This document shows positions 1 to 64,000 of a stretch of 64,000 nucleotides of DNA, one piece after another. The DNA comes from Brachybacterium saurashtrense (GTDB lineage: Bacteria; Actinomycetota; Actinomycetes; Actinomycetales; Dermabacteraceae). Position 1 is the first letter of the stretch, and the number at the start of each line of letters is the position of its first letter. The translations under genes and the position numbers were made by a program. Below the pieces are notes generated by a model. That model was not told the origin of the DNA, did not search any database, and saw nothing but the letters and a program-made list of their open reading frames with translations. The stretch lies in assembly GCF_003355475.1 (NCBI RefSeq), contig NZ_CP031356.1, forward strand, positions 744,001 to 808,000, written 5' to 3'.

Positions 1-874
1 CGATCAGCTCGAGCACCTCGTCGAGGTTCTTCTCCTTCGCCAGGCGGGAGACGGACAGCAGCACCCGCTGCCCGGCGGCGATGCCGAGGGAGGCGCGCAG
101 GGAGCGCACATCGTCGCGCTCGGCCGGGGTGCGCGCCGGGCGGAACCGCTCCAGGTCCAGTCCGGTGGGGATCACCCGCACCGGGCGCCGCACCCGGTAC
201 TCCTCCAGCAGGCGCGAGACCTTCTGGGTGGGCACGATCACGGCGTCCGCCGGGGCGAGCACGTGGCGGGAGAACGAGGCGACCACCTTCCGGCCCACGG
301 TGCGGCTGGGGGAGTAGTAGTGCGTGTAGTCCTCGTAGATCGTGTGGTACGTGTGCACCAGCGGGATCGACAGGGTGCGTGCGATCCGCCGCGCCCACAC
401 GTAGGTGGAGAACTCGCACTGGGAGTGGACCACGTCCGGGCGCCAGTCCAGCACGTCCCGCAGCACGCGGCGGCTGGCCGGCATGCCGATCCGGGCGCGG
501 TCGTACACCATCGCGGCGGAGACCGAGCCGATCCGGTACACACCCTCCTCCTGCTGGGGACGGATCCCCTGGGCGAGGGTCAGCACCCGCACCTCGCAGC
601 CCAGCGCCACCAGCGCGCGCCGCAGGGTCTGGACCGAGGCCACCACGCCGTTGACCACGGGCTCCCACCAGTCGGTGGTGAGCAGCACCCGCAGCGGGCG
701 CTGCGCGGGCCGGGGACGCGGGACGCGGCGGGGGCGGGGCAGGGACGTGAACGATCGCACCCCTCGAGCCTCGCACTCCGCGCCGCCTGACGCGTCCTCC
801 GAGCGGCGGAGAGGCATCAGACCTGCGTCTGACCCCCGTGCGCGCCGCTCGCCGCGGGCAGTCCTGAGGTTCAT
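1..874 (-). CDS. GT4 family glycosyltransferase, glycolipid type (3' end outside window)
   Basis: Partial: 291 codons are visible and the C-terminal nucleotide-sugar half runs off the left edge. The recognisable GT-B fold begins near residue 61 (RVLLTTDWWEPVVNG), with HTYHT at about 174-178, PTGLDLERF at about 236-244 and SVSRLAKEKN at about 274-283. The HTYHTxYEDY pattern is the one I associate with monoglucosyl-diacylglycerol synthases of the GT4 family, so a membrane glycolipid role at the inner face of the membrane is likely. The first 60 residues are basic, low in similarity and odd for the family. ATG at 874 is preceded by TAGGCT six bases upstream (leaderless style); GTG at 760 or ATG at 817 are alternatives that would trim the extension. 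Donor and acceptor cannot be fixed from sequence. Confidence 0.8.
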   Translation of the reverse strand, partial: MNLRTARGERRARGSDAGLMPLRRSEDASGGAECEARGVRSFTSLPRPRRVPRPRPAQRPLRVLLTTDWWEPVVNGVVASVQTLRRALVALGCEVRVLTLAQGIRPQQEEGVYRIGSVSAAMVYDRARIGMPASRRVLRDVLDWRPDVVHSQCEFSTYVWARRIARTLSIPLVHTYHTIYEDYTHYYSPSRTVGRKVVASFSRHVLAPADAVIVPTQKVSRLLEEYRVRRPVRVIPTGLDLERFRPARTPAERDDVRSLRASLGIAAGQRVLLSVSRLAKEKNLDEVLELI

Positions 875-880
875 GGCTCG

Positions 881-886
881 AGCCTA
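881..886 (-). promoter_or_regulatory. -10 box for the GT4 gene, leaderless type
   Basis: TAGGCT on the minus strand ends six bases before the ATG at 874. This spacing would place transcription start at the start codon. No convincing -35 is seen. Confidence 0.4.
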
Positions 887-952
887 CGACCGCCCCCGCG
901 GGCCCGGCACGGGGCGCGCCCGACCCGTCGCGGAGAGTTTCCCCCTAGTGCG

Positions 953-1435
953 TCAGCCCGTCACCTGGTAACGGGCGGTGAAGGAGGCGGAGGCCAGCTG
1001 CTGGGAGAAGATCGCGAAGCGGGCCCCGATGTGCGGGGCGTCGGGGTCCGCGCCCAGCGTCTCGACCGGCAGGGCGTGGACGGAGAACACGTAGCGGTGC
1101 GGCGGGCCGGCGGGCGGCTCCGGACCGTCGTACCCGGCGGTGCCGAAGTCGTTGCGCGCCTGCTTCAGGGAGGGGTCCTCGCGCGGGACCCCGAGCGGCA
1201 GCGAGGTGGTGGAGGCCGGGATGTCCCAGGCCACCCAGTGCCAGAACCCGGAGCCCGTGGGGGCGTCCGGGTCGAAGCAGGTCACCGCGAAGGAGCGGGT
1301 GCCCTCGGGCGCGTTCGACCACTGCAGGTCCGGGGAGAGGTTCTCGCCGCCGAGGTTCGCGACCAGCTGCTGCGGTGCGACGTCGGAGCCGGCAGGCGTG
1401 GCGGAGGAGGTGAGGGTGAAGACGTTCTCGGTCAT
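953..1435 (-). CDS. YbhB/YbcL family (PEBP-like) protein
   Basis: 160 residues, the normal length of bacterial phosphatidylethanolamine-binding-protein homologues. The family ligand-pocket motifs are present: DPDAPTGSGFWHW (about 57-69) and GPPHRYVFSVHAL (about 107-119). The cellular role of bacterial PEBP proteins is poorly defined; they are soluble and bind small anionic ligands. ATG at 1435 is preferred to GTG at 1444 because TACAGT lies seven bases upstream of the ATG. It sits between the GT4 gene and the tandem ligases on the same strand, but has its own promoter-like box, so operon membership is uncertain. Confidence 0.85.
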   Translation of the reverse strand: MTENVFTLTSSATPAGSDVAPQQLVANLGGENLSPDLQWSNAPEGTRSFAVTCFDPDAPTGSGFWHWVAWDIPASTTSLPLGVPREDPSLKQARNDFGTAGYDGPEPPAGPPHRYVFSVHALPVETLGADPDAPHIGARFAIFSQQLASASFTARYQVTG

Positions 1436-1442
1436 GGCGGTC

Positions 1443-1448
1443 ACTGTA
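1443..1448 (-). promoter_or_regulatory. -10 box for the PEBP gene, leaderless type
   Basis: TACAGT on the minus strand, seven bases before ATG 1435. It decides the start codon in favour of 1435 over the GTG at 1444. Confidence 0.4.
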
Positions 1449-1489
1449 GGCGGGTCGCGAAGAGACGTCGACCGCGACCCGTCCGCACC

Positions 1490-2764
1490 TCAGAATCCGT
1501 CGGACGAGGGGCGGGGGTAGTGCTGCAGGAACTTCTTGACCTGGTTCGCCATCGCCGCACGCACGTACAGGCGGCGCCGGAAGCCCTCCACCGGGTAGGA
1601 GAGCGGGTGCACGGTGCGGCGTCGGCCGATCTCCCGCACCCGCGCGCGCAGATCCGGATCCACGATGTAGCGGCGCAGCAGCGGCCAGGGCACGATCGAG
1701 TAGAGGATCTCCTCGCGAGGCACCAGCCGTGCCGGCTCCCGGTTCTCGACCAGATCGGCGACCACCGGCTCGGCGACGTTCGCCCCGGCGGCGGTCATGT
1801 AGTAGTTGTTGCGCCCGATGCGGGGGTTGACCTCGAAGAATTTCGCCACCCCGTCGCGCGGGTCGATCTTCACGTCGAAGTTCGCATAGCCGCGGTAGCC
1901 CGAGTGCTCGAGGAACCGCACGGACTGCTCGAACACCTCCGGCAGATCGGTGGTGAACATCGCCGCGGGGTTCCCGAGGGCGCCCGGGGTGTGCTCCTCG
2001 AGCAGCACCTGCGCGCCGCCCAGCAGCGTGACCGTGCCGCGGGTGTCCACGTACGCGGTCACCGAGAGCATCGCGGTGTCGTCCCCGGGGATCATCTCCT
2101 GCAGCACGAAGCGATCCCGGTACCCGGCCTCCGTCAGCCGCGCGACCAGGTCGGTCAGCTGCCGCCGGTCCTCGATCTCGAACACCTTGCGCTTGCCGGG
2201 GAAGGAGACCGCGTTGTACGCCGAGGAGCGGGAGGCCTTGGCCACCAGCGGCCAGCCCAGGTCCAGCTCGGGGATCGCCGGGGCGGTGCCGGCGGAGAAG
2301 TCGAGCACCTCCGTGCGGGGGGTGGGCACGTCGATCTCGGCGCAGAGCCGGGAGAAGGTGGCCTTGTCCGCCACCGCCTCCAGCACGTCGTCGTCCAGCA
2401 GCGGCAGGTGGTAGAACGCGGCGAGCTCCTCCCGCCGGGAGGCCAGCAGCGCCACCAGGAAGTCCGCGTTGGCCAGCAGGATCGGGCGGGTGCCGCCGGG
2501 GCGGGCGGCCTTGTCGCGGCCCACCTGCAGCAGCGCCTGGACCATGTCCTCCTCGGAGGCGGACATGCTCAGCTCCACCGTGCGCAGGATCGAGGAGTCC
2601 GCCACCGGCCCGGCCACGTGCCGGGTCACCACCGTGGAGATCGTCCCGTACTTCTCGTGGAAGGCGCGGGCCAGGGCGTAGATGCCGATGTCACCGCCGA
2701 GCAGCACCAGGTCGACCTCGGGGTCGGGTGCGGCGGGGTAGGGGTGCGGCGGGGTGTCGGGCAT
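1490..2764 (-). CDS. ATP-grasp carboxylate-amine ligase, D-aspartate-ligase-like (downstream paralogue)
   Basis: 424 residues. The N-terminal pre-ATP-grasp region reads LVLLGGDIGIYALARAFHEKYG (in two parts: LVLLGGDIG and IYALARAFHEKYG), then FPGKRKVFEIED in the ATP-grasp N-lobe, an MIPGDDTAM loop and FFEVNPRIGRNNYY (about 309-322), the metal/ATP-binding C-lobe. This pattern matches the COG3919 group; from memory it is very close to the enterococcal D-aspartate ligase Asl(fm), which activates the side-chain carboxylate of D-Asp with ATP and joins it to the peptidoglycan stem peptide. The substrate here is not provable by eye. ATG 2764 has a good AAGGA ten bases upstream; the open frame extends further but without similarity. 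It lies 44 bases after its paralogue, so the two are very probably co-transcribed. Confidence 0.8.
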   Translation of the reverse strand: MPDTPPHPYPAAPDPEVDLVLLGGDIGIYALARAFHEKYGTISTVVTRHVAGPVADSSILRTVELSMSASEEDMVQALLQVGRDKAARPGGTRPILLANADFLVALLASRREELAAFYHLPLLDDDVLEAVADKATFSRLCAEIDVPTPRTEVLDFSAGTAPAIPELDLGWPLVAKASRSSAYNAVSFPGKRKVFEIEDRRQLTDLVARLTEAGYRDRFVLQEMIPGDDTAMLSVTAYVDTRGTVTLLGGAQVLLEEHTPGALGNPAAMFTTDLPEVFEQSVRFLEHSGYRGYANFDVKIDPRDGVAKFFEVNPRIGRNNYYMTAAGANVAEPVVADLVENREPARLVPREEILYSIVPWPLLRRYIVDPDLRARVREIGRRRTVHPLSYPVEGFRRRLYVRAAMANQVKKFLQHYPRPSSDGF

Positions 2765-2808
2765 GGTGGCGGGGTCCTTTCCGGGCGGGGCCGGGCGAGG
2801 GGCGGGGA

Positions 2809-4068
2809 TCAGAAGCCGGTGTCGGTGGGGCGCGGGTACACGGCGCGGTACTTCCGCACGAAGTTCGCGCCGGAGACGACGGAGTAGGCCCGCATCCACA
2901 GGCCCTCCGGACCGTACCGGAAGGGATTGCGCAGGCCGCGCCGGGCCACCTGCCGCACCCACGCGCGCAGCGCCGTGTCCCGCACGTACCGCAGCACCAG
3001 GCGCAGCGGCAGGATCGTGTAGAGGATCGGGGCGGTCACCACCACCTGCGCGAGGTCGCGGCCGTGCACGCGGTCCTCCACCACGTGCCGGGCCACGCTC
3101 TCCCCGGCGGCGGTGACGTAGTAGTTGTTCCGGCCGATGCGCGGGTTGATCTCGAAGAAGCACTCCCGGCCGGTGCGCGGATCCACCTTCACGTCGAAGT
3201 TCGCGAAGCCCACGTAGTCCACCGCGTCCAGGAACCGCTGCGCGGCGGCGGTGAGGGAGGGGAAGTCCCCGGTGATCATCGCGGCGGGGCGCCCCAGCGC
3301 CTCCGGGGTGTGCTCGCCCAGCAGCACCTGGGCGGCGCACAGCAGCGTCACCTCCCCGCGGCTGGAGCGGTAGGCGGTCACCGAGCGCTGCGCGGTGTCG
3401 TCGCCCTCGATGAGCTCCTGGAACAGGAAGCGCCCGGTGAACCCGGACTCGCGCAGGCGCCGCACCAGGTCCTGCTGCTCCGCGGCGGACTCGAGGAAGA
3501 ACACCTTCTTCTTCCCCGGGAAGTCGACGTGGTGGTACTCGGCCGTGTTGGCCGCCTTGCCCACCACCGGGTAGGACCAGGGCAGCTCCTCGTGGCCGTT
3601 CCAGTCCGGCTCCTCGGCGCGGGAGAAGTCCACGATCACGGTGGGGACGGTGTCGATGTCGAGCTCGCGGCAGATCTCCGCGAACTCGGCCTTGTCGGCC
3701 AGGCGCGCGAGCAGGGCGGCGTCCACCTGGGCGAGGAGGTAGTGCGGCTCGAGCTCCGCACGGAAGCGGTCGAGGAAGGCGATCAGCGAGTCCGCGTTCG
3801 TCAGCAGCAGCGCGGGACGACCGGCCGGCCGCCGCGCCGCGAGGTCCAGCAGCGCATCGCGCATGTCCTCGTCGCTCGCCTCGGCGCCCAGCGTCACGAG
3901 ATCCGAGGTGACGGTGCGCTCGTTCATCGCCACCGGCACCCGCACCACGGTGGTGCAGCGCATCCCGTACTCCTGGTGGAACGCGATGGTGAGGTTCAGC
4001 GAGTTCAGGCCGGCGCCGAGGACGACGACGTCGAACCCGGGATCGACCGGGGCGGAGGGCGAGCGCAT
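2809..4068 (-). CDS. ATP-grasp carboxylate-amine ligase, D-aspartate-ligase-like (upstream paralogue)
   Basis: 419 residues, collinear with the next gene throughout: VVLGAGLNSLNLTIAFHQEYG at the N-terminus (seen as VVLGAGLNS then LNLTIAFHQEYG), FPGKKKVFFLES, LIEGDDTAQRSVTAY, and FFEINPRIGRNNYYVTAAG. The G-D-I to G-A-G change at the nucleotide-fold turn and many substitutions elsewhere show an old duplication rather than a recent copy. Expected reaction: ATP-dependent ligation of an amino-acid carboxylate to an amine through an acyl-phosphate. ATG 4068 is chosen because conserved sequence starts just after it and TAGGAT sits seven bases upstream; the open frame to 4149 is basic and looks non-coding. 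Possible job: adding one residue of a two-residue peptidoglycan bridge (see findings). Confidence 0.8.
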   Translation of the reverse strand: MRSPSAPVDPGFDVVVLGAGLNSLNLTIAFHQEYGMRCTTVVRVPVAMNERTVTSDLVTLGAEASDEDMRDALLDLAARRPAGRPALLLTNADSLIAFLDRFRAELEPHYLLAQVDAALLARLADKAEFAEICRELDIDTVPTVIVDFSRAEEPDWNGHEELPWSYPVVGKAANTAEYHHVDFPGKKKVFFLESAAEQQDLVRRLRESGFTGRFLFQELIEGDDTAQRSVTAYRSSRGEVTLLCAAQVLLGEHTPEALGRPAAMITGDFPSLTAAAQRFLDAVDYVGFANFDVKVDPRTGRECFFEINPRIGRNNYYVTAAGESVARHVVEDRVHGRDLAQVVVTAPILYTILPLRLVLRYVRDTALRAWVRQVARRGLRNPFRYGPEGLWMRAYSVVSGANFVRKYRAVYPRPTDTGF

Positions 4069-4075
4069 GAGCGCG

Positions 4076-4081
4076 ATCCTA
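4076..4081 (-). promoter_or_regulatory. -10 box for the tandem ATP-grasp operon
   Basis: TAGGAT on the minus strand, seven bases before ATG 4068. It could also act as a weak ribosome site (AGGA). The terminator of the preceding operon lies just upstream. Confidence 0.35.
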
Positions 4082-4096
4082 GCGGGGAGGCGGGCT

Positions 4097-4129
4097 CCGG
4101 CCGCGCAGGGACGGGCCCTGCGCGGCCGG
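4097..4129 (-). terminator. GC-rich hairpin ending the maltose operon
   Basis: Perfect 14-bp stem (4097-4110 with 4116-4129) and a five-base loop, about 60 bases past the stop of the GH13 gene. There is no U-run, as is usual for actinobacterial terminators. Confidence 0.6.
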
Positions 4130-4189
4130 ACGTGAGCACCGCGACTCACCGGCGACCCGCCGGAAGCTGCCGGAGCCCTCCGGGGCGGC

Positions 4190-5887
4190 TCAGCGCCGAC
4201 GCAGCCACACGGCGGCGTCGGCCGGGAGCCGGCCGGGCACGGGCTCGGCGGAGCCGACCAGCACCTCCGCGTCCGCGAGGTCGAGGCCGTCCGGGCCGGC
4301 GGGCAGGGGCAGCTCCTGCTCCGAGGTGTTCACCAGCACCACCACCTCGCCGCGCACCAGGCCCAGCAGGCCCTCGGGCAGGTCCTCGAGGAATTCCACC
4401 GGGGCATCCGGACGGCCCAGGCCGTGCTCCCTGCGCAGCGCGATCGCGGCGCGGTACATCTCCAGCGTCGACCCGGGCACGCCCTCCTGCGCGTCCGCCG
4501 CCAGCGCCCCGAACTCCTCCGGCTGCGGCAGCCAGCTCTCCCCGGTGGGGGAGAAGCCGTACGCGGGGGCGTCCGCCCGCCAGGGCAGTGGCACGCGGCA
4601 GCCGTCGCGGCCGGGCACCCCGGCTCGCAGGTGGGCGGGGTCCTCGCGCAGCGCGTCGGGGATCTCCGCGACCTCCGGCAGGCCCAGCTCCTCGCCCTGG
4701 TACAGGTAGGCGGCGCCCGGCAGGGACAGCATCAGCAGCGTCGCCGCGCGGGCGCGGGCCAGGCCCAGAGCCGCGTCCGGCGTCTCCGCGCGGCCCAGAC
4801 CCTCGCCGAAGCGGTAGCCGGGCGGGAAGCCGTACCGCGTGGCGTGCCGGATCACGTCGTGGTTGGACAGCACCCAGGTGGTGGGCGCGCCCACGGCGTC
4901 GGCCAGGGCCAGCGGCTTCTCGATCGCCGCCCGCATCGTCTCCACGCCCCAGGTGGCCTGGAGGAATCCGAAGTTGAAGGACTGGTGCGCCTCCTCCGGG
5001 CCGATGTACAGCGGCAGCCGGTGCTCGGGGATCCAGGCCTCCAGCACCATCATCCGCTCGCCCTCGTAGGAGTCCAGGATCGGCCGCCACTCGCGGTAGA
5101 TCTCCAGCACCCCGTCGTTGTCGAAGTAGATCGGCACCTCGCCCTCGGGGATGTCCAGCAGCCCCTCGGCGTTGACGGCGGCGTCGGGCAGACCCTCGGG
5201 CTTGACCATCCCGTGGGCGACGTCCACGCGGAACCCGTCGGCCCCGCGATCCAGCCAGAACCGCAGCACGTCCCGGAACAGGGCGTGCACGCGCGGGTTC
5301 TGCCAGTTCCAGTCCGGCTGGGAGGTGTCGAAGATGTGCAGGTACCACTGCCCGGGCGTGCCGTCCGCCTCGGTGATGCGGGTCCAGGCCTCGCCGTGGA
5401 AGATCGAGGTCCAGTTGTTCGGCGGCAGCTCGCCGTGCTCGCCCCGGCCGTCGGCGAACACGTACATGTCCCGCTCGGGGGAGCCGGGCCCGGCGGCCAG
5501 CGCCTGCTGGAACAGCTCGTGCTCGCTCGAGGAGTGGTTGGGGACGATGTCCACGATCACCTTCAGGCCCATCGCGTGGGCGGAGGCGATGAGCTCGTCG
5601 GCATCGGCGAGGGAGCCGAAGCGCGGGTCCACGTCGCAGTAGTCGGCCACGTCGTAGCCGCCGTCGCGCTGCGGGGAGGTGAAGAAGGGCGAGAGCCAGA
5701 GGGCGTCCACGCCGAGGTCCCGCAGGTGGGGCAGGTGCGCGGTGATGCCGGGCAGGTCGCCCATGCCGTCGCCGTCCGCATCGGCGAAGGAACGGGGGTA
5801 GACCTGGTAGACGACGGCGTCGCGCCACCAGGGGGTCGTGGCGGCGTCCGCTCCGGGGGCGTGCTGGGCGGGGGACTGTGCGGTCAT
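4190..5887 (-). CDS. GH13 alpha-glucosidase
   Basis: 565 residues, cytoplasmic by lack of a signal peptide. The (beta/alpha)8 GH13 regions are in order: DIVPNHSS (113-120, region I), GFRVDVAHG with nucleophile Asp222 (region II), VLEAWIP with acid/base Glu283 (region III) and SNHDV with Asp344 (region IV). WWRDAVVYQVYPRSF at the N-terminus is typical of oligo-1,6-/alpha-1,4-glucosidases. It should split imported maltose or maltodextrins to glucose. It is the last gene of the mal operon, 97 bases after malG. ATG 5887 is preferred; a GTG at 5947 would add a low-complexity Ser/Thr stretch encoded by a tandem repeat. Trehalose-6-phosphate hydrolase or sucrose activity cannot be excluded. Confidence 0.9.
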   Translation of the reverse strand: MTAQSPAQHAPGADAATTPWWRDAVVYQVYPRSFADADGDGMGDLPGITAHLPHLRDLGVDALWLSPFFTSPQRDGGYDVADYCDVDPRFGSLADADELIASAHAMGLKVIVDIVPNHSSSEHELFQQALAAGPGSPERDMYVFADGRGEHGELPPNNWTSIFHGEAWTRITEADGTPGQWYLHIFDTSQPDWNWQNPRVHALFRDVLRFWLDRGADGFRVDVAHGMVKPEGLPDAAVNAEGLLDIPEGEVPIYFDNDGVLEIYREWRPILDSYEGERMMVLEAWIPEHRLPLYIGPEEAHQSFNFGFLQATWGVETMRAAIEKPLALADAVGAPTTWVLSNHDVIRHATRYGFPPGYRFGEGLGRAETPDAALGLARARAATLLMLSLPGAAYLYQGEELGLPEVAEIPDALREDPAHLRAGVPGRDGCRVPLPWRADAPAYGFSPTGESWLPQPEEFGALAADAQEGVPGSTLEMYRAAIALRREHGLGRPDAPVEFLEDLPEGLLGLVRGEVVVLVNTSEQELPLPAGPDGLDLADAEVLVGSAEPVPGRLPADAAVWLRRR

Positions 5888-5897
5888 GGAACTGCTT

Positions 5898-5921
5898 TCG
5901 GTGGTGCTGTCGGTGGTGCTG
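5898..5921. repeat. 12-bp tandem direct repeat before the GH13 start
   Basis: Two exact adjacent copies of a 12-bp unit, 11 bases upstream of the GH13 ATG on the minus strand. It lies between malG and the GH13 gene and could modulate translation, or be slippage-prone. Confidence 0.5.
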
Positions 5922-5984
5922 TCGGGCGGGTGGGGCGCGGAGGGCACGGGCCCGGGCCGGGGGCCGGCGCCGGGCCCGCGCGCC

Positions 5985-6884
5985 TCAGCCCTTCACGGCG
6001 CCGGCGGTGGAGCCGCCGACGATGTAGCGCTGCAGGAACTGGTAGAGGATGATCACCGGGACCATCACCATCACGGACCCGGCGGCGAAGACGCCCAGGT
6101 TGTTCGAGCGGTCCGAGGAGAACATCCCGTACATGCCCACGGCGAGGGTCTTCTTCGAGTCGTCGGTGAGGAAGATCGAGCCGATCAGGAACTCGCTCAT
6201 CGAGCCCACCAGGGCCAGCAGCAGGGTGGTGGCGAGGATCGGGGTCATCGAGGGGACCAGGATCTTGCGGAACGCCTGCCAGTGGGTGGCGCCGTCGATG
6301 ATCGCCGCCTCGTCGAGGGACCGCGGGATGGTGTCGAAGAAGCCCTTGAGCAGCCACACCTGGCCGAAGGCGCCGCCCATCAGCACCGCGATGTAGCCGG
6401 CTAGGGTGTTCAGGCCCAGCATCGGCACCGCCTCGCCGAGATCCGCGATCATCGTGTACACCGCGATCATGGACAGGATCGCGGGGAACATCATGATCAG
6501 CAGCACCGCGAGCATGCCGCCGCGGCGGCCCCGGAAGCGGAAGCGGCTGAAGGCGTAGGCGGCCAGCAGGGAGAGGAACACCTGCCCCACGGCCACCACC
6601 CCGCACACGATGATCGTGTTGAGGTACCAGCGCAGGAAGTTCGCGCGCTCGCCGGAGAGCATCGCGGCGTAGTGCTCGAGGGTGACCCCGCGGGTGGGCA
6701 GCAGCCCCGCGGAGGAGAGCGAGCCGCTCTCATTCACCGAGGCGGAGAGGACGAACATGATCGGGAAGACGGCGAAGACGATCGCCAGCACGCCGACGAC
6801 GTGCCGCCAGCCGATCTCGGCGAACCAGCGGCCGGCGGGCATGCGGCGTCGCGCCTCGACGCGCGGAGCGGTGGTGGTGCTCAT
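5985..6884 (-). CDS. malG: Maltose ABC transporter permease MalG
   Basis: 299 residues with six predicted membrane spans beginning near residue 29. The EAA loop that contacts the ATPase is clear: DEAAIIDGATHWQAFRKILVP (EAAIIDGATHWQ around 200). It ends in GAVKG, close to the C-terminus of enteric MalG. Start ATG 6884 has GGAAGG a few bases upstream; the same open frame continues far upstream only as a shadow of malF. It is 20 bases after malF, so the two permeases are co-translated. With MalF it forms the membrane channel of the maltose/maltodextrin importer. Confidence 0.93.
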   Translation of the reverse strand: MSTTTAPRVEARRRMPAGRWFAEIGWRHVVGVLAIVFAVFPIMFVLSASVNESGSLSSAGLLPTRGVTLEHYAAMLSGERANFLRWYLNTIIVCGVVAVGQVFLSLLAAYAFSRFRFRGRRGGMLAVLLIMMFPAILSMIAVYTMIADLGEAVPMLGLNTLAGYIAVLMGGAFGQVWLLKGFFDTIPRSLDEAAIIDGATHWQAFRKILVPSMTPILATTLLLALVGSMSEFLIGSIFLTDDSKKTLAVGMYGMFSSDRSNNLGVFAAGSVMVMVPVIILYQFLQRYIVGGSTAGAVKG

Positions 6885-6904
6885 GGGTGACCCCTTCCGC
6901 GGGC

Positions 6905-8482
6905 TCAGTTGACGTCCTCGAGGACGTTGGTGAATCGGAACTGGACCGCCGCCAGCACGCCCGTGAGGACGAACAGGCACACGGAGACGGCGGAGGCGAA
7001 GCCGAAGTCCGCCCCGGAGCCGCCGAAGGCGATGCGGTACACCATCGAGATGAGGATGTCGGTGGCGCCGCGGCCGGAGCCGTCGGGGAACGGCCCGCCC
7101 TCGGTGAGCAGCTCGATCGCGTTGAAGTTGTTGAAGTTGAAGGCGAAGGAGGAGACCAGCAGCGGGGCCACCGCCACCAGCAGCAGCGGCAGCACGATCT
7201 TCGAGGTGGTCTCCAGCCGGGAGGCGCCGTCCATCCGGGAGGCCTCCATCAGCTCGTCGGGGATCGCCTGCAGCGCGCCGGTGGAGACGATGAACATGTA
7301 CGGGAAGCCCATCCACAGGTTCGTCAGCAGCACGGCCACCTTCGCGAGCGTGGGATCCCCGAACCAGTCCAGGTGCAGTCCGAGGGTCTCGTTGAGCAGG
7401 CCGAAGTCGCGGTTGTAGAAGTTCGACCACACCAGCAGGGAGATGAAGCCGGGGATCGCGTACGGCATGATCAGCACCGAGCGGTAGAAGCGCCGGCCCT
7501 TCAGACGCTGGTCGTTGAGCACCAGCGCCAGGAAGAAGCCCAGGGCGAAGGTGAGCAGCACGGAGCCGGCCGCGAACACCAGGGTCCACACGAAGGCGGA
7601 GACGAACTGGCCGGCGACCACCGGATTGGTGAACAGGCGCTCGTAGTTGGACAGGCCCACGTTCTGCAGCCAGCCCTGGGAGAACGCGCGCGACCCCTCG
7701 GAGTCCACGAAGTACTGCGAATCGCCCACGGTCCCCACCGTGTACACCTCGCCGGTGGAGGTGTCGGTGATGGTGTCGGCCGCCTCGTCGTACTGCAGCA
7801 CGGTGGTGCCCACGAAGGCCTGGTTCACGCCCAGCGGACGCACCGCCGAGGAGTCGTCCACGGGCACGGCGAGCTGCATCAGCTCGTCGTAGACGGCGTT
7901 GACCTGCCCGGCATCGAGCACCGTGAGCCCGTCCACCTCGGTGACCCGGCCGTCGGCCACGGTGACGGTGCCGGGGTCGGCCGGCTCGAGGGCGGTCTCG
8001 GCGTCGCCGCGCAGCACGGTGCCGTCGGCCGGGTCCACGAGGAAGAGCTCGAACGGGCCCTCGGCGGGGGAGCCGGAGGTGGCCACGGTCATCGCGTAGC
8101 GCGGGGAGTCCGCGGACTGCTGCACGGAGCTGGCCACGATCGCGCCGATCGCCTGCTCCTTGGTGCCGCGGGTGCCGTCGCCGTAGTTGGTGAAGGAGTA
8201 CCCGACGGTGAGGGCGATCGGCAGGATGAGGAACACGGCGAGGAAGAACGTGCCGGGGAAGAGGTACTTCCCGGGCACGAAGCGCTTCGTGGAGTACAGG
8301 GCGAAGATCCCGGCCGCGGCGAGCACCAGCACGGCCAGCCACATCCAGGAGGCCTGGGAGATCAGCACCGGGGCGATGAACACGGTCACCGCCAGCGTGA
8401 TGCCGAGCACCGCGATGCGGGTGACCAGGGCCGGGACCGACGTGGACCGCGTGCGGTGCGCGGGCGCGTGCGTCGAGGTCAT
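6905..8482 (-). CDS. malF: Maltose ABC transporter permease MalF with large external loop
   Basis: 525 residues, far longer than ordinary sugar permeases (about 300). Three N-terminal spans are followed by an external domain of about 150 residues (roughly 95-260), then the permease core with the EAA motif EASRMDGASRLETTSKIVLP (about 400). SFAFNFNNFNAIELLTEGGP is the hallmark of true MalF proteins. The big loop corresponds to the P2 loop of enteric MalF that contacts MalE. ATG 8482 follows a 181-base gap holding a strong hairpin after malE. It pairs with MalG. Confidence 0.93.
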   Translation of the reverse strand: MTSTHAPAHRTRSTSVPALVTRIAVLGITLAVTVFIAPVLISQASWMWLAVLVLAAAGIFALYSTKRFVPGKYLFPGTFFLAVFLILPIALTVGYSFTNYGDGTRGTKEQAIGAIVASSVQQSADSPRYAMTVATSGSPAEGPFELFLVDPADGTVLRGDAETALEPADPGTVTVADGRVTEVDGLTVLDAGQVNAVYDELMQLAVPVDDSSAVRPLGVNQAFVGTTVLQYDEAADTITDTSTGEVYTVGTVGDSQYFVDSEGSRAFSQGWLQNVGLSNYERLFTNPVVAGQFVSAFVWTLVFAAGSVLLTFALGFFLALVLNDQRLKGRRFYRSVLIMPYAIPGFISLLVWSNFYNRDFGLLNETLGLHLDWFGDPTLAKVAVLLTNLWMGFPYMFIVSTGALQAIPDELMEASRMDGASRLETTSKIVLPLLLVAVAPLLVSSFAFNFNNFNAIELLTEGGPFPDGSGRGATDILISMVYRIAFGGSGADFGFASAVSVCLFVLTGVLAAVQFRFTNVLEDVN

Positions 8483-8617
8483 GAGGCGACACTGCCTTTC
8501 AGGGAGCGGAGGGGCGGGCGCGGCCGACGGCGGCGCGCGGGGAGCGGGAGCACCGTCGCTGCGAGCAGGGGGAGCCGGTCGACGGTCCGGGAGCGGGGGA
8601 GCGCGGTGCGGGGTGCT

Positions 8618-8653
8618 GGTCCGCCCGCCGCCGCGCAGGGCGGCGGGCGGACC
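8618..8653 (-). terminator. Intercistronic hairpin between malE and malF
   Basis: Perfect 15-bp stem (8618-8632 with 8639-8653), six-base loop, ten bases after the malE stop. A partial terminator or mRNA 3'-end stabiliser here would raise binding protein over permeases, a common arrangement in sugar ABC operons. The rest of the 181-base gap shows nothing else clear. Confidence 0.55.
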
Positions 8654-8663
8654 GGCCGGAGGA

Positions 8664-9938
8664 TCAACCGATCGCGGTGGCGATCTCCTCGCCGGCGGCC
8701 TCCATCGTGGGGTGCGGATCGGCGCCGCCGACGATGTTGGCCTGCGCGATGCCCAGCGGGCCCCAGATCGCGGCCATCGCCGGGATCGCCGGCATCGGAT
8801 CGGCCGACTCGGCGGCCTCGGCGAAGATCGTCACGTGCTCGTCGCTGGCGGCGATCTCCTCGCGCAGCTGGAGGTTCACCGGGGGCAGCGGGTTCGCCTC
8901 GTACATCGCCTTGGCGACGTCGGGGGAGCCGGCCACATCGGTCATGAACTGCTGCGCGAAGCCGGCGTTGGCGCCGTTGGAGGCCACGTAGAAGGAGTTC
9001 ACGCCCGCGAAGGGCGCCGCCGGCTCCATGCCCTCGAAGCCGGGGATCGGCGAGATGGTGAACTCGATGCCCGAGTCGCGCACGTCCGCCAGGGCCCACG
9101 GGCCGGAGATCAGGTAGGCGGACTTGCCCTCGGTGAACAGGGAGATCGAGTTGTCGCCGGTGATCGAGTTCTTCAGCACGCCCTGCTCGCCGAGCTCGGC
9201 GATCTTGTCGGCCGCGGTGAGGGAGCCCTCCTGGCCCACGCCGAGGTCCGACGGGTCGAGGTTGCCCTCGGCGTCCCGGCCGAAGAGGTAGCCGCCGGCC
9301 GAGGTGTAGAGGGGCTGCATGTGGTACGGGTCGCCGGACTCGCCCACGGGCAGCGAGAGCACGTTCTCGGCGTCCCCCGCCTCCGCGGCGGAGATCAGCT
9401 CCTCGAGCGAGCTCGGCTCCGGGGTGTCGGTGAGCGCGTGGTTGGCGTACAGCGCGAGGGTCTCGACCGCGTACGGCACGCCGTAGGTCTGGCCGTCGTA
9501 GGTCACGGCCTCGAGGCCGATCGGGGCGATCGTGTCCGCCACGTCCGCCGGCAGCTGCACCGGGGAGATCGCACCGTTCTGCACCAAGTTGCCGATCCAG
9601 TCGTGGGCGCCCATGGTGACGTCCGGGCCGTTGCCGGCCTGGTTGGCGGTGATGAAGTTGGCCTGCAGCTCGTCGCCCGGGACCACCTCCACCACCACGT
9701 CGATCCCGTTCTGCTCGCCCCAGGCCTTGGCCGAGGGCTCGAGCGCGGGGGCCTTCTCCTCGTCGGCCCAGATCACCAGCTGGCCGCTCGAGCCGCCGGA
9801 GCCGGCGTCGCCGCCCGCGTCGGAGGAGCCGCCGGAGGCGCCGTCGGAGGTGTCGGACCCGCCGCCGCAGGCGGCCAGGACGGTCATCGAGGCGGCGACG
9901 CCACCCAGGGCGAGGAAACTCTTGCGGCGAATATTCAC
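8664..9938 (-). CDS. malE: Maltose/maltodextrin-binding lipoprotein MalE
   Basis: 424 residues. A lipoprotein signal starts at residue 1 (NIRRKSFLALGG), with lipobox VLAAC and acylated Cys near residue 24, then a Gly/Ser linker and a family 1 solute-binding domain. Motifs such as YGVPYAVETLALY, FTEGKSAYLISGPWAL and FAGVNSFYV are those of maltose-binding proteins. It would be anchored in the outer leaflet of the membrane and deliver sugar to MalFG. The GTG at 9938 is chosen because AAAGGAG lies six bases upstream and the signal peptide begins there; the open frame to 10385 is a shadow of the regulator gene. Confidence 0.93.
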   Translation of the reverse strand: MNIRRKSFLALGGVAASMTVLAACGGGSDTSDGASGGSSDAGGDAGSGGSSGQLVIWADEEKAPALEPSAKAWGEQNGIDVVVEVVPGDELQANFITANQAGNGPDVTMGAHDWIGNLVQNGAISPVQLPADVADTIAPIGLEAVTYDGQTYGVPYAVETLALYANHALTDTPEPSSLEELISAAEAGDAENVLSLPVGESGDPYHMQPLYTSAGGYLFGRDAEGNLDPSDLGVGQEGSLTAADKIAELGEQGVLKNSITGDNSISLFTEGKSAYLISGPWALADVRDSGIEFTISPIPGFEGMEPAAPFAGVNSFYVASNGANAGFAQQFMTDVAGSPDVAKAMYEANPLPPVNLQLREEIAASDEHVTIFAEAAESADPMPAIPAMAAIWGPLGIAQANIVGGADPHPTMEAAGEEIATAIG

Positions 9939-9997
9939 GTCTTCTCCTTTGAATCGTGGTCGTTCTCGACTGGTACAGGGCGATGCCTGATGCGGAC

Positions 9998-10027
9998 ACT
10001 GTAGGACGACGGGCCTTCGGTGTGCAA
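9998..10027 (-). promoter_or_regulatory. Promoter of the malEFG operon
   Basis: On the minus strand TTGCAC (10027-10022) and TACAGT (10003-9998) are separated by 18 bases. The -35 hexamer overlaps the repeated TGCAAGA half-sites of the probable operator, fitting repression by the divergent LacI-type protein. Confidence 0.55.
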
Positions 10028-10046
10028 GAATGTGCAAGATCTTGCA
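10022..10046. promoter_or_regulatory. LacI/MalR-type operator
   Basis: A perfect 14-bp palindrome TGCAAGATCTTGCA occupies 10033-10046 and a third half-site GTGCAAGA sits at 10022-10029, eleven bases away. Central CG-type symmetry and length are typical of LacI-family operators. It lies between the divergent malE and regulator genes. Confidence 0.65.
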
Positions 10047-10098
10047 GATGACGATTCGGCCACGCCGAGGACGACGGCGTGCCGGGAGGGAGAGCGCG

Positions 10099-11118
10099 AT
10101 GCCGCGACTCATCGATATCGCGAAGCGGGCAGGGGTCAGCGAGGCGACGGTCTCCCGCGTGCTCAACGGGCGCGCCGGGGTGAACGAGGAGACCCGCCGC
10201 GCGGTGCTGGAGGTGGCGCGGCGGATGGGTCGCGACGTCGGCGCCGCGGTCGCCGAGGACGGCCCGCTGGTGGGCGTGCTGGTGCCGGACCTCGACAACC
10301 AGGTGTTCACCTCCTGGGCGGAGCGCATCGAGGCCGAGCTGTTCGAGCGCGGCGCCTCCACCCTGGTGGCCATGCGCGCCCGCACGGTGGAGCGCGAGCG
10401 CGAGATCCTGCAACGTTTCCTGCGCTGCGGCGTCGACGCGCTGATCGTGGTCTCCGGTCACCACGCCCAGCAGCGCGCGCCGCTGGACCACTACCGCGAG
10501 GTGGTCGACGCGGGCGTGCCGCTGGTGCTGATCAACGGCGTGCGGGAGGATCTCGACGCCGCCTTCCTCTCCACGGATGACGAGCACGCCGTGCACGCCG
10601 TGCTCGGCCACCTGCAGGATCTGGGGCATCGCCGGGTGGGGCTCGCGGTGGGCGACGAGCACACCTGGCCGGTGCGCGAGAAGCTCCGCGCCTTCGAGGC
10701 GGGCACCGCCGGGTGGGGGCGGAGCCCCCAGCCCGTGGCCTTCACCGACTTCTCCTACGCCGGCGGCTACGAGGCCGCGCGGGACCTGGTGGGCCGCGGC
10801 GTCACGGCCATCGTGTGCGGCTCGGACGTGATGGCGGCCGGTGCGCTCGAAGGGGTTCGCTCCCTGGGCCTGCGCGTCCCCCAGGACGTCTCCGTGGTCG
10901 GCTACGACGACGTGTTCTGGGCGGCTCTGACGAACCCGCCGCTGACCACGGTGCGCCAGGGTGTCGGCTCGATCGCGCGCGCGGCCGTGCGCACCGCGCT
11001 CGGCGGCGGGGAGGACTCCCGCCGGCCCGCCCGCACCGAAGTGGTGTTCCGCCCCCAGCTGATCGCCCGCGGCTCCACCGCGGGAGCACCCGACGAGACG
11101 GCTAGCATGGAGCGGTGA
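10099..11118 (+). CDS. LacI-family transcriptional regulator of the maltose operon
   Basis: 339 residues: N-terminal HTH and hinge (LIDIAKRAGVSEATVSRVLNG at 3-23, shown here as DIAKRAGVS and EATVSRVLNG), then a periplasmic-binding-protein-like sensor domain with VGVLVPDLDNQVF and SVVGYDDVFWAALTNPPLTT. Expected to repress malEFG and the GH13 gene until maltose or a derivative binds. ATG 10099 is chosen because GGGAGGGAG precedes it and the HTH begins at residue 4; an upstream ATG at 10030 lies inside the operator. It is divergent from malE, the classic arrangement for a local regulator. The trpS gene overlaps its stop by four bases. Confidence 0.9.
   Translation: MPRLIDIAKRAGVSEATVSRVLNGRAGVNEETRRAVLEVARRMGRDVGAAVAEDGPLVGVLVPDLDNQVFTSWAERIEAELFERGASTLVAMRARTVEREREILQRFLRCGVDALIVVSGHHAQQRAPLDHYREVVDAGVPLVLINGVREDLDAAFLSTDDEHAVHAVLGHLQDLGHRRVGLAVGDEHTWPVREKLRAFEAGTAGWGRSPQPVAFTDFSYAGGYEAARDLVGRGVTAIVCGSDVMAAGALEGVRSLGLRVPQDVSVVGYDDVFWAALTNPPLTTVRQGVGSIARAAVRTALGGGEDSRRPARTEVVFRPQLIARGSTAGAPDETASMER
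11103..11108 (+). promoter_or_regulatory. -10 box for trpS inside the regulator gene
   Basis: TAGCAT six bases before GTG 11115, so trpS could be read from its own leaderless transcript as well as by read-through. Confidence 0.4.
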
Positions 11119-12191
11119 CCTCACCGAACGACTCCCGCACCAGCTACGACACCGCCCAGGAGCGCAGCGACAGGATCTGGGCCCGGATCGACACCGATCC
11201 CTCGGGCCTGCGCATGCTCACCGGCGACCGCCCCACCGGCGCCCTGCACATCGGCCACTACTTCGGCTCGCTGCGCAACCGGGTGCGGCTCCAGGACGCC
11301 GGCGTGGAGACCTGGCTGATCGTCGCGGACTACCAGGTGATCACCGACCGCGAGGTGATCGGCGACATCAAGGGCTCGGTGCGCGAGCTCCTCACTGACT
11401 ACCTCGCCGCGGGCATCGATCCGGAGCGCTCCACGATCTTCACGCACTCCGCGGTGCCGGCGCTGAACCAGCTGATGCTGCCGTTCCTCTCGCTGGTCAC
11501 CCAGCCGGAGCTCGAGCGCAACCCCACGGTGAAGACCGAGCTGGCCGCCGCCGGGAAGTCCGCCATGGGCGGGCTGCTGCTCACCTACCCGGTGCACCAG
11601 GCCGCGGACATCCTGTTCTGCCACGGGAATCTGGTGCCGGTGGGGCGCGACCAGCTGCCGCACATCGAGCAGACCCGCGTGATCGCCCGCCGCTTCAACG
11701 AGCGCTTCGCCGGCGGCGAGGCCTACTTCCCCGAGCCCGACGCCCTGCTCTCCGAGGCGCCCACGATCCTGGGCCTGGACGGCGAGCACAAGATGAGCAA
11801 GTCCCGGGGCAACACCGTGATGCTGCGCATGGACGCCGACGAGACGGTGAAGAAGATCAAGAAGGCGAAGACGGACTCCGACCGTCGCATCACCTTCGAC
11901 CCCGAGGGGCGGCCGGAGGTGGCGAACCTGCTCACCATCGCCTCGCAGGCCAGCGGCCGCACGCCCGAGGAGATCGCCGAGGAGATCGGCGATGGGGGTG
12001 CGGGCACCCTGAAGCTCCACACCGCCGAGGCGCTGAACGACCACCTCGCCCCGCTGCGCGCCCGTCGCGCCGAGCTCGAGCAGGATCCCGGGTATCTCTT
12101 CGAGGTGCTGCGGGCCGGCAACGAGCGCGCGAACGCGGAGGCGGAGGCGACCCTCGCCCGGGTGCGGGAGTACATGGGGATGCTCTACTGA
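11115..12191 (+). CDS. trpS: Tryptophanyl-tRNA synthetase, type II (auxiliary-type) subclass
   Basis: 358 residues. The class I signatures are ALHIGHYFG (HIGH, about 45-48) and EHKMSKSRGN (KMSKS, about 226-230). The N-terminal LTGDRPTGALHIGH, followed by SLRNRVRLQD, is the pattern of the second bacterial TrpRS group (as in Deinococcus TrpRS II and the indolmycin-resistant Streptomyces enzyme), unlike FSGVKPTGxLTLGNYLG of the common form; this is from memory. It charges tRNA-Trp in the cytoplasm. The GTG overlaps the regulator stop (GTGA) and a TAGCAT box sits six bases upstream. Whether it is the only TrpRS in the genome cannot be told here. Confidence 0.92.
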   Translation: MTSPNDSRTSYDTAQERSDRIWARIDTDPSGLRMLTGDRPTGALHIGHYFGSLRNRVRLQDAGVETWLIVADYQVITDREVIGDIKGSVRELLTDYLAAGIDPERSTIFTHSAVPALNQLMLPFLSLVTQPELERNPTVKTELAAAGKSAMGGLLLTYPVHQAADILFCHGNLVPVGRDQLPHIEQTRVIARRFNERFAGGEAYFPEPDALLSEAPTILGLDGEHKMSKSRGNTVMLRMDADETVKKIKKAKTDSDRRITFDPEGRPEVANLLTIASQASGRTPEEIAEEIGDGGAGTLKLHTAEALNDHLAPLRARRAELEQDPGYLFEVLRAGNERANAEAEATLARVREYMGMLY

Positions 12192-12232
12192 GGCAACGAC
12201 GGTGACGGGGCACACTCACCCGTCGCACGGTT

Positions 12233-12238
12233 TATGAT
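12233..12238 (+). promoter_or_regulatory. Possible -10 box for cysK
   Basis: TATGAT in the 103-base trpS-cysK gap, 57 bases before the cysK start. No good -35 at standard spacing. A GAGGAGAAGC ribosome site precedes the ATG at 12295. Confidence 0.35.
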
Positions 12239-12294
12239 GGAGCCAAGAGCATCTTAGAGCCCCGCCCCGGGCGGGAACCCGACCGAGGAGAAGC

Positions 12295-13224
12295 ATGCCT
12301 GTCTACGAGAACGTCTCCGAGCTGGTGGGCCGCACCCCGCTGGTGAAGCTCAATCGCCTGGGCGAGGACGTCAAGGCCACCGTCCTGGCCAAGCTCGAGT
12401 TCTACAACCCCGCCAACTCCGTCAAGGACCGCATCGGCGTGGCCATGATCGATGCCGCCGAGCAGTCCGGACAGCTCCAGCCCGGCGGCACCATCGTGGA
12501 GGCCACCAGCGGCAACACCGGGATCGCCCTGGCGATGATCGGCAGCTCGCGCGGGTACCGGGTGGTGCTCACCATGCCCGAGTCGATGTCCAAGGAGCGG
12601 CGGATGCTGCTGCGCGCCTACGGGGCGGAGCTCATCCTCACCGAGGCGGCCAAGGGCATGAAGGGCGCCGTGGAGAAGGCCGAGGAGATCGCCGCCGAGC
12701 GGGGTGCGGTCCAGGTCAAGCAGTTCGACAACCCCGCGAACGTGGACATCCACCGCCGCACCACCGCGGAGGAGATCTGGACGGACACCGACGGCGCGGT
12801 CGACGCCCTCGTGGCCGGCATCGGCACCGGCGGCACCATCAGCGGCGTGGGCCAGGTGCTCAAGGAGCGCAAGGGCGAGGTGAAGATCATCGCCGTCGAG
12901 CCCGAGGAGTCCGCCATCCTCAACGGCGGCCAGCCCGGCCCGCACAAGATCCAGGGCCTGGGGGCGAACTTCGTGCCGTCGATCCTGGACCGCGAGGTGT
13001 ACGACGAGGTGCTGGACATCGACGCGGAGACCGCCATGGAGCGAGCCCGCGCCGTGGCCCGCACGGAGGGTCTGCTGGTGGGCATCTCCTCCGGCGCCGC
13101 GATCGAGGCGGCGGCCCGGATCGGCGCCCGCGAGGAGTTCGCCGGGAAGACCATCGTGGTGGTCGTGCCCTCCTTCGGCGAGCGCTACCTCTCCACCCCG
13201 CTGTTCGCCGAGTACGCGGACTGA
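12295..13224 (+). CDS. cysK: O-acetylserine sulfhydrylase (cysteine synthase A)
   Basis: 309 residues, standard length. PLP-binding Lys44 lies in [11 protein letters not shown], and the phosphate/substrate loop is [10 protein letters not shown] (71-80). [12 protein letters not shown] follows in the large domain, and the end is [11 protein letters not shown]. It makes cysteine from O-acetylserine and sulfide with acetate release. It is 14 bases ahead of the serine acetyltransferase, so both steps of cysteine synthesis are one transcription unit. Clear ribosome site GAGGAGAAGC before ATG 12295. Confidence 0.96.
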
Positions 13225-13238
13225 GCACGGGCGCGCCG

Positions 13239-13826
13239 GTGCGGACGAGCCCGCTGGACAGGGTGATGGACGCCGTCGCGACGGTCCGGGAGGACCTCGC
13301 GGCGGCGCACCGTCGCGACCCCGCGGCCACCGACGACCTCGCGATCCTGCTCACCGCCCCCGGTCTGCACGCGATCTGGGCCCACCGGATCGCCCACCGG
13401 CTGTGGACTCGCGGCGCGCGGCTGCCCGCCCTGGTGCTGGCGCAGGGCGTGCGCTCGGTGACCGGGGTGGAGATCCATCCCGGCGCCACCATCGGGCGGC
13501 GCTTCTTCATCGATCACGGCATGGGCGTGGTGGTGGGGGAGACCGCCGAGGTGGGGGACGACGTGATGCTCTACCACGGCGTCACCCTGGGCGGGCGCTC
13601 GATGGAGCGCGTCAAGCGCCATCCCACCGTGGAGGACGGCGTCACCATCGGTGCGGGAGCCCGCGTGCTGGGCCCCGTGGTGCTCGGCGAGGGCTCCCAG
13701 ATCGGCGCCAACGCCGTGGTGGTCAAGGACGTCCCGGCCCGGGCCACCGCGGTGGGGATCCCGGCCACGGTGCGCACCGGCGCCGCGCACGCCGAGGAGC
13801 AGGTGGACCCGGCGATCTGGATCTGA
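13239..13826 (+). CDS. cysE: Serine O-acetyltransferase
   Basis: 195 residues, the short EpsC-type form. An alpha-helical N-terminal part is followed by a left-handed beta-helix of hexapeptide repeats from about residue 85 ([36 protein letters not shown], and [18 protein letters not shown]). The catalytic His is within IDHGMG. It acetylates serine with acetyl-CoA, supplying CysK. The C-terminus DPAIWI ends in Ile, as expected for docking into CysK to form the cysteine synthase complex. GTG 13239 gives the full N-terminus; ATG 13266 is an alternative. Confidence 0.95.
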
Positions 13827-13839
13827 GCGCCCGCCGGGC

Positions 13840-14619
13840 TCAGGCGGAGAACGGGTCCAGGAAGGACGTTCCGCCCACGCGGTTCCTGTGCCGCTCCCAG
13901 TCGGGCAGCACCTCGTGCGCGTCCTCCGCGAGGACGTGATCGAACACCGTGCCCGCCTCGAGGGGCGGGTCGATGTCCACCAGCACGGTCGTCGCACCGT
14001 GCTCCGCCGCCAGGGGCGCCAGGCTGGCGGCGGGGAACACCACCCCGCTGGTGCCGACGGCCACGAACAGATCCGCCTGCCGGGCGAGCCGCAGAGAGAG
14101 CTCGAGATCCATCGCCGGCAGCTGCTCGTCGAAGAGCACCACGTCGGGGCGGGTCGGCGAGCCGCAGCGCGGGCAACGGGAGGGCACCCCGTGATCCTCC
14201 GGGCGCGGCCCCTCGCCCGGCGACAGCACCGCCGACCAGGCGCACTCCGCGCCCAGGCAGGTGGCGCGCAGCGCGCTGCCGTGCAGCTCGGCCACCACAT
14301 CGCTGCCGGCCGCCTGGTGCAGTCCGTCGATGTTCTGCGTGATCACGGGCGCCTCCAGGCGGGCGATCGCGCGATGCCCCGGGGTGGGGCCGTGCTCCTG
14401 GGCGATCCTCGCCATCCGGCCCCACACCCGCCACAGCTGGGGCAGCGAGTCCGGGAGCCTGTCGGCGTGCATCGCCTGCTCGGTCTCCGGCTCCAGCGCC
14501 CACAGCCCGTCCGGGCCGCGGAAGGTGCCCAGTCCCGTGCGGGCGCTCAGGCCCGAGCCGGTGAGGAACACGATCCGGCGATGCGCTGGCCCGGGCGTGA
14601 AGCGACCCGCCGCGCTCAC
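13840..14619 (-). CDS. Sir2-family NAD-dependent protein deacylase
   Basis: 259 residues. NAD-binding TGSGLSARTGLGTFRG (20-35) differs from the usual GAGxSxxSGIPxFR but keeps its skeleton. TQNIDGLHQAAG (94-105), catalytic His113 in ELHGS, and four zinc cysteines at 121, 126, 149 and 152 are present. It removes acyl groups from lysines using NAD. Acetyl-CoA synthetase at 47.6 kb is a classic sirtuin target. GTG 14619 overlaps the stop of the upstream aldo/keto reductase by four bases (GTGA), so translation is coupled. It converges on cysE with only 13 bases between. Confidence 0.88.
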   Translation of the reverse strand: MSAAGRFTPGPAHRRIVFLTGSGLSARTGLGTFRGPDGLWALEPETEQAMHADRLPDSLPQLWRVWGRMARIAQEHGPTPGHRAIARLEAPVITQNIDGLHQAAGSDVVAELHGSALRATCLGAECAWSAVLSPGEGPRPEDHGVPSRCPRCGSPTRPDVVLFDEQLPAMDLELSLRLARQADLFVAVGTSGVVFPAASLAPLAAEHGATTVLVDIDPPLEAGTVFDHVLAEDAHEVLPDWERHRNRVGGTSFLDPFSA

Positions 14620-15461
14620 CACTCCTCGTGCTCGCGCGAGTCCCAGGCGGCGTCCTCCCCGAGGTCGAGGGAGGCGAGCAGGGCGCGGTCCGCATCGTCC
14701 AGCGTCACGTGGCCGAGGGTGGCGTTGTCGCGCTGGCGCTGGGGGTCGCTGGACTTCGGGATCACCACGATGTCCTGATCGATCGCCCAGCGCAGCGAGA
14801 CCTGCGAGGGGGAGACGCCGTGCCTGCGCGCCACCTTCTGCAGCGCGAACTGGGCCGAGAGCCCCTCGCGACCGCCCAGCGGGCCCCAGGCCTCGGTGAC
14901 GATCCCGTGCTCGCGGTGGAAGGCCACCGCCTCCGGGCGGGGCATCGCGGGGGAGAGCTGGATCTGGTTGACCTCGGGGGTGACGCCGGTGGCGTCGATC
15001 AGCTCCTGCAGCTGCTCGGGGCGGAAGTTCGAGACGCCGATGTGCAGCGCCCGGCCCTCCTCCTTGAGGTCGATGAGGGTGCGCCAGGTGTCCAGGGCCA
15101 GGCCGCGGGAGGGGTTGGGCCAGTGGATCAGCACCAGCGCCGCGCGCTCGGCGCCCAGGCGGCGCAGGGATTCGAGGTATCCCGCCCGGGTCGCCTCGCG
15201 GCCCTGATCGCCGCCGGCGATCTTGGTGGTGACCAGCACCTGCTCGGGGTCGACGCCGCTGGCGCGCACGCCCTCGCCCACGGCCGCCTCGTTGCCGTAC
15301 TGGGCGGCGGTGTCGATCAGGCGGTAGCCGGAGCGCAGGGCGGCCGCGACCGCCTCCGCGCCGCCCACGCCCTTGAGGGACGAGGTGCCGAAGCCGATCA
15401 GCGGGAACGCGGTCCCGTCGGCGAGCGTGGTGGTGGGGATGGTCAGGTCGGTCGCGGTCAC
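14616..15461 (-). CDS. Aldo/keto reductase
   Basis: 281 residues, full-length AKR. Catalytic tetrad Asp50, Tyr55, Lys80 and His113 is visible in LIDTAAQYGNE, VTTKI and LIHWP. GVSNF and IPKSS (NADPH-binding) follow. A 2,5-diketo-gluconate-reductase-like (AKR5) NADPH-dependent carbonyl reductase is likely; the natural substrate is unknown. GTG 15461 has GGAGG a few bases upstream. It is the first gene of a two-gene unit with the sirtuin, divergent from arcA across 144 bases. Confidence 0.9.
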   Translation of the reverse strand: MTATDLTIPTTTLADGTAFPLIGFGTSSLKGVGGAEAVAAALRSGYRLIDTAAQYGNEAAVGEGVRASGVDPEQVLVTTKIAGGDQGREATRAGYLESLRRLGAERAALVLIHWPNPSRGLALDTWRTLIDLKEEGRALHIGVSNFRPEQLQELIDATGVTPEVNQIQLSPAMPRPEAVAFHREHGIVTEAWGPLGGREGLSAQFALQKVARRHGVSPSQVSLRWAIDQDIVVIPKSSDPQRQRDNATLGHVTLDDADRALLASLDLGEDAAWDSREHEEW

Positions 15462-15555
15462 GGGCCCTCCAGGGACGATTGCGGTGCGGACCGTGCCAGC
15501 CTACCGATCCCTCGCCGTGCGCCGCCGTGCGCACCGGGGGACTCCGCCCTGACGC

Positions 15556-15582
15556 GCGTGCACGCTCTGTTAGCGTGCACGC
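15556..15582. promoter_or_regulatory. Twin palindromes upstream of arcA
   Basis: The 10-bp perfect palindrome GCGTGCACGC occurs twice (15556-15565 and 15573-15582) with a seven-base spacer, so centres are 17 bases apart, 24 bases before arcA. This looks like a paired operator. It does not resemble an ArgR box I know. Confidence 0.5.
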
Positions 15583-15605
15583 AGTCGAGACGTGGAGGAC
15601 TCCCC

Positions 15606-16838
15606 ATGGCACTGTCGCCCGCACCCCGCACCGGTGTGCATGACGAGATCTCCGCGCTGCGCCGCGTGATGGTCCACGCCCCCGGCCCCGAGCTGGAGAG
15701 GCTCACCCCGGACACCCGCGAGGAGCTCCTGTTCGACGAGGTGCTGTGGCGCGATCGCGCGCAGGCCCAGCACGCCGAGTTCACCTCCTTGCTGCGCGAC
15801 GAGGGCGTGGAGGTGCTGGAGCTGGCCGTCCTGCTCGCGGACCTGGTGGCCGAGCCCGCCCTGCGCGAGGAGATCCTCCGGCGTGCGCTGGACCCGGCGG
15901 TGCTGGGCGACATCGCGGTGCAGGATCTCCACGGGGCGCTCGCCCAGCTGTCGCCGCGGCACCTGGTGGACGTGCTGATCGGCGGGATCACGGTGGGGGA
16001 GCTGCGTGCCCTGGGGGTGAGCCTGCGCTCGATCGCGCTGCACGGCGCGCCGCCGGAGCACCTGGTCCTGGACCCTCTGCCCAACCACCTGTTCACCCGC
16101 GACCCCTCGGCCTGGATCGGGGACGTGGTCTCGGTGAGCGCCATGCGCCACCCGGCCCGGCGCCGCGAGAGCCTGCACCTGGAGATGATCTACCGCCACC
16201 ATCCGCAGTTCGCCGGGGAGGCGGCGCCCCGCCGCCTGGTGGGGCGCGACGGCGCCGGGGCGGCCACGGTGGAGGGCGGGGACGTGATGATGCTGTCCTC
16301 GCGGGTGCTCGCCGTGGGGATGTCGGAGCGCACGAGCGCCGTGGGGGTCGAGCGGCTCGCCGCGGACCTGCTGGCCGACGGCTCCGTGGAGCGGGTGGTG
16401 GCGATCGCGCTGCCGCACCGTCGCTCGATGATGCATCTGGACACGGTCACCACCGTGGTGGACGAGGAGTCGATGCTGCGCTTTGGTCCGCTCGAGCCGC
16501 TGGAGACCTTCGAGATCGAGCGGGCGGGGGAGCGGCTGCTCAGCCGGGCGCGTCCGGCCGACGAGATGGACGCGGTGCTGGCCCGCGGCCTGGGCGTGCC
16601 CTCCCTGCGGGTGCTCACGCCGCCGCTGGACGCCTACGCCGCGGCGCGCGAGCAGTGGGACGACGGCTGCAACGTGCTGGCGCTCGCCCCCGGGCGGGTG
16701 ATCGCCTACGAGCGCGCGGCGGCCACCAACGAGTACCTGCGCGGCGAGGGCGTGGAGGTGCTGGAGTTCGCGGGCGACGAGCTGGGGCGCGGGCGCGGCG
16801 GGCCGCGCTGCATGAGCTGCCCGGTGGCGCGCGACTGA
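15606..16838 (+). CDS. arcA: Arginine deiminase
   Basis: 410 residues, normal length. N-terminal SALRRVMVHAPGPELERL (about 16-33), then FTRDPSAW, the MHLDTV motif with its catalytic His (about 278-283) and the C-terminal GGPRCMSCP carrying the catalytic Cys at 402. It hydrolyses arginine to citrulline and ammonia. No ornithine carbamoyltransferase or carbamate kinase follows, so the ADI pathway is not encoded as a cluster here. ATG 15606 is set by GGAGG eight bases upstream; the much longer open frame is a shadow of the AKR gene. Confidence 0.95.
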   Translation: MALSPAPRTGVHDEISALRRVMVHAPGPELERLTPDTREELLFDEVLWRDRAQAQHAEFTSLLRDEGVEVLELAVLLADLVAEPALREEILRRALDPAVLGDIAVQDLHGALAQLSPRHLVDVLIGGITVGELRALGVSLRSIALHGAPPEHLVLDPLPNHLFTRDPSAWIGDVVSVSAMRHPARRRESLHLEMIYRHHPQFAGEAAPRRLVGRDGAGAATVEGGDVMMLSSRVLAVGMSERTSAVGVERLAADLLADGSVERVVAIALPHRRSMMHLDTVTTVVDEESMLRFGPLEPLETFEIERAGERLLSRARPADEMDAVLARGLGVPSLRVLTPPLDAYAAAREQWDDGCNVLALAPGRVIAYERAAATNEYLRGEGVEVLEFAGDELGRGRGGPRCMSCPVARD

Positions 16839-16886
16839 CCCTCGCGCCCGACGCACCGATGTGCCCGCCTCGCCGCCGCGCCCTGC

Positions 16887-17459
16887 TCAGCGCCGTGTGG
16901 GCGGGGGCGGATCCGCGGAGGTCTGCAGGCTCTGCCCGTACTCGGGCAGCGGCTCGCGTAGGGAGCGCTCCATCAGCAGCTGCTGGGTGCCGAACTCCTC
17001 GAGCCCGCGTCGCACCGTGAAGCCGAGCCGGCGCAGCAGCGCCACGCTGCGCTTGTTGCGGGTCTGGCTGACGGCGATCACCTGCTCATCGTCCAGGGCG
17101 TCGCGCGCCCAGGCCAGCAGGGCGATGCAGGACTCCGCCGCATACCCCCGGCCCGTCCACTCGGGCAGCAGCGCGTAGGAGAGCTCGAGCTCTCCGCGGT
17201 CATGGTCCAGAGTGATCGAGCCGATCATGGTGTCGTCCTCGGCGAGGGCCAGCACCCAGCGCCCCCAGGTGAGGCCCAGCGGGGAGAGCTCCAGCGCCTG
17301 ACGGGAGGCGTAGTCCACGGCCCCGCCCAGGTACTCCCGGGTGACAGGGTCGGTCATCAGGCGGATCAGCGCCGTGCGGTCGGCATCGCCCGGCGGCCGG
17401 ATCACCAGCCGCGGGCTGTGGATCCGTACCGGCCATTCGGTGGTGCCTTCGGTCGTCAC
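16887..17459 (-). CDS. GNAT family acetyltransferase (RimJ/RimL-like)
   Basis: 190 residues. Typical layout for this subfamily: SPRLVIRPPGDADRTALIRL at the N-terminus (first helix-strand), the acetyl-CoA loop LLPEWTGRGYAAES (about 101-114, the R/Q-x-x-G-x-G/A signature as WTGRGY), then NKRSVALLRRLGF. Acceptor unknown. GTG 17459 is chosen over GTG 17519 because similarity begins shortly after and TACCGT lies seven bases before it. It converges on arcA and diverges from gcvT. Confidence 0.85.
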   Translation of the reverse strand: MTTEGTTEWPVRIHSPRLVIRPPGDADRTALIRLMTDPVTREYLGGAVDYASRQALELSPLGLTWGRWVLALAEDDTMIGSITLDHDRGELELSYALLPEWTGRGYAAESCIALLAWARDALDDEQVIAVSQTRNKRSVALLRRLGFTVRRGLEEFGTQQLLMERSLREPLPEYGQSLQTSADPPPPTRR

Positions 17460-17466
17460 CCGGCCC

Positions 17467-17472
17467 ACGGTA
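17467..17472 (-). promoter_or_regulatory. -10 box for the GNAT gene, leaderless type
   Basis: TACCGT on the minus strand seven bases before GTG 17459. Confidence 0.35.
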
Positions 17473-17533
17473 CAAGGTCCGGTGCCGTCCTCCCCGGGAC
17501 TCCCGCGGCCTCGCTCCACGAGCGCGGCGACCC

Positions 17534-17564
17534 GTCCGCGCGGGGGCGGCGCGGACGGTATGGT
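17534..17564 (+). promoter_or_regulatory. Inverted repeat and -10 box upstream of gcvT
   Basis: GTCCGCGC (17534-17541) and GCGCGGAC (17549-17556) form a perfect inverted repeat with a seven-base loop, followed at once by TATGGT (17559-17564), a plausible -10 box. A repressor or activator site for the glycine cleavage operon is possible. I see no glycine riboswitch in the 110-base leader. Confidence 0.4.
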
Positions 17565-17670
17565 GAAGCCGCGGCACGACGAGGTGTCGCCCCTCGCGGC
17601 GCGTCACCCCGTGCCGTGGGATGCAGAGCGCGGGGCCGATCCCCCGCCGCCGGAACAGCAGAGGAGCACC

Positions 17671-18804
17671 ATGGTCGATCAGGACCTGCGCAGCACCGCC
17701 CTCGAGGCGGTCCACGAGGACCTCGGGGCCACGTTCACCGACTTCGCGGGATGGCGGATGCCGGTCCGGTACGACTCGGACCTCGCCGAGCACCGCGCCG
17801 TGCGCACCAGCGCCGGGATGTTCGACCTCAGCCACATGGGGGAGGTGCACCTGCGCGGCCCGGAGGCCGGCGCCGCGCTCGACAACGCGCTCGCCGGGAA
17901 GATGTCAGCGATGTCGGTGGGCCGGGCGAAGTACTCGCTGCTGCTCACCGAGGACGGCGGCGTCATCGACGACGTCATCACCTACCGCCTGGCCGAGGAG
18001 CACTTCCTGGTGGTGCCCAACGCCGCGAACGTCGCGCCCGACGTGGCCGCGCTCACCGAGCGTGCCGCGGGCTACGACGTCGAGGTGGACGACGCCTCCG
18101 CCCGCACCGCGCTGATCGCGGTGCAGGGACCGGCCGCCGAGGAGATCCTGCTCGACGCCCTGCGCGGCGAGGGGTCCCCGATCGCTGGCCTCGCCGCCGA
18201 GGACATCACCTCGATGCGGAACTACCGCGCGGCGGCCGGCACGTTCGCGGGCGAGGAGCTGCTGGTGGCGCGCACCGGGTACACCGGCGAGGACGGCTTC
18301 GAGCTGTACGTCCCCTCCGCGCAGGCGCCCGCGCTGTGGGAGCTGCTGGCCGCGGCCGGCGGGAACCGCCTGGTCCCCTGCGGCCTCGCCTGCCGCGACA
18401 CCCTCCGCCTCGAGGCCGGGATGCCGCTGTACGGCAACGAGCTCGGCCGTGACCTGCATCCGGCCCAGGCCGGCATGGCCCGGGTGGTGGCGCTGTCGGC
18501 CAAGGAGGACTTCGTGGGCCGCGCCGGCGTCGAGGCCGTCGACACCGCCTCCCTGCCCGTGCTGGTGGGCCTCGTGGCCGAGGGTCGTCGCGCGGCCCGT
18601 GCCGGTGCCGCCGTGCGCGACGCCGACGGGGCCGAGATCGGCACCGTCACCTCGGGGGCGCTGTCCCCGACGCTCGGCCACCCGATCGCGATGGCGTACG
18701 TCGCGCCCGCCGCGAGCGACGTCGGCACCGGGCTGGTGGTCGACGTGCGCGGCAAGGACCTGCCCGTCCGCGTCGTCCCGATGCCCTTCTACCGTCGCGG
18801 CTGA
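17671..18804 (+). CDS. gcvT: Glycine cleavage system T-protein (aminomethyltransferase)
   Basis: 377 residues. [47 protein letters not shown] and [18 protein letters not shown] are the family's folate- and lipoate-handling motifs. It transfers the aminomethyl carbon from lipoyl-H-protein to tetrahydrofolate, releasing ammonia. ATG 17671 has GAGGAG seven bases upstream; the longer open frame starting at 17341 is non-coding. First gene of gcvT-gcvH-gcvP. Confidence 0.95.
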
Positions 18805-18858
18805 TCCCGCCGCACCGGATCCCCCACACCCCCACCCCTCCGAGGAAGGACCGATCCC

Positions 18859-19230
18859 ATGTCCGCAGAGCTCCTGTACAGCAAGGACCACGAGTGGGTC
18901 CGCGTCGAGTCCGACGGCGTGGCCGTCGTCGGCGTGACCGACTACGCCGCCGAGCAGCTCGGCGACGTCGTCTACGTCGACCTGCCCGATGTCGACGACG
19001 AGATCACCGCCGGCAGCGAGATGGGCGAGATCGAGTCGACCAAGTCGGTCTCCGATCTCTTCTCCCCGCTGGACGGCACCGTCACCGAGGTCAACCAGGC
19101 CGTGGTCGACGCTCCCGAGCTGGTCAACTCCTCGCCCTTCGAGGAGGGCTGGCTGCTGCGCGTCCGCTTCGAGTCGCTGCCCGAGGACCTGCTCAGCGCC
19201 GAGGACTACGCCGCCTTCACCCAGTCCTGA
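18859..19230 (+). CDS. gcvH: Glycine cleavage system H-protein
   Basis: 123 residues. The lipoylated Lys62 lies in [14 protein letters not shown], the exact family signature. It shuttles the aminomethyl group between GcvP, GcvT and the L-protein. It is 54 bases after gcvT with a GAGGAAGGA ribosome site. Confidence 0.97.
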
Positions 19231-19328
19231 TCGCCCTCGGGGCGGACGCCGCGGCGGCCGCCCCGTCGGCGCCGCCGCGCCGACCCACCCTCCTCCCGAC
19301 CGCACGCAACAGCCAGGGGCGCCCCTTC

Positions 19329-22277
<2,949 letters not shown>

Positions 22278-22296
22278 GCGCCAGCGCCGTGTGAGG

Positions 22297-22330
22297 ACGG
22301 GGCCGCCCCGGGAGCCCGGGGCGGCCCCGT
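22297..22330 (+). terminator. Terminator of the gcv operon
   Basis: Perfect 16-base complementary arms (22297-22312 and 22315-22330) centred on two bases, 20 bases after the gcvP stop. No U-run. Confidence 0.65.
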
Positions 22331-22391
22331 CGTGCCTGCGGGCGTGTGAACGGGGATGGCCGCCGACTTCGGCGACGGCACCCGGGCCGCT

Positions 22392-22397
22392 TACCCT
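22392..22397 (+). promoter_or_regulatory. -10 box for the MetE-like gene, leaderless type
   Basis: TACCCT six bases before ATG 22404. Confidence 0.4.
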
Positions 22398-22403
22398 CGA
22401 GTC

Positions 22404-23615
22404 ATGACGCAGATCCTCACCACCCACGCCGGCTCCCTCCCGCGCACCCCGGAGCTGATCGAGGCCAACGCCGCCCGCCCCGTCGGCGAGGACGGCCTCA
22501 CCCCCGCCCCCACCGAGGAGTTCCGCGAGGTGCTGCGCCGCGCCGTGGTGGACGTGGTGGCCCGTCAGCGGGAGATCGGCATCTCGCTGCCCAACGACGG
22601 CGAGTACGGGCACCTGATGGGCTCGGCCGTGAACTACGGCGCCTGGTGGTCGTACATCTTCGACCGGGTGAGCGGCCTGGAGATCACCGGCAGCGACCAC
22701 TTCTCCGCCGAGCCGGTGCGCTCCTCTCCCGGGGACGTGCGCCTGACCACCTTCCCGGACCGTCGCGACTGGACGCTCTTCGCCGAGGCGTACCAGGACC
22801 CCACCTCGGGCATCACCGTGGGCTCCCAGCCCACCTTCCCGGCGGCGACCGCGGAGATCGCCTACTCCGCCACGGGGCGGGAGCTGGTCGCCCAGGACAT
22901 CGCCAACGTGCGCGCCGCGCTCGACGCGGCCGGCTACGAGCACGGCTTCCTCAACTCCCTCTCGCCCGGCTCCGGCAGCCGCATCACCGACGACCACTAC
23001 GGCGACGTGGACGCCTTCCTCGACGCCTGGGTGGAGGTGATGCGCCCCGAGTACGAGGCGATCGCCGCCGCCGGGCTCACCGTGCAGGTCGACGATCCCT
23101 CGATCGCCGAGAACTTCGACCAGATCAACCCCGAGCCCAGCATCGAGGACTACCTCGAGTTCACCCGGAAGCGGGTGGACGCGGTCAACCGCGCCCTGGT
23201 GAATGTGCCCGCCGCGCAGACCCGCTTCCACCTGTGCTGGGGCTCCTGGCACGGCCCCCACGCCACCGACATCGAGTTCCGCCACCTGGCACCGCTGCTG
23301 CTGGAGATCGACGCGACGTACTACTCCTTCGAGGCCGCGAACGTGCGCCACGAGCACGAGTGGACGGTGTGGCAGGACCTCGAGCTGCCGGAGGACAAGG
23401 TGCTCGTGCCCGGGATCGTCTCCCACGCCACCAACGTCGTGGAGCATCCCGAGCTGGTGGCGCAGCGGCTCGAGCGCTTCGCACGCCTGGTGGGTCCCGA
23501 GCGCGTGATCGGCTCCACCGACTGCGGGCTGGGCGGGCGCCTCCATCCGCAGATCGCCTGGGCGAAGCTCGAGTCCCTGGTCGAGGGGGCGGCGCTGGCG
23601 TCCGCGCGCCTCTGA
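22404..23615 (+). CDS. MetE C-terminal-domain-like (cobalamin-independent methionine synthase family) protein
   Basis: 403 residues, matching one half of MetE. TTHAGSLPR opens the barrel; zinc-ligand motifs are FHLCWGSWHGPH (H-x-C type, about 272-283) and GSTDCGLGG (about 370-378). ETVxxE-like YYSFEAANVRHEHEW and LVPGIVSHATNVVEHPELV are typical of the stand-alone group. These proteins use zinc to activate a thiol for methyl or alkyl transfer; members include methionine synthases with corrinoid or folate partners and epoxyalkane:CoM-type enzymes. A methionine-synthesis role is plausible, not proven. ATG 22404 is favoured by the TACCCT box; no N-terminal MetE domain is present nearby. Confidence 0.85.
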   Translation: MTQILTTHAGSLPRTPELIEANAARPVGEDGLTPAPTEEFREVLRRAVVDVVARQREIGISLPNDGEYGHLMGSAVNYGAWWSYIFDRVSGLEITGSDHFSAEPVRSSPGDVRLTTFPDRRDWTLFAEAYQDPTSGITVGSQPTFPAATAEIAYSATGRELVAQDIANVRAALDAAGYEHGFLNSLSPGSGSRITDDHYGDVDAFLDAWVEVMRPEYEAIAAAGLTVQVDDPSIAENFDQINPEPSIEDYLEFTRKRVDAVNRALVNVPAAQTRFHLCWGSWHGPHATDIEFRHLAPLLLEIDATYYSFEAANVRHEHEWTVWQDLELPEDKVLVPGIVSHATNVVEHPELVAQRLERFARLVGPERVIGSTDCGLGGRLHPQIAWAKLESLVEGAALASARL

Positions 23616-23693
23616 GGGCAGGACCCCAAGAGTTCACCGGAGCATCATCCGCCCGTGACGCGCTCGTCCCCCGCGCGGCGCATCATCGGGGGC

Positions 23694-24839
23694 GTGAGGA
23701 TCCTCTTCGTCTCCGAATCGTTCCTTCCGCACATGAACGGCGTCACCAACTCGGTGCTCCGGGTGGTCGATCACTTCGCCGCCGCCGGTGACGACCTGGG
23801 CATCATCGCCCCCGCCTGGCCCGGCGCCGAGAAGCACCTGCGCACCTCCTGCGGCCGACGGGTGCGGGTGCGCCGCATCGCCTCGGCCCCGATGCCCGGC
23901 TATGCCGAGGTGCGCATCGCCGCCACCAGCGCCGCGGCGCTGCGGCGGCGCATCGACGACTTCCAGCCCGACGTCATCCACCTCGCCTCGCCGATGGTGC
24001 TGGGAGGCCGTGCCGTGGTCGCGGCGCAGAAGCTCGGCATCCCCACCGTCGCCGTCTACCAGACGGACATCCCCGGCTACACGGCCCGCTACGGGATGCC
24101 GTTCCTGGAGAGCGCCTCCTGGCAGCTGCTGCGGGACGTCCACAACCGTGCCACCGTGAACCTCGCGCCCTCCCGCGCGACCGGCGACCAGATGCGCGCC
24201 CACGGCATCGAGCGCGTGGACCTGTGGCGGCGCGGCGTGGACACCTCGCTGTTCTCCCCGGCGCTGCGCAGCGAGGCGCTGCGTGCCCGCTACGCCCGCC
24301 CCGAGGAGCGGCTGGTGGTGTACGTGGGCCGGCTCGCTGCGGAGAAGCAGGTGGAGGATCTCAAGGTCATCCACGACATGCCGGGGGTGCGCCTGCTGAT
24401 CGTGGGGGACGGTCCGGAGAAGGAGGCGCTGCGCCGGCTGATGCCGCGCGCCCGCTTCGCAGGATTCCGCACCGGGACCGACCTCGCCGCCCACCTCGCC
24501 AGCGCGGACCTGTTCATCCACCCCGGCGAGCTGGAGACCTTCGGGCAGACGATCCAGGAGGCGATGGCCTCCGGACTGCCGGTGATCGCGCCGCGCCGCG
24601 GGGGACCGGTGGACCTGGTCGCCCCCAGCCGCACCGGCTGGCTGTACACGCCGGGCATGCTCGACGAGCTGCGAGGCGGCGCGAGCGACCTGCTGTTCGA
24701 CGACGCCAAGCGGCGGGCGTTCGGGCGGGCCGCCGAGGAGTCCGTGCGCAAGCGCACCTGGCCGGTGCTGGCCGAGCAGCTGCGCGGCTTCTACCGGCAG
24801 GCCATGCGCGAGCACGGGCGGATCCGCGCCGCGCACTGA
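23694..24839 (+). CDS. GT4 glycosyltransferase, MgtA/PimB-like GDP-mannose mannosyltransferase
   Basis: 381 residues. N-terminal RILFVSESFLPHMNGVTNSV and LASPMVLGGRAVVAAQKLGI, TVAVYQTDIPGYTARYG and WRRGVDTSLF, donor-site HPGELETFGQTIQEAMASGLP (E-x7-E: ETFGQTIQE). From memory this resembles actinobacterial MgtA, which mannosylates a glucuronosyl-diacylglycerol or PI-type lipid anchor for lipomannan. It would act at the inner membrane face. GTG 23694 gives the canonical (M)RILFVSESF start; GTG 23655 would add 13 residues and has a GGAG 12 bases upstream. Confidence 0.85.
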   Translation: MRILFVSESFLPHMNGVTNSVLRVVDHFAAAGDDLGIIAPAWPGAEKHLRTSCGRRVRVRRIASAPMPGYAEVRIAATSAAALRRRIDDFQPDVIHLASPMVLGGRAVVAAQKLGIPTVAVYQTDIPGYTARYGMPFLESASWQLLRDVHNRATVNLAPSRATGDQMRAHGIERVDLWRRGVDTSLFSPALRSEALRARYARPEERLVVYVGRLAAEKQVEDLKVIHDMPGVRLLIVGDGPEKEALRRLMPRARFAGFRTGTDLAAHLASADLFIHPGELETFGQTIQEAMASGLPVIAPRRGGPVDLVAPSRTGWLYTPGMLDELRGGASDLLFDDAKRRAFGRAAEESVRKRTWPVLAEQLRGFYRQAMREHGRIRAAH

Positions 24840-24999
24840 GCGCCCCTGGCGCGGCGGCGCGGCCTCGTCGATCGGGCTCCCGCCGCGGCCCGTCACATTC
24901 CGCCACACTTCTCGCCCCTGCCCACACCGGTGGGGTGGACTGGGTCCCGTCGTCGACCGGCGGCCCGGCATCACTCTCCTCGGCGGAAAGGACAACATC

Positions 25000-25743
25000 A
25001 TGGCGCAGCGCACTCGTCGCCCGCTCATCGGCGTGACCGCGGGGACCCGCACCATGATGTCCGGCGCCTGGGCGGGCCACGAGGCCGTGGTGGTCACCGA
25101 GCACTACGTGCGCGCCCTGCGCGAGGCCGGCGCACGCCCCGTGGTGATCGCCCCGCAGGACGAGTGGAGCGAGGAGGAGGTCGCCGAGCTCGACGGTCTC
25201 GTGCTCACCGGCGGCACCGATCTCGACCCCGCGGCCTGGGGCGAGGGGGCGCTGCCCACCGACATGACCCCGGACCCGCAGCGCGACGCCTTCGAGACCG
25301 CCCTGTACCGGGCCGCTCGTGCGGCCGGTGTGCCGGTGCTCGGCATCTGCCGCGGCCTGCAGATCATCGTGATCGCCGAGGGCGGTGCGCTGCACCGCCA
25401 CCTCCCCGAGGACGTCCCCGCGCACCCCCGCACCGGCGAGGCGCCCACCCGGGTGGCGGTCGACATCGAGGCCGCCAGCGACCTGGGGCTCGCCCTGGGC
25501 ACCCGCGCCGAGGTGACCGCCTTCCACCACCAGGGGATCCGGGACGTGGCCGGGGATCTGCGGATCGTCGCGCGCCACGCCAGCGGGCTCCCGCTCGCGG
25601 TGGAGGCCGCCACGGGCTCCAGCGTGGTGGGCGTGCAGTGGCACCCCGAGATCGCCGGCACCGGCGGGGAGGCCGTGTTCGAGAGCCTGCTCACGGCGAT
25701 CCGTCATCGTGAGGTGTCCGAGCGGACCCGCTCGCTGGTCTAG
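25000..25743 (+). CDS. Gamma-glutamyl-gamma-aminobutyrate hydrolase family (class I GAT-like) protein
   Basis: 247 residues. Nucleophile Cys117 in GICRGLQ and His215 in GVQWHPE form the class I glutamine-amidotransferase triad; LTGGTDLDP (69-77) is the family oxyanion region. Members (PuuD and relatives, peptidase C26) cleave gamma-glutamyl-amine bonds in polyamine catabolism. No puu genes are adjacent, so the substrate is open. ATG 25000 has GGAAAGGA nine bases upstream. The 160-base gap before it has no clear structure. Confidence 0.88.
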   Translation: MAQRTRRPLIGVTAGTRTMMSGAWAGHEAVVVTEHYVRALREAGARPVVIAPQDEWSEEEVAELDGLVLTGGTDLDPAAWGEGALPTDMTPDPQRDAFETALYRAARAAGVPVLGICRGLQIIVIAEGGALHRHLPEDVPAHPRTGEAPTRVAVDIEAASDLGLALGTRAEVTAFHHQGIRDVAGDLRIVARHASGLPLAVEAATGSSVVGVQWHPEIAGTGGEAVFESLLTAIRHREVSERTRSLV

Positions 25744-25809
25744 GATGGGGCGTGATCGTCCGCGCCGCAGCGGCGGGCGAGGCGGAACCGAGTCGGAGGA
25801 AGAGGCAGC

Positions 25810-26067
25810 ATGAGCAACCAGCATGTCGCGGACGGCGCCCGTGCCCAGGTGCACGAGGACGAGAACGTGACCTCGAAGGGCAACAACGGCCTCCTCTCGG
25901 TCGTGCTGTTCGTGGTGCTGTTCGGCCTCTTCGCCGGCGGCCTGTACGTGATGGGGCTGGTCTCCATGGACGAGCCGTCCGTGGGCCTGTTCGTCGGCGG
26001 GCTCGGCATGTGCCTGCTCGCGCTGTACTGCACCTTCGACCTGGTGCCCCGCTTCCTGAACAAGTGA
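25810..26067 (+). CDS. Small two-span membrane protein, unknown function
   Basis: 85 residues. A polar 27-residue N-terminus is followed by two hydrophobic spans (about 28-50 and 57-77) joined by a short SMDEPSVG loop, ending FLNK. I do not recognise a named family. GGAGGAAGAGG before ATG 25810 is a strong ribosome site, and TAGGAT at 25741-25746 could be its -10 box, overlapping the stop of the preceding gene. Confidence 0.75.
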   Translation: MSNQHVADGARAQVHEDENVTSKGNNGLLSVVLFVVLFGLFAGGLYVMGLVSMDEPSVGLFVGGLGMCLLALYCTFDLVPRFLNK

Positions 26068-26087
26068 GCTCCTGCTGAGCTCCGCTC

Positions 26088-26115
26088 GTGCCCGGTGCCC
26101 TGCGGCGCCGGGCAC
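26088..26115 (+). terminator. Terminator after the small membrane protein gene
   Basis: 12-bp stem with one G-U pair (26088-26099 with 26104-26115), four-base loop, 20 bases after the stop. Confidence 0.6.
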
Positions 26116-26216
26116 GCGTGCGTCCCGGGGGCCGCAGGCAGGGTCGGAGGCCGGCCCCCGAAGGAATCTGACCAGTGGGTGGAGTTCGCGGTGGACATGC
26201 CCCACAATGGTGACCC

Positions 26217-27479
26217 GTGAACGCTCACGCATCGTCGCCTGACGCCGCCCCCGCTCCCGTCCCCCTCGAGGTGCGCCGGGCCCGCTGGGCCGTCTCCCTG
26301 ATCTTCTTCCTCAACGGTGCCTCCTTCTGCGCGATCCTGCCGCGCTACCCGGAGCTGGTGGAGTCCATCGGGCTGAGCAACACCGCCTTCGGTCTCGCCG
26401 TGGGGCTGGGGCCGGTCGGAGGGCTGCTCTCCGGGCTGTTCGCCGCACGGCTGATGTCCCGCTGGGGCTCGGCACGCGTGGCCGTGGTGGTGCAGGTGAT
26501 CGCCTCCACCTCTCACCTGCTGGTCTACCTCGCCGGCTCCTGGGCGTGGCTCGCGCTCTCGCTGGGACTGGCGATGGCCGCCGACGCCCTCACCGACATC
26601 GCCATGAACGCCCACGGGATGCGGGTGGAGCGCCGCTATCGACGCTCGATCATGAACAGCTACCACGGGTGGTGGTCCCTCGGCGCGGTCACGGGCGGCC
26701 TGCTGGGCGCGGCCGGCGCCCAGGCGGGCCTGCCGCTGTGGGCCCAGGGCCTGCTCTCGCTGCTGGTGTGCGGCGCCCTGGCCATCGGCTCCGCGCGCTT
26801 CCTGCTGCCCGGTCACGACGCGACCGAGCGCACCGTCACCGCCGCGCCCGCCGCCGCCTCCGCGGCCGACATCCCCGGCACGGCCGCCCCGTCCGGGATC
26901 AGGATCGCGGGCATGGGGCTGCGCGCCCTCGGGCTCGTCACCGCGCTGGGGATGATCCTCGTGTTCGCGGGCTCCACCGAGGACGCCGGGAGCACCTGGG
27001 GCGCCCTGTTCATGCGCTCCACCTTCGACGCCGCGCCCTTCCTCGCCGGCCTCGCGTTCGTCGCGCTGCAGGGCGCGCAGACGGTGGGTCGCTTCACCGG
27101 CGATGCCGTGGTGGACCGCCTCGGCGACCGCACCACCGCCCGGCTCGGCGCCCTGGTGGGCATGGCGGGCATGAGCCTCGCGCTGCTGGTGCCCACCCCG
27201 GCCACCGCCCTGCTCGGCTTCGCCGCGGTGGGATGGGGCGTGGCCACGCTGTTCCCGGCCGCGTTCCGGGCGGCGGACGAGCTGCCGGGCGTCCCGCACG
27301 GGGTGGGCATCACCGTGGTGGGCTGGTTCGCCCGCCTGGGCTTCTTCGTCACCCCGCCGGTGGTCGGCGCGCTCGCCGATGCGCTGACGCTGCGGTACGC
27401 GCTGTGGATGGTGCCGATGTACGCCCTGGGGATCCTGCTGTTCTCGGGCGTGCTGAGCACCCGCCCTGCGAAGGCCTGA
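26217..27479 (+). CDS. MFS transporter (YbjJ/FucP-like exporter)
   Basis: 420 residues with about 12 membrane spans and a central cytoplasmic loop after residue 200. MFS motif A-like GLFAARLMSRWGSAR lies after span 2, and AMNAHGMRVERRYRR is typical of the YbjJ-type group. Substrate unknown; export of a sugar or small metabolite is possible. GTG 26217 is the first start in the frame; CACAAT eight bases upstream may be a -10 box. It converges on yciO across a 106-base gap with no strong hairpin. Confidence 0.85.
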   Translation: MNAHASSPDAAPAPVPLEVRRARWAVSLIFFLNGASFCAILPRYPELVESIGLSNTAFGLAVGLGPVGGLLSGLFAARLMSRWGSARVAVVVQVIASTSHLLVYLAGSWAWLALSLGLAMAADALTDIAMNAHGMRVERRYRRSIMNSYHGWWSLGAVTGGLLGAAGAQAGLPLWAQGLLSLLVCGALAIGSARFLLPGHDATERTVTAAPAAASAADIPGTAAPSGIRIAGMGLRALGLVTALGMILVFAGSTEDAGSTWGALFMRSTFDAAPFLAGLAFVALQGAQTVGRFTGDAVVDRLGDRTTARLGALVGMAGMSLALLVPTPATALLGFAAVGWGVATLFPAAFRAADELPGVPHGVGITVVGWFARLGFFVTPPVVGALADALTLRYALWMVPMYALGILLFSGVLSTRPAKA

Positions 27480-27585
27480 TCCCTCCGGTCACCGCTCCCG
27501 TCGACGCGCCCTCTCCTCACGGGGCGCTCGTCTCGTCGCTCCGGCGCGCTCCGTCGCCGCCGGGAGGTGCCCGGCAGGTCCGTGC

Positions 27586-28221
27586 TCAGAAGCGGTCGAC
27601 GTCCCCGGCGCCCTCGCGCGCGATCACGAGCTCGTCGCCGGAGAGGTCGAGCACGGTGGTGGGCTCGGTGCCCACCTCACCCGAATCGATGATCACGTCG
27701 ACCTGCTCGTCCAGCCGCTCCTGCACCACCCATCCCTCGGTGGGCGACTCCTCCTCGCCGGGCATCAGCAGCGTGGAGGAGGCGACCGGGGCGCCCAGCG
27801 CCTCCACCAGCGCGTGCGCGACCCGGTGGTCCGGGATCCGCACGCCCACCGTGTTCTTCTTGGGGTGGGACATCTTCCTCGGCACCTCCCGCGTGGCGGG
27901 GAGGATCACGGTGTAGGGGCCCGGGGTGATGCTCTTGACCAGCCGGAAGGTGGGGTTCGAGACCAGCACGTACTGTCCGAGCTGCGCGAAGTCCGCACAC
28001 ACCAGCGTGAAGTGGTGGTCCTTGCCCACCTGGCGGATGCGGCGGATCCGCTCGAGCCCGTCGGCGTTCCCCAGCGCGCATCCCAGCGCGTAGCAGGAGT
28101 CGGTGGGGTAGGCGATCAGGCCGCCGTCCTCGAGCGCCCGGACCGCCTGCGCGATGAGGCGCGGCTGCGGATCCTCGGGATGGATGTCGAGGTAGGTCGC
28201 GGAATGCCGTGATCTGGCCAT
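27586..28221 (-). CDS. yciO: YciO-type Sua5/YrdC-domain protein
   Basis: 211 residues, single YrdC domain with no C-terminal Sua5 domain. ATYLDIHPEDPQPRLI, GGLIAYPTDSCYALGC, KSITPGPYTVILPAT and PTTVLDLSGDELVIAREGAGDV match YciO closely (family memory). The KxR..SxN ATP/threonine pocket is represented by RIRQVGKDHHFTLVC. YciO proteins resemble threonylcarbamoyl-AMP synthase TsaC but their physiological activity is weaker and debated. ATG 28221 has TACCAT five bases upstream. The upstream extension of the frame is a shadow of neighbouring genes. Confidence 0.9.
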   Translation of the reverse strand: MARSRHSATYLDIHPEDPQPRLIAQAVRALEDGGLIAYPTDSCYALGCALGNADGLERIRRIRQVGKDHHFTLVCADFAQLGQYVLVSNPTFRLVKSITPGPYTVILPATREVPRKMSHPKKNTVGVRIPDHRVAHALVEALGAPVASSTLLMPGEEESPTEGWVVQERLDEQVDVIIDSGEVGTEPTTVLDLSGDELVIAREGAGDVDRF

Positions 28222-28271
28222 GCTCGATGGTACGCCCGGCCCTGGCGCGACGTCGACGGCGGCGCGGCCGC

Positions 28272-28637
28272 TCAGGCGACCACCACGAACTCGCGGCCGA
28301 TCCACTTGGTGCGGCGCAGCCGCAGCACGGCGCCCACCGGCAGCGGGCCCTTCACGTGCGGGTAGCCTCGGCCCTTGCCGTCCACGTCCTCCTCGATGTC
28401 CACCGCGATCCCGGCGGCCTCCACCCGGGCCACGTCGATCTCGAGGATCACGAGGTCGTCGGGACGGTCGGGGTAGATGCGCTTGGCGACCTTGGAGACC
28501 TGCTCCGGCCAGGAGGCGTGGAGGAACCCCTCCTCGGCGAGGGAGCGGCCCCGCGTGGCCCGGGTGTAGGAGCCCGCCCGGACGGCCGCCTCCCAGGCGG
28601 ACAGTTCGGTGATGTGCCAGATCAGGGGCGCAGGCAT
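28272..28637 (-). CDS. DUF952 family protein
   Basis: 121 residues covering a full DUF952 domain: IWHITELSAWEAAVRAG at the N-terminus, EEGFLHASWPEQV in the middle (FIHxS-type motif), LVILEIDVARVEA and a C-terminal YPHVKGPLPVGAVL (the conserved FPHLYGPL-type motif). Function is unknown; the fold may bind nucleotides or ADP-ribose-like ligands. ATG 28637 has TACACT seven bases upstream. It is divergent from the GNAT operon across 24 bases. Confidence 0.85.
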   Translation of the reverse strand: MPAPLIWHITELSAWEAAVRAGSYTRATRGRSLAEEGFLHASWPEQVSKVAKRIYPDRPDDLVILEIDVARVEAAGIAVDIEEDVDGKGRGYPHVKGPLPVGAVLRLRRTKWIGREFVVVA

Positions 28638-28644
28638 GAGCGGC

Positions 28645-28654
28645 AGTGTACCGT
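28645..28654. promoter_or_regulatory. Interlocked divergent -10 boxes
   Basis: TACACT on the minus strand (28650-28645) and TACCGT on the plus strand (28649-28654) share two bases. Each ends seven bases before its start codon (28637 and 28662). Confidence 0.5.
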
Positions 28655-28661
28655 GACCGGC

Positions 28662-29036
28662 ATGGATGAGACCTCCGCCGGACCGGGCGCGGTGCGCCTG
28701 GTCCACGACGACGACCGCGACCGCTACGAGGCACTCGACGGGGACGAGGTGGTGGCCGTCCTCGCGCACGGGGACGAGGACCTCCCCGCCCCCGACGGCG
28801 AGTCGCTCGGCCTGCGGGTGCGCGACCTCCGCTCCACGGTGGTGGCCCCGGACCGCTCCGGGATCGGGATCGGCTCCGCGATCGTGCGCTTCGCGCTGGA
28901 GGACATCCGCGCGCAGGGCATGAGGGTGCGTCCCACCTGCTGGTTCGTGCGCGGATGGATCGAGCGGCACCCCGAGTACGCGGATCTGCTGGAGTCGCCC
29001 TTCCCGCAGGGCGAAGGGAGCGAGGGGCGCGCATGA
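28662..29036 (+). CDS. YjdJ-type GNAT N-acetyltransferase
   Basis: 124 residues. Small GNAT of the YjdJ group: RLVHDDDRDRYEALDGDEVV at the start, STVVAPDRSGIGIGSAIVRFAL with the acetyl-CoA loop (R-x-G-I-G-S), and RVRPTCWFVRGWIERHPEYADL, where PTCWFVxxWIxxHPEY is the hallmark. Substrate unknown. ATG 28662 carries TACCGT seven bases upstream. The stop overlaps the next start by ATGA. Confidence 0.88.
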   Translation: MDETSAGPGAVRLVHDDDRDRYEALDGDEVVAVLAHGDEDLPAPDGESLGLRVRDLRSTVVAPDRSGIGIGSAIVRFALEDIRAQGMRVRPTCWFVRGWIERHPEYADLLESPFPQGEGSEGRA

Positions 29037-29551
29037 CGTATCGGATCCTCACCGTCTGCACCGGGAACATCTGCCGCTCCCCGATGGCCGAGTACGTGCT
29101 GCGCGCGGCGCTGGAGGACGCGGGGCTCGGCGACCGCGCGGAGGTCTCCTCGGTGGGCACCACCGGGTGGGAGGAGGGCAACCCGATCGATCCGCGCGCC
29201 GGCGCTCTCCTGGCGCGGCACGGCATCGCCTCCGCCGACCACCGCGCCCGACGGATGGAGGCCCGGGAGCTGCGCGCGGCGCACCTGGTGCTCACGTTGG
29301 ACCACGACCACGTGGACCCCGTGCGCCGCATGCTCGGGCCCGAGCAGGCCGCGCGCACCCAGCGGATGGTGCGGGACTTCGCCCCGGGGCCGGTGGAGGA
29401 CACCGGGATCCGCGACCCCTGGTATGGGGACGAGGACGACTTCGAGACGGTCTGGACGCAGCTCGACGAGGCCGTCGACGGGATCGTCACGCACGTGCGC
29501 GAGGCCCTCGCGGCGCAGAGCGGCGCCGACTCCGCGGAGCAGAGCCGATGA
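29033..29551 (+). CDS. Low-molecular-weight protein tyrosine phosphatase
   Basis: 172 residues. The catalytic loop CTGNICRS (Cys9, Arg15, Ser16) and the general-acid loop DPWYGDEDDF are intact. It dephosphorylates phosphotyrosine; in actinobacteria such enzymes work on exopolysaccharide kinases or host proteins, but no BY-kinase is in the window. ATG 29033 is at the ATGA overlap with the preceding GNAT gene; the longer open frame adds non-similar sequence. Confidence 0.93.
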   Translation: MTYRILTVCTGNICRSPMAEYVLRAALEDAGLGDRAEVSSVGTTGWEEGNPIDPRAGALLARHGIASADHRARRMEARELRAAHLVLTLDHDHVDPVRRMLGPEQAARTQRMVRDFAPGPVEDTGIRDPWYGDEDDFETVWTQLDEAVDGIVTHVREALAAQSGADSAEQSR

Positions 29552-31011
29552 GCGCCGGGGCGGAGGTGCTCGACGGGCTCGGGACCGCGGCCGCGCTGCG
29601 TGCCGGGGACCTCGACGTGCACGAGGTCGCCGAGGAGGCGCTCGAGGCCGCGCGCGGCGTCGGCGACGAGGTGGGCGCCTTCGCGCACCTGCTCGAGGAC
29701 CTCACCCGGGCCCAGGCCCGCACGGCCGCCGAGCGCCTCGGGGACGCCCGCCGCGTCGGCGCCCGGGATGCCCTCGCCGCGAGCCACCCGCTGCTCGGCG
29801 TGCCCCTGCCGCTGAAGGATCTCACGCAGCTCGCGGGCGCCCCCTTCGAGGCGGGCAGCGCCGCGCTCGCCGGGAACGTCGCCCAGGTGACGGACGGGGT
29901 CGCCCAGACGCTCCTGGACGGCGGCACCCTCACCGTCGGGAAGACCTCCACGCCCGAGTTCGGCCTGCCCTGCTACACCGAGCCCGCCACCGGCAGGCCC
30001 GCCCGCACCCCGTGGGACCTGCGCCGCACCGCCGGCGGCTCCAGCGGCGGGGCGGCGGCGGCCGTGGTCGCCGGCGTGGTGCCGATCGCCCACGGCTCGG
30101 ACGGCGGCGGCTCCGTGCGCATCCCCGCCGCCTGCTGCGGCGTGCTGGGCCTGAAGCCCTCCCGCGGGCTGATCTCCCCGGGCCCGCACGGCACCGAGGG
30201 CACCGGCCTGGTCACCGACGGGATCCTCGCGCGCACCGTGCGTGACGTGGCCGCCGGGCTGGACCTGCTGGCCGGCCCGCGGGTCGGCGACGCCGTCCCC
30301 GCCCCCGCCCACCCGGTGCGCGCCCTCGCCCGGCTCCAGCAGGAGCACCCGGTCCCGGCCCCGCTGCGGCTCGGGGTGCTGCGGGAGCCGCTCGCCGCGC
30401 ACACCGGCATCCACCCGGCGGCGCTGCGGGGCCTGGAGCGCGCGCTGGAGCTGCTGCGCGGCCTCGGCCACGAGGTGGTGGAGGTCCCCGCGCCGTTCAC
30501 GCCCGAGGACTGGACGGCGTTCATGCCGCTGTGGACCGTGGGCGCGGCGGCGATCCCCCTCACCGAGGAGCAGGAGGGCCGGATCCTGGAGCTCACCCGC
30601 TGGCTGCGCGAGCGCGGCAGGGAGTACAGCGGGGTGGACCTCGCCCGTGCGATCGCAGGGGTGCAGTCCCTCGCGCGGCGCACCCTCGAGGGCTTCGCGG
30701 CGGTGGACGTGGTGCTCACACCCACGCTCTCGGGGCCGCCCGCCCTGCCCGAGACGCTGCAGCGCGCCGACGGCGGCGACGACTTCGACGCCCAATGCGC
30801 CTTCACCCCGTGGACCAGCACCTGGAACATGCTCGGCACGGCCGCGCTCTCCGTCCCGCTGCACCGCGAGGAGATCGACGGGGTCGAGCTGCCCTTCGGC
30901 GTGCAGCTGGGGGCGACGCGCCCCGGCGACGACGCCCTCCTGCTCGCCCTCGCCGCCCAGCTCGAGGCCCACGACCCGTGGCCCCTGGTGCGCGCTCCCC
31001 AGCACGCATGA
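29548..31011 (+). CDS. Amidase (amidase-signature family)
   Basis: 487 residues. The Lys90-Ser165-Ser189 triad is visible in LPLKDLTQ, TAGGSSGG and GSDGGGSVRIPA. These cytoplasmic enzymes hydrolyse carboxamides; the specific amide is not predictable, and GatA is unlikely because gatB and gatC are absent and the C-terminal half differs. ATG 29548 overlaps the phosphatase stop (ATGA), and its own stop overlaps the S4 gene. Confidence 0.9.
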   Translation: MSAGAEVLDGLGTAAALRAGDLDVHEVAEEALEAARGVGDEVGAFAHLLEDLTRAQARTAAERLGDARRVGARDALAASHPLLGVPLPLKDLTQLAGAPFEAGSAALAGNVAQVTDGVAQTLLDGGTLTVGKTSTPEFGLPCYTEPATGRPARTPWDLRRTAGGSSGGAAAAVVAGVVPIAHGSDGGGSVRIPAACCGVLGLKPSRGLISPGPHGTEGTGLVTDGILARTVRDVAAGLDLLAGPRVGDAVPAPAHPVRALARLQQEHPVPAPLRLGVLREPLAAHTGIHPAALRGLERALELLRGLGHEVVEVPAPFTPEDWTAFMPLWTVGAAAIPLTEEQEGRILELTRWLRERGREYSGVDLARAIAGVQSLARRTLEGFAAVDVVLTPTLSGPPALPETLQRADGGDDFDAQCAFTPWTSTWNMLGTAALSVPLHREEIDGVELPFGVQLGATRPGDDALLLALAAQLEAHDPWPLVRAPQHA

Positions 31012-31436
31012 GCGCTCGACGGGACGAGCCCCCGCCCTCGACGGTGCGCCTGGACGTGTGGCTGTGGAGCGCCCGGCTGATGCCCACGCGGTCCGCGGCC
31101 ACCGCCGCCTGCCGGGGCGGGCACGTGCGCCGCAACGGCGAGCCGGTGAAGGCCGCGCAGAAGATCGTCGTGGGGGACGAGCTGCGGGTGCGCTTGCCGG
31201 GCAGGGAGCGCATCGTGGTGGTCACACGGATCCTCACCACCCGGGTGGGGGCGCCGATCGCGCGGGAGAGCTACGAGGACCACAGCCCGGAGCCGGCACC
31301 GCAGCTCGCGGCCGCGCCGCCGCGGCGAGAACGCGGCACGGGCCGGCCCACCAAACGGGAGCGACGGCAGTTCGACCGCCTGCGCGGCCGCGACGCCGCC
31401 CGGCACCCGGGGCTGGACGACGACCAGGACCGCTGA
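31008..31436 (+). CDS. S4-domain RNA-binding protein (Hsp15/YrfH-like)
   Basis: 142 residues. The S4 RNA-binding domain occupies about residues 12-75 (VRLDVWLWSARLMPTRSAA, GGHVRRNGEPVKAAQKI, GDELRVR); the tail is Arg-rich (GRPTKRERRQFDRLRG). Hsp15 binds free 50S subunits with stalled peptidyl-tRNA, and this protein may do so. Last gene of a four-gene ATGA-coupled operon, converging on the PrsW gene. Confidence 0.9.
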   Translation: MSARRDEPPPSTVRLDVWLWSARLMPTRSAATAACRGGHVRRNGEPVKAAQKIVVGDELRVRLPGRERIVVVTRILTTRVGAPIARESYEDHSPEPAPQLAAAPPRRERGTGRPTKRERRQFDRLRGRDAARHPGLDDDQDR

Positions 31437-31524
31437 CCACCCCCGACCGGGCGTCGGCCGTCGGCCGCGCTGGCTGCGCCGTGCGGCGGACGCGGCGCGC
31501 CGTCCTGCGTCCCAGGAGGCGGGC

Positions 31525-32931
31525 TCAGCGCGCCGCCGCGAGCAGCTCCTGCCGGTTCCGGGACAGACGCTCCAGCAGGGTCCGCTCGATCTCGGCCACC
31601 TTGGGGTTCGCGCCGTCGGCGAGCAGTCGCTGACGGATCGAGGCGAGGTCCGCGCTCTCGCGGATGAACCGCTTCATCACCGGCTTGGCGCCGATCTGGG
31701 CGGCCCACCGCTTCCCCTCGCGCCGGCCCTTCCAGGTGGCGAGCATGTCCACCTCCTCGTGGGTGAGCCAGCCCTGGTTCGCGTAGTCACCCAGGCGCAC
31801 CCGGGTGAGGCGGGACTCGTCCCACATCAGCACGCCGATGAGGATCAGCCAGCACAGCGAGATCAGCGCCTGCACCGCGCTCATCACCAGCAGCACCACG
31901 AGGCCGCCGCCGAGCGTGGCGGCGAGATTCCATGCGCTGTGCAGGAGCATGCCGGGGATGAGGGCGGGGAGGAACACCAGGAATCCCATGATCGAGCCCC
32001 ATTTGCGCACCACGTACCCCACGATCACGCCGGTGAGCGAGACGTAGATGGCGTGGCCGAAGATGTTCAGGACGCCGCGGATCACGAAGAGCAGCGCCAC
32101 GCCGAAGGCACCGAACTCCTCGAGCTGCCGGGAGTAGTAGAGGATGTTCTCGGTGAAGGCGAAGCCGCCGCCCAGCAGGGCGCCGTAGATCAGGCCGTCC
32201 AGCGGGCCGTTGAAGTAGCGGCGCGCCAGTAGCATCAGCAGCAGGAGCCCCGCGCCCTTGGAGGTCTCCTCCACCAGCGGGGCGCTGATCACCGCGCCGG
32301 CGAAGTCCGCCGCGGAGTCGCTGCCGGTGACGGCGTAGACGAGCTCGCGGTTCACGGTGTTGAGCACGTAGCTGATGCCCACGGCGATGGCCGCACCCCA
32401 GAACACCGCGATGAGCAGCAGGGGGAGGGGCTGAGGATCCCAGCGGTCCGCGATGAGCATGGTGAGGGCGATGACCGTCAGCGAGATCCCGGCCAGGAAG
32501 GCGGTGACCGGCCACCACACGGGATTCGCGCTCGAGAGCACCACGAACTGGAGGAAGAAGAGGCCCAGCACCACCAGCAGGGCGAAGCCCAGCGCGATCA
32601 GCGCGATCCACACCAGGATGCTCACCGTCGGGGGCTTCGCGGCGACCTGCGTGACCTCCTGGGCGCGGCGCATCTGCGTGGACCAGGCGGACTGCGGCTG
32701 GGCCGCCTCGGGCCGGTGGATCTGCGCCGGGGCGAAGCGGGCGGCGGTGAGGCCGGAGGCGCGGCGCACCGAGGTGTCGTAGGCACGCGGGTTCCCGTAG
32801 TCCTGGAAGCGGGGCCGGGCCTGGAACTCGGGCGCATCGGCGGCGGGGGCCGCCGCGCCGGGGCGCGGTCTCGCACGGGGCGTGGAACGGTCGCCGTGCG
32901 GCGACTGCGGCGGAGGAGGGGGCTGGGACAT
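31525..32931 (-). CDS. PrsW-like intramembrane metalloprotease
   Basis: 468 residues: a Pro-rich cytoplasmic N-terminus (1-100), about eight to nine membrane spans (105-370) and a soluble C-terminal helical region. PrsW/CPBP-type motifs are in order: VEETSKG (Glu221, Glu222, Lys225), FAFTENILYY (Glu261) and GHAIYVSLTG (His293). PrsW of Bacillus cuts an anti-sigma factor; the target here is unknown. ATG 32931 starts the conserved protein; the open frame further on is a shadow of clpB. Confidence 0.9.
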   Translation of the reverse strand: MSQPPPPPQSPHGDRSTPRARPRPGAAAPAADAPEFQARPRFQDYGNPRAYDTSVRRASGLTAARFAPAQIHRPEAAQPQSAWSTQMRRAQEVTQVAAKPPTVSILVWIALIALGFALLVVLGLFFLQFVVLSSANPVWWPVTAFLAGISLTVIALTMLIADRWDPQPLPLLLIAVFWGAAIAVGISYVLNTVNRELVYAVTGSDSAADFAGAVISAPLVEETSKGAGLLLLMLLARRYFNGPLDGLIYGALLGGGFAFTENILYYSRQLEEFGAFGVALLFVIRGVLNIFGHAIYVSLTGVIVGYVVRKWGSIMGFLVFLPALIPGMLLHSAWNLAATLGGGLVVLLVMSAVQALISLCWLILIGVLMWDESRLTRVRLGDYANQGWLTHEEVDMLATWKGRREGKRWAAQIGAKPVMKRFIRESADLASIRQRLLADGANPKVAEIERTLLERLSRNRQELLAAAR

Positions 32932-33282
32932 GAGGCCTCGCTCAGGGCGTCGGAACGGTGCGGCGGAGCAGGTGCCCGCCGTCGGTTCCCCGGGACGGTC
33001 GTGGCATGCTCTCGGTGGGATGCTACAGGTGTCCCAGGGCACACGGAGGGCGCTGTGGACAGCGCCTGCGGGGTGCAGCGGCTCGTCGCGACGGCGAGGC
33101 GCCCGGCCGTGCGGGCGCGGCTCACGGTGCGTCCTCCGCGTCCGGACGGCCCGGCGCCCCGCCGGGCCGTTGCAGCACGATCTCGTCAGGTTGAGCGGAA
33201 TAGACTCAACTTGTCTGCCGTTGTCTCTGGTGCACGCCGCGGCATCCCGCCTCCGGCGCCCGAGTTCGAGGAGAGGAGCCCC
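32932..33282. other. Divergent regulatory region between the PrsW gene and clpB
   Basis: 351 bases without a gene. TAGCAT on the minus strand (33025-33020) is a possible -10 for the PrsW gene with a leader of about 80 bases. The HAIR operator at 33190-33210 serves clpB. GAGGAGAGGAG before GTG 33283 is the clpB ribosome site. Nothing else was recognised. Confidence 0.5.
33190..33210 (+). promoter_or_regulatory. HAIR element (HspR operator) of clpB
   Basis: TTGAG (33191-33195), nine bases, CTCAA (33205-33209), flanked by G and C. This equals the HspR-associated inverted repeat CTTGAGT-N7-ACTCAAG in its core. TAGACT (33201-33206) within it could be the -10 box, so bound HspR would block transcription. 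Confidence 0.75.
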
Positions 33283-35973
<2,691 letters not shown>

Positions 35974-35978
35974 GGGCC

Positions 35979-36018
35979 GGCGGGGCCGAGGCGTGCCATC
36001 GCACGCATCGGCCCCGCC
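35979..36018. terminator. Bidirectional terminator between clpB and the WXG-like gene
   Basis: Outer 11-bp stem (35979-35989 with 36008-36018) and inner six-bp stem (35991-35996 with 36001-36006) around a four-base loop, six bases after clpB stop. The facing gene on the minus strand ends at 36076. Confidence 0.6.
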
Positions 36019-36075
36019 GCGCCGTCGGCCGCGGCGGGGGCCCTGCTGCGGCGTCGGCAGCGCCCGCCCGACGGC

Positions 36076-37197
36076 TCAGCCCCGGGCGTCCCAGGGCATC
36101 GGCATGTGCTCGCGGCGCATCGCGTACAGCCTGCCCGTGTCTGTGAGGTCCTCGCGGCCCGCCTCCCAGTCGGTGCCCAGCTGCTCGGCGGCGTGCTGCG
36201 CCTCGCGCAGCGGCCCGGCGGCCCCGGGAGAGAACAGCTCCGTGGTGTCCGCGCCGACGTCGAGCACGTCGGCCGTGGCACCGGCCAGCGCCGGCACGCT
36301 GGTGGTGGTGAGGAGATCCCCGAACACCTCGGTGTGGCGGTAGGCACCGCGCTCCAGGGCGCCCGCGGCGCCGCCGAGGTCCCCCTCGCCGATCGCGGTG
36401 GAGACCTCGTCCCCCGTCTGGAGCAGGTTCCCGATGCTCCGGTCCACACCGTCGAGCGTGTTCACCAGCACGGACTCCTCCCCGACCGCGACGCTGGAGA
36501 ACGCATGGGAGACGCGGAAGGGTGCGAGCACCGGAGCGAGGCGGCCCAGGCCGTGCTCCTCGAGGCCCCGCTGCGCACCGTCCAGCACGCCCCCGACGCT
36601 CTCGTGCAGGCCCGGGAGCGCCTGGATCGGCCCTCCGCCGGGGATCATGCGGACCAGGCCGCGGCGGATGCCCGCGCCGTCCTCGACGGCGGCAGGGTCC
36701 AGCAGCAGATCCTCGCCGTCGGGCAGCGGCGGGAAGGGCTCCCGCTCCCACGGCGCAGGCCCCATGAGCGGCCCGCCGACCCAGGGACCCCAGTGCGAGG
36801 GGAAGGAGGGGTCGCCGCCCTGCCCGGAGGGATCACCCTGCCGGAGCTTCGGCGGGCCCAGGAAGGGCCAGGGCGAGTCCGCGAACGGGGAGTCCGGGGA
36901 CGTCGGGCCCGTCGGCGCCGCGCCGCCCTCCTCCGGGGCGGAGCAGCGCTCCTGCTCCTCCGCCTCGCCCTCCAGCAGCTCGCCGAGCCGCCGCAGGGCC
37001 TCGACCACCCCGATCGCCGTCTCCGTCCACTCCTCGGCCTGCCGTCGGAACTCCTCGGCGTCCGGCCCGACCCACATCACCGCGCGCACGGCCACGCCCA
37101 CCTCGCCGATCCGCCGGCGCGTGCTCTCGGCGCGCCGGCCGAACACGGCCCCCAGATCGCTCAGCGACTCCGTCTGACTGCCCCAGAAAGTATCCAT
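36076..37197 (-). CDS. WXG100-like protein of unknown function
   Basis: 373 residues. Residues 1-80 are two helices around MWVGPDAEEFRRQAEEW (W-x-G turn near residue 43), the pattern of WXG100/ESAT-6-like domains. A Pro/Gly-rich linker (about 95-170) leads to an Ala/Gly-rich helical region without recognisable catalytic residues and the end MPMPWDARG. No signal peptide. Such proteins are type VII secretion substrates or N-terminal domains of polymorphic toxins; no T7SS or immunity gene is seen nearby. ATG 37197 follows TACGGT by six bases and begins the helical domain; upstream open frame is basic and unlikely. Confidence 0.65.
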   Translation of the reverse strand: MDTFWGSQTESLSDLGAVFGRRAESTRRRIGEVGVAVRAVMWVGPDAEEFRRQAEEWTETAIGVVEALRRLGELLEGEAEEQERCSAPEEGGAAPTGPTSPDSPFADSPWPFLGPPKLRQGDPSGQGGDPSFPSHWGPWVGGPLMGPAPWEREPFPPLPDGEDLLLDPAAVEDGAGIRRGLVRMIPGGGPIQALPGLHESVGGVLDGAQRGLEEHGLGRLAPVLAPFRVSHAFSSVAVGEESVLVNTLDGVDRSIGNLLQTGDEVSTAIGEGDLGGAAGALERGAYRHTEVFGDLLTTTSVPALAGATADVLDVGADTTELFSPGAAGPLREAQHAAEQLGTDWEAGREDLTDTGRLYAMRREHMPMPWDARG

Positions 37198-37203
37198 GCC
37201 GCG

Positions 37204-37209
37204 ACCGTA
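37204..37209 (-). promoter_or_regulatory. -10 box for the WXG-like gene, leaderless type
   Basis: TACGGT on the minus strand six bases before ATG 37197. Confidence 0.4.
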
Positions 37210-37321
37210 GGCACGGGGCCCGATGCCTCGCGCGGACCGGGCCGGCGCTGTGGACGAACCGGCGGTGGGGAGGGGGAGTGGCGGGCGGTGTCGACGCCCG
37301 GGCCCCCGCCCCCCACAGCCC

Positions 37322-37369
37322 GACGGCCCCGGCACCTCCCGCTCGTGGTGCGGGGGTGCCGGGGCCGTC
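37322..37369 (-). terminator. Terminator of leuS
   Basis: 15-bp stem (37322-37336 with 37355-37369) with an inner CCCGC/GCGGG pairing, 15 bases after the leuS stop. Confidence 0.65.
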
Positions 37370-37384
37370 CTCGGTGCGGCGGGC

Positions 37385-40336
37385 TCAGACCACCAGGTTC
37401 ACGATCTTCGGCGCGCGGACGATCACCTTGCGCAGGGTCTGGCCCTCCAGCAGCTCCTGCACCCGCGGCTCGGCCATCACGGCCGCCTCGAGATCCTCCG
37501 CGGAGATCTCCGGGTCGACCTCGAGCCGGTGGCGCACCTTGCCCTTGACCTGCACCACGCAGGTGACCTGCTCGGCCTTCAGCAGCTCGGGCTCCGCGAC
37601 CGGGTAGGGGATGCGGGAGACGCCGCCGGTGTGCCCCAGCCGCACCCACAGCTCCTCGGCCAGGTGCGGGGCGAGCGGCGCGACCATCAGCACCAGCGGC
37701 TCGACGGCCTCGCGCGGCACCGTGCCGGTGGCGGTGAGCTGCTTGGTCAGGTGGTTCACCAGCTCGATGAGCTTCGCGATCGCGGTGTTGAACTGCATCC
37801 GCTCCATGTCGCGGCCCACGCCGTCGATCGTGCGGTGCACGGCCTGCGTCGTGGGCAGGTCCGCGGGCTCGTCGGTGACGGTCAGGCGCCCGGTCTCCTC
37901 GTCCACCACCAGGCGCCACAGGCGCTGCAGGAAGCGCTGTGAGCCCACCACGGCGCGGGTCTCCCAGGGGCGGGAGAGATCTAGCGGGCCCATCGACATC
38001 TCGTACACGCGCAGCGTGTCCGCGCCGTACTCCTCGTACATGTCGTCGGGCGCGACGGCGTTCTTCAGCGACTTGCCCATCTTCCCGTACTCCTGGGCGA
38101 CCGGCTCGCCCTGGTACGTGAAGGTGCCGTCGGCCTCCTCGACCACGTCCTCGGCGGGCACGTGCACGCCGCGGGCGTCGGTGTAGGCGAAGGCCTGGAT
38201 GTAGCCCTGGTTGAACAGGCGGTGGAAGGGTTCCTGGCTGCTCACGTCCCCGCGGTCGAAGAGCACCTTGTGCCAGAAGCGGGCGTACAGCAGGTGCAGC
38301 ACCGCGTGCTCCACGCCGCCCACGTACAGGTCCACCCCGCCGACGCCGCCGTCCTCACGGGTGCCCAGCCAGTACTTCTCGTTCTCGGGGCGCACCAGGA
38401 CCTCGTCCTCGGTGGGATCGATGTAGCGCAGGTGGTACCAGGACGAGCCGGCCCACTGCGGCATCGTGTTCGTCTCGCGACGGTAGATCTTCGGGCCGTC
38501 GCCGAGGTCCAGCTCGACGTCGACCCAGTCGCTCGCCCGCGACAGCGGGGTCTGCGGCTCGGTGTCCGCGTCCAGGGGGTCGAAGGTCTTCGGGGAGAAG
38601 TCCGCGACCTCCGGCAGGTCCACGGGAAGCATCGAGTCCGGCACCGGGATCGGGGTCTCCGGATCGGCCGGGTCGTAGACGATCGGGAAGGGCTCGCCCC
38701 AGTAGCGCTGGCGGGAGAACAGCCAGTCCCGCAGGCGGTAGGTGGTCCGCGCCCGGCCGAAGCCCTTCTCCTCGGCGTGCGCGGTCGCGCGCGTCTTCGC
38801 CTCGTCCTTGTCCAGGCCGTTCAGATCCAGGTCCGCGGAGGCGGAGTTGATCTTCTCGCCCTCCCCGGTCCAGGCCCCGCCCTCGAAGTCCTCCGGCGGG
38901 CGGACGGTGCGGATCACCGGCAGGTCGAAGCGGTCCGCGAAGGCGAAGTCCCGCTCGTCCTCGGCGGGCACGGCCATGATCGCGCCGGTGCCGTAGCCCG
39001 TCAGCACGTAGTCGGCGGTGAACACGGGCAGCGCACGGCCGTCCATCGGGTTGGTCGCGACCAGCCCGGTGAACACGCCGGTCTTCTCGCGCCCCTCGGC
39101 GGTGCGCTCGTCCTCGTCCAGGGAGGCGGCGCGCGCCTGGTAGGCGGTGACGGCCTCGCGCGGGCTCGCCGCCCCGCCGGTCCACGCCTCCTTCGTGCCC
39201 TCAGGCCAGGCCTCGGGCAGGGCGGAGGCGTCGGCCAGCAGGGAGTGCTCGGGGGAGAGGACGCAGAAGGTGGCGCCGAACAGGGTGTCGGCGCGCGTGG
39301 TGAACACGTCGAACGCCGCGTCGGAGCCGTCGGACAGGCCGGAGACGGGGAAGGTGATCTCGGCGCCGTGGCTGCGGCCGATCCAGTTGCGCTGCATCGC
39401 ACGGATCGATTCGGGCCAGTCCACACGGTCCAGGTCGTCGATGAGGCGGTCGCCGTAGGCGGTGATGCGCATGTTCCACTGGCGCAGGCGCCGCGTGAAC
39501 ACAGGGAAGTTCCCGCGCTCGGAGCGGCCCTCGGCCGTGACCTCCTCGTTGGCCAGGACCGTGCCCAGGCCCGGGCACCAGTTCACCGGGGTCTCGGAGA
39601 TGTAGGCCAGGCGGAAGGAGTCCGCCAGCTGCGCGATCTCCGCCTCGCTCGCGGCGGGGACCTCGGCGGCGTCGCGTCCCTGCCAGGCCTCCGGCAGCTC
39701 CAGCCCCTGCCGATCAGCCAGCGCGAAGGGGTCGATCGTGCCCGCACCCAGGCCCTCGCGCAGCTCGGCGATCGGCCGGGCGCGCCCGGTGATGCCGTCG
39801 GCGTTCGGGGCGTCCGGGTCGTACCAGGAGTCGAAGACGCGCAGGAAGATCCACTGCGTCCACTTCACGAACTCGGGGTCGGTGGTGGCCAACGAGCGGC
39901 GGGCGTCGTGGGACAGCCCCAGCCGGTGCAGCTGCCGGCGCATGTTCGCCACGTTCGCCTCGGTGGTGGTGCGCGGGTGCGTGCCGGTCTGGACCGCGTA
40001 CTGCTCGGCCGGCAGGCCGAAGGCGTCGTAGCCCATCGTGTACAGGACGTTCCGGCCCAGCATCCGCTGGTGGCGGGCCACCACGTCGGTGGCGATGTAG
40101 CCCAGCGGGTGGCCCACGTGCAGCCCCGACCCCGAGGGGTAGGGGAACATATCCATGATGTACATCTTCTCGCGGACCTCCGCGGAGGCGGCCTGCTCGA
40201 GGGACTCGGCCGCGCCGCGCAGCGCGCCGACGGGGTTGTCGGCGTGGAAGGTGCCCTCCTCGTCCCAGCGCTGCTGCCAGCGCAGCTCGATCTCGTCCGC
40301 CATCGCCGCGGTGTACCGGTGCGGGGCCTCGCTCAT
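37385..40336 (-). CDS. leuS: Leucyl-tRNA synthetase
   Basis: 983 residues, long as in actinobacteria. [18 protein letters not shown] carries the HIGH motif (about 73-76); [10 protein letters not shown] is the KMSKS loop; the CP1 editing domain lies between ([11 protein letters not shown] and [16 protein letters not shown]). It charges tRNA-Leu and edits mischarged isoleucine/norvaline. ATG 40336 has GGAGGA ten bases upstream. A 200-base leader with a leucine-codon leader peptide and an intrinsic terminator precedes it, so attenuation by leucine supply is likely. Confidence 0.97.
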
Positions 40337-40395
40337 GGGTGAATCGTCCTCCGAAGGATCAGTGCGGCCGAAGCCGCCAGGCGTCTCGTGACATG

Positions 40396-40419
40396 AAAAA
40401 ACCCTCGCGCAGGCGAGGG
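40396..40419 (-). terminator. Attenuator terminator in the leuS leader
   Basis: On the minus strand, CCCTCGC and GCGAGGG (40419-40413 and 40408-40402) pair around a four-base loop and are followed by six U (40401-40396). It is the only U-tract terminator I found in the window and lies 59 bases before the leuS start, not after a gene. Confidence 0.8.
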
Positions 40420-40420
40420 G

Positions 40421-40499
40421 AGCCGCGTCGGTGCCTCACGTGCGCACCGGGCGCGCTCTCAGGAGCGCGGGGTGGGCGCGGGCCTTGTCCGACGCGGCT
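40421..40499 (-). other. Competing RNA pairings in the leuS leader
   Basis: Segment B (40499-40489) and segment C (40431-40421) are perfect 11-bp complements on the minus-strand RNA. C also partly takes part in a six-bp hairpin (40449-40444 with 40434-40429). GUGAGG at 40439-40434 can pair with the terminator's 5' arm (40418-40413), a possible antiterminator that leaves C in its loop. A seven-bp hairpin (40469-40463 with 40458-40452) has the leader-peptide stop in its loop. Confidence 0.5.
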
Positions 40500-40524
40500 G
40501 CATAAGCAGGAGCCGTCGAGTCAC
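40459..40524 (-). CDS. leuS leader peptide with three consecutive leucine codons
   Basis: 21 codons from GTG 40524 to TGA 40461-40459; it begins MTRRLLL, with Leu codons CTC CTG CTT at 40512-40504. TAGGAT (40536-40531) lies six bases before the GTG, the same leaderless layout seen for other genes here. The Leu run sits about 100 bases ahead of the terminator. Too short for normal gene calling; translation is inferred. Confidence 0.65.
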   Translation of the reverse strand: MTRRLLLMQPRRTRPAPTPRS

Positions 40525-40530
40525 GGGCCC

Positions 40531-40536
40531 ATCCTA
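40531..40536 (-). promoter_or_regulatory. -10 box of the leuS transcript
   Basis: TAGGAT on the minus strand, six bases before the leader GTG. AGGAT could alternatively serve as a ribosome site. No clear -35. Bases 40537-40596 hold nothing else recognised. Confidence 0.45.
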
Positions 40537-40596
40537 GCGCGCCCCGCTCTCGGGCACGGGCCTCTCCGGCGCGTCCCGGGCGGGCTCGCTCCGCCC

Positions 40597-41523
40597 TCAC
40601 ACCCCGAGCACGCCGGAGAGGAGCAGGAGCACCAGCACCGTGCCGACGGTGGTCAGCAGCACCGTGTCGCGGGCGAGGTTCTCGGAGGCGCGGTAGCGGG
40701 CGGCCGCCACGTAGACGTTCTGCGCGGTGGGCAGCGCCGCCATCACCACCACCTCGTACAGCGAGGCGTCCCGCAGCCCCAGCAGCAGCCCTACCCCGAG
40801 GGCGATCACCGGCATCAGCAGCAGTTTCGAGGAGGTCGCCACCGCGATCAGGCCGCGGTAGCCGTCGTCCTTCGCCAGCGGGCGGGAGCCGTGCAGGGAG
40901 AGGCCGTAGGCGAGCAGCATCGCGGGGATGGCCATGTCCGCCAGCGAGTGGACCGGCTCGAGCACCACGGGCGGGACCTTCACACCCGCCAGCACCAGCG
41001 CCAGGCCCACGCCGGAGGCGATGATCACGGGGTTCGCCACGATGCTGCGCAGCACGCCGGTGGCCCCCGGGGCGTCGTCCTGGGTGACGCGGTGCAGCAC
41101 GAACAGGTACAGCGGGGTGTAGACCGCCTGCTGGAAGAGGATCACCGGAAGGGCGTGGGAGATGTCGCCCAGCACGTAGGCCGCGATCGGGAAGCCCATG
41201 TTGGCGCCGTTGACCACGGAGCCGCTGATCGCGGTCACCACCAGGTCCGGCCCGCGGCGATCGGTGAACAGCGCCACGCCCGCCAGCACCAGGGCGCCGG
41301 TGACGAGACCGGAGATGCCGGCCACCGCCATCGGCAGCGAGAGCACCTCGCGCACATCGGACTCGAGCAGTCCCACCAGGATCAGGGCGGGGGAGGCGAT
41401 GAAGAACGTGGCCCGGTTGAGCACGAAGCGGGCGTGCGGCCCGAGCACGGCGGTGCGCCCGGCCACCCAGCCCACGCCGATCATCGACCAGACGATGAAG
41501 AACCCGGCCAGGACCCCGGTCAC
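40597..41523 (-). CDS. AEC family transporter (auxin-efflux-carrier/BASS-like permease)
   Basis: 308 residues and about ten membrane spans in two five-span halves. VVNGANMGFPIAAYVLGD and PTAQNVYVAAARY are AEC-family motifs around the two crossover helices. Members move organic acids such as malate or malonate, or amino-acid-like anions. GTG 41523 is the first start in frame and begins directly at the first span. No strong ribosome site. It follows panD on the same strand after a terminator-like hairpin. Confidence 0.85.
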   Translation of the reverse strand: MTGVLAGFFIVWSMIGVGWVAGRTAVLGPHARFVLNRATFFIASPALILVGLLESDVREVLSLPMAVAGISGLVTGALVLAGVALFTDRRGPDLVVTAISGSVVNGANMGFPIAAYVLGDISHALPVILFQQAVYTPLYLFVLHRVTQDDAPGATGVLRSIVANPVIIASGVGLALVLAGVKVPPVVLEPVHSLADMAIPAMLLAYGLSLHGSRPLAKDDGYRGLIAVATSSKLLLMPVIALGVGLLLGLRDASLYEVVVMAALPTAQNVYVAAARYRASENLARDTVLLTTVGTVLVLLLLSGVLGV

Positions 41524-41582
41524 AGCGGCGAGGAGGAGCGCGAGGAGTTCACGTCAGACATCCTCCACGATTCTCGGGAAAG

Positions 41583-41622
41583 GGGGTTCCCGCGTCCGAC
41601 TGCCGGACGGCGGAGGAACCCC
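41583..41622 (-). terminator. Hairpin downstream of panD
   Basis: GGGGTTCC (41583-41590) and GGAACCCC (41615-41622) enclose an inner GTCCG/CGGAC hairpin. It lies 54 bases after the panD stop. Confidence 0.5.
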
Positions 41623-41676
41623 GGGCGTGGGCTGCGTCGCGGGGCGTCGCGGGGACGCCGCGGGGGAGAGGGCCGG

Positions 41677-42102
41677 TCAGCGCAGGCCGTGGGAGGTGCG
41701 GCCGTCGATCTGGTCGCGCATCCCGGGCACCGGCTCGGCGCCGTCGCTGCCCAGCGCCACGATGCGGTTGTCCGCATCGACGTGGACCACGCGGGGACGG
41801 TGGGCGGCGATCTCGCTCGCGTCCAGCTGGCCGTAGGCCATGATGATCACGAGGTCCCCCGGGGCCACCAGGTGCGCGGCGGCACCGTTGATCCCGATCA
41901 CGCCGCTGCCGCGCTCGCCCTCGATGACATAGGTGACCAGGCGGTGACCGTTGGTGATGTCCACGATCGAGACCTGCTCGTTCTCCACCAGACCCGCGGC
42001 CTCGGTGAGGTCGGGGTCGATGGTGACCGAGCCCACGTAGTGCAGGTCTGCCTGCGTGACCGTGGCCCGGTGGATCTTCGAGGTCATCAGAGTGCGCAAC
42101 AT
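41677..42102 (-). CDS. panD: Aspartate 1-decarboxylase
   Basis: 141 residues. Self-cleavage occurs at Gly24-Ser25 in HYVGSVTID to make the pyruvoyl cofactor; Lys9 in [17 protein letters not shown] is the conserved active-site Lys. It makes beta-alanine for pantothenate and CoA. ATG 42102 gives the canonical MLRT start; ATG 42111 would add three residues. Divergent from the helicase gene. Confidence 0.95.
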
Positions 42103-42170
42103 CGCCCCCATTCTCTCACTGGTGCCGCATGCTGGATGATGGGGGCGTCCGATTCGTCAGGAGGATCACC

Positions 42171-43772
42171 ATGCCCAAGGCCCGTCGCCGCTCTGCCCAC
42201 CGCTCCGAGCGGTTCGAGGACATGGCGCTGCCCGACGAGGTCCTCGCCGTCCTCGCGGAGCAGGGGCTCGAGCGCGCCTTCGAGATCCAGTCCGCGATCC
42301 TGCCCGATGCGCTGGCCGGGAGGGACGTCCTGGCCCGCGCCGAGACCGGCTCGGGCAAGACCCTCGCCTTCACACTGGCGATGACCTCCCGCTTCCGCGG
42401 CCGCAAGGTGCACCGTCGGCGCCCGCTGGGTGTGGTGCTGGTGCCCACCCGCGAACTCGCCGTGCAGGTCGTGGACACGATCCACCCCTTCGCCCGCGCC
42501 GTCGGCACCTCCGCCCAGCTGGTGGCCGGAGGCATGAACATCGAGAAGCAGGCCGACGCGGTCGCGCGGGGCGTGGGGATCGTGGTGGCCACCCCGGGCC
42601 GCCTCATCGATCTCGCCGAGCGCGGCGCGCTGCAGCTGGACCTCGTGGAGAGCACCGTGATCGACGAGGCGGACCACATGGCCGACCTCGGCTTCCTGCC
42701 GGACGTGCGCGACATCCTCGCGGCGATCCCGATGGGCACCCAGAAGATGCTCTTCTCCGCCACCCTCGACGGACAGGTGGAGCAGATCGTGGACTCCTTC
42801 CTGGTCGATCCGGTGAGCCACGAGACCACCCCCGTCACCGCGGCCGTGAAGAGCATGGACCACCACGTGCTCGAGATCGCCCCCGCCGCCAAGCGGGAGG
42901 TCACCGCGCAGCTCGCGGCGCGCGAGGGGCGCACCCTGCTGTTCACCCGCACCCAGCTGGGCGCCGAGCGCGTGGCCCAGGAGCTGATCGAGGTGGGCGT
43001 GCCCGCGGCGGCCCTGCACGGCAGCAAGCAGCAGGGCCTGCGCACCAACGTGCTGGCCGGCTTCCGCCAGGGCGCCTTCCCGGTGCTGGTCGCGACCGAC
43101 GTCGCCGCCCGCGGCCTGCACATCGACGACGTGTCGATGGTGGTGCACGTGGATCCCTCCGACGATGTCAAGGAGTACGTGCACCGCTCGGGCCGCACCG
43201 CCCGGGCCGGCGCCGCCGGCAGCGTGGTCACCCTCGCCCTGCCCCACCAGGTCTCCTCCACCCGGCGCATCCTCGCCGGTGCGGAGGTGGAGCCGCAGCG
43301 GGCGGAGGAGGTCGACTCCGCCTCCCACGAGGCCCTCGCCGCGCTCGGCGGGCGCACCCCCGCCGGGGAGCCGGTGGAGGATCCGGCCACCGTGAAGTAC
43401 AAGGGCGCCCCGCGCAAGCTGGATCTGGGCGGCCGGCGGGGTGCGGACGCCCGACGGGCCGAGGAGCGCCGGGCGAACGAGGAGCGCCGTGCCTCCTGGG
43501 AGGACGGCGCCGACGAGCGCCCCGGCCGCGGCGGTCCCGGAGGCGGCGGCGGGGCGCGAGGATCCGGCGGGTCGCGAGGATCCGGCGGGCGCGGTGAGGG
43601 CGGTCGCGGGGCCGGCGGCCGTGGGGCCGATGGCCGCGGAGGCTCGGGCTCCGGCGCTGCCGGGTCGACGGGCCGGAAGGACGCCGGGGCCGGTCGCGGC
43701 CGCCCCGGGTCCGGCGGAGCCGGGAAGGGGCGCGGGCGCTCCGGCGCGCCGCGCCGCCGCGGCGGCCGCTGA
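42171..43772 (+). CDS. DEAD-box RNA helicase with Gly/Arg-rich tail
   Basis: 533 residues. Q motif with Gln40, Walker A AETGSGKT (57-64), PTREL, TPGR, DEAD at 165-168, SAT at 196-198, and in lobe 2 [13 protein letters not shown] and [10 protein letters not shown]. From about residue 418 the protein is charged, then Gly/Arg/Ser-rich to the end (RG and RGG-like repeats), typical of helper RNA-binding tails. Likely RNA unwinding in ribosome assembly or decay. ATG 42171 follows AGGAGGATCACC. Confidence 0.93.
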
Positions 43773-43840
43773 GGGGACGATGGGATCATGACCGGCCGTT
43801 CGACGAGGAGCGGCCGCGACGCGAGGAGGCACAGCACCGG

Positions 43841-45235
43841 ATGAGCATCAGCACCTTCGACATGTTCAAGATCGGCATCGGGCCGTCGAGCTCGCACACG
43901 GTGGGCCCGATGCGTGCCGCTGCCCAGTTCGCCCGCGACGCGCTCGCCGATGCGGACCTGGGCCCGCGGATCGCGGACGTGGCGGTGCACCTGTACGGCT
44001 CGCTCGCCGCGACCGGCGAGGGCCACGGCACCCTGGACGCGGTGGTGATGGGCCTGGAGGGCGCGGACCCGGAGAGCGTGGACCCCGTGGCGGGGCGCGA
44101 GCGGGTGCGGACGATCGAGGCCGAGGGCGGGCTGATGCTCGACGGGACCCTCGAGGTGAGCCTGCGTCCCTCCACGATCGTGCTGCATCCGCTCACCTTC
44201 CTGCCCCAGCACTCCAACGGCATGACCTTCCTCGCCCTGGACGCGGAGGGCGCGGAGCTGCTGCGGCGCCCGATGTTCTCCGTCGGCGGCGGCTTCGTGG
44301 TGGACGAGACGGACATGGACCGCTCGATCGCCGAGGTCGCCGCCGAGGACGAGGGCCGCACGATCTTCACCACCGGTGCCGAGCTGCTGCGGGTGTGCGA
44401 GGACCGCGGCATCTCCGTCTCCGAGGCGATGCTGCTGCGCGAGCGGCAGTGGCGCAGCGACGAGGAGATCCGCGCGGGCCTGCTCACCATCTGGCGCACC
44501 ATGGCCGACTGCATCGAGCGCGGCACCCGCACCCCGGGCGTGCTGCCGGGCGGGCTCGAGGTGAAGCGGCGCGCCGCCTCCTGGCGCGATGCGCTCGTTG
44601 CGGAGGACCCGGCGCGCCTGCCGATGAACGCGTTCGAATGGGTCTCCCTCGCCGCGCTCGCCGTGAACGAGGAGAACGCCGCCGGGGGCCGCGTGGTCAC
44701 CGCCCCCACCAACGGCGCCGCGGGCATCATCCCGGCGGTGCTCCACTTCGCCACCACCTACATCGAGGGCGTGGACCCGGACGAGATCGCCGTGCGCTTC
44801 CTGCTCACCGCCGGCGCGATCGGCTCGCTGTATAAGGAGCACGCCTCGATCTCCGGCGCCGAGGTGGGCTGCCAGGGGGAGGTGGGCTCCGCCTGCTCGA
44901 TGGCGGCCGCCGCCCTGTGCGAGGCGATGGGCGGCAAGCCCGCCCAGGTGGAGAACGCCGCGGAGATCGCGATGGAGCACAACCTGGGCCTCACCTGCGA
45001 TCCGGTGGGTGGCCTGGTGCAGGTGCCGTGCATCGAGCGCAACGCCATGGCGGCGGTCAAGGCGATCACCGCCGCACGCTTCGCGCTGCGCGGCACGGGC
45101 GAGCACTTCGTCTCCCTCGACACCGTCATCGAGACCATGCGCCAGACAGGCAAGGACATGAACGAGCGCTACAAGGAGACCGCCATGGGCGGGCTCGCCG
45201 TCACCGCCGTGCCGGTCAGCGTCCCGGACTGCTGA
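43841..45235 (+). CDS. sdaA: L-serine ammonia-lyase, iron-sulfur type
   Basis: 464 residues, single-chain form with beta domain first ([23 protein letters not shown], read as [16 protein letters not shown]) and alpha domain after about 190. Cys residues for the [4Fe-4S] cluster are in [12 protein letters not shown] and [14 protein letters not shown]. It converts serine to pyruvate and ammonia, complementing glycine cleavage at 17.7-22.3 kb. ATG 43841 has GAGGAGG 11 bases upstream. Its 3' end overlaps the convergent adenylate-forming gene by 20 bases. Confidence 0.95.
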
Positions 45236-46322
45236 GCAGCACCTCGCCCGGCACCGCCGCGGCGCCCAGCTGGTCCCGCACCATCGCACGCAGCGCCTCG
45301 GGGGTGGGGGCGGCGGCGCCCGTGGCGGTGACCCCCAGCTCCACCTCCGCGACGGTCCGCACCCCCGTGGGCGCGGCGGGCACCATCCGGATCGTCACCC
45401 GTTCCACGCCCGGGTGGGTGCACAGCACCCGCACCACCTCGGCCGGGTCGTGGAGGATCCTGTCGGTCGGCGGGTCCTCGATCCGCCCGCGCAGGTGCAC
45501 CGTGCCGTCGGGGGTGATCTCGCCGCGATCGGTGGCCACCTCGCGGCCGCCCGTGAACGGGGTGCGGGCCCGCAGCACCCCGTCGACCTCCCGCAGGCGC
45601 ACCCCGCGCAGCGGCCGCCCGTCCACGGTCAGCACGCCGGTCTCCGCCGTGCCGTACACGTCGTGCACCCGGGCCCGGTAGCTGCGCGCGAGATCCGCGC
45701 GCAGCACGGGTGAGAGGGCGTCCGAGCCGGAGACGATCCGCTCGATCTGCAGGGGGCGGTCCCGGCCCGACCCCTGCTCCGCGCGCAGCAGCGCCTCCAG
45801 GTGCACGGGCAGGCCCGTGAGGAGAGCGGCCCGGCTGCGGTGCAGCAGGGCGACCTGCTCGGGGACGGGCAGGTGCGTGAGGTCCACCAGCGGCGCGCCC
45901 AGGCCGAGGGCCCCCAGGGCCACCAGCAGTCCGTGGCCGTGCACCCCGGGGGCGAGGCAGGCGATGCGACGCCCCGGGCGCAGCCCGATGCGGCGACCCA
46001 GGTCGCTGAGGGTGAGCAGCTGGGAGGGACTCAGCGCGCCGTGCCGGCGCAGACGCGGCGGTCCCGAGGCGCCGCCGGTGCGCAGGTCCAGCGGCCCGTC
46101 TGCGGCCAGGGCCGTGACCAGCACCTGGCGCAGCGGCGCGGTGGGCAGGAGGTCCGCGAGGCGCACCGCCCGGGAGCCGCGGCGGGTGCGCCGACGGTGC
46201 AGGCGCACCAGGTCCAGCAGATCGGCCGCGCGCAGCTCGCCGTACCGGTCCACGAGCACCAGGGCACGGGGGCGCAGGGCGAGGCGGGCACGCAGGCCGC
46301 GCGCCGACCTCAGCACCCTCAT
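45216..46322 (-). CDS. Degenerate adenylate-forming (ANL superfamily) protein
   Basis: 368 residues, about two-thirds of a normal acyl-CoA synthetase. The A3 loop normally TSGTTGxPKG reads [15 protein letters not shown], losing the Lys. The A5 motif DVYGTAETG is kept, and [16 protein letters not shown] resembles A7/A8. No C-terminal catalytic Lys motif (PKTxSGK type) is seen. It may have altered or no adenylation activity. ATG 46322 has GGAGGG eight bases upstream. It is 25 bases after the flavoprotein gene, so co-transcribed, and converges on and overlaps sdaA. Confidence 0.7.
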
Positions 46323-46347
46323 CGCCGCGCCCTCCGCGTCCGGCCGC

Positions 46348-47454
46348 TCACCACGCCCCGCGCCGGTAGGCGCCCGGGTACAGGCCGCCGTCGCGCACGC
46401 CGAGCTCATGGGCGGCGCGCTGAGGCCAACCGGCCTCCCGCAGCGCCACCCGACCCAGCGCCACGAAGTCCGCGTCGCCGCGGTCCAGCACGGCCTGCGC
46501 CCCGGCGGGCTCGGTGATCAGCCCCACCGCGGCCACCGGCATCGACACCGCCTCCCGCAGGGTGCGCGCGAACCCCACCTGGTACTCGGGACCCACCGCG
46601 ATGTCCGCGATCACGGCGCCGCCGGTGGAGACGTGCAGCGCGTCCACCCCCACCTGCTCGAGCTCCCGGGCCAGCTCCACGGACTGGTCCACGTCCCAGC
46701 CTCCGTCGATCCAGTCGGTGGCGCTGATCCGCACCATCAGCGGGCGCTCGGCGGGCCAGCGCTCCCGCACGGCGGCTGCGATCTCCCGCGCCAGGCGGCG
46801 GCGGCCGGGCCCGTCCCCGCCGTACTCGTCGGTGCGGGTGTTCACCAGCGGCGAGAGGAACTCGTGCACCAGGTAGCCGTGGGCGAAGTGCAGCTCGAGG
46901 GCGTCGAAACCGGCGCGCTCGGCACGCTCGGCGGCGGCGACGAAATCCTCCACCACGGCCGCGATCTCCGACCAGCTGAGAGCATCCGGGGCGTCCAGAC
47001 CCGGGAAGGGCTCCGGGGTGGGGCCGACGGTGCGCCAGCCCGCCGCGAACTCGGGGACGGTGCCGCGCCGCCCGCGGTACCGCGGCAGCGCCGGCCAGGT
47101 CGAGGCCTTGCGCCCGGCGTGGGCGAGCTGCACGGCGATCCGCGCGCCCTGGTCCCGGCAGAACCCCGTGATCCGCGACCAGGCCGCCACCTGCTCCTCG
47201 TTCCACAGCCCGGTGTCGCGGGGGCTGATCCGGCCCTCGGGGGAGACAGCGGTGGCCTCGGTGACGAGCAGGCCGAATCCGCCGGCGGCGCGGGCCCCGA
47301 GGTGCACCAGGTGCCAGTCGGTGGGCACGCCGTCCTGCGCCTCCACCATGTACTGGCACATGGGCGCCAGCCAGATGCGGTTGCGCAGCTCGAGGGCGCC
47401 GAGGCGGGCGGGGGAGAGCAGCGACGGGGAGGGCGCGGCGGGATCGGGGGCCAT
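46348..47454 (-). CDS. NADH:flavin oxidoreductase, old yellow enzyme (YqjM-like)
   Basis: 368 residues. FMN barrel motifs include APMCQYM (cofactor contact), QLAHAGRKAS, ELHFAHGYLVHEFLSP with the two active-site His (H-F-A-H), VNTRTDEYGG and DFVALGRVALREAGWP. It reduces activated alkenes such as enones with NAD(P)H. ATG 47454 with TACCGT eight bases upstream. First gene of a pair with the adenylate-forming protein; divergent from acs. Confidence 0.93.
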   Translation of the reverse strand: MAPDPAAPSPSLLSPARLGALELRNRIWLAPMCQYMVEAQDGVPTDWHLVHLGARAAGGFGLLVTEATAVSPEGRISPRDTGLWNEEQVAAWSRITGFCRDQGARIAVQLAHAGRKASTWPALPRYRGRRGTVPEFAAGWRTVGPTPEPFPGLDAPDALSWSEIAAVVEDFVAAAERAERAGFDALELHFAHGYLVHEFLSPLVNTRTDEYGGDGPGRRRLAREIAAAVRERWPAERPLMVRISATDWIDGGWDVDQSVELARELEQVGVDALHVSTGGAVIADIAVGPEYQVGFARTLREAVSMPVAAVGLITEPAGAQAVLDRGDADFVALGRVALREAGWPQRAAHELGVRDGGLYPGAYRRGAW

Positions 47455-47631
47455 GGGACCCCACGGTAGTCGCGGTCGCCGGATCCGGCGGGCGTGCCCG
47501 CTCCGCGGGCCAGGGGCCGGGAGCGCCCCGTCCCGGCCTGGGCGGTGGGCGCGTGACGTGGGTCTCCTGCGATACGGTGGGCGACGTCCATCCGCCCCGG
47601 TCGCACCGGGGCCCGCGAAGCAGGAGCACTG

Positions 47632-49608
<1,977 letters not shown>

Positions 49609-49625
49609 CGCGGACCGCACGCCGC

Positions 49626-49658
49626 GCGGGCGCCCCGGCCGATGGCCGGGGCGCCCGC
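49626..49658 (+). terminator. Terminator of acs
   Basis: Perfect 15-bp stem (49626-49640 with 49644-49658), three-base loop, 17 bases after the stop. May also serve the facing DUF4097 gene. Confidence 0.65.
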
Positions 49659-49722
49659 GTCGTCCGGGGCCGGATCCGGGGCCTGTGCTGGTGCCGGTGA
49701 CGGGGTCGGGGGCGGCGTCCGG

Positions 49723-50634
49723 TCAGCGGGTCACGCTGACGTCGCCCAGCTCGGTGGTCACCGTCAGCGTGCCGGGCTCCCCGGCCCCGTCGCGCAGCAT
49801 CGGGTCGATCTGCGTCTCGCCCAGCTCGGAGAAGGCGTCCACCTGCCAGCGGGTGTCCCCCGGCGCCGCCACCGCCACGTCCCCGAACTCCGCGTCGATC
49901 ACCACCTCCGCGGCGGCGTCCGGCGGGAGCTGCAGGCGCACGGAGCCCAGCGCGGCGTCCAGGCGCACCGTGGCCGGCGCGGGATCGTCGAGCTCGACCT
50001 CCACGTCGCCCACCTCTGCCGCGGCGGTGAGCTCGCCGGACGCCGTGAGCGGTCCCAGTCGCAGGTCCCCCACCTCGCTGCGGACGTCGACGGCGCTGAA
50101 CGCCCCCTCCACACGCACGTCGCCGACCCCGGTGGCGACCTCCAGCGAGAGCTCCCGCCCCGCGGGGACCAGCAGCAGCACCTCCCGGTACCCACCCGTC
50201 CAGGGCACGCCCATGCCGAGATCGGGCTGCTCGACCGTCACCGAGGCGGCGCCGTCGCCGTCGCGGCGCACGATCCTCGCCCGCACCTGCTGGCCCGCGG
50301 CGGGGAGCGTCCGCTGGCCCGGGCGCACCAGGGCCAGCGTCACCTGCTGCACCTCCGGGGAGGGGAGCACGTGCACGGAGGCCTGGTCGGTGGAGACGCT
50401 CAGCGCCTTCGGGTCGCCGAGCTCCGTCACCGCGGGGATCTCGGTGAAGCTCCGGCCGGAGAGCCAGGTCGCGGTGGTGCTCGCGCCCATGGCCAGCACC
50501 AGCAGCGTCACCGTCACCCCGCCGATCAGGGTGATCAGCACCCGCCAGGGACGATCCCGGCCGGGGGAGGGGTGCAGTCGCTGGCCCGGCTCGACCAGCG
50601 GAGCGGGGCGCGCCGACGGTGTCTCCATCGTCAT
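49723..50634 (-). CDS. DUF4097-like membrane-anchored beta-helical protein
   Basis: 303 residues: a cytoplasmic Pro-rich start, one membrane span (about 31-53: VLITLIGGVTVTLLVLAMG), then an external region of short beta repeats such as VGDVRVEG, VGDLRLG, VGDVEVE and LGDVSV. These match DUF4097 (LiaF/LiaG-type) domains linked to envelope-stress systems. It overlaps the response-regulator stop by ATGA, so it is the third gene of a kinase-regulator operon and may be its sensor partner. Confidence 0.8.
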   Translation of the reverse strand: MTMETPSARPAPLVEPGQRLHPSPGRDRPWRVLITLIGGVTVTLLVLAMGASTTATWLSGRSFTEIPAVTELGDPKALSVSTDQASVHVLPSPEVQQVTLALVRPGQRTLPAAGQQVRARIVRRDGDGAASVTVEQPDLGMGVPWTGGYREVLLLVPAGRELSLEVATGVGDVRVEGAFSAVDVRSEVGDLRLGPLTASGELTAAAEVGDVEVELDDPAPATVRLDAALGSVRLQLPPDAAAEVVIDAEFGDVAVAAPGDTRWQVDAFSELGETQIDPMLRDGAGEPGTLTVTTELGDVSVTR

Positions 50635-51284
50635 CGCTCCTCGGACTCCAGGTACCGCAGCACGGCCATCACGCGCCGGTTCTCGCCGTCCACCGGAGGC
50701 AGGTCCAGCTTCGTCAGCAGGGAGGAGATGTGCTTCTCGACGCTGCCCGCGGAGACGAACAGGGCGTCGGCGATGGCCTGGTTGGAGCGGCCCTGGGCCA
50801 TCAGGGAGAGCACCTCCCGCTCGCGCGGGGTGAGCGCCTCCAGGGTGCGGCGCCGGCGCGAGCGCACGAAGATCTGCTGCACCACCTCCGGATCCAGCCA
50901 GGTGCCGCCGGCGCCGACGTCCGCCACGACGCCCAGGAAGTCCTCGACGTCGGCTACCCTGTCCTTGAGCACGTAGCCGAGGCCGTGCGGGGAATCCGCG
51001 ATCAGATCGGAGGCGTAGCGCTCCTCGACGTACTGCGACAGCACCAGCAGGGCGACCTCCGGATCCTGGCGGCGGATCAGCATGGCCGCGCGCACGCCCT
51101 CGTCGGTGAAGGTGGGCGGCATGCGCACGTCCACCAGCGCGAGATCGGGGCGGTGCCGGCTCACGGCGGCGAGCAGCGCGGAGGCATCGCCGACGGCGGC
51201 GACCACCTCGTGGCCCGCCTCGGTGAGCAGGTGCTCGAGGCCGGCGCGCAGCAGCACGGCGTCGTCGGCGATCACGATCCTCAT
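50631..51284 (-). CDS. NarL/LuxR-family response regulator
   Basis: 217 residues. Receiver domain with phospho-acceptor Asp52 in LVDVRMPP and conserved Lys in VLKDRV; LuxR HTH at about 150-205 (LTPREREVLSLMAQGRSNQA, IADALFVSAGSVEKHISSLL). The ATG overlaps the kinase stop by one base. It probably controls envelope-stress genes and the operon itself. Confidence 0.93.
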   Translation of the reverse strand: MRIVIADDAVLLRAGLEHLLTEAGHEVVAAVGDASALLAAVSRHRPDLALVDVRMPPTFTDEGVRAAMLIRRQDPEVALLVLSQYVEERYASDLIADSPHGLGYVLKDRVADVEDFLGVVADVGAGGTWLDPEVVQQIFVRSRRRRTLEALTPREREVLSLMAQGRSNQAIADALFVSAGSVEKHISSLLTKLDLPPVDGENRRVMAVLRYLESEER

Positions 51285-52612
51285 CAGCGGGTCTCCTGGG
51301 GGGTGCGAGGGAGGGCGGGGCGCGGGTGCAGTGCGGTGCCGCGCAGGGGGAGGGTGGCTTCGAGGACGGTGCCGACGTCGGGCGGGCTGGCCACCGTGAG
51401 CACGCCGCCGGTGGCCCGCACGCGGTCCGTGAGCCCGGCCAGCCCCGTGGAGGGGCCGTCGCGGTGCACCCGGGCGCCGCCGCGCCCGTCGTCCTCGACC
51501 CGCACGCGCAGCGCCTCCGGATCGCGGGTGACCGTCACCGCGGCCCGGGAGGCCCCGGCGTGCCGGGCCACGTTGGTGAGCGCCTCGGCGACCACGAAGT
51601 ACGCCACCGCCTCGTGCTCGCGGTCCAGCGGGGGGAGGTCGCGATCCTGCGAGGAGCCCAGGGCGACCTCGAGGTCCACCGGGATGCGCGAGCGGGCCGC
51701 CAGGGCGGAGAGCGCCGCGTCCAGGCCCCGGTCGGTGAGCACGGCCGGATGGATGCCGCGGGCCAGCTGCCGCAGATCGGTCATCGCGGACTTCGCCTCC
51801 GCATGCGCCTCGGCCACCAGGCGCTCCGCGCGCTCGGGGTCGGTGCGGATGGTGCTCCGGGCCAGGCCCAGCGTCATCGCGAGGTTCACCAGGCGCGGCT
51901 GGACGCCGTCATGCAGGTCGCGCTCGATCCGCAGCCGCTCCTGCGCGGCGGCGTCGACAGCGCCCTGGCGGCGCTCGGCGAGCTCGGCGACCTGCTCGCG
52001 CAGCTCGTCCTCCGAGCCGGAGATCAGCCCGCGGGAGAGTCCGCGGTCCGCGAGGGCGCCCAGCACGAGCATGGCGGCGGAGAGCACCAGGCTCACCGCG
52101 GCGATCGCGGCCAGCCCGCCGCGGGAGACCGTGAGCGACCCCAGCTCGACCGGCCCGTGCGACAGCGCGAGGCCGGTGCTGGTCCACGAGACCCACAGCA
52201 GCGCCGCGAAGGCGAGGAAGAACAGCCCCGAGACCAGGATCGCGAGGTGATGGTGCAGCACCCCGCGCCAGAACGCGCCGGTGCCCAGCTCGAACCAGCG
52301 GTTCTGCAGCCACCCCGCGACGCCGTGCCGTCGCGAGCGGCGCCGTGCCGGCAGGATCACGCTCAGCCCGTGGATCGCGACGGCGCGCCGCCGCTCCACC
52401 CGCACCGCCAGCTGCATCGCCAGCAGCCAGGGGACCAGCAGCAGCAGGCCGCTGCCCAGTGCGGGCAGCGAGCTCAGGCCGATGCCGAACAGGGCCAGGC
52501 TGATCCAGAACCAGGTGCACAGCAGCAGGCCGCCCACCACCACCGAGGCGAGGGCGGCGGGGGCCAGCCGGGGCCCCGCGGGCGCCGTGCGCCGAGGTGA
52601 GGTGGTCTCCAT
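51284..52612 (-). CDS. Sensor histidine kinase, HisKA_3 type
   Basis: 442 residues. Four membrane spans (about 21-45, 50-68, 122-142, 165-188) with little external sequence, then a coiled coil and phospho-acceptor His234 in RDLHDGVQPRL, and an HATPase domain (ALTNVARHAGAS, EDDGRG, GLTDRVRATGG). Small external loops fit an intramembrane or LiaS-like sensor. ATG 52612 with TACTGT six bases upstream. First gene of kinase-regulator-DUF4097. Confidence 0.92.
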   Translation of the reverse strand: METTSPRRTAPAGPRLAPAALASVVVGGLLLCTWFWISLALFGIGLSSLPALGSGLLLLVPWLLAMQLAVRVERRRAVAIHGLSVILPARRRSRRHGVAGWLQNRWFELGTGAFWRGVLHHHLAILVSGLFFLAFAALLWVSWTSTGLALSHGPVELGSLTVSRGGLAAIAAVSLVLSAAMLVLGALADRGLSRGLISGSEDELREQVAELAERRQGAVDAAAQERLRIERDLHDGVQPRLVNLAMTLGLARSTIRTDPERAERLVAEAHAEAKSAMTDLRQLARGIHPAVLTDRGLDAALSALAARSRIPVDLEVALGSSQDRDLPPLDREHEAVAYFVVAEALTNVARHAGASRAAVTVTRDPEALRVRVEDDGRGGARVHRDGPSTGLAGLTDRVRATGGVLTVASPPDVGTVLEATLPLRGTALHPRPALPRTPQETR

Positions 52613-52618
52613 ACCCCG

Positions 52619-52624
52619 ACAGTA
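52619..52624 (-). promoter_or_regulatory. -10 box for the kinase operon, leaderless type
   Basis: TACTGT on the minus strand six bases before ATG 52612. Confidence 0.4.
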
Positions 52625-52761
52625 GGCCGCGCGGCGGTGTCGCGCCCACCGTGTCGCCCCACGGCGCCGGGCGGGGGAAAACCCCCGCCCGGCGATGCGC
52701 CGTGTCGCACATCGAGGGCCATCGGCCCGGCCCGCCGCCCCGGATGCGGTTCAATGGGGGC

Positions 52762-53907
52762 ATGAGCAGTGACGCCACTTCTTCGGACGAGACCATCGAC
52801 GCCGGCGGCGAGACCGCGGGCGCCCAGGCCCCGGGCGGCGCCGCGCCCTCGGGCGGGCAGGACCGCGGCACCCTGCGGGACGTCGCGAACTCGCTGGGCA
52901 TCTCCAGCGCCGTCGCGCTGCGCGCCCTGCGCGGCGCCGACGAGATCAAGCCGGTGATGGCGCGCCGCGTGCGCGAGGCGGCCGAGCGCCTCCACTTCCC
53001 GCTCGAGGAGCTCAGCGATGCCACGGAGCACCGCGGCGTGGTCGCGGTGCTGGTCAACACGATGCGCAACACCTGGATCTCGGATCTGGTGCGCGCGATC
53101 CGCATCGAGCTGGCGGCCACCGGCCGCACCGCCGTGGTGGTCCCCACGCGGCGCCGCCTCCCCGAGTACCCGGTCGCCGCGGACATCGACGCGATCGAGG
53201 ACCTGGTGCACCTGGGCGTGGACGGCTTCCTGATGGTCTCGGACCTCGCCGACATGGACCGGGTGCTGGAGGCGACCGGAAATCGCCCCTTCGTGGGCAT
53301 CGGCTGCTCGCAGAGCTTCACCGGACGCTTCGACACCGTGCGCATCGACGACGAGGTGGGGCAGGGACTGCTGGTCGACCACCTGGTGAGCCTGGGGCAT
53401 CGCGAGATCGCCCACGTCGGCGGCGTGGGCGCCGAGGTCGCACGGGAGCGTGCCGAGGCCTTCCGTGCGGCGATGGCGCGCCACGGCCTCTCCGAGCAGG
53501 CGCGGGTCGAGCCCGGCGACTTCACCGAGCAGGTGGGGCAGACCGCCGGGTCGATGCTGCTGCGCGGCAGCCGCGTGCCCACGGCCGTCACGTGCGCGAA
53601 CGATGTCACCGCGGTGGGCGTGCTCGCCGCCGCCCGCGACGCCGGGTACTCGGTCCCCGAGCAGCTGGCCGTGGCTGGCTACGGCAACACCTCCCTGGCC
53701 GCCTCCGGCGTCTCGCAGCTCACCAGCGTGGATCCGAACTCGGACCGGCTGGGGGCGCTCGCCGCGCAGTTCCTCGTCGAGCGCGTCTCCGGCCACGAGG
53801 GGCCCACCCGCGACGTCGCCGTCGCGCCGTCGATCGTGGCCCGTCGCACCACCTCCGCGGGCCCGCGGCCCGAGACCGCCGCGCGCAAGCGGATCTCCGT
53901 GGACTGA
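52762..53907 (+). CDS. LacI-family transcriptional regulator (second)
   Basis: 381 residues. A 35-residue acidic, Gly/Ala-rich N-terminal extension precedes the HTH (TLRDVANSLGISSAVALRAL, then IKPVMARRVREAAERL). The recognition helix has SSAVALRAL in place of the common xxTVSRVLN, so its operator should differ from that of the mal regulator. Sensor domain follows (SLGHREIAHVGG, TCANDVTAVGVLAAARDAG). No metabolic gene is adjacent to suggest its ligand. ATG 52762 after TTCAATGGGGGC, with no good ribosome site. Confidence 0.85.
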   Translation: MSSDATSSDETIDAGGETAGAQAPGGAAPSGGQDRGTLRDVANSLGISSAVALRALRGADEIKPVMARRVREAAERLHFPLEELSDATEHRGVVAVLVNTMRNTWISDLVRAIRIELAATGRTAVVVPTRRRLPEYPVAADIDAIEDLVHLGVDGFLMVSDLADMDRVLEATGNRPFVGIGCSQSFTGRFDTVRIDDEVGQGLLVDHLVSLGHREIAHVGGVGAEVARERAEAFRAAMARHGLSEQARVEPGDFTEQVGQTAGSMLLRGSRVPTAVTCANDVTAVGVLAAARDAGYSVPEQLAVAGYGNTSLAASGVSQLTSVDPNSDRLGALAAQFLVERVSGHEGPTRDVAVAPSIVARRTTSAGPRPETAARKRISVD

Positions 53908-53945
53908 CCCACCCGCCCCGACCTGCGAGCACCCACCCCCTGCGA

Positions 53946-53951
53946 TAGGCT
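53946..53951 (+). promoter_or_regulatory. -10 box for the holin-like gene, leaderless type
   Basis: TAGGCT six bases before ATG 53958. Confidence 0.4.
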
Positions 53952-53957
53952 CCGACC

Positions 53958-54440
53958 ATGATCAACACCACGAACGACCCGAGCACGCCGCCCACCCAGC
54001 GGTCCATCGGTGAGCTCGTCCAGTCCATCCGCGACGAGCTCCTCGGTGTCGTCCACCACGAGATCGACATCGCGAAGAAGGAGATCACCGCCCTCGCGAT
54101 CAAGGTCGGCATCATCGCCGCCTGCGCCGCGGTGCTGCTGTTCCTCCTGCTCTCCGCCTGGGTGATGCTGCTGTTCTCGGCGGCCACCGGCCTCGAGGCG
54201 CTGGGGCTGCCGTACTGGGCCTCGTTCCTCATCGTCGCCGGGGTGTTCGTCCTGCTCGGGGCGATCGCGGGCCTGATCGCGTTCCTGGTCTCCAAGAGGC
54301 TCGGCGCACCGGAGACCACGATCGAGACCGCCCAGTCCGCGGTCCAGGCCGTCCAGGGCAAGCGGCGCCGCAGCGCCGTCTCCTACGACGACACCTTCGA
54401 GGAGCTGTACGGCAAGCAGGTCAGCGCCCGCACCGAGTGA
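53958..54440 (+). CDS. Phage-holin-family (Actinobacteriophage holin 3-like) membrane protein
   Basis: 160 residues. Amphipathic N-terminus (IGELVQSIRDELLGVVHHEI, IAKKEITALAIK), two membrane spans (about 50-75 and 86-112), and a charged tail containing DDTFEELYGKQ. Chromosomal members of this family are common in actinobacteria and are not part of prophages; function unknown, perhaps envelope organisation. It stands alone between lacI-type and cysS genes. Confidence 0.8.
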   Translation: MINTTNDPSTPPTQRSIGELVQSIRDELLGVVHHEIDIAKKEITALAIKVGIIAACAAVLLFLLLSAWVMLLFSAATGLEALGLPYWASFLIVAGVFVLLGAIAGLIAFLVSKRLGAPETTIETAQSAVQAVQGKRRRSAVSYDDTFEELYGKQVSARTE

Positions 54441-54509
54441 CGCGCACCGGGGCCCGCGCACCGGGGACGCCGCGCGCGCGGCGCGTCCTCACCCGCGCCG
54501 ACGGGCAAG

Positions 54510-54515
54510 TACGCT
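54510..54515 (+). promoter_or_regulatory. -10 box for cysS, leaderless type
   Basis: TACGCT seven bases before GTG 54523. Confidence 0.4.
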
Positions 54516-54522
54516 GGGGCAC

Positions 54523-55968
54523 GTGACTCTGAACCTGCACGACACCGCCACCCGCCAGACCGCACCGCTGGGCCCGGTGCAGCCGGGGGCGGTGTCGCTG
54601 TACGTGTGCGGCCCCACCACGCAGGGCGCCCCGCACCTGGGCCATCTGCGCACCTTCCTCGCCTTCGACGTGCTGGTGCGCTGGTTGGAGCGCAGCGGGT
54701 ACGAGGTCACCCACGTCCGCAACGTCACCGACATCGACGACAAGATCCTGGTGAAGTCGGCGGAGGCGGGCGCGCCGTGGTGGGCGTGGTCCCTGCGCTT
54801 CGAGCGCGAGTTCCAGGACACCCTGGACCGGATCGGCAACCGCCGCCCCACCTACGAGCCGCGCGCCACCGGGCACGTCACCGAGATGATCGCCCTCATG
54901 GAGCGGCTGATCGAGCGCGGCCACGCCTATCCGGACGGCGCCGGCTCGGTGTACTTCGACGTGGCCTCCCACGAGGGCTACGGCTCCCTGACCCGCCAGT
55001 CGCTCGAGGACATGCAGGACGCGGGCGAGGAGGCCGAGCCCGGCAAGCGCGACCGTCGCGACTTCGCGCTGTGGAAGGCCGCCAAGCCCACCGAGCCGGA
55101 GACCGCCTCCTGGGACACGCCCTTCGGTCGCGGCCGGCCGGGCTGGCACCTGGAGTGCTCCGCGATGAGCCGCAAGTACCTGGGGGAGACCTTCGACATC
55201 CATGCCGGGGGCCTGGATCTGCGGTTCCCGCACCACGAGAACGAGCAGGCGCAGTCCCACGCCGCGGGCTACGGCTTCGCGCGCCGCTGGATGCACTCCG
55301 GGGTGCTCACGGTGGACGGCCTGAAGATGGGCAAGAGCCTGGACAACTTCGTCACGGCCGCCCGCGCGCTCGCCGACCACCCCACCCCGGCGGTGCGCCT
55401 GGCGCTGGTGAGCGGCCACTACCGCGCCACCGTCGAGTACAACGCCACTGCGATGCGCGAGGCGGAGACCGTGTGGGAGCGACTGCGCGCCACGGCGGTG
55501 CGCGCGGCGGAGCGGGTGGGGGCGGATCCTCTCGCCGCGACGGAGGCGCCGCTGGCGGAGGTGGAGCTCCCGGCGGACTTCGTCGCCGCGATGGACGACG
55601 ACCTCGCGGTGCCGGAGGCGCTCGCGGTGCTCCATCGCGAACAGGCGGCGCTGAACACGCTGCTGGGCGCGCGCGACGAGGCGGGGACCCACGCGATCGC
55701 CGCCTCGCTGGGGCGGCTGCGCGCGATGCTGGACGTGCTCGGTCTGGACCCGCTCGGCGCGCAGTGGCGCGGCGAGGGCGGGACCGCCACGGCAGAGCAC
55801 GCCGCGCTGGACGCCCTGATCTCCGCCCAGCTGGCGGCGCGGGAGGCGGCACGTGCGGAGAAGGACTGGGCCCGTGCCGATGCGCTGCGCGATGCGCTGA
55901 CCGCGGCGGGGATCCGTATCGAGGACGGCCGGGCCGGTGCCCGGTGGACCCTCGAGAACCGAGACTGA
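54523..55968 (+). CDS. cysS: Cysteinyl-tRNA synthetase
   Basis: 481 residues. HLGHLRTF (HIGH), KMGKSLDNF (KMSKS), zinc ligands in YVCGPTTQ, WHLECSAM and FPHHENE. The C-terminal helical anticodon region has KDWARADALRDALTAAGI. It charges tRNA-Cys. The close resemblance of MshC (mycothiol ligase) was considered, but full length and the C-terminal domain favour CysS. GTG 54523 with TACGCT box. It is 20 bases ahead of rlmB, a conserved pairing. Confidence 0.95.
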   Translation: MTLNLHDTATRQTAPLGPVQPGAVSLYVCGPTTQGAPHLGHLRTFLAFDVLVRWLERSGYEVTHVRNVTDIDDKILVKSAEAGAPWWAWSLRFEREFQDTLDRIGNRRPTYEPRATGHVTEMIALMERLIERGHAYPDGAGSVYFDVASHEGYGSLTRQSLEDMQDAGEEAEPGKRDRRDFALWKAAKPTEPETASWDTPFGRGRPGWHLECSAMSRKYLGETFDIHAGGLDLRFPHHENEQAQSHAAGYGFARRWMHSGVLTVDGLKMGKSLDNFVTAARALADHPTPAVRLALVSGHYRATVEYNATAMREAETVWERLRATAVRAAERVGADPLAATEAPLAEVELPADFVAAMDDDLAVPEALAVLHREQAALNTLLGARDEAGTHAIAASLGRLRAMLDVLGLDPLGAQWRGEGGTATAEHAALDALISAQLAAREAARAEKDWARADALRDALTAAGIRIEDGRAGARWTLENRD

Positions 55969-55988
55969 GCAGGACTGAGGAGACGTCG

Positions 55989-56951
55989 ATGGCAGGCAAC
56001 AGCTCGCGCCGCGGAGCGGTGCGCAAGGGCAAGAAGGGCGCGACCGTCGGCTCCGGCGGCGTGCGCCGCCGAGGGCTCGAGGGGAAGGGACCGACGCCGA
56101 AGGCGCAGGACCGTCCCGCCCACAAGGCGTTCACGGGATCCTCCTCGCAGTCCGGCGGGGCCCGCCGGGGCGGCGGGAAGGGAGCCCGCAAGGCGCCGGG
56201 CAGCGATCAGGTGGCCGGGCGCAACGCCGTGCTGGAGGCGCTGCGGGAAGAGGTGCCCGCCACCCAGCTGACGGTGATGATCCGGCTGGACACCGACGAG
56301 CGGGTGCGGGAGATCATGCGCCTCGCGGCCGCGCGCGGCCTCCCGGTGGCCGAGGCGTCCCGCACGGACCTGGACCGGATGACCGATCACGCCGTGCACC
56401 AGGGCGTCGCCCTGACCATCCCGCCGTACGAGTACGCGGACGTGCAGGACCTGCTGCGGATCGCCGAGGAGCGCTTCGAGCCGCCGCTGCTGATCGCGCT
56501 GGACGGCATCACCGACCCGCGGAACCTGGGCGCGATCCTGCGCTCGGCCGATGCGTTCGGCGCCCACGGCGTGATCCTGCCGGAGCGGCGCAGCGTGTCG
56601 ATGACCGCGAGCGTGTGGAAGGTCGCCGCCGGGGCCGCGGGCCGTGTGCGCGTCGCCCAGGTCACCAATCTGAACCGGTCGCTCACCGCACTCAAGGCGG
56701 CGGGCGTGTTCGTGCTGGGGCTGGATGCCGACGGCGATGTCACCACGCGCGGGCTCGAGCTCGGCACGCAGCCGGCCGCGCTGGTGGTGGGCGCCGAGGG
56801 CAAGGGACTGTCGCGGCTGGCCCGGGAGATCAGCGACCAGGTGGTCTCGATCCCGATGAACGGGCCCGCGGAGTCGTTGAACGCCTCGGTGGCCGCGGCG
56901 ATCGCCCTCTACGAGATCTCCGGGGTACGGGAGTCCCAGGGCCTGCGCTGA
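55989..56951 (+). CDS. rlmB: 23S rRNA (guanosine-2'-O-)-methyltransferase RlmB
   Basis: 320 residues. A basic 70-residue N-terminal extension (GKKGATVGSGGVRRRG) is usual in actinobacteria. The SpoU substrate-binding domain follows (VAGRNAVLEALRE), then knot motifs NLGAILRSADAFGAHGVI, VGAEGKGLS and IPMNGPAESLNASVAAAI. It methylates G2251 (E. coli numbering) of 23S rRNA using SAM. ATG 55989 after TGAGGAGACGTCG. Confidence 0.94.
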   Translation: MAGNSSRRGAVRKGKKGATVGSGGVRRRGLEGKGPTPKAQDRPAHKAFTGSSSQSGGARRGGGKGARKAPGSDQVAGRNAVLEALREEVPATQLTVMIRLDTDERVREIMRLAAARGLPVAEASRTDLDRMTDHAVHQGVALTIPPYEYADVQDLLRIAEERFEPPLLIALDGITDPRNLGAILRSADAFGAHGVILPERRSVSMTASVWKVAAGAAGRVRVAQVTNLNRSLTALKAAGVFVLGLDADGDVTTRGLELGTQPAALVVGAEGKGLSRLAREISDQVVSIPMNGPAESLNASVAAAIALYEISGVRESQGLR

Positions 56952-56958
56952 GCCGTGG

Positions 56959-56994
56959 GGGAGCCGGCCGGGGGCGCGGCGTCGGCCGGCTCCC
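56959..56994. terminator. Bidirectional terminator between rlmB and the YczE-like gene
   Basis: 12-bp perfect stem (56959-56970 with 56983-56994) and 12-base loop, eight bases after the rlmB stop and ten before the facing stop. Confidence 0.6.
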
Positions 56995-57003
56995 GGCGGG
57001 TGC

Positions 57004-57735
57004 TCAGCGCCCCGAGGGGGCGTCCGGGAGCGTGGCGGGGTCGGCGCCGCCCGCAGGGTCCGGGAGCGGCCGGTCCCCGATCGAGCGCACGGGGTGGATC
57101 ACGTGCGGCAGGGTCAGCTGGATGATCGGGCCCAGCCCGAGCGCGTAGACCACGGTGCCCACGCCGAGCGGCCCGCCGAGCGCCCAGCCGGTGAGCAGCA
57201 CCAGCACCTCGAGCGCGATCCGCACCGGGCCGACGGGACGCGACAGCACGCTTCCCAGGCCGGTCATCAGACCGTCGCGGGGCCCGGCCCCGAGCTGAGC
57301 ACCGATGTAGACGGCACCGCTGACCCCGTTGAGCACCACGGCCGCCAGCATCATCCCGACGGCGAGGGGCAGGCCGTCCGCCGCCGGGAGCACCAGCATG
57401 CCCAGGTCGATGCAGATCCCCACCCAGAGGGCGTTCGCGACGGTGCCGATCCCGATCCGTTCGCGCAGCGGGAGCCACGCCAGCAGCAGCAGGAAGCTCA
57501 CGCCGATGCTCACCGACCCCACGGTGAGACCGAGCCGCTCCGCGAGCGCCGCGTGCAGCACGTCCCACGGCGCACCGCCCAGACCCGATTCGAGCAGCAG
57601 GGCCAGCGAGACGCCGAACCCGCTCAGACCGAGCATCATCTGTGCCAGTCGCAGCCCCAGCCGGTCCACCCGCAGCTGCGCGCGCAGCGGCAGATTGTCC
57701 AGGCGGGCCGGGGGTCGCCGTCGAGCACTGGCCAT
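57004..57735 (-). CDS. YczE/YitT-like integral membrane protein
   Basis: 243 residues with about five spans. GFGVSLALLLESGLGGAPWDVL and GAQLGAGPRDGLMTGL are the family repeat (G-x-G-x-x-P-x-D). YczE is needed for surfactin production in Bacillus but its activity is unknown. It lies 13 bases after the DUF4032 gene, so the two are co-transcribed. Confidence 0.85.
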   Translation of the reverse strand: MASARRRPPARLDNLPLRAQLRVDRLGLRLAQMMLGLSGFGVSLALLLESGLGGAPWDVLHAALAERLGLTVGSVSIGVSFLLLLAWLPLRERIGIGTVANALWVGICIDLGMLVLPAADGLPLAVGMMLAAVVLNGVSGAVYIGAQLGAGPRDGLMTGLGSVLSRPVGPVRIALEVLVLLTGWALGGPLGVGTVVYALGLGPIIQLTLPHVIHPVRSIGDRPLPDPAGGADPATLPDAPSGR

Positions 57736-57748
57736 CTCGCGCGGGCCC

Positions 57749-58990
57749 TCAGCTCTCGAAGATCGGCAGCGCCGAGGTCTCGGTGGTCACCAGCGACTTC
57801 TCGTCCGGGCGGTGGATCAGCACCGTGAGGATGTAGTCCCGCACGGTGTCGTCGAGGCTCACGTCCCGCCCGGCCTGCTCGGACAGGAACCACTTGTGCT
57901 CGAGGATCTCGTGGAAGAACTCGGGCGGCTCGAGCTTGGAGCGCATCGAGCGCGGCACGGCCCGCACCACGGGCTCGTACTGACGCTGCAGCCACTCGTG
58001 GGCCACGAACTCCTCGTCCTCCATCTGCTGCTCGGTGTCCGCCCGGTACTGGTCGAGGTCGTTGAGCAGCCGGCGCGCCTGGTTCTCCTGCGCGTCGATG
58101 CCGGTGAGGCGCATCAGGCGCCGGGCATGGTGGCCGGCGTCCACCACCTTCGGCATGATCGACAGGGTGGTGCCGTCGAGGTCCGTGGTGATCTCGAGCT
58201 CGCCCACGTCGAACCCCAGGGCGTTGAGCTTCTCGATCCGGGCCGAGACCCGCCAGCGCTCCTGCGCGGAGAAGCGCTCGCGGGAGGTGAGCGCGCGCCA
58301 CAGCTCCTGGTAGCGGGAGACGAGGTCGTCGCCCACCTCCACCGGATCGGCCTCGGGGTCGAAGAGATCGCCGGCCTGCAGATCCATCAGCTCGCCGATG
58401 ATGTTGGTGCGGGCGAGGTCGAGGTCGTACTGGCGCTGCCCGTCGGAGAGCTGTTCGTGCAGGGAGCCGGTCTCCACGTCCACCAGGTAGGCGGCGAAGG
58501 CTCCCGCATCACGGCGGAACAGCGTGTTCGACAGCGACACGTCCCCCCAGTAGAAGCCGTCCAGGTGCAGGCGCACCAGCAGCACCGCGAGCGCGTCGAG
58601 CAGCCGATGGGCGGTGTCCCGCCGGGCCACCTGGCTGAACACCGCGCGGTAGGGCAGGGAGAACTGCAGGTGGCGGGTGATGAGCACGGCGTCGAGCTCC
58701 TCCCCGGCGGGGGTGGTGCGCCCGGAGACGACGGCGAAGGGCTCCACGCAGGGCACGTCCATCCGCCCCAGCACCCGCAGCATCTCGTACTCCCGCTGGG
58801 CCAGGTTGCGGGAGATCTCCTTGAGGGCCAGGACCCGCCCCGAGACGCGCACGAAGCGCACCACGTGGCGGGAGATGCCGCGGGGGAGGGCCGCGAGGAT
58901 CTCGTCGGGCCACTGCTCGAGCGGCGTCTCCCACGGCAGGTCCAGCAGGGCCGGATCCGCGCGGGAGGCGGTGATCTCCAAGGGTGACAT
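57749..58990 (-). CDS. DUF4032 protein with lipopolysaccharide-kinase-like fold
   Basis: 413 residues. A protein-kinase-like core is visible: Lys57 in LALKEIS, catalytic-loop-like HLDGFYWGDVSLSNTLF (His142, Asp150, Asn155), and metal-binding LVDVETG (Asp171), resembling WaaP/RIO kinases. DUF4032 occupies the C-terminal part (about 240-400). Substrate unknown; common in actinobacteria. ATG 58990 has AGGAGA 13 bases and GACAAT six bases upstream. First gene of a pair with the YczE-like protein. Confidence 0.85.
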   Translation of the reverse strand: MSPLEITASRADPALLDLPWETPLEQWPDEILAALPRGISRHVVRFVRVSGRVLALKEISRNLAQREYEMLRVLGRMDVPCVEPFAVVSGRTTPAGEELDAVLITRHLQFSLPYRAVFSQVARRDTAHRLLDALAVLLVRLHLDGFYWGDVSLSNTLFRRDAGAFAAYLVDVETGSLHEQLSDGQRQYDLDLARTNIIGELMDLQAGDLFDPEADPVEVGDDLVSRYQELWRALTSRERFSAQERWRVSARIEKLNALGFDVGELEITTDLDGTTLSIMPKVVDAGHHARRLMRLTGIDAQENQARRLLNDLDQYRADTEQQMEDEEFVAHEWLQRQYEPVVRAVPRSMRSKLEPPEFFHEILEHKWFLSEQAGRDVSLDDTVRDYILTVLIHRPDEKSLVTTETSALPIFES

Positions 58991-59091
58991 GACGCCATTG
59001 TCTCCTGTGAGGGACGGCTTCGCCCAGCCGGGCCGGGAATTCACGTCATCTCGACGCGAAGGGCACCGCTCGTGCACCTCCCCGGCGCACG

Positions 59092-59127
59092 GCGACGGGC
59101 GCCCGGCCACAGCCGGACGCCCGTCGC
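59092..59127 (-). terminator. Terminator of msiK
   Basis: 15 base pairs with one internal mismatch (10-bp 59092-59101 with 59118-59127, then 5-bp 59103-59107 with 59112-59116), four-base loop, 17 bases after the msiK stop. Confidence 0.6.
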
Positions 59128-59143
59128 GCGGAACCTCGGGGGA

Positions 59144-60229
<1,086 letters not shown>

Positions 60230-60241
60230 GATGATTCTCCT

Positions 60242-60322
60242 TCACCGGCAGGTACGTGCCGGACGGTCCGTTGTGAAGTGATGTGTGGCCGGGTCGAGGT
60301 CGTTCTCTTCCGAATTGCTCAT
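60242..60322 (-). other. Possible short upstream ORF in the msiK leader
   Basis: 27-codon frame from ATG 60322 to TGA 60244-60242, ending 12 bases before the msiK start and abutting its ribosome site. A CCGGCA/TGCCGG hairpin (60245-60262) is at its end and a GGTGCG/CGCACC hairpin lies upstream of its ATG. TACACT (60358-60353) could be the transcript's -10. The rest of the 253-base divergent gap to def shows nothing clear. No ribosome site for the uORF, so weak. Confidence 0.25.
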
Positions 60323-60470
60323 CCGAGGTGCGTCGTCGCACCGGCTCCCGGGAGTGTAGCCCATCTCTCACAGGGAGGACGACGCGGGCCACGCCCGTCT
60401 CGACGTGCGGGACTCTCGCGCACGGGCGCCTGCGGGAAGGTGAGCCCGCGGGAAGGGGACAGGACTGCGG

Positions 60471-60476
60471 GATACT
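60471..60476 (+). promoter_or_regulatory. -10 box for def, leaderless type
   Basis: GATACT six bases before GTG 60483. Confidence 0.35.
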
Positions 60477-60482
60477 GGCGCG

Positions 60483-61166
60483 GTGGACATCAGCGACCTG
60501 ACCCGGAAGATCCTCGACCGCCGTGAGGGGGAGGGGAGCCCGCTGCGGATCGTGCAGGCCGGGCACCCGGCCCTGCGCCGCCGTGCAGTGCGGGCGGCCG
60601 AACGGCTCCCCGCCGAGCTCCTGCGCGAGCTCGTCGACGCCATGGCCGTGACGATGCGGCGGGCGCCCGGGGTGGGGCTGGCGGCCCCGCAGGTGGGCCT
60701 GCCGCTGAGCCTCTACGTGGTCGAGGACTCCTTCGCGAGCGAGCCGGGCGAGGACCCGGACGACGACCTGCTCGAGCGCCGCCCGCTACCGCTGCGCGCG
60801 CTGCTCGACCCGGTGCTCGAGCCGCTCGGCGACCAGCGCGTGTACGCCTTCGAGGGGTGCCTGTCCGTGGACGGCTGGCAGTCGATCGTGCCGCGCTCGC
60901 GCCGGGTGCGGCTGCGCGCCGCGGAGCTGCTGGACGACGGCACCCTGCGCGAGGTGGACGAGGAGCACGGGGGCTGGACCGCCCGCATCCTGCAGCACGA
61001 GACCGACCACCTGGCCGGGACCCTCTGCCACGACGTGGCCGTGCCCCGCTCCTTCATCGACGCCTCCTATGCGCCGCACTACACCGACCTCGGCGAGGCG
61101 GTGCGCCGGCTGGGGCTGAGCGGCGAGATCGCCGAGCTCGGTCCCGGCGAGGTGATGACCCGCTGA
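60483..61166 (+). CDS. def: Peptide deformylase
   Basis: 227 residues, slightly long. All three motifs are present: GVGLAAPQ (63-70), EGCLS (metal Cys, about 123-127) and QHETDHLAG (about 165-173, H-E-x-x-H). It removes the formyl group from nascent proteins. GTG 60483 with GATACT six bases upstream; no ribosome site, so probably leaderless. Divergent from msiK. Confidence 0.94.
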   Translation: MDISDLTRKILDRREGEGSPLRIVQAGHPALRRRAVRAAERLPAELLRELVDAMAVTMRRAPGVGLAAPQVGLPLSLYVVEDSFASEPGEDPDDDLLERRPLPLRALLDPVLEPLGDQRVYAFEGCLSVDGWQSIVPRSRRVRLRAAELLDDGTLREVDEEHGGWTARILQHETDHLAGTLCHDVAVPRSFIDASYAPHYTDLGEAVRRLGLSGEIAELGPGEVMTR

Positions 61167-61263
61167 CCCCGCCGGGGCGCCGGGCCCCTGCGGGCCTCGG
61201 TCCCGACCCCGCCGGACGCGGTAGCGTGACCCCTGTTCACGACCCCACAGAACGGAGCACACG

Positions 61264-62004
61264 GTGGCCCAGAGCGACCCCACCACCCCGCCGCGAGGAG
61301 AGCACGCCCCGCACGAGGACCTCAGCGCCGGGGAGCAGATCGACGAGCGCTGGCTGTCGGTCGTCGACGGCGCCCTGAAGGCGCAGGCGCCGCTGGCCCG
61401 CAGCTACGTCACCCGGCTGCGCGCGGCGCATCCCGAGGAGACCGAGCGCCAGCTGCTCCAGCGCGTCACCTCGCGCTTCGTCGCCGTGACCATGGTGACG
61501 GGGGCCGGCATCGGCGGCGTGGCCGCGCTGCCCGGACTCGGCACCGCGGCCGCGCTGGGTCTCACCGTGGGCGAGGGCGTGACCTTCGCGGAGGCCTGCG
61601 CCTTCCTCACCCTGTCCGCGGCGGAGATCCACGGCGTGGACATGGCCGATCGCAGCACCCGCCGCCTCGTGCTGATGGCGGTGCTCAGCGGCGAGCGGGG
61701 CACGGAGATCATCGCCAAGGCGATGGGCACGCACGGCCTGCAGTGGAACGCGGTGCTCGGGGGCGGCGGAGGCTTCCTGCCCGGGCTGATCAGCAAGCAG
61801 GTCTCCCGCTACGTGCGGCGGCGCGTTGTCTCCCGGACGGGGAAGCTCTGGTTCGCCCGCCTGCTGCCCTTCGGGATCGGCGCGGTGATCGGCGCCGTGG
61901 GCGCCCGCGTGGTCGCGCGCTCGGTGGTCGAGGCGATGGAGGAGATCTTCTCCCACCGCACCGTGCTCGAGGGCGCCCCGCGTGGCGGCGCGCTCGAGGG
62001 CTGA
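61264..62004 (+). CDS. EcsC-like conserved membrane-associated protein
   Basis: 246 residues. After an acidic N-terminus there are weakly hydrophobic segments rich in Gly/Ala (VTGAGIGGVAALPGLGTAAAL at about 78-98, and LLPFGIGAVIGAVGARVVAR at about 200-220). Layout and the GxGGxxxxPGxG pattern recall EcsC-family proteins, but the match is by eye and tentative. Function unknown. GTG 61264 with a CGGAGC ribosome site. A long perfect palindrome follows it. Confidence 0.65.
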   Translation: MAQSDPTTPPRGEHAPHEDLSAGEQIDERWLSVVDGALKAQAPLARSYVTRLRAAHPEETERQLLQRVTSRFVAVTMVTGAGIGGVAALPGLGTAAALGLTVGEGVTFAEACAFLTLSAAEIHGVDMADRSTRRLVLMAVLSGERGTEIIAKAMGTHGLQWNAVLGGGGGFLPGLISKQVSRYVRRRVVSRTGKLWFARLLPFGIGAVIGAVGARVVARSVVEAMEEIFSHRTVLEGAPRGGALEG

Positions 62005-62019
62005 GCGCGCCCGCTCCCC

Positions 62020-62071
62020 ACGAGAGACCAGGAGGGCCGGCCCCGCGGGGCCGGCCCTCCTGGTCTCTCGT
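62020..62071. terminator. 52-nt perfect palindrome between convergent genes
   Basis: Bases 62020-62045 are the exact reverse complement of 62046-62071, with no spacer. It lies 15 bases after the EcsC-like stop. As RNA it makes a hairpin of at least 24 bp on either strand, fitting a bidirectional terminator. Confidence 0.75.
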
Positions 62072-62137
62072 CCGAGAGGAGGTCCCGGCGCAGGGGCCTC
62101 CCGGAGGAGGCCCGGCGCGGAGGACCCGGGGGTGAGG

Positions 62138-62158
62138 CGGGCCCGCGGTGCGGGCCCG
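62138..62158 (-). terminator. Terminator of ppa
   Basis: Nine-bp perfect stem (62138-62146 with 62150-62158), three-base loop, five bases after the ppa stop. Confidence 0.55.
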
Positions 62159-62163
62159 GCGGC

Positions 62164-62676
62164 TCACACCTCCTGGGTGAACTCGTTGGCGTGCTCGGTG
62201 CCGGCGGCGCGCTGGTAGGAGCGACGGATCTCCGCCTCCGCATCGCTGCGGCCCTCCCAGTGGGCGCCCTCGACGCTCTTGCCGGGCTCGAGGTCCTTGT
62301 AGACCTCGAAGAAGTGCTGGATCTCGAGCCGGTGGAACTCGGAGACGTCGGTGAGCTCCTGGCGGCGCACCTGGCGCCGATCGCCGACGGGCACGGCCAC
62401 GATCTTGTCGTCGCCGCCGGCCTCGTCGCGCATGCGGAACATGCCCAGGGCGCGGCAGCGGATCAGGCAGCCGGGGAAGGTGGGCTCCTCGAGCAGCACC
62501 AGGCAGTCCAGCGGGTCGCCGTCCTCGCCCAGCGTCCCCTCGATGAAGCCGTAGTCATCCGGGTAGCGGGTGGCGGTGAACAGCATCCGGTCCAGCCGGA
62601 TGCGCCCGTTGTGGTGGTCCACCTCGTACTTGTTGCGATTTCCGCGAGGGATCTCGATGGTCACGTCGAATTCCAC
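62164..62676 (-). CDS. ppa: Inorganic pyrophosphatase, family I
   Basis: 170 residues. [19 protein letters not shown] ([12 protein letters not shown]) and the metal-binding signature [10 protein letters not shown] are intact, with [14 protein letters not shown] before it. It hydrolyses pyrophosphate in the cytoplasm. GTG 62676 is chosen because GGAG lies nine bases upstream and similarity starts there; the frame to 62760 is not conserved. Divergent from dacB. Confidence 0.96.
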
Positions 62677-62731
62677 GACAGCCGCTCCATTGCTCCGGCC
62701 CCGTAGGCCACTTGTACAGACCGGGACACCA

Positions 62732-62737
62732 TATCGT
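62732..62737 (+). promoter_or_regulatory. -10 box for dacB, leaderless type
   Basis: TATCGT seven bases before ATG 62745. Confidence 0.4.
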
Positions 62738-62744
62738 GGGGACC

Positions 62745-64000
62745 ATGAGGGGGAGAGCACTCGAGAGGATCTGGCGCATCACCGCGATCGTGATGTGCGC
62801 GGCGGTGCCGGTGAGCTTCTATGCCCTGGGCGATCTCACCGACGCCTTCCCGGGGGTGCTCACGCTCCGCACCGAGGAGCCTGCCCTCACCTTCGGGCCG
62901 CGCGCCTCCGCCGAGGACTGGGGCCGCCCGGAGAACGAGGAGCTGCTGCCCGCCTCCGGTGCGGTCGGCACCCCCGTCGATCCCGCTGACCTCGACGAAC
63001 GGATGTCCGCGCTCGCGGAGCTCCCGGTGGTGGACGGAGGCCTAGCCTTCAGCGTGGTGGAGGCCGGCACCGGGACCACGCTCGCCTCCCGGGAGGCGGC
63101 CACCGCCCTGGTGCCCGCCTCCACGCTGAAGCTCCTCACCGCCGCCGCGGTGCTGCGGGAGTACGAGGGCGACGAGGTGCTCACCACCCGGGCGGTGGTG
63201 CAGGACGGCGTGATCACCCTGGTGGGCGGGGGTGACATGACTCTCAGCGAGGAGGACCTCCGCGCCCTCGCGGAGGACGCCGCCGCGCTCGCCGTCTCGC
63301 AGGGCGCCGAGGAGGTGTCGCTCGTGCTCGACGACGGCCTCCTCGTGGGCGGCCCCAACCCGGCGTGGGGCGACAACGGCACCGCCGGCGGGTGGGTGAC
63401 CCCCACCGCCTCTCTCGCGCTGGACGAGGGCTGGCTCGACGGCGAGCAGTACGGACCGAAGTCCACCGATCCCGCCGGGGACGCCGCCGAGCGCTTCGCC
63501 GCCCTGCTCCGTGAGGCCGGCCTCACGGTGACCGGGGGGATCGAGGAGGGAGAGGCCCCCGTCGGCGCGCCCGCGGCGGAGGTCCGCTCCGCCCCGCTGG
63601 CCGAGCTGGTGCGGCACACCCTGCTGATCTCCGACAACACCACCGCCGAGCTGCTCGCGCACCTGGTGGCGCTCTCCCGCGGCGAGGAGACCACGCCCGC
63701 CGGCGCGGCCGCCGCCGTGGAGGCGGAGGTGAGGGAGCTGGCGGCCGCCGCCGGCATGCCCGAGTCGACGCTCGCGCAGCTCGAGATCCGCGACGGCTCG
63801 GGACTGTCGCGGCAGAACCGGGTGCCGTCCGCGCTGCTCGCCGCGGTGCTGGCGGAGGCGGCCTCCGGCACGCTGCCCGCCCTGGAGCAGATCCTGTTCG
63901 ACATCCCCGTCGCCGGACTCTCCGGCACCCTCGCCGACCGCTTCGACGCCGACGGCGCCGAGGACGCCGCCGGCCTCGTGCGCGGCAAGACCGGCTACCT
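62745..64000 (+). CDS. dacB: D-alanyl-D-alanine carboxypeptidase/endopeptidase, PBP4 type (3' end outside window)
   Basis: Partial: 418 codons, reaching the third catalytic motif. An N-terminal signal anchor (about 10-30) exports it. S-x-x-K is in [11 protein letters not shown] (about 127-130), SDN in [12 protein letters not shown], and KTG in VRGKTGY at the window edge, so the transpeptidase fold is nearly complete. Class C PBPs trim or cut peptidoglycan peptides outside the membrane. The insert between SxxK and SDN is long, typical of PBP4. ATG 62745 with TATCGT seven bases upstream. Confidence 0.93.

Follow-up and report, generated by a model that had tools for sequence, protein, structure and literature searches.

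The window analysed here, a stretch of 64,000 nucleotides of the Brachybacterium saurashtrense genome, carries two collinear genes on the minus strand, which we named ligase alpha (P0001, 419 aa, 2809..4068), the upstream gene of the pair, and ligase gamma (P0002, 424 aa, 1490..2764), the downstream one. Both encode Asl-like ATP-grasp proteins and are predicted D-Glu-adding bridge enzymes. According to the reading of the ORFs, they are separated by an intergenic gap of 44 bp (2765..2808), and these coordinates agree with the preliminary description of this DNA, which had reported two adjacent collinear genes of 424 and 419 residues lying 44 bases apart in a Brachybacterium-type host. The host is indeed of the same genus as the genomes of B. 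faecium, B. vulturis and B. avium discussed below. By BLASTP, P0001 and P0002 were identical at 201 of 422 positions (48%, E 1e-117) and are thus true paralogues, as had been proposed. No members of the family beyond these two were found in the host genome (3.72 Mb, one contig). According to phylogenetic analysis, alpha and gamma are paralogues of long standing, each with its own orthologues in other species, which contradicts a recent duplication. Of the motifs previously listed as common to both proteins, FPGKxKVF, GDDTA and RIGRNNYY were all present, the last as NPRIGRNNYY with Asn after IGR (3118..3147 in alpha and 1799..1828 in gamma, both on the minus strand), while AFHxEYG held for P0001 (AFHQEYG) and failed for P0002 (AFHEKYG).

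The pair is bordered upstream by an alpha-amylase-like gene followed by sugar-transporter-like genes (4190..5887, minus strand), a conserved border, and on the other side by a small PEBP-like gene followed by a glycosyltransferase-like gene (953..1435, minus strand), all named by sequence reading. Between positions 1300 and 4400 there was no promoter-like match, and the only terminator-like match, inside the alpha gene, was at chance level; it is plausible that alpha and gamma are on a single transcript. PADLOC gave no match on the window, and the Pfam and NCBIfam models gave no specific name for either ligase. Both belong to the ATP-grasp superfamily by their predicted fold and by a conserved core that extends over the whole protein.

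Relation to lactobacillar ligases and signature residue

The proposed ATP-grasp relation to the Asl type was supported when a profile of the actinobacterial ligases was compared with one built from the Latilactobacillus curvatus, Limosilactobacillus fermentum and Lactobacillus crispatus homologues (on plasmid-labelled records), the match having a probability of 100 and an E value of 3e-69 over 402 columns; this trio represents relatives of, and not the characterised, Asl(fm) and AslA. Identity between the window ligases and the lactobacillar proteins was about 23-31%. In L. curvatus the gene order was aspS, amino acid racemase and ligase, in L. crispatus asnB preceded the ligase, and at the L. 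fermentum ligase locus neither the aspS/racemase order nor asnB was found. AslA is reported to be an ATP-grasp enzyme that attaches D-Asp to the stem lysine, with racD and aslA sharing one operon in L. lactis and the D-Asp amidated by an asparagine synthase (PMC4155827). That ATP-grasp ligases in general make D-Asp and D-Glu cross-links had already been stated (PMC2922099).

A tree built from 77 ligases placed the 19 racemase-linked ones from actinobacteria together in one clade (97/87). Alpha was sister to a type that we named beta (100/99), and both of these, together with gamma, grouped with the Ornithinimicrobium, Segeticoccus, Nostocoides and Kytococcus ligases (99/98). Two ligases in this tree are presumably those of C. 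fimi and C. gilvus, species with D-Glu bridges. After the GR of NPRIGR, most members of the non-racemase clade had Asn; Ser occupied this position in the lactobacillar trio and in the racemase-linked clade, whose signature is NPRLGRSN. Both window ligases have Asn (NPRIGRNN) and not the Ser shared by the lactobacillar and racemase-linked ligases. Among 173 loci, many of them from close relatives and so not independent, all 46 distinct actinobacterial ligases of the Ser type lay at most 107 bp from a racemase gene. Of the 141 Asn-type ligases, 119 had no racemase in the stretch examined and 22 shared their locus with a Ser-type ligase. Two ligases had Pro at this position, and the motif was unreadable in seven rows, including that of Kytococcus, for which the alignment gave NSRIGRNN. 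Two of the lactobacillar trio (L005 and L006) displayed Ser with no racemase in a 9 kb stretch, so that a racemase neighbour is not universal for lactobacillar ligases. Rather than causing specificity, the Ser/Asn signature may reflect an ancestral versus a derived state.

Two alternative cassettes at one site

The ligase family was present in all 47 Dermabacteraceae genomes searched, with two ligases in 46 and a single copy in the remaining one. Twenty-two genomes carried alpha and gamma as a collinear pair and two more (G016 and G029) as fragments of this pair, while 19 had a racemase-type cassette, in which ligase beta and a racemase gene are accompanied by a divergent ligase, delta, encoded on the opposite strand. 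The three Dermabacter genomes had an alpha-type ligase, with delta and the racemase elsewhere, a combination that breaks a strict partner pairing. For G015, G026, G030, G031, G032, G016, G029 and G039, the type was assigned solely on match scores and match positions. In the loci retrieved from Brachybacterium, both cassette types sat between the same flanking genes, with amylase-/maltose-transporter-like genes on one side and PEBP-/glycosyltransferase-/dnaJ-like genes on the other (sequence reading). Each cassette type contained alpha or its sister beta, gamma and delta alternated, and in none of the 47 genomes did an alpha-gamma pair coexist with a beta-delta pair. D-Glu may be what one partner adds in every case, the residue from the other being D-Glu for gamma and D-Asp for delta; joint replacement of both ligases makes sense if the second has to use what the first produces. 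That the pair is one of two alternative cassettes was not visible from the sequence of the window alone, and the proposed exchangeable bridge-type cassette is the surprising element.

The racemase of the cassette exceeded the TIGR00035 cut-off in both cases tested (171 and 163 bits versus 93.1). A racemase gene adjoined delta in all 22 delta-bearing genomes and stood beside the ligases in none of the 24 tandem genomes, 16 of which had a single PF01177 gene genome-wide and eight a further one elsewhere. The window genome has one Asp/Glu racemase gene, which was above the glutamate racemase cut-off (MurI); no aspartate racemase was found at the window locus or elsewhere in that genome. In B. nesterenkovii, which carries the tandem cassette, the only racemase was likewise MurI-like. 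D-Asp could be supplied by a D-amino-acid transaminase.

On a tree of the 4 kb around recA (one marker, 43 of the 47 genomes, with G016, G026, G029 and G030 excluded for partial recA), the 39 typed genomes could not be explained by fewer than 12 changes of cassette type; for the tandem type, no fewer than 10 were required by the well-supported branches alone. Cassette type was barely clustered on this tree, since equally low values arose in 46 of 500 shuffles for the tandem type and in 232 for the racemase type. In three sister pairs of unlike type, the flanks were conserved. Those of B. vulturis and B. avium were 88-93% identical, and this identity stopped 86 to 319 bp short of the ligase genes; inside the cassette, there were only paralogue matches of about 70%. 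G009 and G023 showed 87-90% identity close to the cassette, falling to 80% at greater distance, and the flanks of B. massiliense and G027 were 81-95% identical. For B. endophyticum and B. phenoliresistens, too diverged at 72-78%, there was no clear edge, and alpha and beta aligned with the flank. The window alpha grouped with B. paraconglomeratum and two relatives (97/95). In topology tests chosen after the trees had been seen, it rejected the clade given by recA (p-AU 1e-72) and recA rejected the alpha grouping (4e-57), while the window gamma mildly rejected both (0.019 and 0.033).

Could this scatter stem from an ancestor that had both cassettes, followed by repeated loss and not by exchange between species? 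A higher similarity of cassette than of flanks within a type was rejected as a general signal: it was found in 135 of 245 pairs with a mean difference of 1 point, and in 117 of 226 with a mean of -0.2 when G018 was left out, the top rows of this genome being an artefact of non-orthologous malF/malG genes at ~50%. A mean difference of about zero gives no general signal of recent cassette sharing, and would suit ancestry and loss. Against this, none of the 47 genomes holds both pairs, three sister pairs of unlike type have flanks identical at 81-95% to near the edges of the cassette, and the window alpha and recA reject each other's groupings, so that we regard loss as an improbable source of the scatter. 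Exchange is the explanation towards which we lean: the bridge type of Dermabacteraceae would be set by an exchangeable two-ligase cassette, and D-Glu-D-Glu and D-Asp/D-Glu bridges would have replaced each other some 10 times or more among close species through recombination in the flanks, changing a wall feature regarded as stable in taxonomy and perhaps evading bridge-recognising phage endolysins or bacteriocins. That these agents are the pressure for switching is a guess.

Cell wall composition and ligase type

The host of the window lies within Dermabacteraceae, the family of meso-Dpm A4-gamma walls. Murein type A31.1 is mDpm-D-Asp-D-Glu and type A31.2 is mDpm-D-Glu2. A4-gamma on meso-Dpm is reported from Dermabacteraceae only (PMC4062624), and the murein of B. 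faecium (3,614,992 bp), which carries the tandem pair, contains meso-Dpm, Ala and Glu and is of type A31.2 (PMC3035206). B. vulturis (3,796,663 bp) also carries the tandem pair and its wall is listed with Ala, Glu, Gly and meso-Dpm, without Asp, while Asp is present in that of B. avium (G003, three contigs of 3,459,731, 61,637 and 47,134 bp, 3,568,502 bp in all), which has the racemase cassette; both species were described in one paper by one method and share 89% ANI (PMC6090031). Two others show the opposite: B. nesterenkovii, with the tandem pair (locus L109), is given Asp and Gly, cited there from earlier work, and B. equifaecis, with the racemase cassette (locus L119), Ala, Glu and Dpm only (PMC10581053). 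The cassette predicts the composition in three of these five Brachybacterium species, the data of PMC6090031 and PMC10581053 having been obtained by thin-layer chromatography of hydrolysates, which gives neither chirality nor position. B. huguangmaarense, whose wall composition is also published, does not enter this count, as no genome was assigned to it.

Outside the family, the bridge of Cellulomonas flavigena (4,123,179 bp) is reported with D-Asp (PMC3035266), and its Ser-type ligase overlaps its racemase gene by 4 bp. Jonesia denitrificans (2,749,646 bp; L-Lys-L-Ser-D-Glu, PMC3035236), Sanguibacter keddieii (4,253,413 bp; L-Lys-Ser-D-Glu, PMC3035225) and Kytococcus sedentarius (2,785,024 bp; L-Lys-Glu2, PMC3035214) have one Asn-type ligase each, with no racemase in the stretch examined. 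Residue type fits ligase type in all four, and in seven of nine genomes once Brachybacterium is included, B. nesterenkovii and B. equifaecis being the misfits.

We rejected the rule that the number of ligases equals the number of D-residues. It holds in Dermabacteraceae (two) and in C. flavigena, Jonesia and S. keddieii (one each), but Kytococcus has a single ligase (all nine candidates scored) and yet a Lys-Glu2 murein, so that one ligase can accompany two Glu. The counts for Jonesia and S. keddieii refer to the best four candidates scored per genome, and C. flavigena had one strong match plus one of 45 bits; in seven Cellulomonas genomes (among 45 named), a second match below 45 bits was another ATP-grasp protein and was not counted. 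The pairs of Isoptericola cucumis and Xylanimonas oleitrophica were left out, the wall being known for X. cellulosilytica instead. These cases bear on the possibility that one enzyme of the window makes the whole D-Glu2 bridge and the other acts, for example, on a different acceptor or under different conditions. Kytococcus would be a precedent, and I. cucumis and X. oleitrophica have tandem N-type pairs while L-Lys-D-Asp is reported for the congener X. cellulosilytica. However, the presence of two ligases in nearly all Dermabacteraceae genomes and the pairing of specific partners in both cassettes speak against this, and we judge a single bridge-making enzyme unlikely.

Predicted function

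Taken together, we consider it probable that the window pair consists of bridge ligases giving meso-Dpm-D-Glu-D-Glu, as one of two exchangeable cassettes at a fixed site. The cell-wall role assigned to the pair in the preliminary description agrees with the fit of ligase type to the published bridge residue in seven of nine genomes. D-Asp, named there as one of the substrates, is disfavoured here: we read both ligases as D-Glu type because MurI is the only Asp/Glu racemase of the genome and because both carry NPRIGRNN, like the ligases of three genomes from outside the family for which Glu bridges are published. By the acyl-phosphate mechanism for D-Glu, each ligase would activate the side-chain (gamma) carboxyl of this amino acid, and the activated D-Glu would then be joined to an amino group of a wall precursor containing meso-Dpm. 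The acceptor would be meso-Dpm for one ligase and the first D-Glu for the other. The alternative cassette (beta, aspartate racemase and delta) would give a bridge with one D-Asp and one D-Glu, recombination within the conserved flanks would carry the cassettes from one species to another, and the wall type would follow the cassette.

A mixed bridge in the window organism, one ligase adding D-Asp and the other D-Glu to yield mDpm-D-Asp-D-Glu, could be argued from AslA-type relatives, which add D-Asp, and from the Asp reported for B. nesterenkovii despite its tandem cassette. We find it hard to reconcile with the Asn signature of both proteins, with a genome devoid of an aspartate racemase and with B. 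faecium and B. vulturis, which have the same type of cassette and are reported without Asp, and we give it little credence. A role outside the wall, for example on a cofactor, a secreted peptide or some other polymer, is very improbable, since the diversity of ATP-grasp enzymes, the lack of a specific Pfam/NCBIfam name and flanks that are not classical wall genes weigh little beside the occurrence of the ligases in all 47 genomes of the family and their fit to the published bridge residue in seven of nine genomes.

Bridge composition has long been a marker in bacterial classification. If the D-Glu-D-Glu reading and the exchange of cassettes are true, it becomes predictable from ligase clade, one signature residue and the racemase neighbour, specific candidates for D-glutamate bridge ligases are named, and a single cassette can change the bridge from one sister species to the next. 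A ready natural experiment is offered by B. vulturis and B. avium.

Comparison with known systems

We found no description of such a ligase pair in the open-access literature, most Brachybacterium descriptions being in subscription journals. The FemABX/BppA enzymes also build inter-peptide bridges, but they have another fold and use L-amino acids and glycine borne by tRNA; PF02388 (FemAB transferases) was absent from the window genome and present in four of the 47 genomes of the family. PylC, the L-lysine-N-epsilon-D-ornithine ligase, differs in that it is only 12-13% identical, works on the alpha-carboxyl of ornithine and belongs to a different pathway, where its product is free and dipeptide-like. 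With Asl(fm) of E. faecium and AslA of L. lactis, the window ligases share the ATP-grasp type and, as predicted, the joining of a D-dicarboxylic residue to the diamino acid of a wall precursor; they are homologous over the full length to the lactobacillar relatives, and the racemase linkage of the delta branch recalls the racD-aslA operon. In contrast to those systems, the window has two paralogues in place of one and no racemase partner, Asn replaces the Ser found after GR in the lactobacillar relatives, and the predicted donor is D-Glu, with meso-Dpm or D-Glu as the acceptor.

Results and discussion

Tandem ligase pairs were also found outside the Dermabacteraceae, at loci L164 (7619-10230) and L178 (7634-10230) from Isoptericola cucumis and Xylanimonas oleitrophica, where the two genes overlap and both products are Asn-type, that is, carry asparagine after the GR of the NPRIGR motif (signature site). 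Another genus of the same order (L089-L092) presented an Asn-type ligase together with a Ser-type ligase and a racemase. In two further ligases, L102 (6278-7552) and L103 (5884-7137), which lie on a long branch of the ligase tree, this motif reads NPRIGRPN; the signature residue is thus proline rather than Asn or Ser, and these enzymes could possibly use a different donor amino acid. A tandem pair was also present in a GenBank record labelled 'Bacteriophage sp.' (L007, MT835538.1, 23009-34265), which displayed 99.1% identity across 11.26 kb with the chromosome of a genome identified as B. paraconglomeratum; the record is most likely bacterial DNA wrongly labelled as phage.

Within the Dermabacteraceae, FemAB-like genes (resembling those of the tRNA-dependent bridge transferases) were found in only four of the 47 genomes (G002, G004, G005 and G025), and G004 carried three that apparently adjoin one another. 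The beta ligase of the racemase-type cassette in genome G027 (L056, 7307-8648) was split over three reading frames; since that assembly is 85% complete, the break could equally well reflect an error in sequencing or a genuine pseudogene.

In three genomes (L047, L048 and L049) the ligase cassette was adjoined by a gene that we read as asparagine-synthase-like (3970-5760 in L047). This arrangement matches that of Lactobacillus crispatus, where asnB likewise adjoins the ligase, and suggests that the bridge may be amidated.
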